From assembly GCF_002217405.1 (NCBI RefSeq), contig NZ_MUHE01000018.1:9476-73475 (forward strand): DNA of 64,000 nt, read 5' to 3'. Made by a program: the position numbers and the translations under genes. Under the pieces are notes generated by a model. The model did not search any database. It was not told the origin of the DNA and was given only the letters and a program-made list of their open reading frames with translations. This DNA is from Flavobacterium psychrophilum DSM 3660 = ATCC 49418. Its GTDB lineage: Bacteria; Bacteroidota; Bacteroidia; Flavobacteriales; Flavobacteriaceae. Of the stretch, positions 1 to 64,000 are shown piece by piece (within the stretch, counting starts at the first letter, position 1; each line of letters opens with the position of its first letter).

Positions 1-10
1 GCTTTTTTTA

Positions 11-703
11 TTAATCATTATCGCCATCATCTAAATGAACTGACTTTTTTAGCAACTTAAATAAAACAGGAAAAGTTGTTATTACGATAATTAAAATAAC
101 AATATACTCGATATAATGTTTTAAATTGATATGAAATTCCTCTAAAAATATCTGGTACAAATAATGACCAGAAAAAATCATACCAAATGCCCACAAAATA
201 GAGCCTAGAATATTAAAAAACATAAAACTCTTTTTATTCATGCCCACAATTCCGGCAATAACTGGTGTAAATGTTCTTACAATAGGCATAAATCTTGCAA
301 ATACAATAGCTTTGCTTCCGTACTTATCAAAAAAGGCTTTTGCGTCTAATAAATATTTCTTTTTAAACAAAAAATTATCTTTACGATTGTATAAATAGGT
401 TCCGCTTTTTGCCCCAAACCAGTAACCAAACATGTTTCCTATGATACCCATTATAGCAACTAAAGAGGCTAAAAATGTAACATTTAGAAAATCGTTCCCT
501 ACTGAGATTTGTTGCGTTAATGTTTTGCTATAAATTCCAGAGAGAAACAACAAACTGTCGCCTGGCAGAAAAAAACCTGCTAACAATCCTGTTTCTGCAA
601 AAACGATAAATAAGACTACGATTAAGCCTATTTTAATACCATTAAATTCTAATAAAATATAAAATTCTGGGTTAAAAAGTTGTTTCCAATCAAAATTATT
701 CAT
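11..703 (-). CDS. DedA family membrane protein (VTT domain)
   Basis: Inner-membrane protein of the DedA/SNARE-associated family, whose members are thought to flip or transport lipid carriers such as undecaprenyl phosphate. Several hydrophobic segments are visible, with the family signature FFLPGDSLLF near the N-terminus and FARFMPIVRTFTPVIAG in the middle. The start was set at the ATG at 703 (MNNFDWKQ), giving 230 residues. An upstream in-frame ATG at 757 would add 18 hydrophobic residues unlike the family. It lies last in a minus-strand run with the SulP transporter and carbonic anhydrase, 85 nt downstream of the latter. The substrate cannot be inferred here. Confidence 0.9.
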   Translation of the reverse strand: MNNFDWKQLFNPEFYILLEFNGIKIGLIVVLFIVFAETGLLAGFFLPGDSLLFLSGIYSKTLTQQISVGNDFLNVTFLASLVAIMGIIGNMFGYWFGAKSGTYLYNRKDNFLFKKKYLLDAKAFFDKYGSKAIVFARFMPIVRTFTPVIAGIVGMNKKSFMFFNILGSILWAFGMIFSGHYLYQIFLEEFHINLKHYIEYIVILIIVITTFPVLFKLLKKSVHLDDGDND

Positions 704-788
704 GCAGTAAATATAAATGTTTTTTATTAAAAAAAGCGAATGTAGCACAATTAGCACATTCGCCCTATTTTAAATTATTAATCTTTTA

Positions 789-1424
789 TTAAATATTAAG
801 CTGATATACTTCGGGTAAATCTTGATTTGAAGAATAATTTACTTCTAAATCTGTTACATATCCTGAATTTAATCCGTAAACCCAACCATGCAAAGTAAGT
901 TCCTGCCCGCTTTTCCAAGCGCTTTGCACAATCGATGTTTTAGCTAAATCTGAGACTTGCTCTTTTACATTAATTTCGACAAATTTATTAAAACGTTTGC
1001 CTTCATCATGAATATCATTTAGTTCTTTTTTATTTAAACGATAAACATCTTTAATATGTCGAATCCAATTGTCGATAATTCCGTAAGACTCATTTGTCAT
1101 TGCGGCTTTCACTCCTCCGCAACCGTAATGCCCGCATACAATAACGTGCTTTACTTTCAATACATTAACCGCATAATCTAACACGCTCAACATATTCATA
1201 TCACTATGAATGATCATATTGGCAATATTTCTGTGTACAAAAACCTCTCCTGGTTTTGCACCAATAATTTCGTTTGCAGGAACACGACTGTCCGAACAAC
1301 CAATCCATAATAATGGCGGGCTTTGTCCTTGCGATAAGTCTTTGAAATAATTTTCATCGATAGACAATTGACTTTCTACCCATTCTTTATTGTTTTCTAA
1401 TATTTTTTTATAAAAATCACTCAT
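789..1424 (-). CDS. beta-class carbonic anhydrase
   Basis: Cytoplasmic zinc enzyme that interconverts CO2 and bicarbonate. The three zinc ligands are visible: Cys43 in the CSDSR motif, then His99 and Cys102 in HYGCGG, with the Asp45-Arg47 dyad between them. The length of 211 residues is normal for the bacterial beta class. It lies 22 nt downstream of the SulP transporter on the same strand, so the pair probably imports and equilibrates bicarbonate. Such SulP-carbonic anhydrase neighbours are common in bacteria. The start ATG at 1424 fits the family N-terminus. Confidence 0.96.
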   Translation of the reverse strand: MSDFYKKILENNKEWVESQLSIDENYFKDLSQGQSPPLLWIGCSDSRVPANEIIGAKPGEVFVHRNIANMIIHSDMNMLSVLDYAVNVLKVKHVIVCGHYGCGGVKAAMTNESYGIIDNWIRHIKDVYRLNKKELNDIHDEGKRFNKFVEINVKEQVSDLAKTSIVQSAWKSGQELTLHGWVYGLNSGYVTDLEVNYSSNQDLPEVYQLNI

Positions 1425-1446
1425 TTTTATTTATTTTTTTTAATTA

Positions 1447-3048
1447 TTATACTGGTTTATGCTCTACAAAAACGTGTTTTTCTTCTTCGCCAGTATTTAC
1501 TAAATCGTATGCTTTTTTGAAGCCTACTAATTTTACATTAATATTATCTTCTATCGATTTTATTTTTTCAAATTCTTGTATCAAATCTAATACATCATGA
1601 GCAATATACACAGTATCTGAGGCATTAATTATCACTTTCGAATTTTCAGGAATAGAAGCCAACGTTAATTTAATTGCTGCTTTATTCAGAAAGGATACTT
1701 CTTGAGCCAAATCAATATGAATGGTATCGCCATCTAAAAGAGTTTCTTTTCTAAAAATATAAGCCCTTTGCATATTTCCTTTCAAAATAAAAATAATACT
1801 GATAATAACTCCCAATGCTACACCTTTTAACAAATCTGTAAAAACAACCGCTAACAAGGTACATATAAAAGGAATAAATTGGTACTTTCCTTTTTCGAAA
1901 AAGTGCTTGATAATTTTTGGATTAGCCAATTTATAACCCACCAATAGTAGGATTGCTGCCAATGTAGCCAACGGTATTTTATTTAACAAAAACGGAATTG
2001 CCAAAGCACTCACTAATAATAATACCCCGTGAATTATGGCCGCCATTTTAGACTGTGCTCCAGCATTAGAATTTGCAGAAGTCCTCACAACCACCGAAGT
2101 CATGGGCAATCCTCCTAATAAAGCACTAATAACATTACCAATTCCTTGGGCTTTTAGCTCTACATTGGTATCAGTATAGCGTTTATGAATATCCATACGA
2201 TCTGCCGCTTCAATACAAAGCAAAGTTTCGATAGATGCTACGATAGTAATAGTGAATGCAACAACCCAAACTTGCTTGTTGGCAATGGCAGAAAAATCAG
2301 GTGTTATAATGATGTTTTTAAACTCATCAAAAGTAGTAGGTACGGGCAACGAAACTAAATGTTTGCTAGTAATAGCCAATGAGCTTCCTGAACGAATAAA
2401 TAATTCGTTGATAAAAACCCCTACAATAACGGCAATTAAAGCAGCGGGAACCAATTTTAGCTTTTTGAGAAAAGTTACTTTATCCCACAAAATTAAAATG
2501 GCTAAGGAAACAATTGTAATAATTACTGAACCCAAATTAATGTTTTCAACAACTAACATAATTTCGGAAAATGTGTTTTTCCCATCGGATTGCAGAAAAG
2601 ACAAATCGCCTAAAAAATCCTTATCTAAACCAAAAGCATGCGGAATTTGCTTTAGAAAAATAATAATTCCTATTCCAGCAAGCATTCCTTCGATAACATT
2701 TGTTGGAAAATAGTTAGAGATACTTCCGGCCTTAATATAGCCCAAAATAAGTTGTAAAATTCCCGCAATAAAAGCAGCAAGGAGAAATACCCTAAAATCG
2801 CCTAAAGCGGTAATAGCGGTGAGTACAATAGCTGTTAATCCTGCTGCTGGACCAGAGACACTTAGATGTGATTTACTTAAATAACCCACAACAATTCCTC
2901 CTATTACTCCCGAAATTATTCCTGAAAACAATGGTGCACCCGATGCTAAAGCAATACCTAAGCATAACGGCAATGCGACCAAAAAAACCACTAATCCGGC
3001 AGGAAAATCCGAATTGAGGTTGGCAAAAAGATTTGTTTTTTTTGTCAT
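1447..3048 (-). CDS. SulP family inorganic anion transporter
   Basis: Polytopic inner-membrane transporter of 533 residues. It opens with the SulP core (DFPAGLVVFLVALPLCLGIA), followed by many hydrophobic helices and the conserved GLPMTSVVVRTSAN stretch. The last 100 or so residues form a soluble domain that looks like a divergent STAS domain. SulP proteins carry sulfate, bicarbonate or other anions. The carbonic anhydrase gene directly downstream argues for bicarbonate, but this is inference from context. It is the first gene of the minus-strand run 3048 to 11, separated from the small upstream gene by a strong hairpin. Confidence 0.93.
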   Translation of the reverse strand: MTKKTNLFANLNSDFPAGLVVFLVALPLCLGIALASGAPLFSGIISGVIGGIVVGYLSKSHLSVSGPAAGLTAIVLTAITALGDFRVFLLAAFIAGILQLILGYIKAGSISNYFPTNVIEGMLAGIGIIIFLKQIPHAFGLDKDFLGDLSFLQSDGKNTFSEIMLVVENINLGSVIITIVSLAILILWDKVTFLKKLKLVPAALIAVIVGVFINELFIRSGSSLAITSKHLVSLPVPTTFDEFKNIIITPDFSAIANKQVWVVAFTITIVASIETLLCIEAADRMDIHKRYTDTNVELKAQGIGNVISALLGGLPMTSVVVRTSANSNAGAQSKMAAIIHGVLLLVSALAIPFLLNKIPLATLAAILLLVGYKLANPKIIKHFFEKGKYQFIPFICTLLAVVFTDLLKGVALGVIISIIFILKGNMQRAYIFRKETLLDGDTIHIDLAQEVSFLNKAAIKLTLASIPENSKVIINASDTVYIAHDVLDLIQEFEKIKSIEDNINVKLVGFKKAYDLVNTGEEEKHVFVEHKPV

Positions 3049-3076
3049 ATACCTTTAAATTTAAAACAATATTTTA

Positions 3077-3097
3077 CCACAAACAACCTGTTTGTGG
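3077..3097 (-). terminator. hairpin between small ORF and sulP gene
   Basis: A perfect 9-bp inverted repeat, CCACAAACA and TGTTTGTGG, with a 3-nt loop. It sits in the 64-nt gap between the 96-residue ORF and the SulP gene. It may end transcription of the small gene or act as a leader hairpin of the SulP message. No long T-run follows, so its role is uncertain. Confidence 0.45.
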
Positions 3098-3112
3098 GTT
3101 CATTTTTATGCT

Positions 3113-3403
3113 TTAAACTTGTTTAGGCGGTAACAGAAAGATAGTAGCATCTGCCATGTATTTTTTTAACAAATAGTAGTCATGAACTTTTTTCTTCGGA
3201 ACCTCATCAAAAACAGGCAATAATTTGTAGCTATCTACCACAAAAACGGCTTTTATTTCTTTAACATCTTTCGAACAATCTTCTTCCTCAGTTATATTTA
3301 AAGTAATTTTGCTCTCATTTCGAGCATTAACCACACATATTATTATGGTTGAAAACTGAAATAAAATAAAAACTGCTAAAATTATTCTGGTAAAAAATTT
3401 CAT
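3113..3403 (-). CDS. small hypothetical exported protein
   Basis: Unrecognised 96-residue protein. It has a hydrophobic N-terminal segment (about residues 5-25, a signal anchor or signal peptide), then a short charged region rich in Glu, Asp and Lys with one Cys, and ends in FLLPPKQV. It lies 64 nt upstream of the SulP transporter on the same strand with a hairpin in the gap. Nothing visible assigns a function. It shares the minus strand with the metal-handling genes upstream but is separated from them by a terminator at about 3456-3486. Confidence 0.6.
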   Translation of the reverse strand: MKFFTRIILAVFILFQFSTIIICVVNARNESKITLNITEEEDCSKDVKEIKAVFVVDSYKLLPVFDEVPKKKVHDYYLLKKYMADATIFLLPPKQV

Positions 3404-3455
3404 AGTGCGAATTTATAAAATTAAAAATAAATAATTTACATATTAACATTAATTT

Positions 3456-3486
3456 AAAAAACCTTGACTTTTACATCAAGGTTTTT
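3456..3486 (-). terminator. rho-independent terminator after HMA gene
   Basis: The inverted repeat AAAACCTTGA / TCAAGGTTTT with an 8-nt loop lies directly after the stop codon of the HMA-domain gene. A/T runs flank both sides, so it can work in either direction. It separates the metal-handling trio from the genes below. Confidence 0.8.
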
Positions 3487-3493
3487 AGTATCA

Positions 3494-3835
3494 TTAACGT
3501 TCGTATTTGCAACAAGTATGCAAATTATCATAATCATTAATATTTGCCTTTACAGCTTCGGTATCGTGACCAACTTTTGCAATAGCTTTTTCTACATTAA
3601 CAACAGTATTTTTTTCTTCGTTCAGAATGAATTTTAACCGATGTGTTTCGATACTCCAACTTGCTTGTTTTACTCCAGAAACACTTAAAGCCGCTTTTTG
3701 AATTCGTTTCTGACATTGTTCGCAATTGCCATTTACTTCAATCGTATATTGGGCATTTTTATTCTTTTTCACTTCTTGTGCATTCATAGAAAGTCCGAGA
3801 AAAGAAACCATTAATATTAAAATTATATTTTTCAT
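3494..3835 (-). CDS. exported heavy-metal-associated (HMA) domain protein
   Basis: A 113-residue protein with a signal peptide (MKNIILILMVSFLGLSMNAQ, likely cleaved after Ala19) followed by one HMA fold. The metal-binding CxxC is GNCEQC (Cys38, Cys41), and a further Cys pair lies in the C-terminal HTCCKYER. It probably binds a soft metal such as copper in the periplasm. It lies 39 nt downstream of the TonB-dependent receptor gene and is probably co-transcribed with it. In this bacterial group such small HMA proteins accompany copper-type receptors. The metal identity is inferred only. Confidence 0.85.
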   Translation of the reverse strand: MKNIILILMVSFLGLSMNAQEVKKNKNAQYTIEVNGNCEQCQKRIQKAALSVSGVKQASWSIETHRLKFILNEEKNTVVNVEKAIAKVGHDTEAVKANINDYDNLHTCCKYER

Positions 3836-3874
3836 TGTTATTTATTTAATTGTTATTGACATTGATATTGAAAC

Positions 3875-5881
3875 CTATTTAACCTTAAATCGCAAACCTG
3901 CATAATACATTTGCCCAAAAACTGGAGCATATACAATACTACTATCAAAACTGGTACCAAAAGGATTTTCTGCCCCTAAAATAGTTCTTTTTTGAGTATA
4001 ATTACCTATATTCTCGCCTCCAAGATACATTTCGAATTTTGAAGAAAAAGTTCTTGTAATTTGCGCATTCATAAGAGAATAAGATTTAGAAAAATCAGAT
4101 AATCTGTCTTGAATAGGATTTGATGCCGTGTTTGGCAATTGTTGTTTTCCTATCCAGTTGAAAGTGTAATCAAATTTCCATTGCTGTCCTTTTTCTTTAA
4201 TATGTGTTTCAAATTCTAAGTTCCCAAAGAAACGTTGCTGTGCTTGCAATGGTCGTTGAAAATTGCCCGAATTATAATTGGTTTTATTGTCGTAAAATTT
4301 ATACGATGTTCTCAAATTTAGATGCTTTATAATTTCTAAATTAAATTCGAATTGCAAACTGTTGGCAAACGATTTTCCTTTCAAGTTATAAAAATCGACT
4401 TGTTGTGCGCTTTGAAATAAATCGACCACAACTTGATTCTGAAAATCAGTTCTATAAAAATCGACAGAAACATCAGCACTTTTTGCGAAAATTTTAAATT
4501 TCTGCAAAAAACCAGCACCATAATTCCATGCAATTTCAGGATTTAATCCGTAAATTTTTCCCGAAGATTCTAGGATATTAAAACTTCTAGAACTTCCAAA
4601 AAGTTGCTGGTTTTCGGCAAAAATATTAGCAGAACGTTTTCCTCTTCCGGCCGAAAATCGCAATACGCCTCCTTCCCAAGGATTATATCTGGCATGAAGT
4701 CGTGGTGTTACAAAAAATTCGAGTCGGTTCTGGTAATCTAATCTTCCACCTAAAATAATACTAAAATTTTCAGTATTATCATACGTATATTCGAAAAAAG
4801 CACCGAGCGAATAGTCTTTTCTACTATAATCTTTTGTGTTTACAAATTCCTTATATTCATCGGAAGTAAAATTTAATCCTGCCGAAAATTTATGCAACGT
4901 ATTGCTAATTATCGAATTAAAAATCAGGTTCGAATAAAAACTATTTTGTTTGATATTGTATTGCACCAAACCAAAATAAGATTCTTGATTATGCGAATTG
5001 TAAGCGTTTTGAAAACCAATGCTTTGGTAGGGCATTTCTGGCCAAACATATCCTATTTTTGATGAAAAATCGAACCGATTTGTGTTTATTTCCGAACCCC
5101 AAGAATTGGTCGTTAATTTATCCGTATTTGGATTGAAATTGACTTGACCTGTTTGTTTTTTGTCGTTCATATATCTGAAATTCAAAAAACTAACCCAACC
5201 TTTGTTTGCATTTGTATATTGCCAACGATTCAGAATATTTATCTGATTTCCCAACGGATTGTCTAGAAAACCATCGTTATTCATATCATTTTTAGACAAT
5301 CGATTGTTTCCGTGAATAAATAAACTAGTTGCCCATTTGTCGGATATTTTTTTATTTAAATGAGTGTTTATTTCCATTCTAGCATCGGAAGAACCATATA
5401 CATTTAAGAAAAATGGGATGTCTTTTGCGGGTTTTATCAACTCGGTATTTATTTGTCCCGAAATGCTTTCGTACCCATTAATTACGCTTCCTGCTCCTTT
5501 TGTGATCTGAATACTTTCTACCCAAGTTCCTGGCGTAAAGGACAATCCGTAAGCTTGCGAAGCACCACGAACAGAGGGGATATTTTCTTCGGTAATTAAT
5601 AAATACGGACTTGTAAGTCCCAACATTTTTATTTGCTTGGTACCTGTTAGAGCATCGGAAAAATTAACATCGATTGATGGGTTTGTCTCGAAACTTTCGG
5701 CAAGATTACAACACGCTGCCTTTAGCAATTCTTGACCAGACAAAACAGTTGTATTTGTAGTTTTTAGTAATGATTTTTGTAGTTTTTTTCTTCCCATTTG
5801 TACCCTTACAGTTTGCAAAGTATCTTGTGCAAAAGCAGGAAATGAGAGTAAAACAACAAAAAATAAGATTATATTTTTCAT
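3875..5881 (-). CDS. TonB-dependent receptor, probable metal uptake
   Basis: Outer-membrane beta-barrel receptor of 668 residues with a signal peptide ending ...FPAFAQ. It has a plug domain with TTVLSGQELLKAACCNLAESF, DVNFSDALTGTKQIKMLGL and ITKGAGSVINGYESISGQI, and a barrel ending in an aromatic-rich strand (YYAGLRFKVK). There is no N-terminal carboxypeptidase-like domain, unlike SusC-type receptors. The plug carries an adjacent Cys pair. It lies between an HYC_CC_PP gene and an HMA-domain gene, both Cys-rich, so a metal ion or metal complex is the likely ligand (inference). No metal-responsive operator was recognised. Confidence 0.9.
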   Translation of the reverse strand: MKNIILFFVVLLSFPAFAQDTLQTVRVQMGRKKLQKSLLKTTNTTVLSGQELLKAACCNLAESFETNPSIDVNFSDALTGTKQIKMLGLTSPYLLITEENIPSVRGASQAYGLSFTPGTWVESIQITKGAGSVINGYESISGQINTELIKPAKDIPFFLNVYGSSDARMEINTHLNKKISDKWATSLFIHGNNRLSKNDMNNDGFLDNPLGNQINILNRWQYTNANKGWVSFLNFRYMNDKKQTGQVNFNPNTDKLTTNSWGSEINTNRFDFSSKIGYVWPEMPYQSIGFQNAYNSHNQESYFGLVQYNIKQNSFYSNLIFNSIISNTLHKFSAGLNFTSDEYKEFVNTKDYSRKDYSLGAFFEYTYDNTENFSIILGGRLDYQNRLEFFVTPRLHARYNPWEGGVLRFSAGRGKRSANIFAENQQLFGSSRSFNILESSGKIYGLNPEIAWNYGAGFLQKFKIFAKSADVSVDFYRTDFQNQVVVDLFQSAQQVDFYNLKGKSFANSLQFEFNLEIIKHLNLRTSYKFYDNKTNYNSGNFQRPLQAQQRFFGNLEFETHIKEKGQQWKFDYTFNWIGKQQLPNTASNPIQDRLSDFSKSYSLMNAQITRTFSSKFEMYLGGENIGNYTQKRTILGAENPFGTSFDSSIVYAPVFGQMYYAGLRFKVK

Positions 5882-5933
5882 TGTAAATTATTTTAATGTT
5901 TAAAATTCGATTAATTCGAGTTAAACAAAAAAA

Positions 5934-6335
5934 TTAGGCATAAAAAAGGAGTTGGCAGTGCCGCATAAAAATGGGCGGAGCATTTGCATTGCAAATATAA
6001 GATGTTATTTTGCATTTTTTGAAAACAGGTTTTTTGCTAAAAACAACAGGTTTCCAATCTTGGAATATAAAAGGAGTGTCAAAATGAAATGAGACAATTT
6101 TTACAATCGAATTGTCCGATTTTTTATCAAATTTAAATACTTTATCGTTGCAACAATTTGATTTTTTTTTAGCAATTCCACAACAATCATCTTCAGCGTT
6201 TTTATTGAAAAATGGATTTTTTAAAGTAACCGAAGCGATTTCATCTCCACAATAATGCACATTAAAAGCCAAGCCAACATTGGAAACCAATAGTAGCATA
6301 GCTAATAAAATACTGATGTGTTTTCTAATTTTCAC
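5934..6335 (-). CDS. HYC_CC_PP family protein
   Basis: Small exported protein of 133 residues characteristic of Flavobacteriia. It shows the three hallmarks that name the family: HYCGD soon after the signal peptide, the CC pairs in DDCCGIAKKKSNCCND, and PP in NAPPIF near the C-terminus. The biochemical role is unknown to me. Its many cysteines and its position 52 nt upstream of a TonB-dependent receptor and HMA protein suggest metal binding or sensing at the envelope. The start at 6335 gives a normal hydrophobic leader (ISILLAMLLLVSNVGLAF). Confidence 0.85.
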   Translation of the reverse strand: MKIRKHISILLAMLLLVSNVGLAFNVHYCGDEIASVTLKNPFFNKNAEDDCCGIAKKKSNCCNDKVFKFDKKSDNSIVKIVSFHFDTPFIFQDWKPVVFSKKPVFKKCKITSYICNANAPPIFMRHCQLLFYA

Positions 6336-6388
6336 GTTGTAAAGTTAACTAATTAACTTAAAGACAAAAGCCAATGATTTGTTATTTT

Positions 6389-6829
6389 TTATTCTGATTT
6401 TTTCTGAAAATAAAATGCTGGAATAAACAGTAAAATAAAAATAGGCTGAATAATAAACCGTCTGATATAAAAAAGTATCGTTTTTTGACTTTCATCGAAA
6501 AAATTTAAAACAATATAAAAACCAATCATCAATAAAACCAAAAATAAAATATATAAAACAGATGAAATTTTAATCAAACTTAAATCTTTAAAAACAACAT
6601 ACAAAAGAGCCAATGAGATTGTTGCATTAATAAAATATCTAAAAATCAAACTTAAAAAAAACTTAAAAGATTCTATTTCTGGATAATTTGAAGCGTTTTC
6701 GTCTTTAAAATATTTTAAAAACGGATCATAAAACAAATCATTTTCGAAAATACGAACCAACGCTAATGATCCAACTAGAAAAACAAATTGAATGATTTTA
6801 AGTTTATTATTTAGGAGTTTTTGTAGCAT
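6389..6829 (-). CDS. exosortase F system-associated protein
   Basis: Small integral membrane protein of 146 residues with about four hydrophobic segments. It has the conserved lumenal motif RIFENDLFYDPFLKYFK near residues 26-42 and a hydrophobic C-terminus (FIIQPIFILLFIPAFYF). This pattern belongs to the protein that always accompanies exosortase XrtF in Flavobacteriia. Its start codon lies inside the 3' end of xrtF (23-nt overlap), which indicates translational coupling. Its molecular function is unknown. It presumably helps the exosortase process or anchor surface proteins. Confidence 0.88.
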   Translation of the reverse strand: MLQKLLNNKLKIIQFVFLVGSLALVRIFENDLFYDPFLKYFKDENASNYPEIESFKFFLSLIFRYFINATISLALLYVVFKDLSLIKISSVLYILFLVLLMIGFYIVLNFFDESQKTILFYIRRFIIQPIFILLFIPAFYFQKKSE

Positions 6830-7346
6830 ATTTCGAAAATTTATTAACCCAAATTACCCACAAAATAAATACTGCACCGTATATTATTAAAGGAAAAACT
6901 ACGCCGTGCAAAATGTGTTCTTGTGCAGGATAATAATACAACAGAAAGGTTAAAATCATGATTCTAAATATATTTAGACCATAAATAAACAAACTCCCTG
7001 ATAAAATAAAAAGTACCGTTTGTTTTAGTTTACCCGAAAAAGCAATTACAAACGAAGTGAATAAAATAATAACGCTAATGGCATTGCAACCTTCAATAAT
7101 TTTAGCAGTAATCCTATTATTATAAACAAGATTATAATGGGTATCATTGGAAACAATCGATAAATTTAAGCCTACTAAATTTGATAATTTTTCTGTTAAT
7201 ACAGAAACGTTTTCAGTTATTGCATCAATAGAATTATTAAAACTACTTAAATAAAACTGATATATAAAAGTAAACGCCAAATAAGTGAAGAAAAATTTTC
7301 CTAGAAAAAGCAAAAAAGGTTTGTGTTGAAGAAAATATTTTTTCAA
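6807..7346 (-). CDS. xrtF: exosortase family protein XrtF
   Basis: Membrane cysteine protease/transpeptidase of the exosortase family, predicted to process C-terminal sorting signals. With a TTG start at 7346 it has 179 residues, beginning KKYFLQHKPFLLFLGKFF as in the family. The catalytic triad is visible: Cys87 in EGCNAISV, Arg128 in NIFRI and His147 in HILHGVV. The longer ORF reaching 7529 is rejected because it would run through its own promoter and antisense to the divergent GAF gene. A TAAATTTG -7 element on the minus strand at 7362-7369 supports the TTG start. No substrate with a sorting signal is in the window. Confidence 0.85.
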   Translation of the reverse strand: MKKYFLQHKPFLLFLGKFFFTYLAFTFIYQFYLSSFNNSIDAITENVSVLTEKLSNLVGLNLSIVSNDTHYNLVYNNRITAKIIEGCNAISVIILFTSFVIAFSGKLKQTVLFILSGSLFIYGLNIFRIMILTFLLYYYPAQEHILHGVVFPLIIYGAVFILWVIWVNKFSKYATKTPK

Positions 7347-7361
7347 AATTAGAATTTTTAA

Positions 7362-7369
7362 CAAATTTA
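7362..7369 (-). promoter_or_regulatory. -7 element of xrtF
   Basis: TAAATTTG on the minus strand matches the Bacteroidetes -7 consensus TANNTTTG, 16 nt upstream of the TTG start of xrtF. No good TTG -33 element was seen at the usual spacing. It helps exclude starts further upstream. Confidence 0.5.
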
Positions 7370-7394
7370 TATAAAATTTAGAACTAGCTTTAAA

Positions 7395-7402
7395 TACTTT
7401 TG
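7395..7402 (+). promoter_or_regulatory. -7 element of GAF-domain gene
   Basis: TACTTTTG matches TANNTTTG and lies 17 nt upstream of the ATG at 7420, back to back with the xrtF promoter. The -33 region is not clear. Confidence 0.5.
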
Positions 7403-7419
7403 TATAAAAATTAGAAAAT

Positions 7420-7875
7420 ATGACTTTCGAAGCATTAAAACCAAAAGTAACAGAAATTACGACAAACGTAGCCTTTTCTCGAGACGAAAAATTATTGAAA
7501 GTTTGCCAATTGCTAGAAGCAAACATCACATATTATACTTGGGTTGGCTTTTACTTTGCCAATCACGAAACAAAAACGTTGCATCTTGGCCCTTATGTTG
7601 GGGCAGAAACAGACCACACGGTAATTCCGTTTGGCAAAGGAATTTGCGGACAAGTAGCAGTATCTAACGAGAATTTTGTTGTACCAGATGTTGCCGCTCA
7701 GGATAATTATATTGCTTGTAGCTTTACCGTAAAATCGGAAATTGTAGTTCCGTTATTTGTTAACGAAAAAAATATTGGTCAAATAGATATCGATTCTAAT
7801 GTTTTAGATCCTTTTACTAGTGCTGATGAAGAATTTTTAGAATTTGTAAACAAACAAGTTGCTGTGCTTTTTTAA
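7420..7875 (+). CDS. GAF-domain protein, free methionine-R-sulfoxide reductase type
   Basis: Single GAF domain of 151 residues. Family members reduce free methionine-R-sulfoxide using cysteines in the GAF pocket. The characteristic segments are YTWVGFYF, GKGICGQVA, VPDVAAQDNYIACS and SEIVVPLF, and the two Cys in CGQ and ACS match the conserved positions. It reads divergently from xrtF and ends in a strong bidirectional terminator. It is not obviously linked to the light module downstream, although both concern oxidative or photo-oxidative damage. Some annotations name such proteins simply GAF domain protein. Confidence 0.88.
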   Translation: MTFEALKPKVTEITTNVAFSRDEKLLKVCQLLEANITYYTWVGFYFANHETKTLHLGPYVGAETDHTVIPFGKGICGQVAVSNENFVVPDVAAQDNYIACSFTVKSEIVVPLFVNEKNIGQIDIDSNVLDPFTSADEEFLEFVNKQVAVLF

Positions 7876-7894
7876 TCACATAAATACATTATCC

Positions 7895-7934
7895 TAAAAA
7901 ATCTGCTAATTTTAATTAATGAGCAGATTTTTTT
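7895..7934. terminator. bidirectional terminator after GAF gene
   Basis: AAAAAATCTGCT and AGCAGATTTTTTT form a 12-bp stem around a 15-nt loop, with T-runs on either strand. It isolates the GAF gene from the downstream light module. Confidence 0.88.
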
Positions 7935-7972
7935 ATTTCTAATACTTGATAGCGTTTTTAAATAATTTTACT

Positions 7973-7980
7973 TAATTTTG
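7973..7980 (+). promoter_or_regulatory. -7 element at head of photolyase module
   Basis: TAATTTTG matches TANNTTTG and lies 34 nt upstream of the DUF2805 start. A TTG at 7946-7948 is 24 nt away, longer than the usual 17-21. No other convincing promoter was seen before the rpsO promoter at 15.3 kb, so it may drive the whole 8.0-15.3 kb run. Confidence 0.5.
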
Positions 7981-8014
7981 TTTAACTTATCTTTAATTAA
8001 ATTAAACAAAAAAA

Positions 8015-8305
8015 ATGTCTGTATCTCAAAAAATAGAATTAGACGACATGGCCATCGATAGAATTATTGAAATGGCTTGGGAAGATAGAACTCCTTTTGA
8101 TGCTATAAAATTTCAATTTGGCTTAGCCGAAGCCGATGTAAAAGCTTTAATGAAAAAAGAAATGAAATTTTCTAGTTACAAACTTTGGCGAAAGCGTGTA
8201 GAAAACTGCAAAACTAAGCATCTTGCCAAACGCATTGAAGGAATTAACAGATTCAAGTGCAAGCTTCAAAGAGCTATTTCTAATAACAAAATAGCCAAAC
8301 GCTAA
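8015..8305 (+). CDS. TIGR03643 / DUF2805 family protein
   Basis: Small basic protein of 96 residues. It has the family hallmarks IDRIIEMAWEDRTPFDAI, FGLAEADVKALM, SSYKLWRKRV and KHLAKR. The N-terminal part looks like a helix-turn-helix and the whole protein is Lys/Arg rich, so nucleic-acid binding is plausible, but the function is unknown. Family members are often found beside photolyase/cryptochrome genes, as here. It is the first gene of the plus-strand light module and is followed after 20 nt by the DUF2452 gene. Confidence 0.88.
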   Translation: MSVSQKIELDDMAIDRIIEMAWEDRTPFDAIKFQFGLAEADVKALMKKEMKFSSYKLWRKRVENCKTKHLAKRIEGINRFKCKLQRAISNNKIAKR

Positions 8306-8325
8306 TAAAATATTTAAGCTAAAAA

Positions 8326-8745
8326 ATGAAAAAAGAGAAACCAGATAATGTCGTTTTTTCGGAAGAAAAAGGATATAACGCTAGCCTGCTGCCTTATGCT
8401 ACGAGTGTTGGTGCGCCAGTAATTAAAACAGATGATGTTGTGGCCTGGAAAATTAGAGGCATACACAATGTAAATAAAGAATTCGAAAACAAGTTTAACG
8501 AACTCAAACAGCAATACCAAAAATTAATGCTAGAATATGAATGGAATGAAATGGTATATAATGCTAAATTCTCTTTCGAACCGGTTATTGGCGAAATTTA
8601 TCATTTGTACACAGGCCATGACGGAATAAATTTTTTATCCTTAATTTCTCCACAAGAATGGAACAAAGAACATATTGCAACTTTCAAACTAAATAGCGAC
8701 AAAAAGTGGCTAATATTAAATGAGAAAGACGATTCATTTTCTTAG
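8326..8745 (+). CDS. DUF2452 domain protein
   Basis: Soluble protein of 139 residues with the DUF2452 pattern KKPDNVVF-like start, YNASLLPYATSVGAPVIK, a central coiled-coil-like segment (FENKFNELKQQYQKLMLEYEW) and FEPVIGEIYHLY..FLSLISPQEW. The function is unknown. It lies between DUF2805 and a flavin reductase in the same run of genes (20 nt and 40 nt gaps), so it is probably co-expressed with the photolyases. Confidence 0.85.
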   Translation: MKKEKPDNVVFSEEKGYNASLLPYATSVGAPVIKTDDVVAWKIRGIHNVNKEFENKFNELKQQYQKLMLEYEWNEMVYNAKFSFEPVIGEIYHLYTGHDGINFLSLISPQEWNKEHIATFKLNSDKKWLILNEKDDSFS

Positions 8746-8785
8746 AACAATACCAGCATTAACCATTATACAATATTAAAACAAA

Positions 8786-9415
8786 ATGCAAAAACACATT
8801 TCTTCGACAGAAATAATGAACATGGAAAAACAAGAACGTGTTCATTTTATAAATAGTTTAGGCGGTTTTAAAAGTGTTTCGCTAATAGGAACTACAAATA
8901 ATGACAGACAAACTAATTTAGCTGTTTTCAGTTCTATTTTCCACATTGGGGCCAACCCTGCATTAATTGCGGTGGTTTTTCGTCCAAGTCCTCCAGATCG
9001 GGATACACTAAAAAATATTCTAGAAACGGGTTTTTACACTATAAACCATATTAACGAAAAGATTTACAAACAAGCGCATCAAACATCGGCTAGATACGAT
9101 GCTAATATTTCAGAATTTGATGCCACGGGATTACAACCAGAGTATAAAAATAATTTTAAAGCACCTTTTGTAAAAGAAAGCAACATACAACTAGGTGTAG
9201 AGTTTAGAGAAAAAATAGCCCTTACCATAAATAATACGATCATGATTATTGGCGAAATTAAAGATGTGTATTTTCCAGAAAATTGCCTGCTCAAAGATGG
9301 CTTTTTAGACCTCGAAAAAGCAAATACCATAACCTGTTCCGGATTAGATAGTTACCATAAAACCATCAGATTAAACCGATTAAGTTATGCTAAACCAGAC
9401 AAAGAAATTACTTAA
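8786..9415 (+). CDS. flavin reductase family protein (FMN-binding split barrel)
   Basis: 209-residue split-barrel flavoprotein. It shows [36 protein letters not shown] and [17 protein letters not shown] near the N-terminal half, typical of the NADH:FMN oxidoreductase-like group. It could supply reduced flavin or be a flavin-dependent oxidoreductase of unknown substrate. Its position 11 nt upstream of the first photolyase gene suggests a link to flavin chemistry of the FAD-dependent photolyases. This is inference; photolyases normally carry their own FAD. Confidence 0.85.
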
Positions 9416-9426
9416 ATTCTTTAAAA

Positions 9427-10935
9427 TTGGAAAAAAAAGTTGTCAATATTGTTTGGTTTAAACGAGACTTACGTTTTACAGATAACGAAGCACTATTTCA
9501 TGCGCATCATTCTGGTTTGCCTTTACTGCTGATTTATGTTTTTGAGCCGTCTGTTATGAATTATGATGATTCTGATGTACGCCATTGGCGATTTGTTTAC
9601 GAATCATTGTTAGATATGCAATTAAAACTAGACCTAGTTGCTTCAAAAATTTATTTTTTTCATAATGAATCGAAAATAATATTTTCAGAATTAATAAAAA
9701 TTTTTAATGTACAAACTATTTTTTCACATCAAGAAATTGGCAATAAAATCACATTCGATAGAGATATTGAAATGCAAGCATTTTTTAATAAAAATAATAT
9801 TATTTGGAAAGAGTTTCAACTGCACGGTGTGATTAGAAAATTAAAATCACGACAAAATTGGGACAAAAAATGGGAAGATGTAATGCGTGCTTCGCCAAGA
9901 ATAATAGATTTGAAAGATTTAAAAATTGAAATATTAAGTGATTCTTTTTACCAAGAATTTAAAGGAGAAATTTTAAATCCTGAAATTACCACTCACAACA
10001 AAAACTTCCAGCAAGGCGGAGAAAATTTTGCTTGGCGGTATTTAGATAGTTTTGTAAAAAAACGGTATGTTAATTATAGCAAGCACATATCAAAACCATT
10101 ACTAAGTAGAAAAGGTTGCAGCAGATTGTCACCTTATTTAACCTACGGAAATATTAGCATGCGAGCCATTTATCAATATACAAATCAACATTATGAAACA
10201 TCTAAAAACAAACGAGCGATTCTAAATTTTGTGTCGCGATTGCATTGGCATTGCCATTTTATGCAAAAATTTGAAGACGAATGCACCATGGAATTTGAAA
10301 ATGCAAATCGTGCGTATGACGTTTTAATAAAACCCAAAAACGAGACCTATATAAAAGCTTGGCAAGAAGGCAAAACAGGTGTTCCAATTGTTGATGCTTG
10401 CATGCGATGTTTAGTAACAACAGGGTATATTAATTTTAGAATGCGCGCCATGGTAGTTTCTTTTTTTACGTTTAATTTATGGCAGGATTGGCGAGAGCTA
10501 CATTTTTTAGCTCGTCAATTTCTAGATTACGAACCAGGAATACACTATCCGCAAATTCAAATGCAATCAGGTACAACAGGAATTAACACAATACGAATAT
10601 ACAACCCTATAAAAAACTCCGAAGAACACGACCCAGAAGGCATTTTTATAAAACAATGGTTGCCAGAATTAGCCGAAATCCCACTTTCGTTGCTACATGA
10701 ACCCTGGAAAATGAACGATATGGAACAACAATTTTACAATTGCAAAATAGGAGAAGATTATCCTACACTCATTGTAAATATTGACCAGACCAGAAAATAC
10801 GCTAGCGATATCGTATGGAGTTTTCGCAAAAAAGACGAAGTGAAAGTAGAAGGAAAACGAATTTTACAAAAGCATGTAACAAATCCTAATAAACCAAAAA
10901 ATGAGAGGCATAAAAAAACAAAACCTACCCAATAA
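9427..10935 (+). CDS. divergent cryptochrome/photolyase family protein
   Basis: 502-residue FAD protein with an N-terminal photolyase alpha/beta domain ([18 protein letters not shown]) and a C-terminal FAD domain ([54 protein letters not shown]). It starts at TTG 9427. The stretch that in class I photolyases reads WxWxxxTGTD is here [11 protein letters not shown], so both pocket tryptophans and the Asp are replaced. It may therefore be a photoreceptor or an unusual repair enzyme rather than a classical CPD photolyase. The C-terminal tail is Lys-rich. It overlaps the DUF2256 gene by 35 nt. Confidence 0.87.
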
Positions 10936-11038
10936 AATTTGTTTGGTTTGCAATAAACCTTTCGCATGGCGCAAAAAATGGGAAAAGGTTTGGGACGAAG
11001 TAAAATATTGTAGTGATAAATGCAGAAGCAACAAATAA
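10901..11038 (+). CDS. DUF2256 small zinc-binding-type protein
   Basis: A 45-residue protein, easily missed because of its size. Read directly from the sequence, it contains [20 protein letters not shown] and [12 protein letters not shown], which match the DUF2256 consensus. The four cysteines (14, 17, 37, 41; CxxC...CxxxC) suggest a structural zinc ribbon. It overlaps the 3' end of the preceding photolyase by 35 nt and ends 1 nt before the ATG of the next one, so translation is probably coupled. DUF2256 genes are recurrent neighbours of Fe-S photolyases. A role as accessory or metal/cofactor factor is inference. Confidence 0.9.
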
Positions 11039-11039
11039 A

Positions 11040-12575
11040 ATGTTAAAAACTTTACGATTAATTCTCGGCGATCAATTAAATATAAATCATTCTTGGTTTC
11101 AAACTAACGATGATTCGATTACTTATGTCATAATGGAAATTCGTTCTGAAACCGATTATGCCACACATCATATTCAAAAAATAGCTGGTTTTTTTTCCGC
11201 TATGCGAAATTTTGCTTCCGAATTAAAAGAGAAAAAACACAACAGCATTTATTTCCATTTAAACGACACTAATAATTTACAAGCCTTTGACAAAAACCTA
11301 CAACAACTTATTAATAAAGAACACTATACCCATTTCGAATACCAATTACCAGATGAATATCGTTTAGATGAATTGCTAAAAAACTTTTGTCAAACACTTT
11401 CTATTTCAACTTCTGTAGCAGATTCAGAACATTTTATGAGCACTCGAGAAGAATTAGGCAATTTTTTTGATGGTAAAAAAACATTTTTGATGGAAAGTTT
11501 CTATCACATGATGCGAAAAAAACACAATGTTTTAATGCAAGGTAACAAACCATTAACAGGAAAATGGAATTATGACGGCGAAAACAGAAAAAAATTACCC
11601 AAAAACCATAAACCAACATCGCCATTAGGTTTTAACAATGATGTTTCAGAAATTGTGGCTGAAATTCATAAAACCAATATCAAAACTATTGGAAATATTG
11701 ACGCAAAAAACTTTGTTTGGCCTACCACCAGAACACAATCTTTAAAATTATTAGACTTTTTTGTTACAGAATGTTTAACTCTTTTCGGAAGTTATCAAGA
11801 TGCAATGACACCCAACCAATGGTCACTTTATCATTCCAGAATTTCTTTTTCGATGAATGTAAAATTAATTTCTCCGCTAGAAGTCATCAATAGAGCCATT
11901 CAAGAATGGGAAAGTCGACCTGACCAAATTGCATACAATCAATTAGAAGGATTCGTGAGACAAATAATTGGCTGGCGAGAATACATGAGAGGCATATATT
12001 GGAACAAAATGCCACAATATGCCACAATGAATTATTTTGAGAATCAAAATAAATTACCCCAATGGTTTTGGACAGGAAAAACAAAAATGAATTGCCTAAA
12101 AGACACCATAAATCAATCCTTAAATTTTGCCTACGCACATCATATTCAACGATTGATGATTACAGGAAATTTTGCACTTTTAGCTGGAGTAAATCCTGAT
12201 GAAGTAGATGCTTGGTATTTGGGAATTTATATTGATGCTATACAATGGGTCGAAATCACCAATACAAGAGGCATGAGTCAGTTTGCCGATGGCGGAATTG
12301 TAGGTACAAAACCGTATGTGAGTGCTGCTTCATACATAGACAAAATGAGTCATTATTGTGGAAGCTGTTTCTATAAAAAATCGATAAAAACTGGCGATAA
12401 AGCCTGCCCTTTCAATAGTTTGTATTGGAATTTTTATGATAAAAACCAAGACAAACTAAGCAAAAACCCTCGAATTGGAATGATGTACAATATGTGGCAA
12501 AAAATGAAACCTGATGACAAAGTAGCGTTGTTACAACAAGCCGATTATTATTTAAAAAATATTAATAAATTATGA
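11040..12575 (+). CDS. Fe-S bacterial cryptochrome/(6-4) photolyase (PhrB/FeS-BCP type)
   Basis: 511 residues from ATG 11040 (MLKTLRLILGDQLN, the classical start of this family; an upstream GTG at 11013 would overlap DUF2256). Members carry FAD, a lumazine-type antenna and a [4Fe-4S] cluster, and repair (6-4) photoproducts or sense light. The C-terminal cluster motif is intact: Cys-x2-Cys in YCGSCFY, then a Cys 13 residues later in ACPFNSLYW, plus the upstream Cys in KMNCLKD. The FAD-domain segments EGFVRQIIGWREYMRG and TGNFALLAG are conserved. Its stop overlaps the start of the DASH gene (ATGA). Confidence 0.93.
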   Translation: MLKTLRLILGDQLNINHSWFQTNDDSITYVIMEIRSETDYATHHIQKIAGFFSAMRNFASELKEKKHNSIYFHLNDTNNLQAFDKNLQQLINKEHYTHFEYQLPDEYRLDELLKNFCQTLSISTSVADSEHFMSTREELGNFFDGKKTFLMESFYHMMRKKHNVLMQGNKPLTGKWNYDGENRKKLPKNHKPTSPLGFNNDVSEIVAEIHKTNIKTIGNIDAKNFVWPTTRTQSLKLLDFFVTECLTLFGSYQDAMTPNQWSLYHSRISFSMNVKLISPLEVINRAIQEWESRPDQIAYNQLEGFVRQIIGWREYMRGIYWNKMPQYATMNYFENQNKLPQWFWTGKTKMNCLKDTINQSLNFAYAHHIQRLMITGNFALLAGVNPDEVDAWYLGIYIDAIQWVEITNTRGMSQFADGGIVGTKPYVSAASYIDKMSHYCGSCFYKKSIKTGDKACPFNSLYWNFYDKNQDKLSKNPRIGMMYNMWQKMKPDDKVALLQQADYYLKNINKL

Positions 12576-13864
12576 TTAAGACAGCCATAGTTTGGTTTAA
12601 AACCGATTTACGAGTAGAAGATAACGAAACAATTATTAAAGCCATTTTGCAAAGCGAACAAATAATTCCTGTGTACTGTTTTGATGATTCGCATTTCGAA
12701 ACCACCAAATATGGCTTCAAAAAAACAGGGAGTTTTAGAGCACAATTTTTGTTAGAATCCTTACAAGATTTAGATAAAAATTTAAGAGCAATTGGTTCTG
12801 GATTAGTAATTACAAAAGGAAAACCAGAAATTGAAATTCCGAAAATTGCAAAAGAATATAAAGCACAAAAAGTTTTTAGCAAACGAGAAGTTTCTTTTGA
12901 AGAAAAGAAAACCGAAAAAATGGTTCAAAACGAATTATTCAAATTGCGATGTGAGCTCGAAACTTTTAGCACTAGCACCTTATATCATGCAGAAGACTTA
13001 CCTTTTTCTATCAGAAACATTCCAGATGTCTTTACTAATTTTAGAAAAAAAACAGAACAAGATGCTACAATTAGAACTGTTTTCAAAAAACCAGAAAAGA
13101 TAAATTCACCCAAAATTACAACTTTAAGTTTGCCAACATTAGAAGATTTAGGTTTAAAATGCAAAACAATAGATTCTCGCGCTGCAATACAATTTAAAGG
13201 AGGCGAAACCGAAGCAATAAATAGATTAAATTATTATTTTTTTCAGACCAATAGCATATCTAATTATAAAAAAACTCGAAACGGAATGGTTGGCGAAAAT
13301 TATTCCTCTAAATTTTCTCCTTGGTTGGCTCTGGGTTGTATTTCGCCAAGATTTATTTATAATGAAATTAAAAAATACGAATTGCAATTTGGCGCAAATG
13401 ATTCTAGTTACTGGTTAATTTTCGAATTACTTTGGAGAGATTTCTTCCGTTTTATGTTCAAAAAATACCAAACGAAATTTTTCATATATTTGGGAATAAA
13501 AACAGAAAAAGGCAATTCAAAATCACTAAATGATAAATTATTTTCTCAATGGATAAATGGCAAAACTAAATCTGATTTTATTAATGCCAATATGCTCGAA
13601 TTGAAACTAACAGGATTTATGAGCAATCGAGGAAGGCAAAATGTAGCCAGCTATTTTTGTAATGAATTAAATATGGATTGGCGATTAGGTGCTGCCTATT
13701 TTGAAGAACAACTAATAGATTATGACGTTTGCAGCAATTGGGGAAACTGGGCATATTTAGCTGGAGTTGGTAATGATCCCCGTGGACATCGTTATTTTAA
13801 CATAGAAAAACAAGCCAGTGATTATGATAAAAACAAGGAGTTTAGAGAATTATGGCTAAAATAA
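12572..13864 (+). CDS. DASH family cryptochrome
   Basis: 430-residue photolyase-like flavoprotein. The N-terminal domain starts IKTAIVWFKTDLRVEDNE, and the FAD domain has GNYSS-like contacts, SPWLALGCISPRFIYNEI, GFMSNRGRQNVASYF, MDWRLGAAYFEEQLIDYDVC and the DASH hallmark WGNWAYLAGVGNDPRGHRYF. DASH proteins repair cyclobutane dimers in single-stranded or looped DNA and may signal light. It ends soon after the KQASDYD motif, as usual for compact flavobacterial DASH proteins. It is translationally coupled to the Fe-S photolyase gene (4-nt overlap) and followed by the SDR gene after 17 nt. Confidence 0.94.
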   Translation: MIKTAIVWFKTDLRVEDNETIIKAILQSEQIIPVYCFDDSHFETTKYGFKKTGSFRAQFLLESLQDLDKNLRAIGSGLVITKGKPEIEIPKIAKEYKAQKVFSKREVSFEEKKTEKMVQNELFKLRCELETFSTSTLYHAEDLPFSIRNIPDVFTNFRKKTEQDATIRTVFKKPEKINSPKITTLSLPTLEDLGLKCKTIDSRAAIQFKGGETEAINRLNYYFFQTNSISNYKKTRNGMVGENYSSKFSPWLALGCISPRFIYNEIKKYELQFGANDSSYWLIFELLWRDFFRFMFKKYQTKFFIYLGIKTEKGNSKSLNDKLFSQWINGKTKSDFINANMLELKLTGFMSNRGRQNVASYFCNELNMDWRLGAAYFEEQLIDYDVCSNWGNWAYLAGVGNDPRGHRYFNIEKQASDYDKNKEFRELWLK

Positions 13865-13881
13865 ATTAAAACTTTTATACT

Positions 13882-15309
13882 ATGAAAATTCTACTAACAG
13901 GAGCAAATGGTTATGTTGGAAAACGTTTGTTACCAGAATTATTGGAACAAGGTCATGAAGTCGTTTGTTCTGTTCGAGATAAAACGCGATTGGGGTTAGA
14001 TGCAATTACTTTAGCTAGAGTTTCTATTTGGGAAGTCGATTTTCTTAACGAAGTAAATTATACAAATTGCCCAAAAGAAATTGACATTGCGTATTTTTTA
14101 ATTCATTCCATGGCAAGTTCAATCAATTCATTTGATAAAATGGAAAGTATTGTGGCACAAAATTTTAATAAGTATTCCAGCCATATAAACATCAAACAAG
14201 TAATTTATTTGAGCGGAATTGTTAATGACCCTAACCTTTCTAAACATATGCTCTCGAGAGAAAATGTAGAGAAAATATTAAATTCAGGTCAGCACCAACT
14301 TACTACACTTAAAGCAGGAATAATCGTAGGCTCTGGAAGCTCCTCCTTCGAAATAATTAGAGATTTATGCGAAAAACTACCTTTAATGATAGCTCCAAAA
14401 TGGGTTTTAACCAAAACACAACCCATAGCCATTCGAGACGTAATTCAATATTTAATTGGGGTTCAAAACAAACAAGAATGTCTTAACAAATCGTTTGACA
14501 TTGGTGGGCCAAACATTATTACATACAAACAAATGATGCAATTGTATGCTAAAACTCGAGGAATTAAACTAGCCATCTGGACAATTCCTCTTATGACACC
14601 TAAACTTTCTTCGTATTGGCTTTATTTTGTAACTTCAACATCATACAAATTAGCCATGAATTTAGTAGATAGCATGAAAGTTGAAGTCGTTTGTAGCGAC
14701 AATAAATTACAAAAAATACTTAACATAAAACCCATTTCTTATGTTGATGCAATTAAATTAGCATTCGAAAAAATAGAACAAAACCTAGTCATTTCTAGTT
14801 GGAAAGATAGTTTGTCTAGTAGCCGATTCAAAAAAAAATTATCCAATTATATTCAAGTACCAAATTTTGGATGCTTAAAAGTTAGTAAGCAAATTCAAAT
14901 TACCAATCCAGAACAAGTACTTCAAAATATATGGACCATTGGAGGAAATAAAGGTTGGTATTACGGAAATTGGATGTGGCAATTTCGAGGAATTATTGAT
15001 AAACTCTTTGGAGGAGTTGGCTTACGCCGTGGCAGAACAAGTCCGACACATTTAGACAACGGTGATTCCTTAGATTTTTGGCGTGTTTTATTAGCCGATA
15101 AACAAGAAAAAAGATTGCTTCTTTTTGCCGAAATGAGACTACCCGGTGAAGCTTGGTTAGAATTTCGAATCGATGAAAATAATATTTTACACCAAATTGC
15201 AACCTTCAGACCAATAGGAATTCTAGGCCGAATGTATTGGTATAGTATGGTCCCTTTTCATTTTTTTATTTTTGATGGAATGATCAAAAATATTGCCAAG
15301 GCTAAATAA
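13882..15309 (+). CDS. SDR family NAD(P)-binding protein with C-terminal DUF2867
   Basis: 475-residue two-domain protein. Residues 1 to about 300 form a Rossmann-fold atypical SDR (MKILLTGANGYVGKRLLPEL, a GxxGxxG nucleotide motif). The last 150 residues form a DUF2867 domain (NKGWYYGNWMWQFRGIIDKL, GGVGLRRGR, DFWRV, MRLPGEAWLEF). The substrate is unknown. It is the last gene of the light module, 17 nt after the DASH gene. This SDR-DUF2867 architecture recurs next to photolyase genes in several bacterial groups, so a role in the light or UV response is likely but unproven. Confidence 0.88.
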   Translation: MKILLTGANGYVGKRLLPELLEQGHEVVCSVRDKTRLGLDAITLARVSIWEVDFLNEVNYTNCPKEIDIAYFLIHSMASSINSFDKMESIVAQNFNKYSSHINIKQVIYLSGIVNDPNLSKHMLSRENVEKILNSGQHQLTTLKAGIIVGSGSSSFEIIRDLCEKLPLMIAPKWVLTKTQPIAIRDVIQYLIGVQNKQECLNKSFDIGGPNIITYKQMMQLYAKTRGIKLAIWTIPLMTPKLSSYWLYFVTSTSYKLAMNLVDSMKVEVVCSDNKLQKILNIKPISYVDAIKLAFEKIEQNLVISSWKDSLSSSRFKKKLSNYIQVPNFGCLKVSKQIQITNPEQVLQNIWTIGGNKGWYYGNWMWQFRGIIDKLFGGVGLRRGRTSPTHLDNGDSLDFWRVLLADKQEKRLLLFAEMRLPGEAWLEFRIDENNILHQIATFRPIGILGRMYWYSMVPFHFFIFDGMIKNIAKAK

Positions 15310-15321
15310 TAAGTAAAAACA

Positions 15322-15351
15322 TTGCCACATCAAAAATAAAGTGTAATTTTG
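15322..15351 (+). promoter_or_regulatory. rpsO promoter, consensus -33/-7
   Basis: TTG at 15322-15324, a 19-nt spacer and TAATTTTG at 15344-15351 exactly match the Bacteroidetes primary sigma consensus. It implies a leader of about 50 nt before the rpsO ATG at 15407. The leader contains an imperfect AATCCG/CGGAATT hairpin near 15358-15376. Confidence 0.8.
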
Positions 15352-15406
15352 CACTCGAATCCGAGAAACGGAATTCATACATAAAAATCATTAAACAAAT
15401 ATTGGA

Positions 15407-15673
15407 ATGTATTTAACTAAAGAGATTAAAGAAGAAATCTTCGCTAAACACGGAGAAAAAACAAACACAGGAAAAGCAGAAGCACAAATTGCTTTATTTA
15501 CTTTCAGAATTAGCCACTTAACAGAGCACCTGAAAAAAAATCGTCACGATTATAACACTGAGCGTTCACTTGTTCTTTTAGTAGGTAAAAGAAGATCTTT
15601 ACTAGACTACTTGAAGAAAAAAGAAATCAACCGTTACCGTGAGATTATCAAAGAATTGGGTATTAGAAAATAA
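15407..15673 (+). CDS. rpsO: 30S ribosomal protein S15
   Basis: 88-residue primary 16S rRNA-binding protein of the small subunit platform. It shows KAEAQIALFTFRISHLTEHL, HDYNTERSLVLLVGKRRSLL and DYLKKKEINRYREIIKELGI, the normal S15 signature and length. It is followed by its own terminator and then by pnp, an arrangement shared with many bacteria. No Shine-Dalgarno sequence precedes the ATG, as usual in this group. Confidence 0.99.
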   Translation: MYLTKEIKEEIFAKHGEKTNTGKAEAQIALFTFRISHLTEHLKKNRHDYNTERSLVLLVGKRRSLLDYLKKKEINRYREIIKELGIRK

Positions 15674-15683
15674 TCAATACAAA

Positions 15684-15710
15684 AGAGGTGCGAAAGTGCC
15701 TCTTTTTGTT
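15684..15710 (+). terminator. rpsO terminator
   Basis: AGAGGTGC and GTGCCTCT form an 8-bp stem with two G-U pairs around a GAAA tetraloop, followed by a T-run. It lies 11 nt after the rpsO stop. Confidence 0.88.
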
Positions 15711-15718
15711 TTTAATAA

Positions 15719-15812
15719 AAAGGCAATAGGCATAAGCCAATAGCCTAAAAAAAGAAGTATTTTACACTTCAGAACAATACCTTTTGCCTCATAGCTTTTG
15801 GCTGTTCTTAAA
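15719..15812. repeat. intergenic repeat-like palindromic segment before pnp
   Basis: Contains AGGCAATAGGCATAAGCCAA and, about 70 nt on, TTGCCTCATAGCTTTTGGCT. The two halves are imperfect inverted repeats of GGC/GCC-rich words, each also internally repetitive. It fills most of the 230-nt rpsO-pnp gap. It resembles short intergenic repeats I recall from Flavobacterium genomes, but only one copy is in this window. Confidence 0.45.
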
Positions 15813-15902
15813 AAAAAAGTTGGTTTTTCATTGGGTTTTAGGCATTAACTACGCAACAACAACACAACTAGAACCCATGTTAAACTTAAAAAAGGAAAAT
15901 TT

Positions 15903-18038
15903 ATGATTCCACAATTATTTGTAGAAAGTATCGATTTAGGTGATGGCAGAAACATCACAATCGAGACAGGTCGTTTAGCCAAACAAGCAGACGGTTCTGT
16001 AGTAGTAAGAATTGGTAAAACTGTAATCTTAGGAACAGTTGTATCATCAAGAAAAGCAACTCCAGGGATCGATTTCTTGCCACTTACGGTAGATTATCGC
16101 GAAAAATTTGCAGCTGCTGGTCGTTTTCCAGGAGGATTCTTTAAGAGAGAAGCACGTCCAAGTGATAGCGAAGTATTAACAATGAGATTAGTTGACCGTG
16201 TTTTGCGTCCACTATTCCCATCAGATTACCATGCAGAAGTGCAAGTCATGATTCAGTTAATGTCTCATGACGAAGAAGTAATGCCAGATGCCTTAGCAGG
16301 ATTAGCCGCATCAGCAGCACTTGCCTTATCTGACATCCCTTTCGAAACTTTAATTTCTGAAGCAAGAGTAGGAAGAATAGACGGTAAATTTATCATCAAT
16401 CCATCTCGTGCACAATTAGAATTATCAGATATTGATATGATGATTGGAGCATCTACAGATTCTATCGCCATGGTAGAAGGAGAAATGAAAGAAATCTCTG
16501 AAGCAGAAATGTTAGAAGCCATTAAATTTGCTCACGAACACATTAAAGTACAAATTGCAGCACAAGAAAGATTAGCAGCCGCTTTTGGAAAAAAAGAAGT
16601 TCGTACCTACGAAAAAGAAAAATCCGACGATGCTATATATGCCAAAGTAAAAGAAGCAGCTTACGATAAAATTTACAACATTGCAAAAGTAGGTTCCGCA
16701 AAACAAGAACGTACCGCTGCGTTTGATGCTGTAAAAGAAGAAGTAAAAGCATTATTTACAGAAGAAGAATTAGCAGAAAACGGAGACTTAGTTTCTAAAT
16801 ATTTCTACAAAACGAACAAAGAAGCCGTTCGTAATGTAACTTTAGATTTAGGAACTCGCCTTGACGGAAGAAAAACCACCGAAATTCGTCCAATTTGGTG
16901 CGAAGTAGATTATTTACCATCAGTACACGGATCAGCATTATTTACTCGTGGCGAAACTCAAGCATTAGCAACAGCAACTTTAGGAACCTCTAGAGAAGCA
17001 AATCAAATCGATTCGCCATCACAACAAGGAGAAGAAAAATTCTATTTACACTATAATTTTCCACCATTTTCTACAGGAGAAGCCCGTCCGTTAAGAGGAA
17101 CATCAAGAAGAGAAGTTGGTCACGGAAACTTGGCGCAAAGAGCCTTAAAAAATATGATACCCGCAGATTGTCCTTACACAATCCGTGTAGTTTCTGAAGT
17201 ATTAGAATCTAACGGTTCATCTTCAATGGCTACCGTTTGTGCTGGAACTTTATCCTTAATGGATGCTGGTATTCAAATGATTCGTCCAGTCTCTGGAATT
17301 GCCATGGGATTAATTACCGATGGAGAACGTTTTGCAGTATTATCAGATATTCTAGGTGATGAAGATCATTTAGGAGATATGGATTTTAAAGTAACTGGAA
17401 CCTCAGAAGGAATTACAGCTTGCCAAATGGACATTAAAATTGATGGATTAAAATACGAAATCATGGAAGCGGCATTAGCACAAGCTAGAGATGGTCGTTT
17501 GCATATTCTTAATATTTTAACTGAAACTTTAGCAACACCAAAAGTTGATGTTAAAGCGTATGCGCCAAAAATCATCATGAGAACCATTCCTGGTAACTTT
17601 ATTGGTGCCTTAATTGGACCCGGAGGAAAAGTGATTCAAGAATTACAAAAAGCCACCGGAACAACCATAGTAATTAACGAAGTTGACGAAATGGGAGTTG
17701 TCGAAATCCTTGGTACAGACCCTGCCGGAATCGAAGCTGTATTGGCTAAAATAGAGTCAATTACTTTCAAACCGCAAATAGGAGAAGCATACGAAGTAAA
17801 AGTAATTAAAATGCTAGATTTTGGTGCAGTGGTAGAATATACAGCCGTTCCTGGAAACGAAGTATTATTACACGTATCTGAGCTTGCTTGGGAAAGAACA
17901 GAAAATGTGACCGATGTCGTAAACATGGGTGATGTATTTATGGTGAAATATTTAGGTTTAGATCCTAAAACTCGCAAAGAGAAAGTATCTAGAAAAGCCT
18001 TATTACCAAGACCTCCACGTGAGGAGAAAAAAGAGTAA
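15903..18038 (+). CDS. pnp: polyribonucleotide nucleotidyltransferase (PNPase)
   Basis: 711-residue phosphorolytic 3'-5' exoribonuclease. It has two RNase PH domains ([36 protein letters not shown] with [10 protein letters not shown] and the second catalytic core [18 protein letters not shown]), a KH domain ([20 protein letters not shown]) and an S1 domain ([20 protein letters not shown]). Length and order match the family. It has an AAAGGA sequence just upstream, weakly Shine-Dalgarno-like. It ends with a strong bidirectional terminator. Confidence 0.99.
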
Positions 18039-18071
18039 TCAGATCTTATAGTTTACTAAAGGTTTATTTAT

Positions 18072-18106
18072 AAAAAATCCCGTTTCAGTTTTGAAACGGG
18101 ATTTTT
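18072..18106. terminator. bidirectional terminator between pnp and an opposing gene
   Basis: AAAAATCCCGTTTC and GAAACGGGATTTTT form a near-perfect stem with a short AGTTTT loop. It has T-runs on both strands, serving pnp and the convergent hypothetical gene that ends at 18125. Confidence 0.92.
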
Positions 18107-18124
18107 GCTTTATTTTACAACCCA

Positions 18125-18709
18125 CTAAAAACCAATCTTCAGTTTCTCATAAACAGCATCATTAGCAGACATTCTTATCGTAAATCCAACTGTAAATCCC
18201 CTTATTTCTGGCAATCTATTTTCACCCATCGAAACCGAATAGCCAACACCCAAGTCTATAGCATTAAGAAATGAAATCCCCGTGAGTACATACAAATTCC
18301 TGTCTGAACCGCCAAATTTAAAAAAATAACCATTATTTTTATTATAGGATATGTGATAATCTGGCAAACCTTTTATATAACCAAAAGAATTTACCAAACC
18401 ATACCCCAAACCAAAAAAAAATCTATTATCATTCCTTGCATTCGGATTAAGATAAAACTCGAAACCTCCTTTTAGCTGGCTCCTATTGGTATTAAAATAT
18501 TCAACATAATAAATAAGCTTCAAGCTACTTAAATTCAAAAAAAAATTAGACTTAGCCTGTTTTTTACCCACATAAAAAACAGGACACACCAAACAAGACT
18601 TTACAGAATCCTTTACTATTTGCTGCGCTTCAACATTATAAACAATAAAAAATAAAAACATCACTAACATTTTCGTACCCTGCAAAATATTTTTCATCAA
18701 ATTAATCAT
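18125..18709 (-). CDS. hypothetical exported protein, probable outer-membrane barrel
   Basis: Unrecognised 194-residue protein. A hydrophobic leader (MLVMFLFFIVYNVEAQ) predicts export, and the rest has alternating aromatic and glycine-rich strands (FFFGLGYGLVNSFGYIKG, GFTVGFTIRM) as in small outer-membrane beta-barrels. Two cysteines lie in CLVCPVFYVG just after the cleavage site. The start is uncertain: in-frame ATGs occur at residues 1, 5 and 14. It converges on pnp and diverges from rpoD. Confidence 0.6.
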   Translation of the reverse strand: MINLMKNILQGTKMLVMFLFFIVYNVEAQQIVKDSVKSCLVCPVFYVGKKQAKSNFFLNLSSLKLIYYVEYFNTNRSQLKGGFEFYLNPNARNDNRFFFGLGYGLVNSFGYIKGLPDYHISYNKNNGYFFKFGGSDRNLYVLTGISFLNAIDLGVGYSVSMGENRLPEIRGFTVGFTIRMSANDAVYEKLKIGF

Positions 18710-18822
18710 TACCTAATTTTTAAACAAATCTATAAAAAAAAGAAATGGTTAAAAATTAATTTAAAAAAATGTAACTTTTTGCAAACTCATTACGTATAAC
18801 CACTTGTACACTTATAAATTTT

Positions 18823-18828
18823 AAGGAG
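18823..18828 (+). promoter_or_regulatory. canonical Shine-Dalgarno of rpoD
   Basis: TAAGGAG with 8 nt to the ATG at 18837, an ideal ribosome binding site. Genes in this group rarely carry one, and none of the neighbouring genes has a comparable site. Confidence 0.75.
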
Positions 18829-18836
18829 AAACGACA

Positions 18837-19700
18837 ATGAGACAACTAAAAATTACCAAGCAGGTTACCAATCGTGAAACCGCATCGTTAGACAAATATT
18901 TACAAGAAATTGGAAAAGTAGATTTGATTACTGCCGATGAAGAGGTAGAATTGGCTCAAAGAATAAAAGCCGGAGACCAACGTGCGTTAGAAAAACTAAC
19001 AAAAGCCAACTTGCGTTTCGTGGTTTCGGTAGCAAAACAATATCAAAACCAAGGACTTACCCTTCCAGATTTAATCAATGAAGGAAATTTAGGCCTAATA
19101 AAAGCAGCACAACGATTTGACGAAACTCGTGGTTTCAAATTCATTTCGTATGCCGTTTGGTGGATCCGTCAATCAATACTACAAGCATTGGCAGAACAAT
19201 CTCGTATTGTACGTTTGCCATTAAACAAAATTGGTTCTATCAATAAAATCAACAAAATGTACGCTTTATTAGAACAATCTAACGAGCGTCCACCATCTGC
19301 TGAAGAAATTGCAAAAGAACTAGACATGACCGTAAATGACGTAAAAGAGAGCATGAAAAACTCTGGTCGTCACTTATCTATGGACGCCCCTCTTGTAGAA
19401 GGAGAAGACTCTAACCTTTACGACGTTTTGCGCTCTGGAGAATCACCAAATCCTGACAGAGAATTAATTATCGAATCTTTGCGTACCGAAATTGAGCGTT
19501 CTCTAGAAACACTAACGCCTCGTGAGGCCGATGTAGTTCGTTTGTATTTTGGTCTTGCTGACCAGCACCCAATGACATTAGAAGAAATTGGAGAAACCTT
19601 CGATTTAACTCGGGAGCGTGTACGCCAAATAAAAGAAAAAGCAATCCGCAGATTAAAACATACCTCAAGAAGTAAAATCTTGAAAACGTATTTAGGATAA
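18837..19700 (+). CDS. rpoD: primary RNA polymerase sigma factor (sigma-70/RpoD)
   Basis: 287-residue group 1 sigma factor of the short Bacteroidetes type, lacking region 1.1 and the large non-conserved insert. Region 1.2 starts [18 protein letters not shown]. Region 2 includes [20 protein letters not shown] and [20 protein letters not shown], region 3 follows, and region 4 carries the helix-turn-helix [20 protein letters not shown]. It recognises the TTG/TANNTTTG promoters listed here. It is preceded by a perfect Shine-Dalgarno sequence and followed by a terminator that merges with a tandem repeat. Confidence 0.97.
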
Positions 19701-19756
19701 CCCTAAAACCGATAACTAACAGTTTGATTAACTGTTCGTTTTTTGATTGATGATTG

Positions 19757-19790
19757 AAACTCCGGCTGATTACCGGAGTTTTGTTTTTTG
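19757..19790 (+). terminator. rpoD terminator
   Basis: AAACTCCGG and CCGGAGTTT enclose a 7-nt loop and are followed by a T-rich tract. The 3' arm of this hairpin is also the start of the 63-bp tandem repeat that follows. Confidence 0.85.
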
Positions 19791-19955
19791 CAAAGCAAAC
19801 AAAACCCCAGTCAGTTCGAGCTTTGCTCTCGGGTACCGGAGTTTTGTTTGCTTTGCTCTCGGGTACCGGAGTTTTGTTTTTTGCAAAGCAATCAAAACCC
19901 CAGTCAGTTCGAGCTTTACTCTCGGGTACCGGAGTTTTGTTTTTTGCAAAGCAAA
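19771..19955. repeat. 63-bp tandem repeat, about three and a half copies
   Basis: Unit 1 spans 19771-19833, and a shortened 30-bp unit (internal 33 bp lost) spans 19834-19863. Unit 3 spans 19864-19926 with two substitutions, and a partial unit spans 19927-19955. Each begins TACCGGAGTTTTG and full units end CTCTCGGG. Every full unit contains an imperfect palindrome centred on GCAAAGC. The array starts inside the rpoD terminator, so each copy repeats that terminator's 3' arm. Spurious ORFs run through it in several frames. Confidence 0.9.
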
Positions 19956-19965
19956 TATTTTTTTT

Positions 19966-20055
19966 GGGCGTGACCCGAAAAGGGTCAGGCTATCCGTTAC
20001 AAGTCCTCGCACTTCCTTCGTCAGGCTGTGGGCTTTTCACTTCTATCCTTCACGC
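19966..20055 (+). repeat. GGGCGTG...TCACGC structured intergenic element
   Basis: About 90 nt bounded by the inverted words GCGTGA (19968-19973) and TCACGC (20050-20055). Inside is a hairpin TGACCC-GAAAA-GGGTCA at 19971-19987. It is clearly richer in G+C than its surroundings. I recall similar GGGCGTG...TCACGCA segments scattered between genes in Flavobacterium and relatives; this could not be checked here. Together with the tandem repeat it fills the 460-nt rpoD-rpe gap. Confidence 0.55.
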
Positions 20056-20108
20056 AACTTATCAAACCACAAAACATTCCTTTTACCTTATGAACTTTAC
20101 AAAAATAT

Positions 20109-20140
20109 TTGCGCACTTTACAGTTAAATCCTTATTTTTG
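20109..20140 (+). promoter_or_regulatory. rpe promoter
   Basis: TTG at 20109-20111, a 21-nt spacer and TATTTTTG at 20133-20140. It lies 19 nt upstream of the rpe ATG, which supports that start over the longer ORF. Confidence 0.65.
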
Positions 20141-20159
20141 CAAAAACTACAACACAACA

Positions 20160-20819
20160 ATGAACAACACACTAATTGCCCCATCTGTACTAGCAGCCGA
20201 TTTTGCCAACTTGCAGCGCGACATCGAAATGATTAACAACTCCCAAGCAGACTGGTTTCATATTGATGTCATGGACGGACATTTTGTACCAAACATCTCA
20301 TACGGAATGCCCGTAATTGAAGCAATAAAAAAACATGCAACAAAACCACTAGATGTACACTTAATGATTGAAAAACCAGAAAGATACATTGAAGAATTTG
20401 CAAAAATTGGTGCCGATATTATTACCGTTCATTACGAATCGACAGTTCACCTACACCGCACCCTAACCCAAATAAAAAATGCAGGTTGCAAAGCTGGTGT
20501 AGTATTAAACTTAACCACACCTGTTTCCGTACTAGAAGACATTCTTTCAGAATGCTACATGGTCCTAATCATGTCTATAAACCCCGGTTTTGGAGGACAA
20601 AAATTTGAAGAAATAACTTACAATAAAGTTAGAAAACTTCGAAAAATGATTACCGACCAAGGATTACATACACTTATCGAAATAGATGGCGGGGTAACAG
20701 ATAAAAATGCCAAACAATTAGTAGAAGCAGGAGCTAATGTTCTAGTTGCAGGAAGCTATGTTTTCAAAGCTCAAAGCCCAGCACAAGCCATTATCGATCT
20801 AAAAAATTTAACTAGATAA
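20160..20819 (+). CDS. rpe: ribulose-phosphate 3-epimerase
   Basis: 219-residue TIM-barrel enzyme of the pentose phosphate pathway that interconverts ribulose 5-phosphate and xylulose 5-phosphate. It shows IAPSVLAADFANLQRDI, the metal-binding HIDVMDGHFVPNISYG, VHLMIEKPERYI, MSINPGFGGQKF and EIDGGVTDKNAKQLVEAGA. The start at ATG 20160 (MNNTLIAPS) follows from the family and from the promoter. The ORF extends upstream to 20109 but only through the promoter. Its 3' end overlaps the convergent M90 gene by 12 nt. Confidence 0.98.
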   Translation: MNNTLIAPSVLAADFANLQRDIEMINNSQADWFHIDVMDGHFVPNISYGMPVIEAIKKHATKPLDVHLMIEKPERYIEEFAKIGADIITVHYESTVHLHRTLTQIKNAGCKAGVVLNLTTPVSVLEDILSECYMVLIMSINPGFGGQKFEEITYNKVRKLRKMITDQGLHTLIEIDGGVTDKNAKQLVEAGANVLVAGSYVFKAQSPAQAIIDLKNLTR

Positions 20820-21626
20820 ACTATTATCGTTATAGTTTATCATCATTTTTACTTTATAAAACAACTCCGGAAATAATTCTTTAAATTTTTCTGGAGTTTC
20901 AAAAAATTGTTCTAAAATCACAGCTATAAACTCTACCGAATTTACAAAGGCGTAATCCCTAAAATAATGAGAAGCAACTAATTTTTCGATAAATTCTGGT
21001 TTTTTTAAATCAATAATTATTGCATTATAACAATCTAAAAAAACAGGATTTGCAACAGCGTCATATTTATTTTTTTTCAGTGATTCGAACAATAAAACAT
21101 GAGAAAATTCGTGAATACCAAGATTCAAATTATCATCATTTAGTTTTATCCCTTTATAAAAATCTTCCCAAGAAAACACTACAACTTTTAGTTTTGGATT
21201 AAATTCTCCTATATGCATGTTCTGATTAGTAGTAGAATAAAATGAAGACGGATATACTATTATGGTACGAACAACAGTGTGCAAATATTCCTGCATCCCG
21301 AAAGTTAGCATTATTGAAGTTGATGCAATTAGCAATTTCATTTCAAAAGTAATCTCAATATCATCTCGACTTATAAATTGAATATCTTCGATAAAATTGA
21401 GAACTCTCTGGTCAAAATGATTTTGATCTTTAGGTTTTAATTTTTTATAAAAAGGGAAATGATGTGTTAATATGTCTTTATAATGGGGGTTTATTTTTTT
21501 AGAAAACAAGCAAAACCGTAGTGTTAAAGGTTTTTTGTAAATGAGAATATAAATAGGTTGTACAATAATTTTAAACAGATAAACTATTCCAATTATAATT
21601 ACTAAACTAAGATATATAACAAACAT
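20808..21626 (-). CDS. M90 (MtfA-like) zinc peptidase family protein
   Basis: 272-residue protein with an N-terminal membrane segment (YLSLVIIIGIVYLFKIIVQP) and a zinc-metallopeptidase domain. The HExxH motif is HEFSH within LNLGIHEFSHVLLFE, and the third ligand region is SVEFIAVILEQFFETPEKF, as in MtfA. E. coli MtfA regulates the glucose repressor Mlc, but the role in this group is unknown. It is convergent with rpe, and the two stop regions share a perfect 10-bp hairpin. Confidence 0.88.
   Translation of the reverse strand: MFVIYLSLVIIIGIVYLFKIIVQPIYILIYKKPLTLRFCLFSKKINPHYKDILTHHFPFYKKLKPKDQNHFDQRVLNFIEDIQFISRDDIEITFEMKLLIASTSIMLTFGMQEYLHTVVRTIIVYPSSFYSTTNQNMHIGEFNPKLKVVVFSWEDFYKGIKLNDDNLNLGIHEFSHVLLFESLKKNKYDAVANPVFLDCYNAIIIDLKKPEFIEKLVASHYFRDYAFVNSVEFIAVILEQFFETPEKFKELFPELFYKVKMMINYNDNSLSS
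20815..20841. terminator. hairpin shared by the convergent 3' ends of rpe and the M90 gene
   Basis: GATAAACTAT and ATAGTTTATC form a perfect 10-bp stem with a 7-nt loop. It overlaps the last codons of both genes. The likely role is bidirectional termination inside coding sequence. Confidence 0.6.
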
Positions 21627-21652
21627 TTTTTGTAAAAATATTTATAAAAAAG

Positions 21653-21726
21653 TGACTACGGCAGGGTTCGAACCTGCAACCAACGGAGCCGAAATCCGTC
21701 ATTCTATCCAGTTGAACTACGCAGCC
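21653..21726 (-). tRNA. tRNA-Arg (anticodon TCG)
   Basis: The minus strand folds into a complete cloverleaf. The acceptor is GGCTGCG/CGTAGTC, the anticodon stem is ACGGA/TCCGT around the loop TTTCGGC, and the T arm contains GGTTCGAACC. The loop gives anticodon TCG, reading CGA (and possibly CGG) arginine codons. No CCA is encoded. It lies between yqeY and the M90 gene. Confidence 0.93.
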
Positions 21727-21738
21727 ATTGCTTTATTT

Positions 21739-21789
21739 CGAATTTGAAATTACGAATTATAAAAATTGTAATTCGTAATTTGAAATTCG
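21739..21789. repeat. long AT-rich hairpin between tRNA-Arg and yqeY
   Basis: The 21-nt arms 21739-21759 and 21769-21789 pair at 20 of 21 positions around a 9-nt loop. The sequence is built from the word AATTCGTAATT and its near variants. It lies 8 nt beyond the yqeY stop and 13 nt upstream of the tRNA. It may terminate yqeY, but no clear T-run follows, and it looks more like a palindromic intergenic repeat. Confidence 0.7.
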
Positions 21790-21796
21790 TAATTAT

Positions 21797-22246
21797 TTAA
21801 ACTAATAGTTTCTTTACGATACTAGATATTGTTTTTCCTTCGGCTTGACCGCCTAGTTGTGCTGATGCTAATCCCATTACTTTTCCCATAGAGGCTATTC
21901 CTGAAGCGCCTGTTTCGGCAATAATTTTTGCAATAATCGCTTCTACTTCTTGTTCTGATAGTTGTGCTGGTAAGAATTTTTCTATTACTACAATTTGTGC
22001 TAATTCTGGTTCGGCAAGGTCTGGACGGTTTTGTGCTGCAAAAATAGTTGCGCTGTCTTTACGCATTTTTACTAGTTTTTGTAGAATTTTTATTTCGTCT
22101 GCTTCTGTGATATCTTCTTTAGTTCCTGTTGCTGTTTGGGCTAGTAATATTTCTGATTTGATGGCGCGAAGTGCTTCTAGGGCAACGGTGTCTTTTGCAC
22201 GCATTGCTGTTTTCATTTCGTCCATGATGTGTGTTGATAAACTCAT
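21797..22246 (-). CDS. GatB/YqeY domain-containing protein
   Basis: 149-residue protein of the YqeY family, related to the tail of amidotransferase GatB and proposed to bind tRNA. Signatures are MKTAMRAKDTVALEALRAIKS, EIKILQKLVKMRKDSATIF, VIEKFLPAQLSEQEVEAII and GKVMGLASAQLGGQAEGKTI. It is downstream of ftsZ on the same strand but separated by 329 nt containing a dispersed repeat, and lies next to a tRNA-Arg gene. The precise function is unknown. Confidence 0.94.
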   Translation of the reverse strand: MSLSTHIMDEMKTAMRAKDTVALEALRAIKSEILLAQTATGTKEDITEADEIKILQKLVKMRKDSATIFAAQNRPDLAEPELAQIVVIEKFLPAQLSEQEVEAIIAKIIAETGASGIASMGKVMGLASAQLGGQAEGKTISSIVKKLLV

Positions 22247-22322
22247 TTTTTTGATTTTAGATGACAGATTTTAGATGGCAGATGGGATTTCAAAAAAAAT
22301 GAAATCTTATATCTTATTTTTT

Positions 22323-22463
22323 GCCCCTGATGGCAATGGAAAGCCTTTTGAGAGAAAATGTATTTTTTCTTGAAGCAGAAAAGCGACCAAAGGAAGCTCT
22401 TTCTGGTTTGTAGAAAAAAGCATTTTGCGAAAAAAGCTTGTAATGTACAGCAGGAATTGGCTC
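22323..22463 (+). repeat. dispersed structured repeat, copy 1 (long form)
   Basis: 141-nt element beginning GCCCCTGATGGCAATGGAAA and ending AGCAGGAATTGGCTC. The inner helix AATGTATTTTTTCT (22357-22370) pairs with AGAAAAAAGCATT (22412-22424). Inside it is a GCGACCAAAGGAAGCTC segment shared with copy 3 (57796-57937). It occupies most of the 330-nt gap between yqeY and ftsZ. The rest of the gap is AT-rich with GATTTTAGAT-like words and no gene. Confidence 0.75.
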
Positions 22464-22575
22464 GACAAATTTAGTAAAAATAAATTTATATTTTGGTACT
22501 TATTTTGTAGGTTGTATGGTTGGAAAATAACCCGAAAAATGGTTAGAGGTTTCGGGTTTTAGTTTTTTTTTCTGT

Positions 22576-24558
22576 TTAATCTACGTTGTCGTGTAGGAAT
22601 GAGTTGTTTGATCGTAACTGGATTTCGTCGTTACCATCGGTTCCTAATGAGATACGGGATCTGCTATTGTCTATTGTGTTGTTTGAGATGTCTATTCCCA
22701 TACGTTTGTATGCTGGTTCTTTTTCGAACTCATCTACTTTTGATGCGTTGTTGTGAAATTTATAGTTAAATTCTTTCATTTTACGACGGCGTTCTTCGGA
22801 TCTCATGCGTAAGGAGTCTTCGATAGACATTTCTAGCGGTGAGATTTCGTTTGCTGTGTTTGGGGTGCTATATTTTGGGGTTTCTACCTGCTTCATGGTG
22901 ATATTTAGCTCGGTAGGAATGGTTTCTACTACTACATTTTCGGCTTTTTTGGCTTCAAATAATTGGTTTTCTACTTCCATATAGGCTTCGAGCGAATGTT
23001 TGATAACTCCGTTTTGAGTTACTTCGGTCATGGGTACGAATTCTACTGCTTGGTTTACTTTGATGTCTTTTATTTCGGTTGTTAGATCGAATGTTAGTCT
23101 ATCGGTATTTGCTGTTTGGGTTGTTTTTTGTATTGGTAAATCGAATGTAAATGCGATTTGTTCTTGTTCTTTTATTAGAAATTGCGGATCGACTACTTCT
23201 ATTTGCTTGACTAGTTCACTATCGATGGTGTCTTTTACTGGTGGCGAGGTGAAATAAAAATCATTAACATCGATTGCTTTTGATGAAACTACTTCGAAAG
23301 TGACGTCTAAATTCTTGATTAATTCTGTTGTTGGCACTAAATCCATTTTGAAATATGCTTCAACAGGGTTTGGCAATTCTTCGTCTAGGGCAAATACTAT
23401 TTTTTCTTCTGCAATAGGGGTTTCTAATGTTTTTAGTGGTTCGGTAATTACATTTGATGAGAAATCGAATCCTTGTGCTTGGTATTTTTGGGTTAGATCA
23501 CGAACAATTTTTTGGTCGTCTTCTAGGGCATGGATTATTTTTTTAGGTTCTATGTTTACAATTTCTGCTTGTTGTTCTACACAAAATCCGGTTGCAATAA
23601 TGGTTACTGCTATTTTATCTCCTAGTTCTTCTTCTTCTCCAACCCCCATAATAATATTGGCGCTGTGTCCTGCTTCTGCTTGGATATAATCGTTTATTTC
23701 TCCTATCTCATCGATAGTAATTTCGTTAGTTCCAGAAACGATAAGCAACAATACGTTTTTGGCTCCTGCTATTTTATTGTCATTTAAGAGTGGTGAATCT
23801 AATGCGGATACGATGGCTTCTTTGGCTCTGTTTTCGCCTTCGGCAGTGGCAGATCCCATGATGGCTGTTCCTGAATTAGATAATACCGTTTTGGCATCTT
23901 TTAAATCGATGTTTTGTGTGTAATGGTGTGTTATTACTTCTGCAATACCACGTGATGCGGTTGCTAAAACTTCGTCTGCTTTAGAGAATCCTGCTTTGAA
24001 ACCAAGATTACCGTACACTTCTCTTAGTTTGTTATTATTGATAACAATAAGTGAATCTACTTGTTTTCTTAGTTTTTCGACACCTAAAAGCGCTTGTTCG
24101 ATACGTACTTTTCCTTCGAATTGAAATGGAATTGTTACGATACCTACGGTTAAGATGTCTCTTTCTCTTGCTAATTGTGCAATGACTGGTGCGGCACCTG
24201 TTCCTGTTCCTCCACCCATTCCTGCGGTGATAAAAACCATTTTAGTGTTGCCGTCTAGCATTTTTTCTATTTCGGCAATGCTTTCTATTGCTGATTGTTG
24301 TCCTACTTCTGGGTTTGCTCCTGCTCCTAATCCTTCGGTTAGGTTTACTCCTAGCTGAATTTTATTAGGCACTACACTGTTGTCTAGTGCTTGGGAATCT
24401 GTATTACAAACGATAAAATCGACTCCTTTTATCCCTTGTTTAAACATGTGGTTTATGGCGTTGCTTCCGCCTCCACCTACACCTATTACTTTAATTACAT
24501 TTGATTGGTTCTTTGGTAAATCAAATGAAATACTTCCAAATTCTGAGTTGCTTTCCAT
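22576..24558 (-). CDS. ftsZ: cell division protein FtsZ
   Basis: Tubulin-like GTPase that forms the division ring. The N-terminal GTPase core (about residues 20-320) has VGGGGSNAINHM, the signature GGGTGTG at 115-121, and GIVTIPFQFEG. At 660 residues it is far longer than the usual 350-400, because of a roughly 330-residue acidic, low-conservation C-terminal region, common in Bacteroidetes. It ends with a basic RRRKMKEFNYKFH block and an ISLGTDGNDEIQLRSNNSFL tail. It is the last gene of the dcw cluster, 46 nt after ftsA. Confidence 0.98.
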   Translation of the reverse strand: MESNSEFGSISFDLPKNQSNVIKVIGVGGGGSNAINHMFKQGIKGVDFIVCNTDSQALDNSVVPNKIQLGVNLTEGLGAGANPEVGQQSAIESIAEIEKMLDGNTKMVFITAGMGGGTGTGAAPVIAQLARERDILTVGIVTIPFQFEGKVRIEQALLGVEKLRKQVDSLIVINNNKLREVYGNLGFKAGFSKADEVLATASRGIAEVITHHYTQNIDLKDAKTVLSNSGTAIMGSATAEGENRAKEAIVSALDSPLLNDNKIAGAKNVLLLIVSGTNEITIDEIGEINDYIQAEAGHSANIIMGVGEEEELGDKIAVTIIATGFCVEQQAEIVNIEPKKIIHALEDDQKIVRDLTQKYQAQGFDFSSNVITEPLKTLETPIAEEKIVFALDEELPNPVEAYFKMDLVPTTELIKNLDVTFEVVSSKAIDVNDFYFTSPPVKDTIDSELVKQIEVVDPQFLIKEQEQIAFTFDLPIQKTTQTANTDRLTFDLTTEIKDIKVNQAVEFVPMTEVTQNGVIKHSLEAYMEVENQLFEAKKAENVVVETIPTELNITMKQVETPKYSTPNTANEISPLEMSIEDSLRMRSEERRRKMKEFNYKFHNNASKVDEFEKEPAYKRMGIDISNNTIDNSRSRISLGTDGNDEIQLRSNNSFLHDNVD

Positions 24559-24604
24559 ACTATTGGTTTTTATTTATGCTTTATTATTATGTTAACAATT
24601 TCGA

Positions 24605-26005
24605 TTACTCGGCGTTGTCTAAAAAATCTTTAATTTTATCTATATACTTGTCAAAAAACGATTTACGAATCATTTTTTCGCTCGATTTTGAGTCTTTTCT
24701 TGTTTCTGGTTTTGGTTCTGTTTTTGTTTCTTCAATTGCATCTTCTTCTTTCTTTATTTCTATTTTTTCTGTGATAATTGGCTTAGGAATAAGTACTGGT
24801 TCTGCAATAAAATTTTCATGTGGTACGGCACTTACGGTATTGTTACGAATACTATTCATAACCAATCCTACTGCCGTTGCGTACAATGGGCTTGATATTT
24901 CTTCGCTAGAGTTTCCTGCTAAATGTTCGTTTGGATAGCCTATTCTGGTATCCATCCCTGTAATATATTCTACTAATTGCTTGATGTGTTTGAGTTGTGA
25001 GCCTCCACCAGTTAGTACAATACCTGCTATTAGTTTTTTTCGAGGATCTTCGTGGCCGTATATTTTAATTTCGGTGTAAACTTGCTCGATAATTTCTACC
25101 ACGCGGGCATGAATTATTTTTGACAAGTTTTTTAACGAAATCTCTTTTGGGTCTCTTCCTCGTAACCCTGGAATTGAAACAATTTCGTTGTCTTTATTTT
25201 CTCCTGGCCAAGCAGAACCGAATTTTGTTTTTAATAATTCTGCTTGCTTTTCTATGATTGAACAACCTTCTTTTATGTCTTCGGTAATTACGTTTCCACC
25301 AAAAGGAACTACTGCTGTGTGGCGAATAATTCCGTCTTTAAAAATGGCTAAATCTGTTGTTCCTCCACCAATATCTATTAGCGCAACTCCTGCTTCTTTT
25401 TCTTCTTGACTTAAAACTGCATCTGCAGAAGCTAATGGCTCTAGGGTTAGCCCAGACAAATCTAATCCTGAGCTTTTTATACAACGTCCTACATTTCTGA
25501 TTGATGATGCTTGCCCAACCACTACATGAAAACTACTTTCTAATCTTCCGCCATACATTCCGATTGGTTCTTTTATTTCAGATTGCCCATCGATTTTGTA
25601 TTCTTGTGGCAAAACGTGAATAATTTCTTCTCCCGGCAACATGGCTAGTTTTTGAACTTGATTAATTAAAACATCGATATCAATTTCGCTAATTACTTCT
25701 TCCGGATTGGGTCTTGAAATATAATCGCTGTGCTGAATACTACGAATGTGCTGACCCGCAATACCTACTACAACGTCTTTTATTTTATAACCCGAATCAG
25801 CCTCTGCCAAACTTATTGCTTCTTGTATAGATTGTATGGTTTGTGTAATATTATTTACTACACCACGAGCCACACCGAGGCTTTTAGATTTCCCTACACC
25901 TAAAATTTCTAGCTTCCCATACTCATTTTTCTTGCCTATCATAGCTACAATCTTTGTTGTACCTATATCTAGTCCTACTGCTATATTATCTCTTTCCATT
26001 CTCAT
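24605..26005 (-). CDS. ftsA: cell division protein FtsA
   Basis: 466-residue actin-like ATPase that tethers FtsZ to the membrane. It shows AVGLDIGTTKIVAMIGKKNE, the second phosphate motif GVALIDIGGGTTDLAIFKDG, VITEDIKEGC and IVLTGGGSQLKHI. The C-terminus, after a long charged linker, ends in an amphipathic segment (KSFFDKYIDKIKDFLDNAE) that probably binds membrane. Two possible starts (26005 and 25999) are both ATG. It lies 1 nt after the ftsQ stop. Confidence 0.97.
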   Translation of the reverse strand: MRMERDNIAVGLDIGTTKIVAMIGKKNEYGKLEILGVGKSKSLGVARGVVNNITQTIQSIQEAISLAEADSGYKIKDVVVGIAGQHIRSIQHSDYISRPNPEEVISEIDIDVLINQVQKLAMLPGEEIIHVLPQEYKIDGQSEIKEPIGMYGGRLESSFHVVVGQASSIRNVGRCIKSSGLDLSGLTLEPLASADAVLSQEEKEAGVALIDIGGGTTDLAIFKDGIIRHTAVVPFGGNVITEDIKEGCSIIEKQAELLKTKFGSAWPGENKDNEIVSIPGLRGRDPKEISLKNLSKIIHARVVEIIEQVYTEIKIYGHEDPRKKLIAGIVLTGGGSQLKHIKQLVEYITGMDTRIGYPNEHLAGNSSEEISSPLYATAVGLVMNSIRNNTVSAVPHENFIAEPVLIPKPIITEKIEIKKEEDAIEETKTEPKPETRKDSKSSEKMIRKSFFDKYIDKIKDFLDNAE

Positions 26006-26006
26006 A

Positions 26007-26729
26007 TTATTTAGTACAAACTACTTGTTTTGTAAACTTCAGATTAATCTTCTTATAAGATTTTATCAAAGTATCTTGTACTGCTTTTTGAAAAAACGCT
26101 TTATAGTTGTTAAATTTCCTTTCCATACAAATGGTTCTCCCGAAAATTATATCATAACTATAATCTCTATTTTTCATAATAACGCTACCATCAGGCAAAA
26201 CTCTTATTCCGATGATGTTTTTTTTCAAAAAATCATCGTTATAAATACACTGCAAAAGCCCAACAAAATCCTTGTCATAACGATTGTTAAAATCACCATA
26301 AACAAGCGGAACTCTTGCCGTAAAATTACTTGAAAGAGGCATCCTACCGCCTTTATAATCAATATAAAAGGAGGTATTTCCGTTAAAAACTCTAGCGATT
26401 GGTGTCTTTTGTTTTATAACAGCTTCTAGCTCCCCATCAACACTCAAAAAGACTTCAGACTTCTCGATTAGGTTGTGTTTATTGATGGTTTGCTCAATAT
26501 TTTTCAAATTTACCCTATCTTTTTGGATACTGAAAGTGCCACCGAAATTATCTTTCAACAAGTTATTAACCATTTCATGGGTTACAAACGGACTCTCTGA
26601 GTTTAAAAATTCGATTGTTGGTTTCGATATTTTCCTGTGTTCGTTTCTTTTTGAAGTAAATGAATACAAAAACCCTACCAAAACAAAAATGGCAACCAAT
26701 TGGATATTTAAAATTAAATTATTTTTCAT
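26007..26729 (-). CDS. ftsQ: cell division protein FtsQ/DivIB
   Basis: 240-residue bitopic membrane protein with one N-terminal transmembrane segment (LILNIQLVAIFVLVGFLYSF) followed by a periplasmic POTRA-like region. The call rests on the moderate similarity of the KIEKSEVFLSVDGELEAVIK-type segment and on its fixed position between murC and ftsA. It links the Z-ring to septal wall synthases in the periplasm. Its start overlaps the 3' end of murC by 11 nt. Confidence 0.9.
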   Translation of the reverse strand: MKNNLILNIQLVAIFVLVGFLYSFTSKRNEHRKISKPTIEFLNSESPFVTHEMVNNLLKDNFGGTFSIQKDRVNLKNIEQTINKHNLIEKSEVFLSVDGELEAVIKQKTPIARVFNGNTSFYIDYKGGRMPLSSNFTARVPLVYGDFNNRYDKDFVGLLQCIYNDDFLKKNIIGIRVLPDGSVIMKNRDYSYDIIFGRTICMERKFNNYKAFFQKAVQDTLIKSYKKINLKFTKQVVCTK

Positions 26730-28065
26730 CTAATTCTTTCTTAATATTTACAACCATTTCGCCAATATCCCCAGCACCTATCGTAACAATTACGGTCGCA
26801 TCTGACTTTTTTAATAACGGAATTAATTCGTTTTTGTGTACTAATTTTTTATTTTTATTTTCAACTTTATCTAACAACCATCCTGAAGTAATTCCTTCTA
26901 TGGGCAATTCTCTAGCTGGATAAATGTCTAATAATAAAATTTCGTCGAATTGCGACAAACTTTTGGCAAAATCATTGGCAAAATCTTTTGTTCTACTAAA
27001 TAAATGGGGCTGAAAAACGGCTAAAACTTTCTCATTAGGATACAACTCACGAACGGCTTGATGCACGGCATTTATTTCTGTTGGATGGTGTGCATAATCG
27101 TCGATATAAACGAATTTTGGCTTTCTAATCTGGAAGGAAAAACGGCGTTTTACTCCTTTGAAACTTGCCAATGCTTTAGCAATAGATTCTGTTGGGGTTC
27201 CGAAAGTTCGAGCCATTGCTAATGCTAGCAATGCATTGGTTAGATTGTGTTTTCCAGGCAATCCGAATTTCAAATCTTTTATGTTTTCGGTAGGCGTTTT
27301 TACATCAAAAATATACCAGCCATTTTCAATTCTTATGTTGTGTGCTACGAATTGCGAATCATCGTTTGCGCCAACAGTTATGCCTTTTAGTGGCAATCCG
27401 TTTATTACAAAAAGCTTGTTTTTATCTTCTACTTTATCGGCAAATTCTTTGAATGAGGCTTTAATAGCAGCGTCATCACCGTAAATATCTAAATGATCGG
27501 CATCCATCGAAGTTACACAAGCAATATTTGGGTATAAATGCAAAAAAGAACGGTCAAACTCATCGGCTTCAACGACGGTTACTGTTTTTCCAGAACCAAT
27601 TAAATTTGAATTATAATTTTCGACAATGCCACCAATAAAAGCGGTTACATCGGCACCACTTTCGTACAAAATATGGCCAAGAATACTAGAAGTTGTTGTT
27701 TTTCCGTGGGTTCCTGCTACGGCCAGACAAAAAGTATCTTTGGTAATAATTCCTAAAACTTCGGCTCGTTTTTTTACATGATATTCTCTTTCTAGAAAAT
27801 AATTCCATTCCGAATGCGATTTTGGAACAGCTGGCGTGATGATTACCAATGTGTTTTCTACAAAATAATCCTTCGGAATTAAATCGATATTGTCTTCAAA
27901 ATGAATGGCAATTCCGCTTTCTATTAATTCTGAGGTTAATATTGATGGCGTTTTGTCGTATCCAGATACGTTTTTTCCAATAAATTTGAAATAACGAGCC
28001 AAAGCACTCATTCCGATGCCTCCAATTCCTATGAAATAGACGTTATGTATTTGGTTTAGGTTCAT
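26719..28065 (-). CDS. murC: UDP-N-acetylmuramate-L-alanine ligase
   Basis: 448-residue cytoplasmic ATP-dependent ligase that adds L-Ala to UDP-MurNAc. It shows the N-terminal GIGGIGMSALARYF, the P-loop AGTHGKTTTSSIL, VVEADEFDRSFLHLYP and the C-terminal DDYAHHPTEINAV and FQPHLFSRTKDF. Position and length are typical. It follows murG after 53 nt, a gap that holds part of a GTCATAAAGTC-type repeat. Confidence 0.98.
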   Translation of the reverse strand: MNLNQIHNVYFIGIGGIGMSALARYFKFIGKNVSGYDKTPSILTSELIESGIAIHFEDNIDLIPKDYFVENTLVIITPAVPKSHSEWNYFLEREYHVKKRAEVLGIITKDTFCLAVAGTHGKTTTSSILGHILYESGADVTAFIGGIVENYNSNLIGSGKTVTVVEADEFDRSFLHLYPNIACVTSMDADHLDIYGDDAAIKASFKEFADKVEDKNKLFVINGLPLKGITVGANDDSQFVAHNIRIENGWYIFDVKTPTENIKDLKFGLPGKHNLTNALLALAMARTFGTPTESIAKALASFKGVKRRFSFQIRKPKFVYIDDYAHHPTEINAVHQAVRELYPNEKVLAVFQPHLFSRTKDFANDFAKSLSQFDEILLLDIYPARELPIEGITSGWLLDKVENKNKKLVHKNELIPLLKKSDATVIVTIGAGDIGEMVVNIKKELDEK

Positions 28066-28081
28066 TTTTTATTTTAGTCTT

Positions 28082-28140
28082 AATGTCATAAAGTCGCAAG
28101 TCGTAAAGTCGTTTGACCTTAAGACTTTTGACTTTCGACT
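28082..28140. repeat. GTCATAAAGTC-type palindromic repeat overlapping the murG 3' end
   Basis: Consists of TGTCATAAAGTCGCAAGTCG on one side and GACTTTTGACTTTCGACT on the other, imperfectly inverted. It spans the murG-murC junction, and its right half supplies the last codons and stop of murG (VESQKS). Relatives lie at about 55603-55740 and 56986-57047. Confidence 0.7.
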
Positions 28141-29222
28141 AATTTTATAATTTCGTCAACTATATCTTTTGTTGCATTTGGTAATGCCAACTGTTTTATA
28201 TTTTTACTTAAATCTTCTTGTTTTGCTTTATCGTTTAATAAGCTTTCGAAAACAAACTTAAATTCAGAATCTAATTGCGATTCTTTTAGCAAAATTGCCC
28301 CTTGTTTGTTTACAATGGCTTGTGCATTCTTGGTTTGATGGTCTTCAGCAACATTAGGCGACGGAATGAAAATAACTGGCTTTCCTACAATGGCTAATTC
28401 TGAAACTGATGAGGCTCCTGAACGAGATATTACAATATCGGCAGCAGCATAAACCAAATCCATTCTGTCTATAAATGATAAAACCTGTACATTTTCTTTG
28501 CCTGAAAAATGCTTGTAATCTTCAAAATACAATTTGCCACATTGCCAAATAATTTGAACATTTTGCGACAATAACCAATCTATTTCTTTTGCAATTAATT
28601 GATTAATTCTTCTGGCACCAAGGCTTCCGCCAAGGATTAATATTGTTTTTTTATTTGCGTCTAATTTAAAATAATCAATTGCTTCATTTCGTTTGCCATC
28701 GACTGAAATTAAATCCTGACGAACAGGATTTCCAGTTAATATCATTTTATCTTTTGGAAAAAATTGTTCCAAATTTTCGTAAGCCACACATATTTTATTG
28801 GCTTTTTTACTTAATAATTTATTGGTAATTCCAGGATAAGAATTTTGCTCTTGTATCACTGTTGCAATTCCCAATATTGAAGCAACTTTAAGCACTGCGC
28901 CGCTGGCAAACCCTCCAGTTCCTATAACAACATCGGGCTTGAATTGTTGTACGATTCCGAATGATTTAACCAAACTTGACAACAACTTAAAGGGAAACAT
29001 TGCGTTTTGCAAAGTTATTTTTCTTTGTAGCCCTGCAATGCTTAATCCTTTTATATCATAACCTGCTTGTGGTACTTTTTGCATTTCCATTTTGTCTTTT
29101 GCCCCTACAAAAAGGATTTTGCAATTAGGAAAACGAGATTTCAACTCATTTGCAATGGCAATTGCAGGATAAATATGTCCTCCTGTACCGCCACCACTTA
29201 ATATAAATTTATATTGTTCCAT
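28119..29222 (-). CDS. murG: lipid II synthase MurG (N-acetylglucosaminyltransferase)
   Basis: 367-residue membrane-associated glycosyltransferase that converts lipid I to lipid II. It shows [17 protein letters not shown] at the N-terminus, [41 protein letters not shown] and the donor-binding [13 protein letters not shown]. The start was set at ATG 29222 (MEQYKFIL). The ORF extends five codons upstream without family support. The final six codons fall within a dispersed repeat. Confidence 0.97.
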
Positions 29223-29263
29223 TTTTATATTTACCAAGAATTTTTACGGAATTATTTATTCTA

Positions 29264-30550
29264 TTACTTTTTATTCAAAACTGCATTCATCGGATTATTC
29301 GTGTGGTCTTCAATAGTATAATCTTCTACTTGAGAGTCATCTACTAATTGCTTGTCTATTAGTTTTTGCAATGCGTCATCTCTTTTTTGTTTTTCGATGT
29401 TTTCTTCGGTAATTTCTTCTTCTTTTTTGGTCACATTTATAATAATGCCAAGTGCAGCACAAGTCATCCAGATTGATGTTCCTCCGCTACTTATAAGCGG
29501 TAATGTTTGTCCTGTGGTTGGCAATAATTCGACCGCAACGCCCATGTTTATAAATGCCTGAAAAATGATAGGAAATCCTAATCCTGCCACTAATAATTTT
29601 CCGAATAATGTGGGGGCTTTATAGGATGCGATGATAAACCTAATGAATAACATAATGTATAAAAACATGATAGCAAATCCTCCTAGAAGCCCAAATTCTT
29701 CGATGATAATGGCAAAAATAAAATCGGAAGAAGATTGTGGCAAGAAGTTTTTCTGAATACTTTTTCCTGGTCCTAATCCGTATATTCCTCCAGTTGCAAT
29801 GGCTGTTTTTGCTTTTTCTATTTGGTAATCATCTTCTCCAGGCTTGTCTGATGTAAAATTTTCGATACGACTCATCCAGGTATCTACACGATTGGGAAAA
29901 GCATTAGGAAAGGCTTTTACAACTAATATAAAAAAGGCAAAAGATAAGATTCCTAATCCTATAATAATACCTATGTTTTTTATTGGATATTTTCCAATAA
30001 ACGTTAGCATTAATACCATCGAAAATATTAAAGCTGCGGTCGAAAAGTTAGCGGGTAAAATGAGCATTAATGTAAAGAAAACTGGCGCCCATAATTCTAG
30101 TAAAGACTTCTGAAAAGTCATTTCTTCTATTGCTGTTTTAGATAAATATCTGGCCACAAATATTAACAATGCCATTGATGCAAAGGCTGATGGCTGGAAG
30201 GTAATTCCTAAAAACGGAACTTGTATCCATCGGCTGGCGTTGGCCCCTTCGATCATAGTTCCTTTAAGCAATGTATAAACCAGTAATAACCATGCAAAAG
30301 GCAGTAATAATCTGGATAAACTTCTAAAATAATGATATGGCACTTTTTGCACTTGATACAAAATAACAAAACCCATTATTAAGTGCATAAAATGTTTTAG
30401 CAGATACACGAATGTATTTCCTGTACCATGATGCAGATAAGCTAAATTACTACTTGCACTATACACTGGTATAAACGAAAATAATGCCAAAAGTGCCACG
30501 AATGACCAGATGACTTTATCTCCTTTTAAGTTATGCAATAGCTGTTTCAT
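29264..30550 (-). CDS. ftsW: septal peptidoglycan glycosyltransferase FtsW (SEDS)
   Basis: 428-residue polytopic SEDS protein that polymerises lipid II at the septum with the partner transpeptidase. Visible motifs are WIQVPFLGITFQPSAFASMA, the ATGGIYGLGPGKSIQKNFLP loop and LLPTTGQTLPLISSGGTS. A charged cytoplasmic tail of about 60 residues follows. It lies between murD (78-nt gap with GGTGTTGG-rich repeats) and murG. Confidence 0.97.
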   Translation of the reverse strand: MKQLLHNLKGDKVIWSFVALLALFSFIPVYSASSNLAYLHHGTGNTFVYLLKHFMHLIMGFVILYQVQKVPYHYFRSLSRLLLPFAWLLLVYTLLKGTMIEGANASRWIQVPFLGITFQPSAFASMALLIFVARYLSKTAIEEMTFQKSLLELWAPVFFTLMLILPANFSTAALIFSMVLMLTFIGKYPIKNIGIIIGLGILSFAFFILVVKAFPNAFPNRVDTWMSRIENFTSDKPGEDDYQIEKAKTAIATGGIYGLGPGKSIQKNFLPQSSSDFIFAIIIEEFGLLGGFAIMFLYIMLFIRFIIASYKAPTLFGKLLVAGLGFPIIFQAFINMGVAVELLPTTGQTLPLISSGGTSIWMTCAALGIIINVTKKEEEITEENIEKQKRDDALQKLIDKQLVDDSQVEDYTIEDHTNNPMNAVLNKK

Positions 30551-30628
30551 GAGTAGGTATTGTTTTTTGGTGTTGGTTTTTTGGTGTTGGGTAAAATCTT
30601 AACCTCAAAACCTAAAACCTGTTTTTTT

Positions 30629-31960
30629 TTACAAATTCTGAACTGCTTGTTTAAACTGTCTTCCTCTGTCTTCATAGTTTTCGAATAAATCGAAACTGGC
30701 ACATGCTGGCGATAGTAAAACTGTGTCGCCTTTTTCTGCCATTTTGTATGCTTGACGAACGGCATCGGTCATGGTTGAAACCTCGATTAATTCATCGACA
30801 ACATTACTAAATGCGTCAATTATTTTCTTGTTATCTACACCTAGACAAATGATTGTTTTTACATTTTTATTTACCAATTCCATCAATTCTGAATAGTCGT
30901 TTCCTTTATCTACCCCACCTACAATCCAAATGGTTGGCGATGTCATACTGTCTAAAGCATAAAAAGTAGCATTTACATTTGTTGCTTTAGAATCGTTTAT
31001 GTATTGTACGTTTTGTATTTTAAGTACTTTTTCTAAACGATGTTCGACCCCTTGAAAATCAGCTAAACTCTCACGTATGGTCGCTTTTCTGATTTTTAAT
31101 AATTGCGCTACAGAGGTAGCTGCCAAAGCGTTTTTTACGTTGTGTTTTCCTTCTAGTGATAGTTCTGATGTTTGCATAACAAATGGGTCGTTATTGGTGT
31201 TTATATTTATATTATTATTTGCTTCGTAAGCGCCAAATTCAAATTGTTTTGTTAATGAAAATGGAACCAATTGTGCTTTTGTTTTGTTGTTTTTTAGCCA
31301 ATTATTAATAGCTTGATCATCGGCATCATAAATCAAATAATCCTCTTCTGTTTGATTCATTGTGATTCTAAACTTCGATTCTATATATTTTTCATATTGA
31401 TAATCATATCTATCTAAATGATCAGGACTAATATTTGTAATGATGGCAATATGCGGTTTGTATTTTTGTATTCCGTCTAGTTGAAAACTACTTAATTCTA
31501 GCACATAAAAATCATAATTATCTTCAGAAACTTGCCAAGCAAAACTCTTACCTATATTTCCTGCCAAACCCACATTTAAACCTCCTTGTTTTAGCAAATG
31601 ATACACCAACATTGTGGTGGTTGTTTTGCCATTACTTCCTGTAATTCCTATGGTTTTTGCATTAGTAAAGGGAGCTGTAAACTCGATTTCTGAAATAACT
31701 GGAATGTTTTTTTCTTTCAGTTTTTTAACAATGGGCGATTTGTCAGGAATACCTGGACTTTTCATCACTACATCGGCATTTAGAATTAAATCTTCTGTAT
31801 GTTGCTCGTCTTCAAACTTAATTTTATTAAGAATTAAGATTTCTTTGTAATTGTTTTTTATTTTTCCAAAATCGGAAACAAATACATCGTATCCTTTTTT
31901 CTTACCAAGAATCGCCGTACCAACACCGCTTTCTCCTCCTCCTAGAATTACTAATCTCAT
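30629..31960 (-). CDS. murD: UDP-N-acetylmuramoyl-L-alanine-D-glutamate ligase
   Basis: 443-residue ATP-dependent ligase adding D-Glu. It shows LVILGGGESGVGTAILGKKK, GITGSNGKTTTTML (P-loop), ELSSFQLDGI, NISPDHLDRY, NDSKATNVNATFYAL and LLSPACASFDLFENYEDRG. It lies 1 nt after the mraY stop, so it is very likely co-translated. Confidence 0.98.
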   Translation of the reverse strand: MRLVILGGGESGVGTAILGKKKGYDVFVSDFGKIKNNYKEILILNKIKFEDEQHTEDLILNADVVMKSPGIPDKSPIVKKLKEKNIPVISEIEFTAPFTNAKTIGITGSNGKTTTTMLVYHLLKQGGLNVGLAGNIGKSFAWQVSEDNYDFYVLELSSFQLDGIQKYKPHIAIITNISPDHLDRYDYQYEKYIESKFRITMNQTEEDYLIYDADDQAINNWLKNNKTKAQLVPFSLTKQFEFGAYEANNNININTNNDPFVMQTSELSLEGKHNVKNALAATSVAQLLKIRKATIRESLADFQGVEHRLEKVLKIQNVQYINDSKATNVNATFYALDSMTSPTIWIVGGVDKGNDYSELMELVNKNVKTIICLGVDNKKIIDAFSNVVDELIEVSTMTDAVRQAYKMAEKGDTVLLSPACASFDLFENYEDRGRQFKQAVQNL

Positions 31961-31961
31961 A

Positions 31962-33191
31962 TTATCGTAATTTTAAAGTTACTATTGACACTATCGCCAA
32001 TAAAATTCCAACAATCCAGAAACGGGTTACAATTTTGCTTTCATGATATCCTTTCTTCTGATAATGATGATGTAGTGGGGACATTAAGAAAATTCTTCTT
32101 CCTTCGCCGAAACGTTTTTTTGTATATTTGAAGTACGAAACTTGTAAAACTACCGATAAATTTTCTGCTAAGAATATTCCGCAAAATACTGGGATTAGCA
32201 TTTCTTTTCGAACTGCAATGGCTAAAACGGCTATAATTCCGCCAATGGTTAAACTCCCCGTATCGCCCATAAAAACGGCGGCTGGATAACTATTGTACCA
32301 TAAAAATCCGATTAATGCACCCACAAATGCGGCAATAAAAACGGTCATTTCTCCCGAATTGGGAATAAACATAATGTTTAGATAATTAGAAAATATTACA
32401 TTTCCCGAAACGAACGTAAAAACACCAATTGCAATAACTGAAATTGCGGAAGTTCCTGCGGCTAAACCATCTATTCCGTCTGTAAGATTGGCACCATTTG
32501 AAACAGCGGTTATAATAAAAATTACGATTGGAATAAATATGAGCCAGGCATAATTTCTATAACCATCGCCAGTCCAAGCTAATAATTCGGCATAATCGAA
32601 TTCGTTATTTTTAAAAAACGGAATGGTTGTAGCGGTCGATTTTTTATCGGACGAAAGTGTATTTGCTCCCTTTTGAGTAGAATATACTTCGATTTTATTT
32701 TTCGAAATATTCTCACGAATTGTTACATCTTGATGAAAATATAAAGTAGTACCTACAATAAGACCTAATCCAACTTGACCAATTACTTTAAAAATTCCTT
32801 TTAATCCTGCTTTGTCTTTTTTGAAAATTTTGATATAATCATCAAGAAATCCAATAGCTCCCATCCAAATTGTGGTAACAATTAGAAGTATAATGTATAT
32901 GTTATTTAGTTTTGCCAATAAAAGAACAGGAAGCAAGGTTGAAAATATAATAATTAATCCGCCCATTGTTGGCGTTCCTGCTTTTTGAGTTTGCCCTTCT
33001 AGCCCTAGCTCTCTTACTGTTTCGCCTACTTGCAAACGACTTAGATAGCTAATCACTCTTTTGCCGAAGATAGTCGAAATAAGCAACGACATGATAATGG
33101 CTAATGCTGATCTAAAGGTGATATATTGAAAAACCCCAGCTCCTGGAAAATCAAAATATTTGTCTAAATATTGAAATAAGTAGTATAGCAT
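31962..33191 (-). CDS. mraY: phospho-N-acetylmuramoyl-pentapeptide transferase
   Basis: 409-residue polytopic enzyme that makes lipid I from UDP-MurNAc-pentapeptide and undecaprenyl phosphate. Catalytic Asp motifs are present: [21 protein letters not shown] and MGDTGSL, with [13 protein letters not shown] near the end. It is about 50 residues longer than E. coli MraY because of a periplasmic insertion around residues 155-205 ([15 protein letters not shown]), common in this phylum. A 63-nt gap with a hairpin separates it from murE. Confidence 0.98.
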
Positions 33192-33211
33192 ATTATTGTT
33201 TATTTGGTTAT

Positions 33212-33247
33212 TCGTTGATTCGGTTAACCGATTAAACGAATCAACGA
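33212..33247 (-). repeat. hairpin in the murE-mraY gap
   Basis: TCGTTGATTCG (33212-33222) and CGAATCAACGA (33237-33247) are perfect 11-bp inverted arms, with CGGTTAACCG, itself a palindrome, inside. No T-run follows. It is the only notable structure in the widest gap of the upstream half of the dcw operon and may tune expression of the downstream genes. Confidence 0.65.
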
Positions 33248-33254
33248 TTGAACT

Positions 33255-34715
33255 TTATTTGTTTAGTTGTTCTAAAATTTCTTTTACAATTTGCATATCA
33301 TCAAAATCATGACGAACGCCATTTATTTCCTGATAAGTTTCATGTCCTTTTCCTGCAATGAGAATAATATCGTTAGGTTGTGCTAGCTGGCAAGCGGTTT
33401 TTATGGCTTGTTTTCTGTCAATAATCGACATATATTTTTTGTAATTGACGGCTGTAATTCCGGCTTCCATTTCGGCGATAATCGTTTCAGGATTTTCCGT
33501 TCTTGGATTATCCGAAGTAAGAATTGCTTTATCGCTCATTTGCGAAGCGATATTTGCCATTATTGGGCGTTTGGTTTTGTCACGATCACCGCCACAACCT
33601 ACAATTGTTATGAGTTGTTCGTTGCGAGTACGAATATCATTTATGGTACTTAATACATTTTCTAGAGCATCGGGCGTGTGTGCATAATCGACAATTGCAG
33701 TGATATTTTGTTTTGATACAATAAACTGAAAACGGCCTGAAACACTTTCTAATTCTGACAAGAGTCTTAAAACTTCTAATTTTTCGATTCCTAATTCGAT
33801 AGCTACTCCGTAAATCGCCAATAAATTATACGCATTGAAGGTTCCAATAAGTCGAACCCAAACTTCTTGTTCATTTATTTTTAATAGCAATCCGCTTAAC
33901 TGATTTTCGATAATAATGGCTTTATAATCGGCATACGTTTTTAAGGCATACGACAATTTTCTTGCCTTAGTATTTTGCATCATTACAGCACCATTTTTAT
34001 CATCTATATTTGATAAAGCAAATGCGTTTTTAGGCAAATTATCGAAGAATGATTTCTTCACATCGCGATAGTCGGAAAATGTTGGATGATAATCTAAATG
34101 GTCGTGCGATAAGTTTGTAAAAACGCCACCTACAAATTGTAAACCTTCGGTACGTTTTTGATGAATTCCGTGCGAACTAACTTCCATAAAGCAATATTGG
34201 CAACCAGCTTCAACCATTTTATCTAGATAATAATTGATGGTTAATGAATCTGGCGTGGTATGCGTTGCTTTGTGTTCAATTTCATCAACCAAGATTTTTA
34301 CAGTAGAAAGCAATCCAACTTTGAAACCTGCTTTTTTGAATAATTGATATAATAATGACGCAATTGTTGTTTTACCATTGGTTCCTGTGACACCAACTAA
34401 TTGTAGTTTTTGAGACGGATTATCATAAAAATTTGTTGCTAGATATGCCAAAGCTGCATTCGTGTCTTTTACTTTTACATAAGTAATTTGCGACAATAAA
34501 TTGGTTGGTAAAGTATCGCAAACAATCGCCTTCGCCCCAAGAGCAATGGCTTTGTCTATAAACTCATGTCCGTTTGAAACCGAACCACGAATGGCAACAA
34601 AAACATCGTTCGATTGTATTTTTCGAGAATCAAAATGAATGTTATGCACAGCAACATCGGTTGAACCGTGAACAACTTCGAGAGCGACTTTATATAAAAT
34701 TTCTTTTAAAAGCAT
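33255..34715 (-). CDS. murE: UDP-MurNAc-L-Ala-D-Glu:meso-diaminopimelate ligase
   Basis: 486-residue ATP-dependent ligase. It shows DSRKIQSNDVFVAIRG, GVTGTNGKTTIASLLY (P-loop), SSHGIHQKRT, FTNLSHDHLDYHPTF and VDYAHTPDALENVL. The amino-acid specificity motif is DNPR (TSDNPRTENP), the form that binds meso-diaminopimelate rather than lysine, so the wall should be of the A1-gamma DAP type. It follows the penicillin-binding protein gene after 1 nt. Confidence 0.98.
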   Translation of the reverse strand: MLLKEILYKVALEVVHGSTDVAVHNIHFDSRKIQSNDVFVAIRGSVSNGHEFIDKAIALGAKAIVCDTLPTNLLSQITYVKVKDTNAALAYLATNFYDNPSQKLQLVGVTGTNGKTTIASLLYQLFKKAGFKVGLLSTVKILVDEIEHKATHTTPDSLTINYYLDKMVEAGCQYCFMEVSSHGIHQKRTEGLQFVGGVFTNLSHDHLDYHPTFSDYRDVKKSFFDNLPKNAFALSNIDDKNGAVMMQNTKARKLSYALKTYADYKAIIIENQLSGLLLKINEQEVWVRLIGTFNAYNLLAIYGVAIELGIEKLEVLRLLSELESVSGRFQFIVSKQNITAIVDYAHTPDALENVLSTINDIRTRNEQLITIVGCGGDRDKTKRPIMANIASQMSDKAILTSDNPRTENPETIIAEMEAGITAVNYKKYMSIIDRKQAIKTACQLAQPNDIILIAGKGHETYQEINGVRHDFDDMQIVKEILEQLNK

Positions 34716-34716
34716 T

Positions 34717-36720
34717 TTATGACAATTCTAAAATTATTGTATTTTTTTTTAATATGGGCTGACCTGCTTGTATGGATTGTTTTTTTACTTTTCCAACGCC
34801 TATCGCTTTTACTTTCATTCCTAAATTTTCTAGTAATGCAACAGCATCCATTCCAGACATGCCGTGTAAATTGGGTATATATTTTGGCTTTTCATTTACC
34901 TTATCATTGTAAGTCAAGTAATTTTTGTCTTGGGCTGGATTATTCTTTTTTAGATTTTTTACTACATTAGTTGATGGCACATCGGTAAAAACCTTTTGTG
35001 CAATACGTTTAAAAACTGGCCCAGCAACATCTGCTCCGTAATAATCGTTTTTAGATGTATTTGGTTTATGAACGACAACTATGCAAGAATATTTAGGATT
35101 TTCGGCAGGAAAATACCCTACAAAAGATGAAATATAATATTTACCACTTCCGCCATTTGTTCCGTAACTTGCTGCTGCAGTTCCTGTTTTTCCTGCCATC
35201 GAAAAATCTTTAGAGTATAGTTTTGATGCTGTTCCTCTTTTAACCACATTTTTTAAGATGGTCTTTATTTTTTTTAGTGCGTCATCAGAGCAAATTTTTG
35301 GGTTAATGACTTGTTTGTCGAAATTTTTGATGGTTTTGTTCCATTCCTTAACCTCTTGTACAAAAATTGGTTTTACCATTTGACCATCGTTTGCAATGGC
35401 GTTATATAATGTTAATGTTTGTAATGGCGTTACAGAAACTCCGTACCCGAATGCCATCCACGGAAGTGAAATTGCGCTCCAGTTTTTATCTGAAGGCTCT
35501 GGAATATATGGTATTCCTTCGCCTCTAAATGGTAATCCTAGTGGTTTGTTTAGTCCTAAATTTACAAGTCTGTCTGTAAATTGTTTGGGATTATTTTTGT
35601 AATTTTCATAAACTGCCCGAACCATAATGGTATTAGAAGACACTTCAAATCCTCTAGCTAACGATATTTTTCCGTACCCCCCAGTATGAGAATCTCTTAC
35701 TTTGCGACCACGATAAGTGATTTGACCACCATTGCTATCATATACTTTACTGGTATCAATTTTATTGTCGTCGATAAGCGCAATTAGATCTACTAATTTG
35801 AATGTAGAACCTGGCTCGTGCGATTCTCCTACAGCATAATTTATGGTTTCATAATAAGATCCGTCTTTGTCTTTTCCTAGATTAGAAATGGCTTTTACAG
35901 CTCCTGTTTTGGTTTCCATTACCACAACGCAACCGTGATCTGCGTCATATTCTAATAATTGTTTTAGCAAAGCATGGTGCGCAATGTCCTGTATATAAAC
36001 ATCAATCGTAGAAACGATATCATAACCATCTTGTGGCTCTACTTCATTATTATCACGAATAGGTTTCCATTGTCCTTGTGCTATTTTTTGTTTTAGGACT
36101 TTTCCGTCTTTACCGTTTAGATATTTTCCGTATGCTCCTTCTATACCTACTGGTAATAAATCGCCATTGTCGTCATAACGTTCGTAACCTATTGTTCGTG
36201 CTGCAATTTTGCCAATTGGATGCTCACGTACTGTTCTTTGCTCGGTAATCATACCCCCTTTATTAGAACCAAGATTAAACAAAGGGAATTTTTTGACCGC
36301 AGCATATTGTGTATAACTCAAATCTTTGGCCAAAAGAAAATACCTGTTTTTATTAGCTCTTGCTTTTCTGAACTCGTTCAAATAAGTGCTCGAAGATTTT
36401 TCTAGTAAGACTGAAAGAGAGTCTGATAAGTCTTTAATATGAGCATCAAAATTTTCTTTGCTTGGCGCTAAAGCATCAAAACGAATAGTATATTTAGGGA
36501 TTGATGTTGCGAGCAAGCTTCCATCGGAAGAATATACATTACCACGATTGGCAGGAATTACAAAATTTTTGATAGATCTTTCTTTGGCTAATTTTCGGTA
36601 ATAGTCGCCTTCAACCCACTGTATATTAGTAAGTTTTACGCCCACAGCCGTTACCATAATTAGAATAACTAAAGCAATTACGTAGATACGTTTTAAAATA
36701 TTTCTATCTTCTATTGCCAT
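34717..36720 (-). CDS. ftsI: septal penicillin-binding protein (FtsI-like) with PASTA domain
   Basis: 667-residue class B transpeptidase. It has an N-terminal transmembrane anchor (YVIALVILIMVTAVGVKLT), a dimerisation domain (PANRGNVYSSDGSLLATS) and a transpeptidase domain with the active Ser305 in GSTFKL, SSN and KTGT. One C-terminal PASTA domain (IPNLHGMSGMDAVALLENLG) follows, a feature more typical of Gram-positive PBPs but normal in this phylum. It crosslinks septal wall with FtsW. It overlaps the ftsL-like gene by 10 nt. Confidence 0.96.
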   Translation of the reverse strand: MAIEDRNILKRIYVIALVILIMVTAVGVKLTNIQWVEGDYYRKLAKERSIKNFVIPANRGNVYSSDGSLLATSIPKYTIRFDALAPSKENFDAHIKDLSDSLSVLLEKSSSTYLNEFRKARANKNRYFLLAKDLSYTQYAAVKKFPLFNLGSNKGGMITEQRTVREHPIGKIAARTIGYERYDDNGDLLPVGIEGAYGKYLNGKDGKVLKQKIAQGQWKPIRDNNEVEPQDGYDIVSTIDVYIQDIAHHALLKQLLEYDADHGCVVVMETKTGAVKAISNLGKDKDGSYYETINYAVGESHEPGSTFKLVDLIALIDDNKIDTSKVYDSNGGQITYRGRKVRDSHTGGYGKISLARGFEVSSNTIMVRAVYENYKNNPKQFTDRLVNLGLNKPLGLPFRGEGIPYIPEPSDKNWSAISLPWMAFGYGVSVTPLQTLTLYNAIANDGQMVKPIFVQEVKEWNKTIKNFDKQVINPKICSDDALKKIKTILKNVVKRGTASKLYSKDFSMAGKTGTAAASYGTNGGSGKYYISSFVGYFPAENPKYSCIVVVHKPNTSKNDYYGADVAGPVFKRIAQKVFTDVPSTNVVKNLKKNNPAQDKNYLTYNDKVNEKPKYIPNLHGMSGMDAVALLENLGMKVKAIGVGKVKKQSIQAGQPILKKNTIILELS

Positions 36721-37052
36721 ATTTTATACCAAGGTTTTTTTTCTTCGATTACTTTTATTTTTTTTGGAGGTACAGATGAGGGTAAGATACCTTTATCTAC
36801 CATTTGCCCTGCTACGGTCGATTCCATTTTTATTTTCATTAATTCCGAACGACGGTCTACAAACTCCGAACGCAATTCTTTAACATCATTTGTTAAGTCG
36901 GCAATTTTAAAAATTTTTTTCTCATAACTGTGCGTGTTTGCAATCATGATTATAGCCAACAAAAGCAGAAACACAATGAATCGCCAATTTTTAGTAGCGT
37001 CTTCATTGATAAGAAATCTTGCTTTTAATATGTTATAAATATCTCCTTTCAT
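36711..37052 (-). CDS. ftsL: FtsL-like cell division protein
   Basis: 113-residue bitopic protein with a cytoplasmic basic start, one transmembrane helix (FIVFLLLLAIIMIANTHSY, about residues 26-44) and a periplasmic coiled-coil-like segment (ADLTNDVKELRSEFVDRRSE). Sequence conservation is weak. The call rests on topology and the invariant place between rsmH and the PBP gene. Its ATG shares one base with the rsmH stop. Confidence 0.88.
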   Translation of the reverse strand: MKGDIYNILKARFLINEDATKNWRFIVFLLLLAIIMIANTHSYEKKIFKIADLTNDVKELRSEFVDRRSELMKIKMESTVAGQMVDKGILPSSVPPKKIKVIEEKKPWYKIWQ

Positions 37053-37948
37053 TATTTTTTTTCTGCAATTCGAAGCTTTGCACTTCGAGCACGATTGTTT
37101 ATTTTAATTTCTTGGTTTGAAGGAATAATCATTTTTCCAATTAACTTGAAAGGCACTTCAAATCGCCCGAAGAAATCTTTTTCTGGTTCCCCTTCAAACA
37201 ATCCGTTTTTCATGAATCTTTTTACTAATCTGTCTTCTAATGAATGGTAAGAAATAACGCTTAACCTTCCGCCTTGGTCTAAAACTTCTAATGATTGTTC
37301 TAAAAATTCTTTCAAAACATCCATTTCTTGATTTACTTCGATACGAATAGATTGATATATTTGCGCCAGAATTTTATGTGCTTTATTATTAGGCAGAAAT
37401 CTTGCTAAAACTTGTTTCAAATCTTCGGTATTTACTATTTTTTCTTTTTCACGAGCTTCTATAATAGCTCGTGCAATGGCTAGTGCATTTCCTAATTCTC
37501 CATACTCTGCAAAAATGCGACGCAGGTTTGTTTCATCATATTCATTAACAATATTAAAGGCTGTTAAATCATTTTTTTTACTCATTCTCATATCTAACTC
37601 AGCATCAAAACGAGTAGAAAAACCTCTTTCAGGCACATCGAACTGATGGGAAGAAACCCCCAAATCGGCAAGAATTCCGTCTACTTTTTTAATTCCATTA
37701 AAACGCAAAAATCTTTTAATGTATCTGAAATTTTCTTGTATTAATGTAAATCTTTCGTCTGGCAGTGCGTTTTCCCAAGCATCTTCATCTTGATCGAAAC
37801 CAAATAATTTTCCCTCAGGACCAAGTCTAGACAAAATTTCTTTCGAATGTCCGCCACCACCAAAAGTCACATCTACATACACGCCGTCTGGCTTAATATT
37901 TAAACCATCGACTGTTTCTTTTAGCAAAACTGGATTATGATATTCCAT
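37052..37948 (-). CDS. rsmH: 16S rRNA (cytosine(1402)-N(4))-methyltransferase
   Basis: 298-residue SAM-dependent methyltransferase acting on 16S rRNA. It shows YHNPVLLKETVDGL, VDVTFGGGGHSKEILSRLG (SAM motif), GFDQDEDA, ADLGVSSHQFDVPERGFS and ISYHSLEDRLVKRFM. The start was set at ATG 37948 (MEYHNPVLL). Two further in-frame ATGs just upstream lie in mraZ. It overlaps mraZ by 14 nt. Confidence 0.97.
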   Translation of the reverse strand: MEYHNPVLLKETVDGLNIKPDGVYVDVTFGGGGHSKEILSRLGPEGKLFGFDQDEDAWENALPDERFTLIQENFRYIKRFLRFNGIKKVDGILADLGVSSHQFDVPERGFSTRFDAELDMRMSKKNDLTAFNIVNEYDETNLRRIFAEYGELGNALAIARAIIEAREKEKIVNTEDLKQVLARFLPNNKAHKILAQIYQSIRIEVNQEMDVLKEFLEQSLEVLDQGGRLSVISYHSLEDRLVKRFMKNGLFEGEPEKDFFGRFEVPFKLIGKMIIPSNQEIKINNRARSAKLRIAEKK

Positions 37949-38408
37949 ATTCATCGTCATTTACGTTACCCATTACTTCTTCTGCCAAATCTGCAAAATC
38001 CCCAACTGAATCATCAATCGCTTTTTCGTATAAATCTTTGTCCCAGATTTCGATAATATTTACTGCCGATGACAATACAATATCTTTTGTAACCGAAGCA
38101 AAAACCGCTAAATCCTTAGGGATTAACAATCTGCCCGTTGCATCAATTTCAATTATACGAACACCCGCTGTAAAACGACGAATAAAATCATTGTTTTTTT
38201 TTACAAAACGGTTCAGTTTATTAATTTTTTGCATCATCAAATCCCACTCCTTCATAGGATACAATTCTAAACATTGCTGAAAAACCGAGCGCTTCAATAC
38301 AAAGCCTTCTTGCAAAGACACGTTTAGTTGCTTCTTTAAAGGGTTAGGCATCATGAGCCTTCCTTTAGAATCGACCTTACATTCGTATGTTCCAACAATG
38401 GTATTCAA
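37935..38408 (-). CDS. mraZ: transcriptional regulator / division protein MraZ
   Basis: 157-residue AbrB-fold DNA-binding protein, first gene of the dcw cluster, which it autoregulates in other bacteria. Both copies of the family DxxxR motif are present: DSKGR (13-17) and DATGR (89-93), each followed by a LxxP-type strand end. A set of three 10-bp-phased TTTGTGG-like repeats, the expected operator, lies 45-70 nt upstream of the start. Confidence 0.97.
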   Translation of the reverse strand: MNTIVGTYECKVDSKGRLMMPNPLKKQLNVSLQEGFVLKRSVFQQCLELYPMKEWDLMMQKINKLNRFVKKNNDFIRRFTAGVRIIEIDATGRLLIPKDLAVFASVTKDIVLSSAVNIIEIWDKDLYEKAIDDSVGDFADLAEEVMGNVNDDEYGIS

Positions 38409-38435
38409 GTAGTTATGATTTTACATGATAGTTAG

Positions 38436-38443
38436 CAAATATA
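38436..38443 (-). promoter_or_regulatory. -7 element of the dcw operon (mraZ promoter)
   Basis: TATATTTG on the minus strand matches TANNTTTG, 27 nt upstream of the mraZ ATG. The nearest TTG (38468-38470) is 24 nt away and falls inside the putative MraZ operator. Confidence 0.6.
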
Positions 38444-38452
38444 AATATTTTT

Positions 38453-38478
38453 TACCACCTTTTACCACAAAATACCAC
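38453..38478 (-). promoter_or_regulatory. putative MraZ operator: three 10-bp-phased repeats
   Basis: On the minus strand GTGGTA occurs three times with exact 10-bp spacing (plus-strand TACCAC at 38453, 38463 and 38473). MraZ of E. coli binds TGGGN repeats with 10-bp period, and mollicute MraZ binds AAAGTG[T/G] repeats with the same period. Here the outermost copy reads AAAGTGG. The site overlaps the -33 region of the mraZ promoter, as expected of a repressor site. Confidence 0.75.
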
Positions 38479-38607
38479 TTTGTTGATAAGTTTTAACTTT
38501 TTTAAGAGCTAAACAAATGCAAAATAAGGTAGAAGTGATATTTACGACTTATTAACAAAAAAAGGAGGTTATAAAAAAGACAATATTTATATTTCGTATT
38601 TTAGTCC

Positions 38608-38615
38608 TATATTTG
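38608..38615 (+). promoter_or_regulatory. -7 element of hydrolase-engB unit
   Basis: TATATTTG, 29 nt upstream of the GTG start at 38645, divergent from the mraZ promoter. Confidence 0.6.
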
Positions 38616-38644
38616 CACCTATTTAAAGACAAAACGATTACACG

Positions 38645-39409
38645 GTGAATAACTTAAAGAAAGAAGGCAAGTACGAATATTTTGAAGCTGGCGAAGGAAC
38701 TCCAATTATAATTTTGCACGGATTAATGGGCGGATTAAGTAATTTTGATGGGGTTGCAAACTATTTTCCTGCAAAAGGATACAAAGTTATCATACCACAA
38801 CTACCACTATACACACAAAACATACTAAAAACTAACGTAAAATCTTTCTCTAAATATGTTAAAGATTTTATTACTTTTAAAGGTTTTGACAGAGTAATTC
38901 TGGTAGGAAATTCGCTAGGCGGACATATTGCATTATACTTTACAAAAATGTATCCAGAACGCGTTTCTGGACTTGTAATTACAGGAAGTTCAGGACTTTA
39001 CGAAAGCGCCATGGGAGACAGCTATCCTAAACGTGGTGATTACGAATATATTAGAAAAAAAGCAGAGAGCGTTTTTTACGATCCTGCTATTGCTACAAAA
39101 GAAATTATAGATGATGTTTACAATACCGTAAACGACAGAATAAAACTAATAAAAACATTAACCATTGCCAAAAGCGCCATTCGCCATAACATGGCAAAAG
39201 ATTTACCAAAAATGCATGTTCCTATAGGAATTATTTGGGGTAGAAATGATGGCGTAACACCACCATCGGTTGCTGAAGAGTTTCATAAATTACTACCCAA
39301 TTCGACCTTATATTGGATTGAAAAATGCGGTCATGCAGCCATGATGGAGCATCCAGACGAATTTAACCGTTTGCTTGATGAATGGTTGACTACAAAAGCA
39401 GAACATTAA
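38645..39409 (+). CDS. alpha/beta hydrolase
   Basis: 254-residue soluble alpha/beta hydrolase starting at GTG 38645. It shows the oxyanion region ILHGLMGGLSNFDG, the nucleophile elbow GNSLGG, the Asp loop WGRNDGVTPP and the catalytic His in CGHAAMMEHP. The substrate is unknown. It diverges from mraZ and is followed 57 nt later by engB, with which it may be co-transcribed. It is not a canonical dcw gene, although its position beside the cluster seems typical for the family. Confidence 0.88.
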   Translation: MNNLKKEGKYEYFEAGEGTPIIILHGLMGGLSNFDGVANYFPAKGYKVIIPQLPLYTQNILKTNVKSFSKYVKDFITFKGFDRVILVGNSLGGHIALYFTKMYPERVSGLVITGSSGLYESAMGDSYPKRGDYEYIRKKAESVFYDPAIATKEIIDDVYNTVNDRIKLIKTLTIAKSAIRHNMAKDLPKMHVPIGIIWGRNDGVTPPSVAEEFHKLLPNSTLYWIEKCGHAAMMEHPDEFNRLLDEWLTTKAEH

Positions 39410-39466
39410 AAACTCACTTAATACTAAAGAATAATTATACTGCTATTTTAGCGCAAAACATATTAA

Positions 39467-40084
39467 ATGAAAATTAATACCGCCGAATTTATTATTAGCA
39501 ATTCTATCGTGAGTTTGTGTCCGCAAGAGCACTTGCCAGAATATGCTTTTATTGGACGATCTAACGTTGGGAAATCATCGTTAATAAACATGTTAACCAA
39601 TCACAAAAGTTTGGCTAAAACCTCTGGAAGACCAGGAAAAACGCAACTAATAAATCACTTTAAGATAAACAACAATTGGTTTCTTGTAGATTTACCAGGT
39701 TATGGTTATGCAAAAGTTTCTAAAAAGACGAAAGAAGTTTTTCAGCAATTTATTACCGATTATTTTGAGAAAAGAGAACAGCTTGTTTGTGCTTTTGTAC
39801 TTATTGACATTCGTCATGAAGCACAAAAAATAGACTTAGAATTCATCACTTATCTTGGCGAAATCGAATTGCCATTTTGCATTGTTTTTACCAAAGCCGA
39901 CAAAATTAGCAAAGGAAAAGTTGCCCAACACGTTGCCGCCTACAGAACAGCATTGCTAAAAAACAATTGGGAAGAAATGCCGCATCATTTTGTAACTTCT
40001 GCAACGGAACATACAGGAAAAGAAAGCCTTTTAAGTTATATTGATGAAGTAAATCAGGATATTTTTAAGCAAAATGGCTTTTAA
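39467..40084 (+). CDS. engB: ribosome biogenesis GTPase YihA/YsxC (EngB)
   Basis: 205-residue TRAFAC GTPase needed for 50S subunit assembly. It shows the G1 motif GRSNVGKSSLINML, the switch region SGRPGKTQLINHF, the G3 motif DLPGYGYAKV and the G4 motif TKADK, then SATEHTGKESLL. Length and motif order are those of the family. Confidence 0.97.
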   Translation: MKINTAEFIISNSIVSLCPQEHLPEYAFIGRSNVGKSSLINMLTNHKSLAKTSGRPGKTQLINHFKINNNWFLVDLPGYGYAKVSKKTKEVFQQFITDYFEKREQLVCAFVLIDIRHEAQKIDLEFITYLGEIELPFCIVFTKADKISKGKVAQHVAAYRTALLKNNWEEMPHHFVTSATEHTGKESLLSYIDEVNQDIFKQNGF

Positions 40085-40153
40085 ACAAACCAGAAAAATC
40101 TTGTTAAAACATATAACTAAAAACAAATAATTTTGAAAATATAAAGCAAAAAA

Positions 40154-40175
40154 GTCGGAAGAAAAATCTTCCGAC
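40154..40175 (-). terminator. hairpin terminator between engB and gldC
   Basis: GTCGGAAGA and TCTTCCGAC form a 9-bp stem around a 4-nt loop. The T-run lies on the minus strand, so it mainly serves gldC. Confidence 0.85.
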
Positions 40176-40202
40176 CATAACTAGCGGTAGCTAACCTTTT
40201 TT

Positions 40203-40526
40203 TTACTTCTTCAACTCGAGCTTCTCTGCAAAATATTCGCAAAAATCTTTCATCGTATCTGTCATTTTTTCGTCGCCCGTAGCTCTATAAAAAGTAGCTG
40301 CCATGGCAACTAATGTTTGATGAAAAAATATTTTCATTTCATCTACTGGCATATCTTTTGTCCACAAATCAATTCGCATTGTTTCTTGGGTTTTGTTATC
40401 CCAAATAGAAAGCATAATGGCTTTTGTTTCTTCAGTTTCGACACCGCCATCTTGTGCAGACCAATGCAGTTTCTCAGGAACACGATTTTCGTCTAGTTGT
40501 ACGTTAAATTTTATTTCAGAAGTCAT
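40203..40526 (-). CDS. gldC: gliding motility protein GldC
   Basis: 107-residue soluble protein found next to gldB in gliding and many non-gliding Bacteroidetes. Signatures are VPEKLHWSAQDGGVE, KAIMLSIWD, LWTKDMPVDEMKIFFHQTL and ATGDEKMTDTMKDFC. In F. johnsoniae GldC enhances gliding but is not strictly essential; the mechanism is unknown. It is transcribed after gldB with an 82-nt gap. Confidence 0.95.
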   Translation of the reverse strand: MTSEIKFNVQLDENRVPEKLHWSAQDGGVETEETKAIMLSIWDNKTQETMRIDLWTKDMPVDEMKIFFHQTLVAMAATFYRATGDEKMTDTMKDFCEYFAEKLELKK

Positions 40527-40608
40527 TGTATTTTAAATTTTAGAATTCATTTTAAATTAAGATAATTACCTCATTTAGGAGCCTAATTACTCGGGGCTTA
40601 ATTTGCAA

Positions 40609-41565
40609 TTATTTTTTTGGTTTATATTTAGATTTTTGAAAAATAGCTGCGGCATCCATTGCCATCATTTCCTGCATCGGAATATCGTTATTTTTCATAA
40701 ACGAACGTACTATTTGCAAACCAAACCAGGCCCCTATTCGACCAGGTGTTTCATTATCTGAAATTAATCCGAATTTAGAAAATGGCGACGGACTTATAAA
40801 ACGCTGTGATAATTTAGCATCTGTGTCATATAATAGCTTCTCTTCAATAAAAAATCTCCACATATTAGCCTCGTTATCTTGAGCGTATTTAAGCTGTTCC
40901 GGTGTGTAACAAATCTTGTCTCCATTTGAATATTCTGGCAATAATACATCATTAAAATACAATTGTTTTCCTGAATATATCATCAGTGATAATAAATCTT
41001 TTGTAACTGGTGGTTTTACTTTTGTTCTAGAAAAACTTTCTACAATATCTGGTAATATTTGAGACGGCTCGAAGGTTTGCTTCATGTAATTTGGAAATTC
41101 GTAGAACTTATGATTTTTACCTAAATACAATTCTAACGAAATAATTAATGCTTTTTCAGTATAAATTACCTTATAATCTGTATCCATCTCCTGAATTACA
41201 GTATATACTTTTGGAATTTGTGTTTTTGGATAATAGTATTTAATGTAACGAAACAAATCCTCTATTTCGGTGGTTTCTTTATCGAAACTCCCATAACGTT
41301 TTTCTACTTCGGCATACAATTCTCTCCAAAGTGGATTGGTCATTTTATCGACCAAAATCGAATCCGAAATAGATGGCGGAAAAAATTCTGGATATTGCAA
41401 TTTTAATTTTGGCAATTCGCTTGGTGGTGTTTCAAAAAAAGCTTTGTCGTAGCGATCTACTTTTATACTTACTGGTATTTCTGCTACTTTTTTTTGAATT
41501 TCGCTTTTTTTAGAACACGAAATAATGGCAAATAGGAATAGAACGAGTATTAAATATTTTTTCAT
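40609..41565 (-). CDS. gldB: gliding motility lipoprotein GldB
   Basis: 318-residue lipoprotein with the lipobox IISC after a short hydrophobic leader (KKYLILVLFLFAIISC). Family features include PVSIKVDRYDKAFFETP, EIEDLFRYIKYYYP, PPVTKDLLSLMIYSGKQLYF and a C-terminal GRIGAWFGLQIVRSF...MDAAAIFQKSKYKP. GldB is required for gliding and for the type IX secretion/motility apparatus in F. johnsoniae. ATG 41565 (MKKYLIL) is preferred over 41571. A dispersed repeat starts 15 nt upstream. Confidence 0.95.
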   Translation of the reverse strand: MKKYLILVLFLFAIISCSKKSEIQKKVAEIPVSIKVDRYDKAFFETPPSELPKLKLQYPEFFPPSISDSILVDKMTNPLWRELYAEVEKRYGSFDKETTEIEDLFRYIKYYYPKTQIPKVYTVIQEMDTDYKVIYTEKALIISLELYLGKNHKFYEFPNYMKQTFEPSQILPDIVESFSRTKVKPPVTKDLLSLMIYSGKQLYFNDVLLPEYSNGDKICYTPEQLKYAQDNEANMWRFFIEEKLLYDTDAKLSQRFISPSPFSKFGLISDNETPGRIGAWFGLQIVRSFMKNNDIPMQEMMAMDAAAIFQKSKYKPKK

Positions 41566-41579
41566 AAACATGATTTTTT

Positions 41580-41657
41580 AGCCCAGATAAGAGTGGAAAT
41601 CCTTTTATTTTTTCCTTCAAAAAATAAAAGATTGAAACGTATAGCTGGAATTGCTCC
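41580..41657 (+). repeat. dispersed structured repeat, copy 2 (short form)
   Basis: 78-nt element AGCCCAGATAAGAGTGGAAA ... GAAACGTATAGCTGGAATTG ending in CTCC. Its centre is a perfect 12-bp hairpin, CTTTTATTTTTT (41602-41613) and AAAAAATAAAAG (41619-41630), around CCTTC. Both ends match copies 1 and 3. It fills the gldB-nadE gap and ends 8 nt before the nadE -7 box. Confidence 0.8.
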
Positions 41658-41664
41658 TAATTAT

Positions 41665-41672
41665 TATTTTTG
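41665..41672 (+). promoter_or_regulatory. -7 element of nadE
   Basis: TATTTTTG, 34 nt upstream of the nadE ATG. It supports the start at 41707 and excludes the longer ORF that would begin inside the repeat. Confidence 0.6.
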
Positions 41673-41706
41673 CAAATATACATTCGTTTTTAAAACAAAA
41701 GTAACC

Positions 41707-42513
41707 ATGCAAAAAAATAGTACCATAAATTGTGAAAAAGTTAACGAACATATTGTAAACTGGCTAAAAACCTATGCACAAAAGGCTAAAGTAAATGGTT
41801 TTGTGATAGGGATTTCGGGCGGAATAGATTCGGCAGTTACCGCTACTTTATGTGCGCAAACAGGACTAACGGTTTTGTGTGTAGAAATGCCTATACACCA
41901 AGCACAAAGTCATATAAATAGAGCGCAAGAACATATTATGCAGCTTAAGAAAAATTTTGCAAATGTAACTGACACTCGTGTAAATTTGACCCCTGTTTTC
42001 GAGAGTTTTAAGACCGAAGTTCCTGTTTCTAACAATGAAGCAAAACTAAATTTGTCTCTTGCAAACACTAGGGCGAGGTTGCGCATGACAAGTTTGTATT
42101 ATTTGGCCGGGATTCACGGATTGTTGGTTGCAGGTACGGGCAATAAGGTAGAAGATTTTGGCGTTGGTTTTTTTACCAAATACGGAGATGGAGGTGTAGA
42201 TTTGAGTCCTATTGCCGATTTGATGAAAAGTGATGTTCGTGCTCTTGCTACTTATCTTAATGTGCCAGAATCTATACAAAAAGCAGCTCCGACTGATGGA
42301 TTGTTTGGTGATGATCGAAGCGACGAAGACCAACTTGGTGCTAGTTATACCGAATTAGAATGGGCGATGATTGCTTTAGAAAACGGCAAGAAATCTGATG
42401 ACTTTACAGATCGTGAGAAGGTTGTTTTTGAAATTTACGAACGACTAAACACGATTAATCAGCACAAAATGAACCCCATTCCTGTTTGCTTAATTCCTGA
42501 AATTTACAAATAA
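41707..42513 (+). CDS. nadE: NAD(+) synthase, ammonia-dependent type
   Basis: 268-residue PP-loop enzyme that amidates nicotinate adenine dinucleotide to NAD. It shows the ATP-pyrophosphatase motif SGGIDSAVTATL, NTRARLRMTSLYYLAG, GTGNKVEDFGVGFFTKYGDG and DLSPIADLMKSDV. No glutaminase domain is present, so it should use free ammonia. The start at 41707 (MQKNSTINCEKV) follows the promoter. Confidence 0.96.
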   Translation: MQKNSTINCEKVNEHIVNWLKTYAQKAKVNGFVIGISGGIDSAVTATLCAQTGLTVLCVEMPIHQAQSHINRAQEHIMQLKKNFANVTDTRVNLTPVFESFKTEVPVSNNEAKLNLSLANTRARLRMTSLYYLAGIHGLLVAGTGNKVEDFGVGFFTKYGDGGVDLSPIADLMKSDVRALATYLNVPESIQKAAPTDGLFGDDRSDEDQLGASYTELEWAMIALENGKKSDDFTDREKVVFEIYERLNTINQHKMNPIPVCLIPEIYK

Positions 42514-42600
42514 TTTACCAACTGATTATCAATTTGTTATAAAATATTATATACCTTTACCGTTCGTTAACTTTAGTATAACTATCTAAAATTTAAGCTT

Positions 42601-43230
42601 ATGGTAAAAATAGGTCTTGCAGACAACCATCCCGTTGTGCATTATGGCATAAAAGCTTACTACAAGGAACATTCTGATGTTTCTTTAGAAGCAATTGTTG
42701 ACAATTTTGAAATGGTATCGGAGATGCTAAAAATAAAAGAAATTGATGTTTTGCTTCTAGATCTAGAACTAGAAGGGCTTTCGAGCATAAATCTAATTAA
42801 AAATTTACTCAAAGATTTTCCTAATCTAAAAATAATTTTATTTTCTAACTTGAATGAACAAATTTATGCTCCAAACGCTATAAAAGCAGGGGTTTTTGCC
42901 TTTGTACAAAAAAGCGAAAAACTAGACGTTTTAACTTCTACTATTATAAAAGTAAATCGTGGCGCTGTAATTTTTAGTGATGCTGTAAAGAAAAATATGG
43001 CTCTAATTTCTAAACAAATTAAATCCGAGAGATTGTATAGAAAGTTATCTTCTCGCGAGATTGAAGTGTTAAGATACTTGAGCAACGGCAAGAAAAATAA
43101 AGAAATTGCCGAAGCTTTACATCTTAATGAAAAAACGATAAGCACTTATAAACTAAGACTTTTGGCCAAACTAAACGTTACAAACCTTGTCGATTTAGTA
43201 AATAAAGCAAAAACTTTAGATATTGTTTAG
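42601..43230 (+). CDS. response regulator, NarL/FixJ (LuxR) family
   Basis: 209-residue two-domain regulator. The receiver domain (residues 1-120) has an acidic DN pair near the start (GLADNHP), the phospho-acceptor Asp in LLLDLELEGL and Lys in FVQKSEK. The LuxR-type HTH (about 145-205) has KLSSREIEVLRYLSNGKKNK and EIAEALHLNEKTISTYKLRL. No sensor kinase is adjacent, so it is an orphan. Targets are unknown. Confidence 0.92.
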   Translation: MVKIGLADNHPVVHYGIKAYYKEHSDVSLEAIVDNFEMVSEMLKIKEIDVLLLDLELEGLSSINLIKNLLKDFPNLKIILFSNLNEQIYAPNAIKAGVFAFVQKSEKLDVLTSTIIKVNRGAVIFSDAVKKNMALISKQIKSERLYRKLSSREIEVLRYLSNGKKNKEIAEALHLNEKTISTYKLRLLAKLNVTNLVDLVNKAKTLDIV

Positions 43231-43270
43231 TTGTGTTTTTTTATTCATTTGATTAATTTTTGCCAATGGG

Positions 43271-45256
43271 CTAACTATAACGTGACATAACTCGTCCTAA
43301 CTTATTTGAAAAATTATTGACCAATTTAGAATAATCCATTACCATAGATAGGTTTTCGTAATTATCTGAATCTGTTGCATTAGATAGATTTGATTTGATT
43401 TCTTCGATGATTTTATTAACCAAGAACCAACGCAAAGTAAGTATCGTTTCCGATACATACTGACTTATTGTTTTGTCTTTTTGTTTCACATAAATTTGTT
43501 GGGCTTCCCAGTTATGCAAAGAAGTTTTCTCATCATCCATAATGATTGTGGTTACTTCTTGTGCTAATTCTGGCGAAAGTCTCATGAGATATTGTTCTAT
43601 TTCGAAGTTTTCGTTTTCATTAAAATAAGCAATCAAATTATTATAAATATCTTTAAATATTGGCGTACCAAGCTCTACCTCATCTTCTTGAAGACTCAAA
43701 TAAATACGCTGAAAAACTTTGTATCTATTTACTTCTTTTATTTCTAATAACTCTCCTTCTTCATTTGCTTTAAAAACAAAATCTTCAAAATCTTCTTCTA
43801 TATTTCCGTAAAGCAGCAGGATTTCAATAATTTTAAGTTCCAATTCGTATAATACGTCAACTTTTGCACCAACTGCGGTATTTTCGTTTTTATAAACTTC
43901 AAAAACTTGATTTTTTTGTTCTTGTTTTTGTTTTTTACCTACTTCCGAAATGTCTTTTTGAACCAGTTGTGCTAATGTATTAAACAAAACTTCTTCGGAA
44001 ATATCCATAATTCGAGAGCATTCCTGAATATATATTTCTCTTTTTATTCTATCTGGAATTTTCGAAATACTATTTACCATATCACGAATAAGTTCTGCTT
44101 TCTTAATAGGATCATGCTTGGCATCTTTCATTAATAACGATGCTTTGAATTGAATAAAATCCATGGCATTGTTTTCTAAATACAACAAGAGCTCGTTGAG
44201 TGGTGTTTTTTTGGCAAAACTATCGGGGTCATCACCTTCTGGGAAGGTACAAACTTTGACATTCATACCTTCTTCTAGGATTAAATCGATTCCTCTAATA
44301 GAAGCACGAAGTCCTGCGGCATCTCCATCAAAAAGAACGGTAATGTTTTTAGTTAATCTATTTATTAATCTTATTTGATCTGGCGTAAGGGCCGTTCCTG
44401 AAGAGGAAACTACGTTTTCTATTCCGGCTTGTTGCATCTGAATGACATCTGTATAGCCTTCGCACAAAAAGCAGTTGTCTTGTTTTGCGATAGCTTGTTT
44501 TGCATGGTAAATTCCGTATAAAACTTTGCTTTTATGGTATATTTCGCTTTCGGGCGAGTTCAGATATTTTGCTGCTTTTTTGTCATTCGTTAAAATACGG
44601 CCTCCGAATCCTAAAACCCGACCAGACATACTTTGTATGGGAAACATGACACGTGCTTTGAAACGGTCGAAATGCTTGCCGTCTTCTCGGAGAATGGTTA
44701 ATCCAACTTTGTCTAAATAATCGAGTTTATACCCTTGTCCTAATCCTTCTTTTGTAAATGCGTCCCATGCTTCGGGCGAATAACCTAGTCCAAACTTTTT
44801 GATGGTTTCGTTTGTAAAGCCTCTTTCTTTGAAGTATGAAAGTCCAACAGATTTTCCTTCATCGGTATTCATCATTGTATTCTGAAAAAATTTTGCGGCG
44901 AATTCTGAAACCAAATACATGCTTTCTTTTTCGCTTGCTTGTTCTTTTTCTTCTTGTGATTGCTCTGTTTCTTCGATTTCGATATTGTATTTTTTTGCCA
45001 AATATCTGATGGCTTCTGGATACGAAAAATGTTCGTGTTCCATGATAAATGCGATTGCATTTCCGCCTTTTCCGGAACTAAAATCTTTCCAAATTCCTTT
45101 TGCTGGCGACACCATAAATGATGGCGAACGTTCTTCTGAAAACGGAGATAATCCTTTGTAATTACTTCCTGCTCGTTTTAGCTGTACAAAATCGCCAATT
45201 ACCTCCTCTACTCGAGCGGTTTCGTAAACGGTATCTATGGTGGCTTTTGAAATCAA
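43271..45256 (-). CDS. dnaG: DNA primase, zinc ligands replaced
   Basis: 661-residue replication primase. The TOPRIM catalytic core has LCEGYTDVIQMQQAG, the Glu-Gly site, and VLFDGDAAGLRASIRG, and the RNAP-like fold contains RGFTNETIKKFGLGY and GFGGRIL. The N-terminal zinc-binding domain keeps its shape, but all four CHC2 ligands are lost: Ser37, Ser40, Asp58 and Ser61 stand where Cys, His, Cys, Cys are expected (SPFSEERSPSF; WKDFSSGKGG). The C-terminal helicase-binding region is long and divergent. Confidence 0.96.
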   Translation of the reverse strand: MISKATIDTVYETARVEEVIGDFVQLKRAGSNYKGLSPFSEERSPSFMVSPAKGIWKDFSSGKGGNAIAFIMEHEHFSYPEAIRYLAKKYNIEIEETEQSQEEKEQASEKESMYLVSEFAAKFFQNTMMNTDEGKSVGLSYFKERGFTNETIKKFGLGYSPEAWDAFTKEGLGQGYKLDYLDKVGLTILREDGKHFDRFKARVMFPIQSMSGRVLGFGGRILTNDKKAAKYLNSPESEIYHKSKVLYGIYHAKQAIAKQDNCFLCEGYTDVIQMQQAGIENVVSSSGTALTPDQIRLINRLTKNITVLFDGDAAGLRASIRGIDLILEEGMNVKVCTFPEGDDPDSFAKKTPLNELLLYLENNAMDFIQFKASLLMKDAKHDPIKKAELIRDMVNSISKIPDRIKREIYIQECSRIMDISEEVLFNTLAQLVQKDISEVGKKQKQEQKNQVFEVYKNENTAVGAKVDVLYELELKIIEILLLYGNIEEDFEDFVFKANEEGELLEIKEVNRYKVFQRIYLSLQEDEVELGTPIFKDIYNNLIAYFNENENFEIEQYLMRLSPELAQEVTTIIMDDEKTSLHNWEAQQIYVKQKDKTISQYVSETILTLRWFLVNKIIEEIKSNLSNATDSDNYENLSMVMDYSKLVNNFSNKLGRVMSRYS

Positions 45257-45371
45257 TCTTTTAGATTTTAGGTTTTAGATTTTTCTGCAAACATTAAAAT
45301 CTAGAAAAATATTTTGAAAGGCTGTAAAAATACATAATTCAAAATTTATATTTCAAAATAAAGAAGAAAAA

Positions 45372-45397
45372 AAAGTGCTTCATTGCTGAAACACTTT
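45372..45397 (-). terminator. terminator T1 of beta-helix gene 1
   Basis: AGTGCTTCA and TGAAACACT form an imperfect stem with loop TTGC, in A/T runs. It is nearly identical to hairpins at 46797-46825 and 48173-48202. Confidence 0.8.
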
Positions 45398-45412
45398 TAC
45401 TTTTCTTAAAAT

Positions 45413-46687
45413 TTATTTTACCACAAGCGTACCGCTGTTATTATCTTTTAATCGAAAATCTGGATTTTTTTTAATGTCAGATTCTTCAAATATTTTTTTT
45501 CGCTCTGTATTAGAAGTTATTATATTAAAACTATCGTTAGCGATCCATTCTTCTAGTAGCTTGTCGGGTGTATTTGTTTCTAACTCTACTTTAGCCTTGC
45601 AATTATTAAGGACTAAATTTTCGAATTTGAGTTTGTTTAGATTTGAATTTAAAATGGCTTTATTTTCTAGTAGTAAGAATTGATTAAATCCGGAGATGAC
45701 ACTGTTTTTTAATTCGAAAAAGCTATCGTATTTAACATAAATAGCCTCTTTAACCAAACCTTGATCGTTGTCTTCATTATTAATTAAAGTTATATTATTT
45801 GCGGTAATTTTTGTTAATTTTCTGTCTAAATCGTAATTTTCTAATTTGTCATAAGAATCGACTTCAAAGCATCTTGATCTTGAAACATCAGATGAAAATG
45901 GATAACGAATGGCAATACTATTACTGATATTGCATTGTGCGCCTTGTGTAAAATCGAAATCATCGTCTGTTGCTCTGAAGGAGATTAAGTTATTAAATAT
46001 TACATTTCCTCCGTATGATTCGAATGAGTCATCATTAGAAAAACTAATTTGCACGTACTCTATTTTTGTTTTACTACCAACACCTGCAAGTGATAATCCG
46101 TTTAACTCTTTTAGTGCATTAAGCTTTCTTCCTGAGAATTCGATTCTCACATATTTTAGTATTCCGGAATTACTTTCAGGGTTTTGTCCGCCATAAAAAT
46201 TGTATTTTGGATTTAAATTAAAATCTAAAATTCCAATTCCTCCAAATTTATTAATAGGTGCATCGCCTAACATTATTATACCTCCCCAATCTCCTGGCTT
46301 TCTTTCGGAAACATTTTTATTTGAAGTAAAAACAATTGGATCCGTTGCAACTCCTTCTGCTATTATTTTTGCTCCTTTTGTGATTACTAATGTACCACAG
46401 GTTGCAAAATCTCCTCTTATTACTGTACCTGGCTCTATGGTTAAGATGGCGTTATTTGCTAGATAAACAACACCTAAAAGTAAATATGTGTTTTTTTTAT
46501 AAAGCGTAGTATTTGCATCTATTATTCCGTTTAGAATATGTGTAGATTCTGAGTGTTCTGTTGTCTTTGGTTTAAAATCTGTCCAGTTATTAAACCAGTT
46601 TGCTGACCCTATAATACCGTTTGTTACTTGAGCATTTAAAGAAAACACATGTATTAAAAAAATAACTGCTAAAACTGTCTTTTTCAT
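45413..46687 (-). CDS. secreted right-handed beta-helix-like protein, paralogue 1
   Basis: 424-residue exported protein with a signal peptide ending FSLNAQ. The body is rich in short beta-strand turns (NNAILTIEPGTVIRGDF, GTLVITKGAKIIAEG, DPIVFTSNKNVSERKPGDWG), suggesting a parallel beta-helix. It is closely similar along its whole length to the gene at 46843-48084, so the two are tandem duplicates. No type IX secretion C-terminal domain is evident. Function and substrate are unknown; surface or periplasmic carbohydrate or matrix contact is only a guess. Confidence 0.8.
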   Translation of the reverse strand: MKKTVLAVIFLIHVFSLNAQVTNGIIGSANWFNNWTDFKPKTTEHSESTHILNGIIDANTTLYKKNTYLLLGVVYLANNAILTIEPGTVIRGDFATCGTLVITKGAKIIAEGVATDPIVFTSNKNVSERKPGDWGGIIMLGDAPINKFGGIGILDFNLNPKYNFYGGQNPESNSGILKYVRIEFSGRKLNALKELNGLSLAGVGSKTKIEYVQISFSNDDSFESYGGNVIFNNLISFRATDDDFDFTQGAQCNISNSIAIRYPFSSDVSRSRCFEVDSYDKLENYDLDRKLTKITANNITLINNEDNDQGLVKEAIYVKYDSFFELKNSVISGFNQFLLLENKAILNSNLNKLKFENLVLNNCKAKVELETNTPDKLLEEWIANDSFNIITSNTERKKIFEESDIKKNPDFRLKDNNSGTLVVK

Positions 46688-46796
46688 AAGTAGGTAATTA
46701 AATATTGCTTTTTTTATTACCCCAAAATTAGGATTGAAATGTTAAATCATTAATCCTTAAATATTATCAATTTGTTATTATTATTTGTGTGTATAA

Positions 46797-46825
46797 AAAA
46801 AGTGTTTCGGTACTGAAACACTTTT
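46797..46825 (-). terminator. terminator T2 of beta-helix gene 2
   Basis: AAAGTGTTTC and GAAACACTTT form a perfect stem with the inner pair GGTACT, followed by T-runs on both strands. Confidence 0.88.
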
Positions 46826-46842
46826 TTTAAATTGACTTTTTT

Positions 46843-48084
46843 TTATTTTAATCTAAAATCTGGTTTATGCTTAACGTTATTATTTATAAATAGGGAATTT
46901 ATTCCAACTTTGGTAATATTTAATAGTTTATCAGTTTGCATGAACCAATCATTTACATTTAGAGCTTTAACTAAAGCTTCGTCAGTAAATAATTCTGTAC
47001 AACTATCGATTGTTGAATTATAAATTTTATTTTTTTTGAAATTATCTCTTTCCAAACATTTATCGTCTAAGGCTATAAAACTAGAAAAACCTGCTACTAA
47101 ACATTTATTTACTTCGATATAGGAATCTGGTTTGAGTGAAATTGCTTCTTTTACTAATCCCATCGTATTCTCTTCATCGTTGGTCATCGTTACATTGTTT
47201 AATTTAATGTAAGTTTTCTTTTTTGTAGGATCATAATTTTCTATTTTATCATAAGAATCTATTTCGAAACATCTTGATCGAGTATTGTCTGAGGCGTAAG
47301 GATTTCTTATGGCAATACTATTATTCATAGTACTTTGAACACCCATAGAATAATCGAAATCATCATCTGTAGCTCTGTATGAAATTATATTACTAAAATC
47401 GATATTTCCGCCAATAACTTCAACAGAATCGTCACTTGAGAAACTTATTTGCACGTATTCTATTTTTGTTTTACTGCCCAAAGCGGCAAGCGTTAGCCCG
47501 TTTAATGATATTTTTGAATCGATTTTTTTTCCTGCAAATTCTATCCTAACATATTTTAATATTCCAGAATCACTATTTTCGTTTAAACCACCGAAAAGAT
47601 TATATAAAGGATTTGGTTCATAAAACGATGCAGAAACTCCGCCAAATCTATTTATTGGCGCATCGCCCATTAGTATCACTCCTCCCCAATCCCCTGGCTT
47701 TCTTTCGGAAACTGGTTTATTTGAAGTAAATATGATTGGGTTTGTGTCTGTTCCTACTGCCATTATTTTCGAACCTTTTACAATTGCCAAGGTACCTGTG
47801 GTATTAAAATCGCCTCTAATTACAGTACCTGGCTCTATGGTAAGCACGGCCTTGTTTGCTACGTGTACAGTTCCCATTATTAGGTAAACATTGTTTTTTG
47901 TAAGGGTCATATTTTCTTTTATATCGCCTACCAAAATTCTTGTTGCCTGATCGTATTCTGTAGATTTTGGTCTGAAATTTGTCCAACCATCAAACCAATT
48001 GGATTCTCCAATTATTCCTTGGTTTTTTTGAGCATTGGATACGTAAAAAGTAGTTAAAAGAAATAATAAAATTTTAATTCTCAT
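46843..48084 (-). CDS. secreted right-handed beta-helix-like protein, paralogue 2
   Basis: 413 residues from ATG 48084 (MRIKILLFLLTTFYVSNAQ, a clear signal peptide). The ORF extends 20 codons upstream without one. It shares long blocks with paralogue 1, including NWFxxWTxFxPKxTE, IEPGTVIRGDFNTTGTLAIV, FTSNKPVSERKPGDWGGVIL, MGDAPINRFGG and YVQISFSSDDSVE. It is predicted to be a parallel beta-helix exported to the periplasm or surface. The function is unknown. Paralogue 1 lies 155 nt downstream and each carries its own terminator. Confidence 0.8.
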   Translation of the reverse strand: MRIKILLFLLTTFYVSNAQKNQGIIGESNWFDGWTNFRPKSTEYDQATRILVGDIKENMTLTKNNVYLIMGTVHVANKAVLTIEPGTVIRGDFNTTGTLAIVKGSKIMAVGTDTNPIIFTSNKPVSERKPGDWGGVILMGDAPINRFGGVSASFYEPNPLYNLFGGLNENSDSGILKYVRIEFAGKKIDSKISLNGLTLAALGSKTKIEYVQISFSSDDSVEVIGGNIDFSNIISYRATDDDFDYSMGVQSTMNNSIAIRNPYASDNTRSRCFEIDSYDKIENYDPTKKKTYIKLNNVTMTNDEENTMGLVKEAISLKPDSYIEVNKCLVAGFSSFIALDDKCLERDNFKKNKIYNSTIDSCTELFTDEALVKALNVNDWFMQTDKLLNITKVGINSLFINNNVKHKPDFRLK

Positions 48085-48172
48085 GGGGTAGGTAGGTATT
48101 AATTTGGTGCATGCAAAGGAACGAAAAATACACATATCTTTCAAACATTAGATTGTCAATTGTGTTATTTAA

Positions 48173-48202
48173 AAAAAGCGCTTCATTGCTGAAACACTTT
48201 TA
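48173..48202 (-). terminator. terminator T3 of outer-membrane protein gene
   Basis: AAAGCGCTTCA and TGAAACACTTT form an imperfect stem with loop TTGC. The core CTTCATTGCTGAAACACTTT is identical to T1. Confidence 0.8.
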
Positions 48203-48228
48203 AGGTAATATAACGCTAGTAAAAAAAA

Positions 48229-49293
48229 CTAATTCAAATCTAATCTTATTCCTAACGAGATATTATTTTGTTTGACGGGATTGTTTTTAAACATTGAATT
48301 CAAATCATATTTTGCGTATAAACTAATTTGTCCGTAGCCTATATACGAGCTTAAGCCGTAATTCCAGTCGTTTGTGTTCCAATTTCCTTTTTGTTTCACA
48401 CTAACCCTATGACCATCTAAATCATAAGATAAGAATTGTTTAGCGTTGGTGTTATACCCAACAAACCCGCCTATTCCTAGTCTAAATCCTCTATGAGATC
48501 TAAAAAAAACTTTATCATTTATTGTTTTGCTTTTAGAAAAATCGAATTCTAAATGCAACGGAATAGTTATAAATACGTTTTTGAAATAACTATCATTTTT
48601 TCTTAATTTGAATTGGTTTGTTACTAAATTAGTATGATCTCCATTCACTTCAAAAGAACGATTATTGGTGGGCGTTAATGTATTATACATAAATGAAAAT
48701 CCGTATTTTAAATGCAATAAATTGTTGCTTTCTAATAATCGTGTATTGTGGGTATAACCCCATTCTAGGAATTCAGATCTTAAATAACCAAAGTCAGAAT
48801 TGGCTATTCTTCCGTTTGTTACTAAATTATTGAAACCTGTTGCTATAACAATTTGGGAGGTTGTTCTTTTTTCAGATGTATTTTCTCGGATAGAATCTTT
48901 CTTCTTCGCATTATCTCCTCCATAAGAAATACTATATAATTTTTTCTTTTTAGCATTTTCATTATTATTTAATGCCAATTTTCCCTCTACTTTTTCCTTA
49001 ACTAATTCTGAAAGTTTAGATTCCTCTACAGCAATTCTACTTTCAATATTATTTGCAGATGTTGTTGCCAATTGCATCTTCTTTTCGTCTGCTTGCTGTT
49101 GTGTAATACTATTCTTACCTAGTACTACATTAACTTCTTCTACTTGCTTTTTTAAAGCTTCTTTTTCTTCTTTTGTAATTTTTTCGATGTTTGAAGCTAT
49201 TGCTTTTGCTCTGGCTTCGAAAGATTCTTGTGCCTGTAAACTGTTTGCAATACTGCATAAGAATACTGCTAAGTAAATAATTAAATTCCTCAT
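48229..49293 (-). CDS. predicted outer-membrane protein with coiled coil
   Basis: Unrecognised 354-residue exported protein (signal peptide ending NSLQAQ). Residues 25-115 are highly charged and probably coiled coil (KEEKEALKKQVEEVNVVLG, EESKLSELVKEKVEGKL). From about 145 onward the sequence alternates aromatic and polar residues and ends with SLGIRLDLN, as in outer-membrane beta-barrels. It lies 32 nt downstream of a putative anti-sigma protein and ECF sigma factor, so it may be their product or partner. It ends at terminator T3. Confidence 0.7.
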   Translation of the reverse strand: MRNLIIYLAVFLCSIANSLQAQESFEARAKAIASNIEKITKEEKEALKKQVEEVNVVLGKNSITQQQADEKKMQLATTSANNIESRIAVEESKLSELVKEKVEGKLALNNNENAKKKKLYSISYGGDNAKKKDSIRENTSEKRTTSQIVIATGFNNLVTNGRIANSDFGYLRSEFLEWGYTHNTRLLESNNLLHLKYGFSFMYNTLTPTNNRSFEVNGDHTNLVTNQFKLRKNDSYFKNVFITIPLHLEFDFSKSKTINDKVFFRSHRGFRLGIGGFVGYNTNAKQFLSYDLDGHRVSVKQKGNWNTNDWNYGLSSYIGYGQISLYAKYDLNSMFKNNPVKQNNISLGIRLDLN

Positions 49294-49325
49294 AATGTTT
49301 AATTTTAAAATTGATTTGATGATTG

Positions 49326-50003
49326 TTACTCCTGATTTCTACTTACTACTGCTTCTTTTGCGCTATCGTAATTTTTACTTATTAATTTAAAAGCTTTTTG
49401 ACGAAAAGTTAGCGTTATTTCGCCGTCAACTTGCGAAAGTAATGCGATTGCATCTATTTTTAATTTGGGTTTATTTACATTTTTGGTTTGCTCATTCTTC
49501 ATTTCGACCGAAGCTATAAGTGTTGTCGGATTAGTTTCTGTTTTAAGTTTCTCTTCCGTTTTTTGAGGAATTATCTCCGCAATAATTTCTTTATTCTCTA
49601 ATGGTTCTTTTGTAAATTCCTGAATTTTTTTATTTGTATTTTTAGCTTTTGCTAATTCTTTTTTGGTTTCAATAATTGCCAAAACTGCTTCTTTTGAATT
49701 GTTTGTTATTTTGGACTGATTTACCTCTTCAAGCAAAACAGGTTTCTTATCATCATTAACCTCAACAACCGTTTGATTGTTAGTGTTTGTATTTTTGTTT
49801 TCTTGGTCATAAAAAAGCAAGCCAACAAACACAAAACCAATCATACTTGCTGCAATATAGAGCCACGCCAAACGTTTTTTTGGTTTATTTTTTTCTGTAA
49901 CCAAAAGCATGGCATCTAACCTATCCCAAGCTTGTGCCGAAGGTTGAATTTCTCTAGCATTCAACTTTTCTCGTATTTGATTTTCTAATTTATTCGGTTC
50001 CAT
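49326..50003 (-). CDS. anti-sigma-like membrane protein
   Basis: 225-residue protein. The N-terminus (NQIREKLNAREIQPSAQAWD RLDAML) resembles the cytoplasmic part of proteins found beside ECF sigma factors in Flavobacteriia. One transmembrane helix follows (WLYIAASMIGFVFVGLLFYD, about residues 44-63), then a long Lys/Glu/Asn-rich periplasmic tail. It overlaps the ECF sigma gene by 14 nt. An anti-sigma function is inferred from topology and linkage, not from a recognised zinc or FecR motif. Confidence 0.7.
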   Translation of the reverse strand: MEPNKLENQIREKLNAREIQPSAQAWDRLDAMLLVTEKNKPKKRLAWLYIAASMIGFVFVGLLFYDQENKNTNTNNQTVVEVNDDKKPVLLEEVNQSKITNNSKEAVLAIIETKKELAKAKNTNKKIQEFTKEPLENKEIIAEIIPQKTEEKLKTETNPTTLIASVEMKNEQTKNVNKPKLKIDAIALLSQVDGEITLTFRQKAFKLISKNYDSAKEAVVSRNQE

Positions 50004-50550
50004 TTTCGTAATTTTTTAGTTTGGCAATTTGGGTTTGCAATATTTTTCGGGCATGAAATAATTGTGATTTCGATGTGCCCTCGTTTATATCTAACATTTG
50101 TGCTATTTCCTGATGTTTGTAGCCTTCAATGGCATACAAATTGAAAACCATTTTATATCCATCTGGTAAACTATCTATTAGAAATTGAATGTCTTCGACC
50201 GAAAATTGACTTTCAATATTATTGAAACCTTCTTCTAAATATTGCGAATCATCAACAAATTTTATTGGTTTCTGAACTCTTAAATAAGAGATACATTCGT
50301 TTACCATAATTCGTCGTATCCAACCTTCAAAACTACCTTTGTGTTCGAAATTTTTAAGATTTGCAAATACTTTCATAAACGCTGTAATCATAACATCTTC
50401 CCCTTGGTGAATGTCTTTAATATATTGTCGGCAAACACTTAACATTTTTCCAGAAAATTTAGAATAAATCTTTTGTTGTGCCTGACGATTATTGCCTGTA
50501 GCCAATTCGATTAGTTCTTTTTCAACTTGATGTAAGTTTATTACTTTCAT
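49990..50550 (-). CDS. ECF-type RNA polymerase sigma factor
   Basis: 186-residue sigma-70 family protein with only regions 2 and 4. Region 2 contains FSGKMLSVCRQYIKDIHQGEDVM and GSFEGWIRRIMVNECISYLR; region 4 contains LPDGYKMVFNLYAIEGYKHQ and EIAQMLDINEGTSKSQLFHA. The start at ATG 50550 (MKVINLHQ) is preferred; the ORF has four extra codons. It is the first gene of a three-gene set with a putative anti-sigma and an outer-membrane protein, suggesting an envelope signal. Confidence 0.92.
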   Translation of the reverse strand: MKVINLHQVEKELIELATGNNRQAQQKIYSKFSGKMLSVCRQYIKDIHQGEDVMITAFMKVFANLKNFEHKGSFEGWIRRIMVNECISYLRVQKPIKFVDDSQYLEEGFNNIESQFSVEDIQFLIDSLPDGYKMVFNLYAIEGYKHQEIAQMLDINEGTSKSQLFHARKILQTQIAKLKNYENGTE

Positions 50551-50734
50551 ATATAATGGCAAAAATCAATATGAATATCAATCGTAAAATTGTTTTTTTA
50601 TTGCAATTGATATTAAAAAACTGACTTCTATTTACATAGACGAGAAGAGTCGTGAAATAGTTGCATGAGGTATCAAATTATTTTTAAAATATTTTTTATT
50701 AACCTAAAAATGAATATTATATGGTTAAAAAAAA

Positions 50735-51712
50735 TTATTTTTTCCTTTCAATAACATAATTCACCATCAAGATCAGAGAGTCTTTATAGGTTGAATTTGG
50801 GAAATCCTGAAGTAACGAAAGTGCTTCTTGCTGAAATTGCCTCATTTTATGTTCGGCATAAGCCAATCCGCTATTATTTTTAACGAAAGTGATGACTTCT
50901 TTTACTCTTTTTTTGTCTTTATTGTAGTTTTTGATAGAGTTAATGAGCCAACTTTTTTCTTTTGAAGTACAATTATTTAGAACATGAATGAGTGGTAATG
51001 TCATTTTTTGTTCTTTGATGTCTATTCCTGTTGGTTTTCCTATGGCGTCTTCGGTATAGTCGAACAAATCATCTTTTATCTGGAAAGCCATTCCTATGAG
51101 TTCGCCAAATTTTCTCATTTTTTCTACTTGAACCTCATCGTTAGAGACAGATTGTGCACCCAATGCACAACAGGCCGCAATAAGTGTAGCGGTTTTCTGG
51201 CGAATAATTTCGTAATAAATAGCTTCGGTAATATCTAATCTTCTGGCTTTTTCTATTTGCAACAATTCGCCTTCGCTCATTTCTCGAACTGCTACCGAAA
51301 TTATTTTTAGCAAATCGAAATCGCCATTATCTATAGAAAGTAATAATCCTTTAGAGAGTAAATAATCGCCTACTAGTACTGCTATTTTATTTTTCCAAAG
51401 TGCATTAATAGAGAAAAAACCACGACGACGGTTGCTGTCATCTACCACATCATCGTGTACTAAAGTGGCTGTATGAATAAGCTCGATAACTAGTGCACCA
51501 CGATAAGTTCGTTCTAAAACTGTTCCGCCAGAAATCATCTTTGCCGTGAGAAAAACAAACATAGGGCGCATTTGTTTGCCTTTTCGGTTTACAACATAAT
51601 AGGTAATTCTATTAAGCAACGCAATTTTTGAAGACATAGATTGTTGAAACTTTTTTTCGAAAAGTTCCATTTCCTCAAGAATTGGTTTTTTTATTTGTGA
51701 CGTGATATCCAT
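50735..51712 (-). CDS. polyprenyl (isoprenoid chain) synthetase family protein
   Basis: 325-residue trans-prenyltransferase, probably making the quinone side chain. It shows the first Asp-rich motif LVHDDVVDDSNRRRG, the second FQIKDDLFDYTED, GKQMRPMFVFLTAKM and LVGDYLLSKGLLLS. The start at ATG 51712 (MDITSQIKKP) fits family members; the ORF has seven extra codons upstream. Chain length cannot be told by eye, although octaprenyl-type synthases look like this. Confidence 0.93.
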   Translation of the reverse strand: MDITSQIKKPILEEMELFEKKFQQSMSSKIALLNRITYYVVNRKGKQMRPMFVFLTAKMISGGTVLERTYRGALVIELIHTATLVHDDVVDDSNRRRGFFSINALWKNKIAVLVGDYLLSKGLLLSIDNGDFDLLKIISVAVREMSEGELLQIEKARRLDITEAIYYEIIRQKTATLIAACCALGAQSVSNDEVQVEKMRKFGELIGMAFQIKDDLFDYTEDAIGKPTGIDIKEQKMTLPLIHVLNNCTSKEKSWLINSIKNYNKDKKRVKEVITFVKNNSGLAYAEHKMRQFQQEALSLLQDFPNSTYKDSLILMVNYVIERKK

Positions 51713-51816
51713 ATAGCGATTCAAAGATAGCATTTAAGTATTAATTTTTTCATATCTGATTAAACCTTTTTAAAAAAACGATGTCTTACCAACAAACCTT
51801 TTAAAAAACCATAATT

Positions 51817-52698
51817 ATGAAAAGTAAAATTTTATTATTCGGATTGTTTTTAGCGCTAATAACAATTGGTTGCTCTAAAGACAAGGAAACGACAGACGAC
51901 TCGACGGTAACTGCTGAAGAAGCTGGAATTAATGCCAAAGTAGATACCGAAAATAACGATGTGCATAATATTGTAGAAAATCAGTATGACAATATCGATT
52001 CTAATACCCTTTCGTATAAAAATGCTGCTTCCCAAGAAAATTATTTTTCACCATGTGCTATAATTACTAGAGTTCCTGATTTTGGTGTCGTTTTAACCAT
52101 TGGACAAACAGTCACTAAAACTATCGATTTTGGTACTATTGGTTGCACCATGTCTAACGGAAATATACTGAAAGGAAAAATAATTCTTTCTTTCGTTTAC
52201 AATCCAAATGCACCTATCCAAACAATTAATTGTAGTTTCGACAATTTTTATCACAATTTGAGAAAAATTGAAGGCACTAAAACTTTTACAAGAACTATGA
52301 GCATGGCAACGGTGGCTTCGCCAAGTCATCCTATTTGGGTTATGCACATGAATCTTACCATTATTTTACCCGACGGAAGAATTATAACAAGAGTTGGCAC
52401 AAGAACAAGCGAAATTATTGCTGGATACAACACCCCAAACTGGACAGACAATGTGTATAGCGTTACTGGAAACTGGACGACTACTTTTCCTAATACCGTT
52501 ACACAAACCAGCACAATTACTAGTCCGATAATCATAAAATTAGCTTGTACCCCTACAAACAGTGCGTTATCTAAAGGAGTTATATCATTTGTTAGAAATT
52601 CTCATATTGCTACATTAGACTACGGAAACGGAGATTGTGATAATCTGGCAGTATTTACTATAAATGGTGTTTCTCATACTATTGCTTTAGGAAATTAA
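51817..52698 (+). CDS. hypothetical lipoprotein
   Basis: Unrecognised 293-residue protein with a lipoprotein signal (LFGLFLALITIGC, lipid Cys about residue 19) followed by a Lys/Asp/Glu/Thr-rich linker. The mature part is Thr/Ile/Asn-rich with repeated beta-like strands (GNILKGKIILSFVYN, TRVGTRTSEIIAGYNTPNWT), as in surface lipoproteins of this phylum. It is transcribed alone, diverging from the polyprenyl synthetase gene, and ends at a bidirectional terminator. Confidence 0.75.
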   Translation: MKSKILLFGLFLALITIGCSKDKETTDDSTVTAEEAGINAKVDTENNDVHNIVENQYDNIDSNTLSYKNAASQENYFSPCAIITRVPDFGVVLTIGQTVTKTIDFGTIGCTMSNGNILKGKIILSFVYNPNAPIQTINCSFDNFYHNLRKIEGTKTFTRTMSMATVASPSHPIWVMHMNLTIILPDGRIITRVGTRTSEIIAGYNTPNWTDNVYSVTGNWTTTFPNTVTQTSTITSPIIIKLACTPTNSALSKGVISFVRNSHIATLDYGNGDCDNLAVFTINGVSHTIALGN

Positions 52699-52717
52699 AT
52701 AATGCTTTTATTTAAAC

Positions 52718-52754
52718 AAAAACTCCCTAAAATAATATTTCAGGGAGTTTTTTG
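52718..52754. terminator. bidirectional terminator between lipoprotein gene and rlmN
   Basis: AAAAACTCCCT and AGGGAGTTTTTT around a 13-nt loop, between two convergent genes. Confidence 0.9.
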
Positions 52755-53798
52755 TTATATTTCTTTATTGGCTAATTGTCCGCAAGCAGCATCTATATCT
52801 TTACCACGACTGTGGCGCACTTTTGCAATAATTCCGTTTGCCTCTAGTGCTTTTATATAAGCATTTATAGATTCTGGCGATGCTTGCTGAAACTCACCAT
52901 CATCAATAGGGTTATATTCGATAAGGTTTACTTTGCAGGGTACATGTTTACAAAATTTAACCAGCGCATCTACAGATTCTTTGTTGTCGTTTATTCCTTT
53001 CCAAACCACATATTCGTATGTAATTTTGCTTTTGGTTTTGTGATACCAATATTGTAAAGCCTCACGCAATTCAGGCAATGGAAAACTTTTTGTAAAAGGC
53101 ATAATTTTATTACGAATCTCTTCGACAGCCGAATGTAAGGAAACAGCTAGTTTAAATTTTACCTCATCATCGGCCATTTTTTTAATCATTTTAGAAACGC
53201 CCGAGGTAGAAACGGTAATTCTTTTTGGCGACATTCCTAAGCCTTCGCTAGAAGTTATCATGTCAATCGCTTTGATAACGTTGTTATAATTCATGAGTGG
53301 CTCACCCATTCCCATAAATACAATATTAGACAAAGGACGGTTAAAATATAATTTACTTTCTCTATCGATAGCCAGAACTTGGTCATAAATTTCGCCAGGT
53401 TCTAGATTTCGCATGCGTTTTAGTCGAGCTGTAGCACAAAAATTACAATCTAAGCTACAACCCACTTGGCTAGAAACACAAGCGGTTGTTCTGGTTTCTG
53501 TTGGGATTAAAACAGATTCGACAATTAAACCATCATGCAAACGAACCGCATTTTTTACCGTTCCGTCACTGCTGCGTTGCATTGTATCTACTTTAATATG
53601 ATTGATAACAAAATTTTCAACAAGCATTTGTCTGGTTTCTTTAGAAACATTTGTCATGTCCTCGAAGCTGTGCGCCCCTTTGCTCCATAACCATTCGTAA
53701 ACCTGGTTGCCCCGAAAGGCTTTGTCTTTATTAATTACAAAAAAATCACGTAATTGATCTTTAGATAATGCTCGTATGTCTTTTTTCTCGATTTGCAT
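52755..53798 (-). CDS. rlmN: dual-specificity 23S rRNA/tRNA methyltransferase RlmN
   Basis: 347-residue radical-SAM enzyme that methylates C2 of adenosine 2503 in 23S rRNA and A37 of tRNAs. The cluster motif CxxxCxxC is CSLDCNFC, with FMGMGEPLMNYNNV, TVSTSGV and the C-terminal catalytic Cys region RHSRGKDIDAACGQLA. Its -7 element ends only 4-5 nt before the ATG, which suggests a nearly leaderless message. Confidence 0.97.
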   Translation of the reverse strand: MQIEKKDIRALSKDQLRDFFVINKDKAFRGNQVYEWLWSKGAHSFEDMTNVSKETRQMLVENFVINHIKVDTMQRSSDGTVKNAVRLHDGLIVESVLIPTETRTTACVSSQVGCSLDCNFCATARLKRMRNLEPGEIYDQVLAIDRESKLYFNRPLSNIVFMGMGEPLMNYNNVIKAIDMITSSEGLGMSPKRITVSTSGVSKMIKKMADDEVKFKLAVSLHSAVEEIRNKIMPFTKSFPLPELREALQYWYHKTKSKITYEYVVWKGINDNKESVDALVKFCKHVPCKVNLIEYNPIDDGEFQQASPESINAYIKALEANGIIAKVRHSRGKDIDAACGQLANKEI

Positions 53799-53802
53799 GG
53801 TG

Positions 53803-53810
53803 CAAATTTA
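53803..53810 (-). promoter_or_regulatory. -7 element of rlmN
   Basis: TAAATTTG on the minus strand. The base next to the gene (53803) is 5 nt from the start codon, so transcription would begin at or next to the A of the ATG. Confidence 0.5.
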
Positions 53811-53852
53811 GGTTATTTTGTTGATTTAGTAATTTGTTGTTTTGGTAATTTG

Positions 53853-53860
53853 TATTTTTG
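53853..53860 (+). promoter_or_regulatory. -7 element of O-methyltransferase gene
   Basis: TATTTTTG, 16 nt upstream of the ATG at 53877, with a TTG 16 nt upstream of it. It supports the shorter start. Confidence 0.6.
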
Positions 53861-53876
53861 CTTAAAATTTTATCAA

Positions 53877-54518
53877 ATGCATTTCCTTTCACAAGATTTA
53901 GAAGATTATATCGAGCAACATTCAGAAAACGAACCTGAATTATTAGCACAACTTAATAAAGAAACCTACCAGAAAATTTTGTTGCCCAGAATGCTGAGCG
54001 GACATTTTCAGGGTCGTGTTCTCAGTATGTTAAGCAAACTCATTCGTCCGGTAAACATTCTCGAAATAGGCACATATACTGGTTATTCTGGTTTGTGCTT
54101 GTGCGAAGGTATGCAAGAAAACGGGCAATTACACACTATTGATATTAAAGAGGAATTAATAGATTTTCAAAGAAAATATTTCGACAAATCGCCTTGGGGA
54201 AATCAAATCGTGCAACATTTAGGTGAAGCTGTTGATATTATTCCGATTTTAGATTTGAAATTCGATTTGGTTTTTATTGATGCTGATAAGGAAAATTATA
54301 TTAATTATTTTAATTTAATTCTCCCTAAAATGAGTAAAGGCGGCATTATTTTATCCGATAATGTTTTGTGGTCGGGAAAAGTTGTTTTGCCTTTAGAAAA
54401 AAATGATTTGAGTACAAAAATTTTGCTAGAATATAATTTACTTTTAAAGAATGATCCGAGAGTTGAAACTGTTTTGTTACCTATAAGAGACGGACTAACT
54501 GTTAGTAGAGTTTTGTAG
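53877..54518 (+). CDS. class I SAM-dependent O-methyltransferase
   Basis: 213-residue methyltransferase of the catechol/caffeoyl-CoA O-methyltransferase type. It shows the SAM motif ILEIGTYTGYSGLCLCEG, HTIDIKEELIDFQRKYF, DLVFIDADKENYINYF, the metal-binding LSDNVLWSGKV and a C-terminal LLPIRDGLTVSRVL. The substrate is unknown. The start at ATG 53877 is given by the family (MHFLSQDLEDYI) and by the promoter; the ORF extends upstream through the rlmN promoter region. Confidence 0.92.
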   Translation: MHFLSQDLEDYIEQHSENEPELLAQLNKETYQKILLPRMLSGHFQGRVLSMLSKLIRPVNILEIGTYTGYSGLCLCEGMQENGQLHTIDIKEELIDFQRKYFDKSPWGNQIVQHLGEAVDIIPILDLKFDLVFIDADKENYINYFNLILPKMSKGGIILSDNVLWSGKVVLPLEKNDLSTKILLEYNLLLKNDPRVETVLLPIRDGLTVSRVL

Positions 54519-54575
54519 TTCAAGATTCAAACGTTTATTTTTAGTACTAAATAACGCTTTTTGAAGTTAAAAAAA

Positions 54576-55145
54576 CTACAAATAATTCTTAAAATATTTT
54601 AGCTGAAACCATTTATAGCCTGTAAATGTTATAGATCCTGTAATAATACCACAAGTATATCCTGCAAGTATATCTGTAGGAAAATGCAATGCTAAATAAA
54701 TACGACTATAAGCAAAGATTAATGGCCAAAGGATTAGTATCCAAAAATACTTGTATTGCTTTTTAAATATAGCGTATAGAAATACAAAAACTGCCATGGT
54801 ATTTGACGAATGTCCTGAGAAAAAACTAAAAGTAGAACTTGGTTTTATGTTTCTAATTACATCTTTAATTGCTGGATCATTACAAGGTCGCAATCGCTGA
54901 AACATGGTTTTAAACAACTCGGTAATTGTATTATTTACCGTAAGCAAAACAGCTACAAAAAGCACAACAATTATTGTTTGTTTTGCTCCCAATTTCTTAT
55001 AAACTAAATACAATAAGAAGACAAAAAGCGGAATCCAACTAGATTGTTTGGTAATAATTAACCACAGTGAATCGAAATCTTTTGAGCCTAATGTATTTAA
55101 AAACACCAACAATTCTTTGTCTATTGTTATTATTTTTTCTAACAT
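54576..55145 (-). CDS. PAP2-family membrane phosphatase
   Basis: 189-residue integral membrane phosphatase of the type 2 phosphatidic acid phosphatase superfamily, possibly acting on undecaprenyl pyrophosphate. The three motifs are KTMFQRLRP, FSGHSSNT and SRIYLALHFPTD, the last two with the catalytic His residues. About five hydrophobic segments are visible. Its ATG shares one base with the tatA stop codon (TAATG), so translation is coupled. Confidence 0.93.
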   Translation of the reverse strand: MLEKIITIDKELLVFLNTLGSKDFDSLWLIITKQSSWIPLFVFLLYLVYKKLGAKQTIIVVLFVAVLLTVNNTITELFKTMFQRLRPCNDPAIKDVIRNIKPSSTFSFFSGHSSNTMAVFVFLYAIFKKQYKYFWILILWPLIFAYSRIYLALHFPTDILAGYTCGIITGSITFTGYKWFQLKYFKNYL

Positions 55146-55513
55146 TATAACTGGCGTTTTATTGGTCCGGTAAGATCATCTAAATTTTCTTTGACCTTTT
55201 CAATTTCTGAAGTAATATCGTCAGTGATAGATTTTGTACCTAAGGAATCCGAAGTATTATCGGTAATGATTTTATTAAATCCTTGTTTTACTTTGTCAAT
55301 TTCAGAAGTAAAATCGCCTGTTAGTGATTTTATATCAATATCATTAGATTCGGCACCACGCTGAATTTCAGATTTTATATCATTTGTTGCATTTTTTAGT
55401 TGCGCCATGGCTTTTCCCATGGTACGAGCAATATCTGGAATCTTATCTGACCCAAAAAGCATCAAGGCTACAAACATGATAAATACTAATTCTCCTCCTC
55501 CTATTCCGAACAT
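55145..55513 (-). CDS. tatA: twin-arginine translocase subunit TatA/TatB family
   Basis: 122-residue protein with a short N-terminal transmembrane helix (GGGELVFIMFVALMLFGSDK), the hinge and amphipathic helix (KIPDIARTMGKAMAQLKNAT), and a long charged tail with the repeated pattern SITDDITSEIEKVK/SLTGDFTSEIDKVK. It forms or helps the Tat channel for folded proteins. TatC is not in the window. Confidence 0.92.
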   Translation of the reverse strand: MFGIGGGELVFIMFVALMLFGSDKIPDIARTMGKAMAQLKNATNDIKSEIQRGAESNDIDIKSLTGDFTSEIDKVKQGFNKIITDNTSDSLGTKSITDDITSEIEKVKENLDDLTGPIKRQL

Positions 55514-55602
55514 TTTTTTTGAATTTTAAAATACAAAGTTACAAAGTTTTTTAAATTGATATCGACAGACAACAAATGTTTAACTTTATCTTATAAATTA
55601 GT

Positions 55603-55740
55603 ACAAAGTCATAAAGTAACAAAACGGAAAGGTTTGTTAGATTGCATCATGTTTTTTTAGTTTTCTCCCTTTGAAAAAAAAAAAAAAATTAAATAGAATC
55701 TCAAGACTTTATGACTTTTAACTTTTTTACTTTTAACTTT
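55603..55740. repeat. GTCATAAAGTC-type split palindromic repeat between tatA and clpX
   Basis: The left half ACAAAGTCATAAAGTAAC (55603-55620) and the right half TCAAGACTTTATGACTTTTA with following ACTTTT repeats (55701-55740) are inverted. A 14-base A-run lies between. It is a relative of the copies at 28082 and 56986. The whole 230-nt gap holds no gene. Confidence 0.6.
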
Positions 55741-55744
55741 TTTA

Positions 55745-56977
55745 TTAAGAAGCCATTTCTAATCGCTTCAACAAGTTTTTTGTTAAGGTATGGTGTGCAT
55801 ATTCCTTATCGATATTCAGAATTTTATCGTCTGAACTTGGTAATTCGTACATAGCATCGGTTAAGATGGCTTCGCATAAAGAACGCAATCCACGAGCGCC
55901 TAGTTTGTATTCTAGGGCTTTATCTACAATAAAATCGAGTGCTTCATCTGTAATATTAAATACAACATCGTCCATCATAAATAATTTTTGATATTGTTTG
56001 ATTAAAGCATTTTTGGGTTGTGTCAAAATAGCACGCAAGGTTTCTTTATCTAGCGGATCCATGTGTGTAAGTACTGGCAAACGACCTATTATTTCTGGAA
56101 TTAAGCCAAAATCTTTAATGTCTTTTGGGATAATATATTGTAATAAATTGTCTTTGTCTATGTTATCGACATTTTTAGAGGTGCTATAACCAACGGCTTG
56201 ACGGTTTAATCTTTTTGAAATTATTCTTTCAATACCATCGAAAGCGCCACCGGCAATAAATAAAATATCTTGGGTATTTACTTCTACAAATTTTTGGTCT
56301 GGGTGTTTGCGTCCGCCTTTTGGCGGCACATTTACAACGGTTCCTTCTAAGAGTTTTAGTAATGCTTGTTGTACTCCTTCTCCTGAAACATCACGAGTTA
56401 TAGATGGGTTATCGCTTTTTCGTGCAATTTTGTCAATTTCATCGATAAAAACGATTCCTCTTTCGGCTTTGGCGACATCATAATCTGCTGCTTGCAAAAG
56501 GCGAGTTAGAATACTTTCTACATCTTCTCCTACATATCCTGCTTCTGTTAGTACAGTTGCATCGACAATAGCTAAGGGAACATCTAGCATTTTGGCAATT
56601 GTTTTTGCTACTAGTGTTTTTCCTGTTCCTGTTTGCCCTACCATGATGATATTAGATTTTTCTATCTCTACTTCGTCATGATCGTTTTGTTGCATTAATC
56701 GCTTGTAGTGGTTGTAAACCGCTACAGACATTACTTTTTTTGTTTGGTCTTGACCAATAACGTATTGGTCTAGAAAAGCTCTAATTTGTTTTGGTTTTTG
56801 TAAAACTAAGTCTGAAACTTGGCGTGAACTGCCATTGGTTTTTAACTCTTCCAGAACAATTCCGTGTGCTTGCTCGATACATTTATCACATATATGTGAA
56901 TCTATTCCGGCGATTAATAAGCTGGTGTCTGGTTTTTTTCTTCCGCAGAAGGAACATTCTAATTTTTGTTTTGCCAT
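55745..56977 (-). CDS. clpX: ATP-dependent Clp protease ATP-binding subunit ClpX
   Basis: 410-residue AAA+ unfoldase that delivers substrates to ClpP. The N-terminal zinc domain has Cys8, Cys11, Cys30 and Cys33. The AAA+ core has Walker [24 protein letters not shown], Walker [14 protein letters not shown] and the arginine/sensor region [16 protein letters not shown]. It follows clpP after 75 nt containing a repeat. Confidence 0.98.
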
Positions 56978-56985
56978 TTTTTTTT

Positions 56986-57047
56986 GTCAAATGTCATAAA
57001 GTCAAATGTCATAAAGTCTTTTGACTTTCGACTTTTGACTTTCGACT
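56986..57047. repeat. GTCATAAAGTC-type repeat between clpP and clpX
   Basis: Two direct 15-bp copies of GTCAAATGTCATAAA (56986-57015), then two direct 14-bp copies of TTTTGACTTTCGAC (57019-57046). The two blocks are roughly inverted to each other. It occupies the clpP-clpX gap. Confidence 0.75.
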
Positions 57048-57052
57048 TTTTA

Positions 57053-57754
57053 TTATCTTCTCAACACTTCGTCAATCATTCCGTATTCTTTTGCTTGGTC
57101 GGCAATCATCCAGTAATCACGTTCAGAATCTGCGTGTACTTTGTCGAAAGTTTGCCCTGAATGGTGCGATATAATGTTATATAATTCGTCTTTTAGCTTG
57201 AGCATTTCACGTAAATTAATCTCCATATCAGTAGCAACTCCTTGTGCGCCGCCTGATGGTTGGTGAATCATTACTCGCGAGTGTGGTAATGCCGAACGTT
57301 TTCCTGCTGCTCCAGCGCATAACAGAACTGCGCCCATAGAGGCTGCCATTCCTGTGCAAATTGTGGCTACATCTGGTTTGATGTATTGCATGGTGTCATA
57401 AATTCCTAATCCTGCATAAACGCTTCCTCCTGGAGAGTTTAGGTAAATTTGTATGTCTTTACTAGCATCTGCACTTTCTAGGAAAAGCAATTGTGCTTGT
57501 ACGATGTTTGCTATTTGATCGTCTATGCCTGTTCCTAGGAATATAATCCTGTCCATCATTAGTCTTGAAAATACGTCTAGTTGAGAGATGTTTAACTGGC
57601 GTTCTTCTATAATATATGGGGTCATGTTTGTTGGGCTCATGGCGCCCACTATTTTATCATAATACATTGCATTGACACCTTGGTGTTTTGTTGCAAATTT
57701 TTTAAATTCCTTCGCCTGTTCGAACATAGCTCTTGGGTCTTTTCTGTAATTCAT
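57053..57754 (-). CDS. clpP: ATP-dependent Clp protease proteolytic subunit ClpP
   Basis: 233-residue serine protease subunit forming the ClpXP chamber. The catalytic Ser lies in CTGMAASMGAVLLCAG, the His in SRVMIHQPSGG and the Asp in the following IHLREML-like region (MEINLREMLKLKDELYN). About 35 extra residues precede the usual N-terminus (MNYRKDPRAMFEQAKEFKKF), as often in this phylum. Transcription probably comes from upstream of tig, but a dispersed repeat lies between. Confidence 0.98.
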   Translation of the reverse strand: MNYRKDPRAMFEQAKEFKKFATKHQGVNAMYYDKIVGAMSPTNMTPYIIEERQLNISQLDVFSRLMMDRIIFLGTGIDDQIANIVQAQLLFLESADASKDIQIYLNSPGGSVYAGLGIYDTMQYIKPDVATICTGMAASMGAVLLCAGAAGKRSALPHSRVMIHQPSGGAQGVATDMEINLREMLKLKDELYNIISHHSGQTFDKVHADSERDYWMIADQAKEYGMIDEVLRR

Positions 57755-57795
57755 CTTAAAATTAATTATAAATTATTAATTATCAATTATTAGTT

Positions 57796-57937
57796 AGCCC
57801 AGATAGTAGTGAAAAGCTTTTTGCGGGCTGGTTGTATTTTTTCTTGCAGGAAAAGAGCGACCAGAGGAAGCTCCTTTTTTTGCTTAGAAAAAAACAACTA
57901 GACAAAAAAACTTGAAACGAATAGCTGGATTGGCTTC
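57796..57937 (+). repeat. dispersed structured repeat, copy 3 (long form)
   Basis: 142-nt element AGCCCAGATAGTAGTGAAAA ... GAAACGAATAGCTGGATTGG ending in CTTC. Inner helix GTTGTATTTTTTCT (57831-57844) pairs with AGAAAAAAACAAC (57886-57898). Where copy 1 has AATG/CATT at the base of this helix, this copy has GTTG/CAAC, so pairing is preserved. The loop shares GCGACCAGAGGAAGCTC with copy 1. It lies between clpP and tig. Confidence 0.8.
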
Positions 57938-57946
57938 AAATAAAAA

Positions 57947-57972
57947 AACGCCAAAAATAAATTTCTGACGTT
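57947..57972 (-). terminator. tig terminator
   Basis: On the minus strand AACGTCAGAAA pairs with TTTTTGGCGTT (two G-U pairs) around a short loop, followed by a run of seven T. It lies 24 nt after the tig stop and implies that clpP has its own promoter or depends on read-through. Confidence 0.75.
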
Positions 57973-57996
57973 TCAAAGATAATCTTTTTTTATTAT

Positions 57997-59322
57997 TTAT
58001 TCGCCGTACATTGCTGCAACAAATTGCTCATAAGTGACTTCTTTTGTGGTAGGGTTTGCTTTTTCGACTAACATTTGTAAAAGTTTGTCTTTTGTTACTT
58101 GTTCTGACAATCTTTTTACTTCTTCTTGGTTTGACAAAACTCTTGCTACAATTCCTTCTACTTCTTGGTCTGTTGGGTTTGTTTGCCCGAACTGTGCCAT
58201 TTGCTGACGGATTGATTTTGAGGTAAATGTTTTGAGATCTTCAAAGTTGATTTTGATATCACTTTGTGCTAAAGCACGTCCTTCGATCATTTGAAAACGC
58301 AATCCTTTTTCTGATCGAATGTATTCTATTTCTGCTTCTGCTGGGGATAGGTTTTTTTCTCCTGCTGTTTGTAACCATTTTATCAGAAATTCTTTTGGCA
58401 AATCGAATTTTGTGTTTTCGATTAATGCGTTTACAACGTCGTCTGTTAGTTTTTGTTCTGCTTGTTCTGCGAACTGAGATTCTGCGTCTTCTTTTATTTT
58501 TGCTTTTAATTCTTCTAGCGTTGCTACGTTTCCTTCGCCAAAAAGTTTGTCGAATAGTTCTTGGTTTAGTTCTGCTGGCTCGGTTTCGTTAATGTTTTCT
58601 ATTGTAAAGTTTACCTCTACTTCTAATCCGTGTACGTCATCGTGGCTTACTTTTAGGTAATCCATTAGTTGATGGTCGTCTTGAAATAGTCCTTTTGTGT
58701 TTACTGTAACTATATCTCCTGATTTTTTTCCGATAAATTTTTGTGCCGTTTCTTTGTCTTTAAATATGTCTAGAGAAATGGTAATTGGATTGTTTATTCC
58801 TGCTTCTTGGTTTGTAAATGTTCCTGAAATTTCTGTTTTTTCTGAAACAATTTCTTGAGGAATGGCTTTTCCGAATTGTTTTTGGATACGTGTTACTTGC
58901 CCGTCGATTAATTTGTCATCGGCAGTAACGACATATTTTACTACGTTGGTTTTTGCATCAAGATCTAAAGTGAAAAATGGTGCTAATCCTACTTCGTATT
59001 GAAAAGTTAGTGCTTCTACTTCCCAATTGAAAATTTCTTTTTCGATGGCTAACGGTGTTCCTAGCAATGCTAATCTTTCGGCAGTGATAAATCTTTCTAA
59101 AGCTAAATCGACTACTTTTTTTACTTCTTCTTGTTTAATTGCTTTTCCGTATTGTTTTTCTACTAAATCTTTTGGCACAGCTCCTTTACGGAAGCCTTTT
59201 ACGGTTGCTAGAGGCATTTTTTCGTTGATGCGTTTTGCTACTTGCCCTTTGTAATCTGTAGGCATTACTGTAATTTCGATAATTTCCATTACTGGACTTA
59301 TTGCTATTCTTCTAATATCCAT
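57997..59322 (-). CDS. tig: trigger factor
   Basis: 441-residue ribosome-associated chaperone. The ribosome-binding tail motif is GFRKGAVPKDLVEKQYGKAI, preceded by the N-terminal strand pair. The middle region corresponds to the peptidyl-prolyl isomerase domain position but is divergent (VSEKTEISGTFTNQ). The C-terminal substrate arm is charged and helical. Start MDIRRIAISPVMEI aligns with family N-termini. It is driven by a consensus promoter at 59356-59385. Confidence 0.93.
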   Translation of the reverse strand: MDIRRIAISPVMEIIEITVMPTDYKGQVAKRINEKMPLATVKGFRKGAVPKDLVEKQYGKAIKQEEVKKVVDLALERFITAERLALLGTPLAIEKEIFNWEVEALTFQYEVGLAPFFTLDLDAKTNVVKYVVTADDKLIDGQVTRIQKQFGKAIPQEIVSEKTEISGTFTNQEAGINNPITISLDIFKDKETAQKFIGKKSGDIVTVNTKGLFQDDHQLMDYLKVSHDDVHGLEVEVNFTIENINETEPAELNQELFDKLFGEGNVATLEELKAKIKEDAESQFAEQAEQKLTDDVVNALIENTKFDLPKEFLIKWLQTAGEKNLSPAEAEIEYIRSEKGLRFQMIEGRALAQSDIKINFEDLKTFTSKSIRQQMAQFGQTNPTDQEVEGIVARVLSNQEEVKRLSEQVTKDKLLQMLVEKANPTTKEVTYEQFVAAMYGE

Positions 59323-59347
59323 CTTCTCTTTAATTTACATAATAAAA

Positions 59348-59382
59348 TTGGGTGGCAAAATTACAAAATTTATACCACCCAA
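59348..59382 (-). terminator. terminator hairpin of the holin-like gene, overlapping tig promoter
   Basis: TTGGGTGG (59348-59355) and CCACCCAA (59375-59382) form a perfect 8-bp stem with a 19-nt loop, then TTTT on the minus strand. It lies 26 nt after the stop of the holin-like gene. Confidence 0.8.
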
Positions 59383-59385
59383 CAA
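59356..59385 (-). promoter_or_regulatory. tig promoter, consensus -33/-7
   Basis: On the minus strand TTG (59385-59383), a 19-nt spacer and TAATTTTG (59363-59356). Exact consensus; it sits inside the loop and right arm of the upstream gene's terminator hairpin. Confidence 0.75.
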
Positions 59386-59407
59386 ATTTTTAACTTATTG
59401 AATTTTA

Positions 59408-59752
59408 CTATTTGTTGTCTGGTATGAATTTATATAAAACTGATTGCGAAATGGATAGTAAAACACTAAAAAATAATGCGGTTAAGAATGAACTTATGGT
59501 AAATCCTTCTAGACAATAATCACATAATAAAACCATTGCTGCATTGATAACTAATAGGAATAATCCTAGTGTAAACATTGTAATTGGAAATGTAAAAAAT
59601 ACTAAAACTGGTTTTAGAAATGTATTTAACAATGCTAATACAACAGCAACTTTTATAGCTATTGCAATACTATCGACCTGAACCCCGGTCATAAAATAAG
59701 AGAGTGCTACAACTATAATGGTTGTAATTAGTAGGCGTAAAAGTAGTTTCAT
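59408..59752 (-). CDS. phage-holin-family (YvlD-like) membrane protein
   Basis: 114-residue protein with four closely spaced hydrophobic helices (LLITTIIVVALSYFMTGVQV; VAVVLALLNTFLKPVLVFFT; FPITMFTLGLFLLVINAAMV; ISSFLTALFFSVLLSISQSV). The LNxxLKPVLxxxxxPxxxxTLGLF pattern is the family mark. Despite the family name there are no phage genes nearby. The role is unknown, perhaps in envelope stress. Confidence 0.9.
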   Translation of the reverse strand: MKLLLRLLITTIIVVALSYFMTGVQVDSIAIAIKVAVVLALLNTFLKPVLVFFTFPITMFTLGLFLLVINAAMVLLCDYCLEGFTISSFLTALFFSVLLSISQSVLYKFIPDNK

Positions 59753-59870
59753 TATGTTTTGTTTGTTTAAAATTGATAATTATTTATGGGCTGTTACCAC
59801 AGCGAATCAAACTTAATAAAATAGAAATTTGTGTAATTTATACTTGAAACAAGAAATTATTATTACAAAT

Positions 59871-60647
59871 TTATGTAATTATTTTTTTTTTGAAAAATTG
59901 TATCGTTTTTTCAAAAAAATCGGCAGGGTTTTCGGCATGAAGCCAGTGTCCTGCGTTTGAAATAGTTTGTATTTCTGCTTTTGGAAAATGATGCAAAATG
60001 GTCTCGAAATCTGAATCTAATATATAATCGGATTTATCGCCACGTAAAAATAAGGTTTCTTTTTTAAATATATTATTAAAAGGCAAAGCTTTTCCAATAC
60101 TTTCTATTTTCTCATTAAATACTTTCAAATTGAAACGGAAAGCCAATTGTCCTGGTTCTTGCCAATATAAATTTTTGAGCAAGAATTGTCTGGTTCCAAA
60201 ATCGGAAATATATTTAGAAACGATTGCTTCAGCTTCTGTGCGTGATGGTTTTTTTGAAAAATCGACTGCATTGAGTGCGGCTAAAATGGTTTGGTGGTGT
60301 GCTGGATAAAACTTAGGACCAATATCAGCCACCACTAGTTTATTTACTAATTCCGGATAAACTGTTGCAAGCAGCATAACTACTTTGCCGCCCATAGAGT
60401 GTCCTATTAGATTAACAGAGGTTAGATGATGAAACTTGCAATAATTAACCACATCTTGTACCATTATTTGATAATTAAAATCATCAGAATGAAAAGATTT
60501 TCCGTGGTTTCGCAAATCTAACGCATGAACCTGAAATCCTTGTTCTGCATATTTTGTGGCGAGTGTTTTCCAATTGTCTGACATGCCTAAAAATCCGTGG
60601 AGAATTAGGAGTGGGAAGCCTTGACCTTCTATTTTTGAAAAAAGCAT
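59871..60647 (-). CDS. alpha/beta hydrolase (YbfF-like esterase)
   Basis: 258-residue soluble hydrolase. It shows LLILHGFLGMSDNWKTLA, DLRNHGKSFHSDDFNYQIMV, the nucleophile elbow GHSMGG, and the catalytic His in NAGHWLHAENPADF, with RGDKSDYI carrying the likely Asp. The pattern fits the YbfF/acyl-CoA esterase group. The physiological substrate is unknown. It is a single gene between the holin-like gene and the ABC transporter. Confidence 0.9.
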   Translation of the reverse strand: MLFSKIEGQGFPLLILHGFLGMSDNWKTLATKYAEQGFQVHALDLRNHGKSFHSDDFNYQIMVQDVVNYCKFHHLTSVNLIGHSMGGKVVMLLATVYPELVNKLVVADIGPKFYPAHHQTILAALNAVDFSKKPSRTEAEAIVSKYISDFGTRQFLLKNLYWQEPGQLAFRFNLKVFNEKIESIGKALPFNNIFKKETLFLRGDKSDYILDSDFETILHHFPKAEIQTISNAGHWLHAENPADFFEKTIQFFKKKIIT

Positions 60648-60744
60648 GTTATTTTATATTTTATACCGCAAAAATAATTGTTTAATTTTTAAAAAAGCTT
60701 ATTTTTAAAAACTTAAAAAAAACACCCTGCAACAGCATTGCTTT

Positions 60745-61638
60745 ATGAAAATAATTAAAACGCTTTTTTTAGTTCGACTTCGCAGATTGGTGGCTAAAGA
60801 CGATTTTTTAGCTATGTTTCTTGTAGTTATCGCCTATTTACTAATTCCTTTCTTTTTGAATGGTGTTTTTGATAAGGTTAAAAATTATTTACTCTTCATT
60901 ACGTTAGAAGGTCTAGCGTATCATACTAACAGAAAAGATTTAGAATTGTTAAAGCTAAATAAAAACTACAAACTCATTCTATTTGGGGAATATTTTATTT
61001 ACACGTTACCTTATCTTATTTTATTTATTATAAACAAAGAATACTTACTGGGATTTACATTGGCATTTATACTGATATTATTTGTGAACTTACCCAAACT
61101 AAGCAATACAAAGATAAACTATCCATTTTCTTTAACAGACCCTTTTTGGCATATTGGTTTTAGGAAAAACAAATTAATCATTGCCATTCCTATTATTGTT
61201 TTTTTATTTATCATGGGCGAAAAATCTGGAAACGCCAATTTAAAAATAGCAAGCTTACTATTTACAGGAATTATAGCCACGTTTCCTACTTTTGGCAGAG
61301 AAGGGATAGAACATATTAAAAGTAGTTTTTATTGTTCGAAAAACTACTTAATACAACAAATGACAGCTAATTTAAAAAACACTTTCTTAATTAGCTTGCC
61401 TATTTTGCTATGTATAATTCTTTTTAGAAATTGGGATTTATTATTATTTGTACCATTACTATTTCTTTTGCCTGTTCTAAATATTCTCATTAAATATAGC
61501 TTTTTCGGAAACTCATTTATGCATCAATTTATCTTTGCAGCAGCAATAGGAACGATTTATATTGGAACTCCATTTATAATAGCACCATTTTTATACAAAA
61601 GATCGTTAACCTTTATAAAAAAAACACAAAATGCTTGA
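60745..61638 (+). CDS. ABC transporter membrane subunit-like protein
   Basis: 297-residue polytopic membrane protein with about seven hydrophobic segments (FLAMFLVVIAYLLIPFFLNG; LILFGEYFIYTLPYLILFII; LLFVPLLFLLPVLNILIKY). I do not recognise the family. The 8-nt overlap with the downstream ATPase gene makes it the probable transmembrane partner of a small ABC-2-type exporter. Promoter and regulation are not visible. Confidence 0.7.
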   Translation: MKIIKTLFLVRLRRLVAKDDFLAMFLVVIAYLLIPFFLNGVFDKVKNYLLFITLEGLAYHTNRKDLELLKLNKNYKLILFGEYFIYTLPYLILFIINKEYLLGFTLAFILILFVNLPKLSNTKINYPFSLTDPFWHIGFRKNKLIIAIPIIVFLFIMGEKSGNANLKIASLLFTGIIATFPTFGREGIEHIKSSFYCSKNYLIQQMTANLKNTFLISLPILLCIILFRNWDLLLFVPLLFLLPVLNILIKYSFFGNSFMHQFIFAAAIGTIYIGTPFIIAPFLYKRSLTFIKKTQNA

Positions 61639-62266
61639 TATTAATATTCAGAATAAAAAATATGTACAAAAAGTAATCCTTAAGAACCTTAAACTGTTAG
61701 TAAACACAAATGGAATTTTTGGTGTTATTGGTAAAAACGGACAAGGAAAAACTACTTTTTTTAAATGTATCAAAGATTTAACGCCTTTTGAAGGAACAAT
61801 TAAATACAAAAACAAACCCCTTATACAAAATGAAATAGCGTGGTGCGCCACAGAGCCTTTAATTTACGACGAACTTACTACATTAGAATTTTCGAAATTT
61901 TACAGAAACCTACTCAATATTAAAGAAGAAATTGCACAAAAATTATTTAGTGTCGACGAGAAAAAACTAATAAAAGAGTTTTCGACAGGTATGAAAAAAA
62001 AGGCATACCTTAATGCTGTTTTGCAAAAAGAATATGCCATTTATATTTTTGACGAGCCTTTTAATGGGTTAGATTTAGAGTCGAATTATATTTTGATGAA
62101 TTATATTAAGGAAATCTCGAAAACAAGTATTGTGTTTATTTCTTCACATATTTTAGAAATTTTATTTAAAAACTGTGATTCGATATTCCTGATAAACAAT
62201 CAAAATATTGAAGCATTTTCGAAAGAGCAATTTTCATCTATTGAAGATAAATTATTTTCAATATAA
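61631..62266 (+). CDS. ABC transporter ATP-binding protein
   Basis: 211-residue nucleotide-binding domain. Walker A is GKNGQGKTT, the Q-loop region is weak, the signature is FSTGMKKKAYL (normally LSGGQ-like), Walker B is YIFDEPFNGLD and the H-loop is SSHIL. It is short but complete. The partner is the overlapping membrane gene. The substrate is unknown; small two-gene exporters like this often handle peptides or provide self-protection. Confidence 0.9.
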   Translation: MLDINIQNKKYVQKVILKNLKLLVNTNGIFGVIGKNGQGKTTFFKCIKDLTPFEGTIKYKNKPLIQNEIAWCATEPLIYDELTTLEFSKFYRNLLNIKEEIAQKLFSVDEKKLIKEFSTGMKKKAYLNAVLQKEYAIYIFDEPFNGLDLESNYILMNYIKEISKTSIVFISSHILEILFKNCDSIFLINNQNIEAFSKEQFSSIEDKLFSI

Positions 62267-62288
62267 AACAAAACCTGAAAACCTAATT

Positions 62289-63017
62289 CTACTTCAACCT
62301 CTGCAAATACATATTCACCACATTATCCAAACCTAAATATAAGGATTCGGCAATAAGCGCATGACCTATAGAAACTTCCATCAAATTTGGAATATTTTGG
62401 TTAAAAAACTGAATATTATCTAAACTTAAATCATGTCCTGCATTGACACCAATTCCGAGTTCATGGGCTAAAACAGCAGCTTTCGTATAGGGTTCGATAG
62501 CATTTTTGTTACCCAAACCATATTGGTGTGCAAAAGCTTCGGTGTACAATTCGATTCTGTCGGTTCCAGTATTTTTTGCTCCTTCAATCATTTCGAGCAC
62601 TGGATCTACAAATATAGAAACTCGAATGTTATGGCGCTGAAATTCTTGTGTAATTTCCGTTAAAAACTCTTTGTTTGCAATGGTATTCCAACCCGCATTG
62701 GAGGTTAAATTATCATTCCCATCAGGAACCAAGGTTACTTGCGTTGGTTTTGTTTCTAAAACCAAATCGATAAAGGAACGTTCTAGCGGATTTCCCTCTA
62801 TATTATATTCGGTGTAAACAATTTGTTTTAAATCGCGTGCATCTTGGTAACGAATGTGTCTTTCGTCAGGACGTGGATGTATGGTGATTCCTTGCGCTCC
62901 AAATTTCTGAATATCGGCAGCCACTTTTAGCAAATCTGGCACATTTCCGCCACGAGAATTTCGTAAAGTGGCAATTTTATTAATATTTACGCTTAACTTG
63001 CATTGATTTTGAGACAT
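62289..63017 (-). CDS. pdxJ: pyridoxine 5'-phosphate synthase
   Basis: 242-residue TIM-barrel enzyme, last step of the DXP-dependent vitamin B6 pathway. It shows LSVNINKIATLRNSRGG, GITIHPRPDERHIRYQD, EYNIEGNP, VTLVPDGNDNLTSNAGW, RIELYTEAFA and the C-terminal GIGVNAGHDLSLDN and EVSIGHALIAESLYLG. Convergent with the ABC genes, with a 22-nt gap. Confidence 0.97.
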   Translation of the reverse strand: MSQNQCKLSVNINKIATLRNSRGGNVPDLLKVAADIQKFGAQGITIHPRPDERHIRYQDARDLKQIVYTEYNIEGNPLERSFIDLVLETKPTQVTLVPDGNDNLTSNAGWNTIANKEFLTEITQEFQRHNIRVSIFVDPVLEMIEGAKNTGTDRIELYTEAFAHQYGLGNKNAIEPYTKAAVLAHELGIGVNAGHDLSLDNIQFFNQNIPNLMEVSIGHALIAESLYLGLDNVVNMYLQRLK

Positions 63018-63045
63018 TATAAACTTAATTTGTAGTTATAAATGA

Positions 63046-63053
63046 CAAAAATA
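63046..63053 (-). promoter_or_regulatory. -7 element of pdxJ
   Basis: TATTTTTG on the minus strand, 28 nt upstream of the pdxJ ATG. The -33 element is not clear. Confidence 0.5.
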
Positions 63054-63160
63054 CAAACTAAAACAAGCTTAGTAACTTATTTTTTAATTATTTTGCAGTA
63101 GATTATTTTATTTTACTACCCCAGTGGGTATAATAAATAAAATTTTAAATTTTCTAAAAA

Positions 63161-63292
63161 AACACATAGAAACAGAGTTGAATAGACCAATTCTATTTGC
63201 TAACACTCGGGTCTTGGTTCGCAAAGCTACGATTTACTATAATAAGGTGAAACGTCGCTACAAAAATCCGAAAAACTTAGTATCTATGTGGT
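63161..63292. repeat. inverted-repeat-bounded intergenic element
   Basis: Arms 63161-63179 (AACACATAGAAACAGAGTT) and 63274-63292 (the reverse complement reads ACCACATAGATACTAAGTT) match at 15 of 19 positions and enclose about 94 nt with no ORF. It lies in the 310-nt pdxJ-CBS gap. The words CACATAGA and CTATGTGGT recur in Flavobacterium intergenic repeats as I recall them. It could be a small non-autonomous element or a structured RNA. Confidence 0.6.
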
Positions 63293-63327
63293 AAGAAAAA
63301 CGAATTACATCTAACAGATATTTTATT

Positions 63328-63987
63328 ATGAATACTTTATCAGACTATATAAATAACGATTACAAACCGCTCGACATTCACGAAAGTATTGGTATGGCTC
63401 AGGATTTTTTTGTAGAAACTCCATTTTCTCATTTTCCAGTTACAGAAGAAGGTGTTTTTATTGGAAACTTATCTAGTGATGATATAGAAACTTTCGATTT
63501 TGATAAAAAAATTATAGATTACAAATATACACTCGAACAATTTTTTGCCAAAAGCAATTCGATTTGGTTAGAAATCTTAGAAGATTTTGCAAAAAATAAA
63601 ACCACAATTTTACCTATTATAGACCAGAGTAACAAATACTTAGGCTATTACGAAATTGCAGACATTATTAGTTTTCTTAACCAAACAACCTTCTTGAAAG
63701 AATCTGGAAGCATTATTATTATCGAAAAAAATATTACCGAATATTCTTTTAGCCAAATTTCACAAATTATAGAAGGCAATAATGGCAAGATTTTAGGGTT
63801 GTTTATATCTGATTCTACTGGTGCAAAAACACAAATAACAATTAAAATTGCAGCTGGTGGCATAAACGAAATTATTCAAACTTTTCGTCGTTACGACTAT
63901 GAAATTATTTCTGACCATCAAGAAGATAATTACATAAACAATCTAAAAGAACGCTCGGAATATCTAGACAAATACCTTAATATATAA
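63328..63987 (+). CDS. CBS domain-containing protein
   Basis: 219-residue soluble protein. The first 130 residues form a divergent CBS pair (IHESIGMAQDFFVETPFSHF, VTEEGVFIGNLSSDDIETF; KTTILPIIDQSNKYLGYYEI). The C-terminal part is ACT-like (LKESGSIIIIEKNITEYSFS, TQITIKIAAGGINEIIQTFR). CBS domains bind adenosyl ligands and regulate partners; its own role is unknown. In flavobacteria such a gene is often followed by NAD kinase, which would fit the window's edge. Confidence 0.88.
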   Translation: MNTLSDYINNDYKPLDIHESIGMAQDFFVETPFSHFPVTEEGVFIGNLSSDDIETFDFDKKIIDYKYTLEQFFAKSNSIWLEILEDFAKNKTTILPIIDQSNKYLGYYEIADIISFLNQTTFLKESGSIIIIEKNITEYSFSQISQIIEGNNGKILGLFISDSTGAKTQITIKIAAGGINEIIQTFRRYDYEIISDHQEDNYINNLKERSEYLDKYLNI

Positions 63988-64000
63988 ATGTTCGCAGATT
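63988..64000 (+). CDS. start of next gene, cut by window edge
   Basis: An ATG follows the CBS stop codon directly (MFAD...), with four codons visible. It may be the start of the next co-transcribed gene, possibly NAD kinase from gene-order knowledge. Nothing in the sequence itself identifies it. Confidence 0.3.

Follow-up and report, generated by a model that had tools for sequence, protein, structure and literature searches.

MITEs carry terminal inverted repeats that are cut by a DDE transposase and are accompanied by target duplications. Flavo-1 elements are like MITE-like elements, such as the Correia elements, in being small, non-autonomous, intergenic and self-folding; unlike MITEs, they lacked a convincing target duplication, with an imperfect direct repeat at one site. 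REP repeats are often found next to stop codons. Like REP and BIME elements (RAYT, TnpA-REP), Flavo-1 is a high-copy intergenic imperfect palindrome. REPs are given as 20–40 bp long, most of them tagged GTAG or CGTC, in the accessible part of PMC3733652, whereas type-A Flavo-1 has neither tag, starts with YYTAGCCC and falls in a length range of 67–150 nt for Flavo-1 matches; unlike in REP/RAYT systems, the transposase genes at 20 chosen Y1_Tnp loci of the genus are not flanked by Flavo-1 arrays. Subclass 2.6 TnpA-Y1 genes of Bacteroidetes are flanked by unusual structures, according to the accessible text of PMC6006769. Compared by description only, these are repeated secondary structures of Bacteroidetes without GTAG, as is Flavo-1.

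Flavo-1 itself has been catalogued as an RNA. The accessible part of Weinberg 2010 (PMC2864571) gives it as a probable RNA of Bacteroidetes that is not cis-regulatory, and a review (PMC9029176, likewise in its accessible part) places it among the abundant bacterial sRNA families with no function entered. The available text of a Flavobacterium psychrophilum transcriptome study (PMC9723704) reports that Flavo-1 matches run indistinctly in the sense or antisense direction relative to transcribed regions, that many fall outside these and that nothing hints at a function. No study that handles Flavo-1 as a repeat was found in the open-access literature. In contrast to the listing of RF01705 as a probable RNA, dispersed-repeat behaviour without a detectable promoter of its own was observed here. 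The present analysis adds evidence that Flavo-1 behaves as a dispersed, structured and probably mobile repeat, one whose unit is defined, whose placement shows a tendency and which includes a conserved subfamily of long copies.

Flavo-1 copies in the window

The window, meaning the whole 64,000-nucleotide stretch of F. psychrophilum DNA that was analysed, contains three copies, listed here with their terminal hairpins and adjoining genes.

21797..22246, minus strand: GatB/YqeY-like gene adjoining copy 1 (NCBIfam GatE, E 1.1e-05, far under the cut-off)
22322..22467, plus strand: copy 1, long-form Flavo-1 between ftsZ and the GatB/YqeY-like gene, antisense to both
22381..22399, plus strand: terminal hairpin of copy 1, AAGC-GACCAAAGGAA-GCTC, whose outermost A.C is a non-standard pair
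22576..24558, minus strand: ftsZ, adjoining copy 1 (NCBIfam FtsZ, E 2e-104, above the cut-off)
40609..41571, minus strand: gldB, adjoining copy 2 (NCBIfam GldB, E 4.4e-123, above the cut-off)
41579..41660, plus strand: copy 2, short type-A Flavo-1 between the divergent gldB and nadE
41707..42513, plus strand: nadE, adjoining copy 2 (NCBIfam nadE domain model, E 8e-56, above the cut-off)
57053..57754, minus strand: clpP, adjoining copy 3 (NCBIfam ClpP, E 1.1e-111, above the cut-off)
57795..57940, plus strand: copy 3, long-form Flavo-1 between tig and clpP, antisense to both
57855..57873, plus strand: terminal hairpin of copy 3, GAGC-GACCAGAGGAA-GCTC, paired in the computed fold and also present in other long forms and in alignment A4
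57997..59322, minus strand: tig (trigger factor), adjoining copy 3 (NCBIfam tig, E 1.8e-46)

The sole NCBIfam match of tig scores 158.8 bits, under the curated cut-off of 180.2. The gene at 21797..22246, whose only matches are the weak GatE ones, is presumably yqeY.

A cmscan search against Rfam matched RF01705 (Flavo-1) to copy 1 at 22319–22461 (49.3 bits), copy 2 at 41576–41655 (73.4 bits) and copy 3 at 57792–57935 (49.0 bits), all above the gathering score of 42 bits, and detected no further Flavo-1 above threshold in the 64-kb window. The copies scored 50.3, 94.5 and 50.3 bits, respectively, and took the coordinates listed above, with R1, a covariance model of our own built from 30 copies of the window's genome, short copy 2 included. 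The three loci are therefore Flavo-1 elements, and the family, already known, is real at all three. The first-pass annotation, made from the letters alone, had proposed three copies, all on the plus strand, and had suggested a check against Flavo-1 in Rfam. The identity was confirmed, and both cmscan and R1 place all three on the plus strand; as a count of the repeat, three was far too low, since the genome holds at least 94 matches above threshold. The 5' and 3' blocks said to be common to the copies stand as a consensus, and the strings are not identical: copy 1 has CAATGGAAA and TGTAATGTACAGC, and the counterparts in copy 3 are TAGTGAAAA and GAAACGAATAGC.

Compared with the catalogued RF01705, the window copies have the same sequence blocks and hairpin, and two of them add a conserved long-form tip module. 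Copies 1 and 3, of about 145 nt, have a tip of 82–83 nt where the Rfam model has 15 positions; they belong to a long subfamily whose terminal hairpin falls outside Rfam's 76 positions.

The same window also holds an S15-Flavobacteria ribosomal-protein leader (RF03161, 63.5 bits) at 15344–15409 on the plus strand, directly upstream of the ORF at 15407–15673.

The hairpin and the strand that folds

GTTG/CAAC in one long form had been set against AATG/CATT in the other as compensatory change, and both stretches indeed pair in the computed folds. The long copies fold along their full length (z −3.14 and −2.60 against dinucleotide shuffles). An 83-nt stand-in for the short form, taken from elsewhere in the same genome (L018), folded moderately better than its shuffles; with a z of only −1.10, the evidence for short copies is covariation, not energy.

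RNAalifold gave 23 pairs for 30 copies of the window's genome (alignment A1), 11 of them with two-sided change and with 16 of 690 cells broken or gapped. Two larger alignments had been fitted to the structure of the model, a procedure that biases counts towards pairing. In A3, 100 distinct model-aligned rows that include the 30 model copies and six low-scoring opposite-strand rows, the share of paired cells is 96.6%, compared with 74.9% after column shuffling, both sides change in 435 cells against a shuffle mean of 103, and pairing falls to 45–57% when the partner is slid by 1–3 columns. The corresponding values for A2, 41 rows from other genomes without the model copies, were 94.7% against 69.3% paired and 189 against 49 both-side changes; 20 of the 23 pairs show two-sided change in each of A3 and A2. 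Alignments that were not fitted to the structure, A1 and A4 (22 long forms), are also rich in two-sided changes. The Flavo-1 hairpin is maintained by compensatory change, in its own genome and in other species. Building a covariance model, searching Flavobacterium genomes with it and testing covariation had all been proposed; covariation was strong, and a plain sequence repeat showing none was not what emerged.

Two symmetric purine-rich 3x3 internal loops are conserved on the plus strand, mostly 5'-GNA-3' facing 5'-GNA-3' as read from the alignment letters. The hairpin tip is variable, and loop types differ between the window's genome and a complete relative (G010). The long form has a conserved terminal hairpin, typically (G/A)AGC-GACCNNNGGAA-GCTC; 21 of 27 long forms could be parsed by pattern, with one loop-closing pair being C-G in 18 and T-A in 3, and 13 of 84 parsed cells of this stem were not Watson–Crick. 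In 16 of 21 pairs of orthologous copies, changes on both sides outnumbered those on one side, in keeping with selection at the locus; this is tempered by the finding that changes leaving the pair unpaired were at least as many as both-sided ones, also in 16 of 21 pairs.

Wobble pairs bear on which strand folds. A3 contains 38 G.T against 9 A.C cells. Minimum-energy folds of 117 inner stems had 82 G-U pairs on the plus strand against 23 on the minus strand, and the plus strand was more stable in 74 and less stable in 40. A2 has no G.T excess (12 G.T against 17 A.C), with 11 of the 17 A.C cells coming from one column that is register-shifted in long forms; without that column the counts are, by subtraction, 11 against 6. 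An alignment-free count over the core of 118 of 165 copies gave 53 A.C against 30 G.T, driven by two register-shifted positions, and by subtraction 6 against 16 once positions 17 and 18 are removed. What has been kept seems to be the plus strand, in single-stranded form as RNA or DNA, on evidence that is good though not clean.

Copies, placement and turnover

The window's genome (2.64 Mb, 83 contigs) gave 124 RF01705 matches at E up to 10, with at least 94 above threshold, a lower bound because 150 of 842 candidates were scored. Copy 3 reached 34.7 bits in this genome-wide search, under the cut-off, though 49.0 in the cmscan of the window. For the analyses below, 110 of the 124 matches were used (at least 25.9 bits, 16 of them below the cut-off); at least three of the 14 left out were long forms, and the ends of five long copies were reset to wider BLAST extents.

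These 110 copies fall into four rough architectures: 48 of type A, 35 of type B, 18 of type C and nine long forms. Type A is short, and type B has an extra 3' (and 5') module and likewise ends in GCTCCT. Type C has GCGTTAGGG and AGCCCGACCC ends and is closed by TAACGC. The type-A unit, as read from 83 anchored copies, is conserved from about two pyrimidines before TAGCCC to AGCTCCT, so that its ends are YYTAGCCC and AGCTCCT, followed by an A-rich fading tail. Foreign palindromes sometimes invade tips and arms, CCCGAAGCTTCGGG in loci L119 and L121 and CTTCGACTGCGCTCAGGGTGAC-like ones in L121 and L123.

Several further observations concern individual copies. In the tig–clpP spacer, the palindrome CCCGAAGCTTCGGG sits inside opposite Flavo-1 arms in L119 and L121 and breaks the fold. 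A mosaic type occurs at C22:30838, C18:44558, C45:256798 and C67:5496 of the window's genome, where the 3' arm is replaced by a TTGCTTCGC(C/T)AGTTCGC-like stretch followed by a GCTCC-like end. Closely paired copies were noted from coordinates in the window's genome and G010. Four near-identical type-C copies lie close to contig ends of the window's genome (G000: C15, C20, C29 and C47), which suggests that a longer repeat broke the assembly.

G010 (3.45 Mb) has 55 matches above threshold. Apart from the four contig-end copies, the closest pair is 96.3% alike in the window's genome and 93.4% in G010, and pairwise identity gave no sign of a recent burst in either. Flavo-1 was found above the cut-off in 112 of 121 genomes of the genus, where up to 35 candidates per genome were scored and counts per genome are minima, and matched in 55 of 196 genomes of the order (53 above the cut-off), covering four of its families. 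None of 14 control genomes had a match above the cut-off, and weak matches at E up to 10 occurred in 10 of them, so sub-threshold matches need care. Nine genus genomes gave no match; their version of the small gene next to copy 1 is only 66–70% identical to that of the window, which suggests a clade without the element, yet some genomes at 70% hold many copies. Flavo-1-like copies (39–73 bits, R1) were also seen in clpP loci of Chryseobacterium (L143, L145 and L146) and of a Flavobacteriaceae MAG (L156). Two further loci, L106 (CALPKO020000062.1, titled Bdellovibrio) and L127 (CAMCVI010000004.1, titled Chryseobacterium gleum), encode ClpP 92% and 86% identical to that of the window and are possibly mislabelled MAGs.

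Most copies avoid genes. With genes called by a simple longest-ORF script, so that some overlapped ORFs may be spurious, four of 110 copies in the window's genome and three of 55 in G010 lie wholly inside an ORF of at least 90 codons, and 11 and 3 overlap one partially. Between tandem genes, antisense copies outnumber sense copies about two to one in both genomes, 44 to 17 in the window's genome and 26 to 12 in G010 (combined, 70 of 99 antisense and 29 sense, p 4.6e-5). The bias weakens to 34 against 17 (p 0.024) in a stricter set of the window's genome, restricted to copies of at least 42 bits with three of the four near-identical contig-end copies removed, and this counts against the mobile reading set out below. 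The antisense excess is a different measure from that of PMC9723704 as far as its accessible text goes, and a modest sample could miss a bias of about 2:1. No replication-strand bias was seen in G010 (27 against 28, with the axis fitted to sampled GC skew).

For genes that lie beyond the 3' end and point towards the element, the stop codon is within 15 nt in 24 of 67 cases in the window's genome and 11 of 31 in G010; the figures for the 5' end are 5 of 28 and 3 of 17. Within the 12 nt that follow the element, 79 of 141 copies have an A-run of at least four, compared with 74 of 564 control windows, the 141 being those of 165 copies with a recognisable 3' end. If A-tracts were preferred, antisense copies that follow a stop codon and sense copies directly ahead of a start codon would both be accounted for.

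Signals that the element might bring with it were searched for in its flanks. Upstream of about −4, the 83 type-A copies have no conserved sequence and nothing promoter-like. TAnnTTTG occurs upstream in 15 of 162 flanks on the plus strand against 7 of 162 further out, and in 16 against 12 on the minus strand; reading away from the element it occurs in 15 and 10 of 162. An own promoter on either strand was thus rejected, as there are no conserved upstream positions and no clear TAnnTTTG excess in the 162 flanks (a comparison of raw counts). An own intrinsic terminator was likewise rejected, terminator-like hairpins being found under a strict rule in just 6, 2, 1 and 2 of 162 flanks in the four arrangements.

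Orthologous spacers differ between species in whether they contain an element. At tig–clpP, 12 of 29 Flavobacterium-group loci (L104–L131 and L153, of 80 fetched) have Flavo-1, 11 by the model and L119 by eye, always antisense and after the tig terminator-like hairpin. At ftsZ–yqeY it is present in 12 of 30 loci in one orientation and in two architectures, some copies long and some with type-B ends, and at gldB–nadE in 3 of 30 loci in one orientation (30 of 120 matched genomes). The relatives closest by NadE among the 120 matched genus genomes are G038 (85%), which is without copies 1 and 2, and G098 (82%), which is without copy 2. Two genes that lie within about 12 nt of each other in L107, L122, L126, L128 and L131 have an element between them in L125; the same spacer is longer in other species, and in L104 and L105 elements are found close to the same gene. 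Other spacers too are filled in some species and not in others. Of nine long-form copies at tig–clpP, six fall in one supported clade and two in another, so these insertions look old and repeatedly lost. Copies at this site can pass down a lineage and persist, an outcome also expected of a host function, and this again counts against the mobile reading.

Among the compared genomes, no new insertion was seen and no clean empty site yielded exact junctions; the genomes are too widely diverged for such a junction to be read. The mean longest common word in 14-nt flanks was 3.62 against 3.41 for mismatched flanks in 77 copies (3 of 100 shuffles as high), and 3.79 against 3.44 in 53 copies (2 of 100). 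This slight excess, with no fixed length, is unconvincing as a target-site duplication. At one site, the filled locus L111 (site X) has GAAAATGAAATTTCT before and GAAAATGATTTTTTTCT after the element, an imperfect direct repeat that could be an imperfect duplication or part of the type-B module. Inverted repeats are not in excess in the flanks outside the unit; the Flavo-1 arms themselves pair as the hairpin.

A proposed mobile element and rival readings

A fold under selection and a hairpin-prone mobile unit had been offered as alternatives for this repeat. Each proved partly true: covariation speaks for the fold, and copy number, site-by-site presence and absence and mosaic architectures support mobility. 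The reading we favour, with moderate confidence, is that Flavo-1 is an intergenic repeat of Flavobacteriales, non-autonomous and present in many copies, whose turnover resembles that of a mobile element, and is not a dedicated small-RNA gene. The element is probably mobile, as judged from the distribution of its copies. Spread of the unit would depend on an enzyme recognising the plus strand in its folded state, whether as single-stranded DNA or as RNA. Insertion would take place next to A-tracts, that is, at U-tracts after genes and A-rich leaders before start codons, and such entry would produce the orientation bias. Effects on the host would be local, a hairpin being added to any transcript that reads through.

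The mobilising enzyme would, as far as tested, be other than a RAYT/Y1 transposase. No PF01797 (Y1_Tnp) match was found in the window's genome, and five of the nine genus genomes without Flavo-1 have one. Flavo-1 occurs at two of 20 chosen Y1_Tnp loci (16 genus genomes, 108,122 bases), about chance density by estimate, and no Flavo-1 array stands beside the Y1_Tnp gene in these 20 loci, taken together as one set. RAYT/Y1 was therefore rejected as the mobiliser on its absence from the window's genome and the lack of enrichment at the 20 chosen loci; a caveat to the absence is that REPtrons can be lost (PMC3733652, in its accessible part). Y1_Tnp loci had arrays of other kinds. Two of four inspected, L301:3039–3290 (G062) and L316:1676–2382 (G042), hold hairpin arrays such as CCCACGGTTTCAACCGTGGG or GCGGTTGAAACCGC, apparently a repeat family distinct from Flavo-1, and in L314:1818–2379 (G010) a 26-bp unit (AAATGTATCGAGCCGATGGCTCT plus spacer) is repeated in tandem about 17 times close to a Y1_Tnp gene.

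It is possible, if doubtful, that Flavo-1 represents an undescribed mode of moving DNA, one that would combine a folding plus strand with symmetric GNA/GNA-type loops, placement at A-tracts, palindrome swaps at the tip and an enzyme other than RAYT/Y1, perhaps through an RNA or single-stranded DNA copy.

Among the rivals to the mobile reading, a cis-acting mRNA element, in which the hairpin stabilises, terminates or tunes a message from its 3' or 5' untranslated region, is unlikely. It would suit the stop codons within 15 nt, commoner at the 3' than at the 5' end in both genomes, and the TAnnTTTG-like stretch seen by eye in several genomes just upstream of the ftsZ–yqeY element on the yqeY strand. 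Some published matches overlap transcribed 5' regions (PMC9723704, in the accessible text), which also counts against the mobile reading. However, 70 of 99 tandem copies would put the minus strand into the mRNA, and the fold looks better kept on the plus strand; by eye, the tig–clpP copy falls between the terminator-like hairpin of tig and a promoter-like stretch, and 27 of 30 genomes do without Flavo-1 at gldB–nadE.

Improbable, too, is the family of trans-acting small-RNA genes implied by the Rfam type 'Gene; sRNA'. Deep covariation, purine-rich internal loops on one strand only and TAnnTTTG upstream on the plus strand (15 of 162 against 7 of 162 as raw counts) fit such genes, but the 83 type-A copies share no promoter, TAnnTTTG shows no clear excess, and one genome carries at least 94 similar copies whose presence is patchy per site.

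BIMEs are bound by gyrase, and Flavo-1 might by analogy be a BIME-like DNA site, kept by the host to bind a protein or sense supercoiling. There is little probability in this either: the copies are numerous, palindromic, mostly intergenic and probably long-lived at tig–clpP, as such a site would be, but orthologous sites are empty in many genomes, wobble pairs are asymmetric towards the plus strand, and replication-strand bias was absent.

Improbable as well is mutational covariation, in which hairpin-templated repair would keep quasi-palindromes perfect without selection: A3 pairs 7–178 and 11–170 show all four Watson–Crick types with zero G.T, and some copies have tips replaced wholesale by other palindromes, but internal-loop mismatches are conserved, not corrected, and G.T exceeds A.C in A3, unlike strand-neutral correction (the smaller A2 is opposite, 12 against 17).

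Rereading Flavo-1 as a dispersed repeat would keep many matches from receiving RNA-gene annotations, would agree with the earlier observation of matches in both senses and would define a concrete search for its mobilising enzyme. If mobile, Flavo-1 would commonly supply new hairpins next to core genes, ftsZ, clpP and tig among them.
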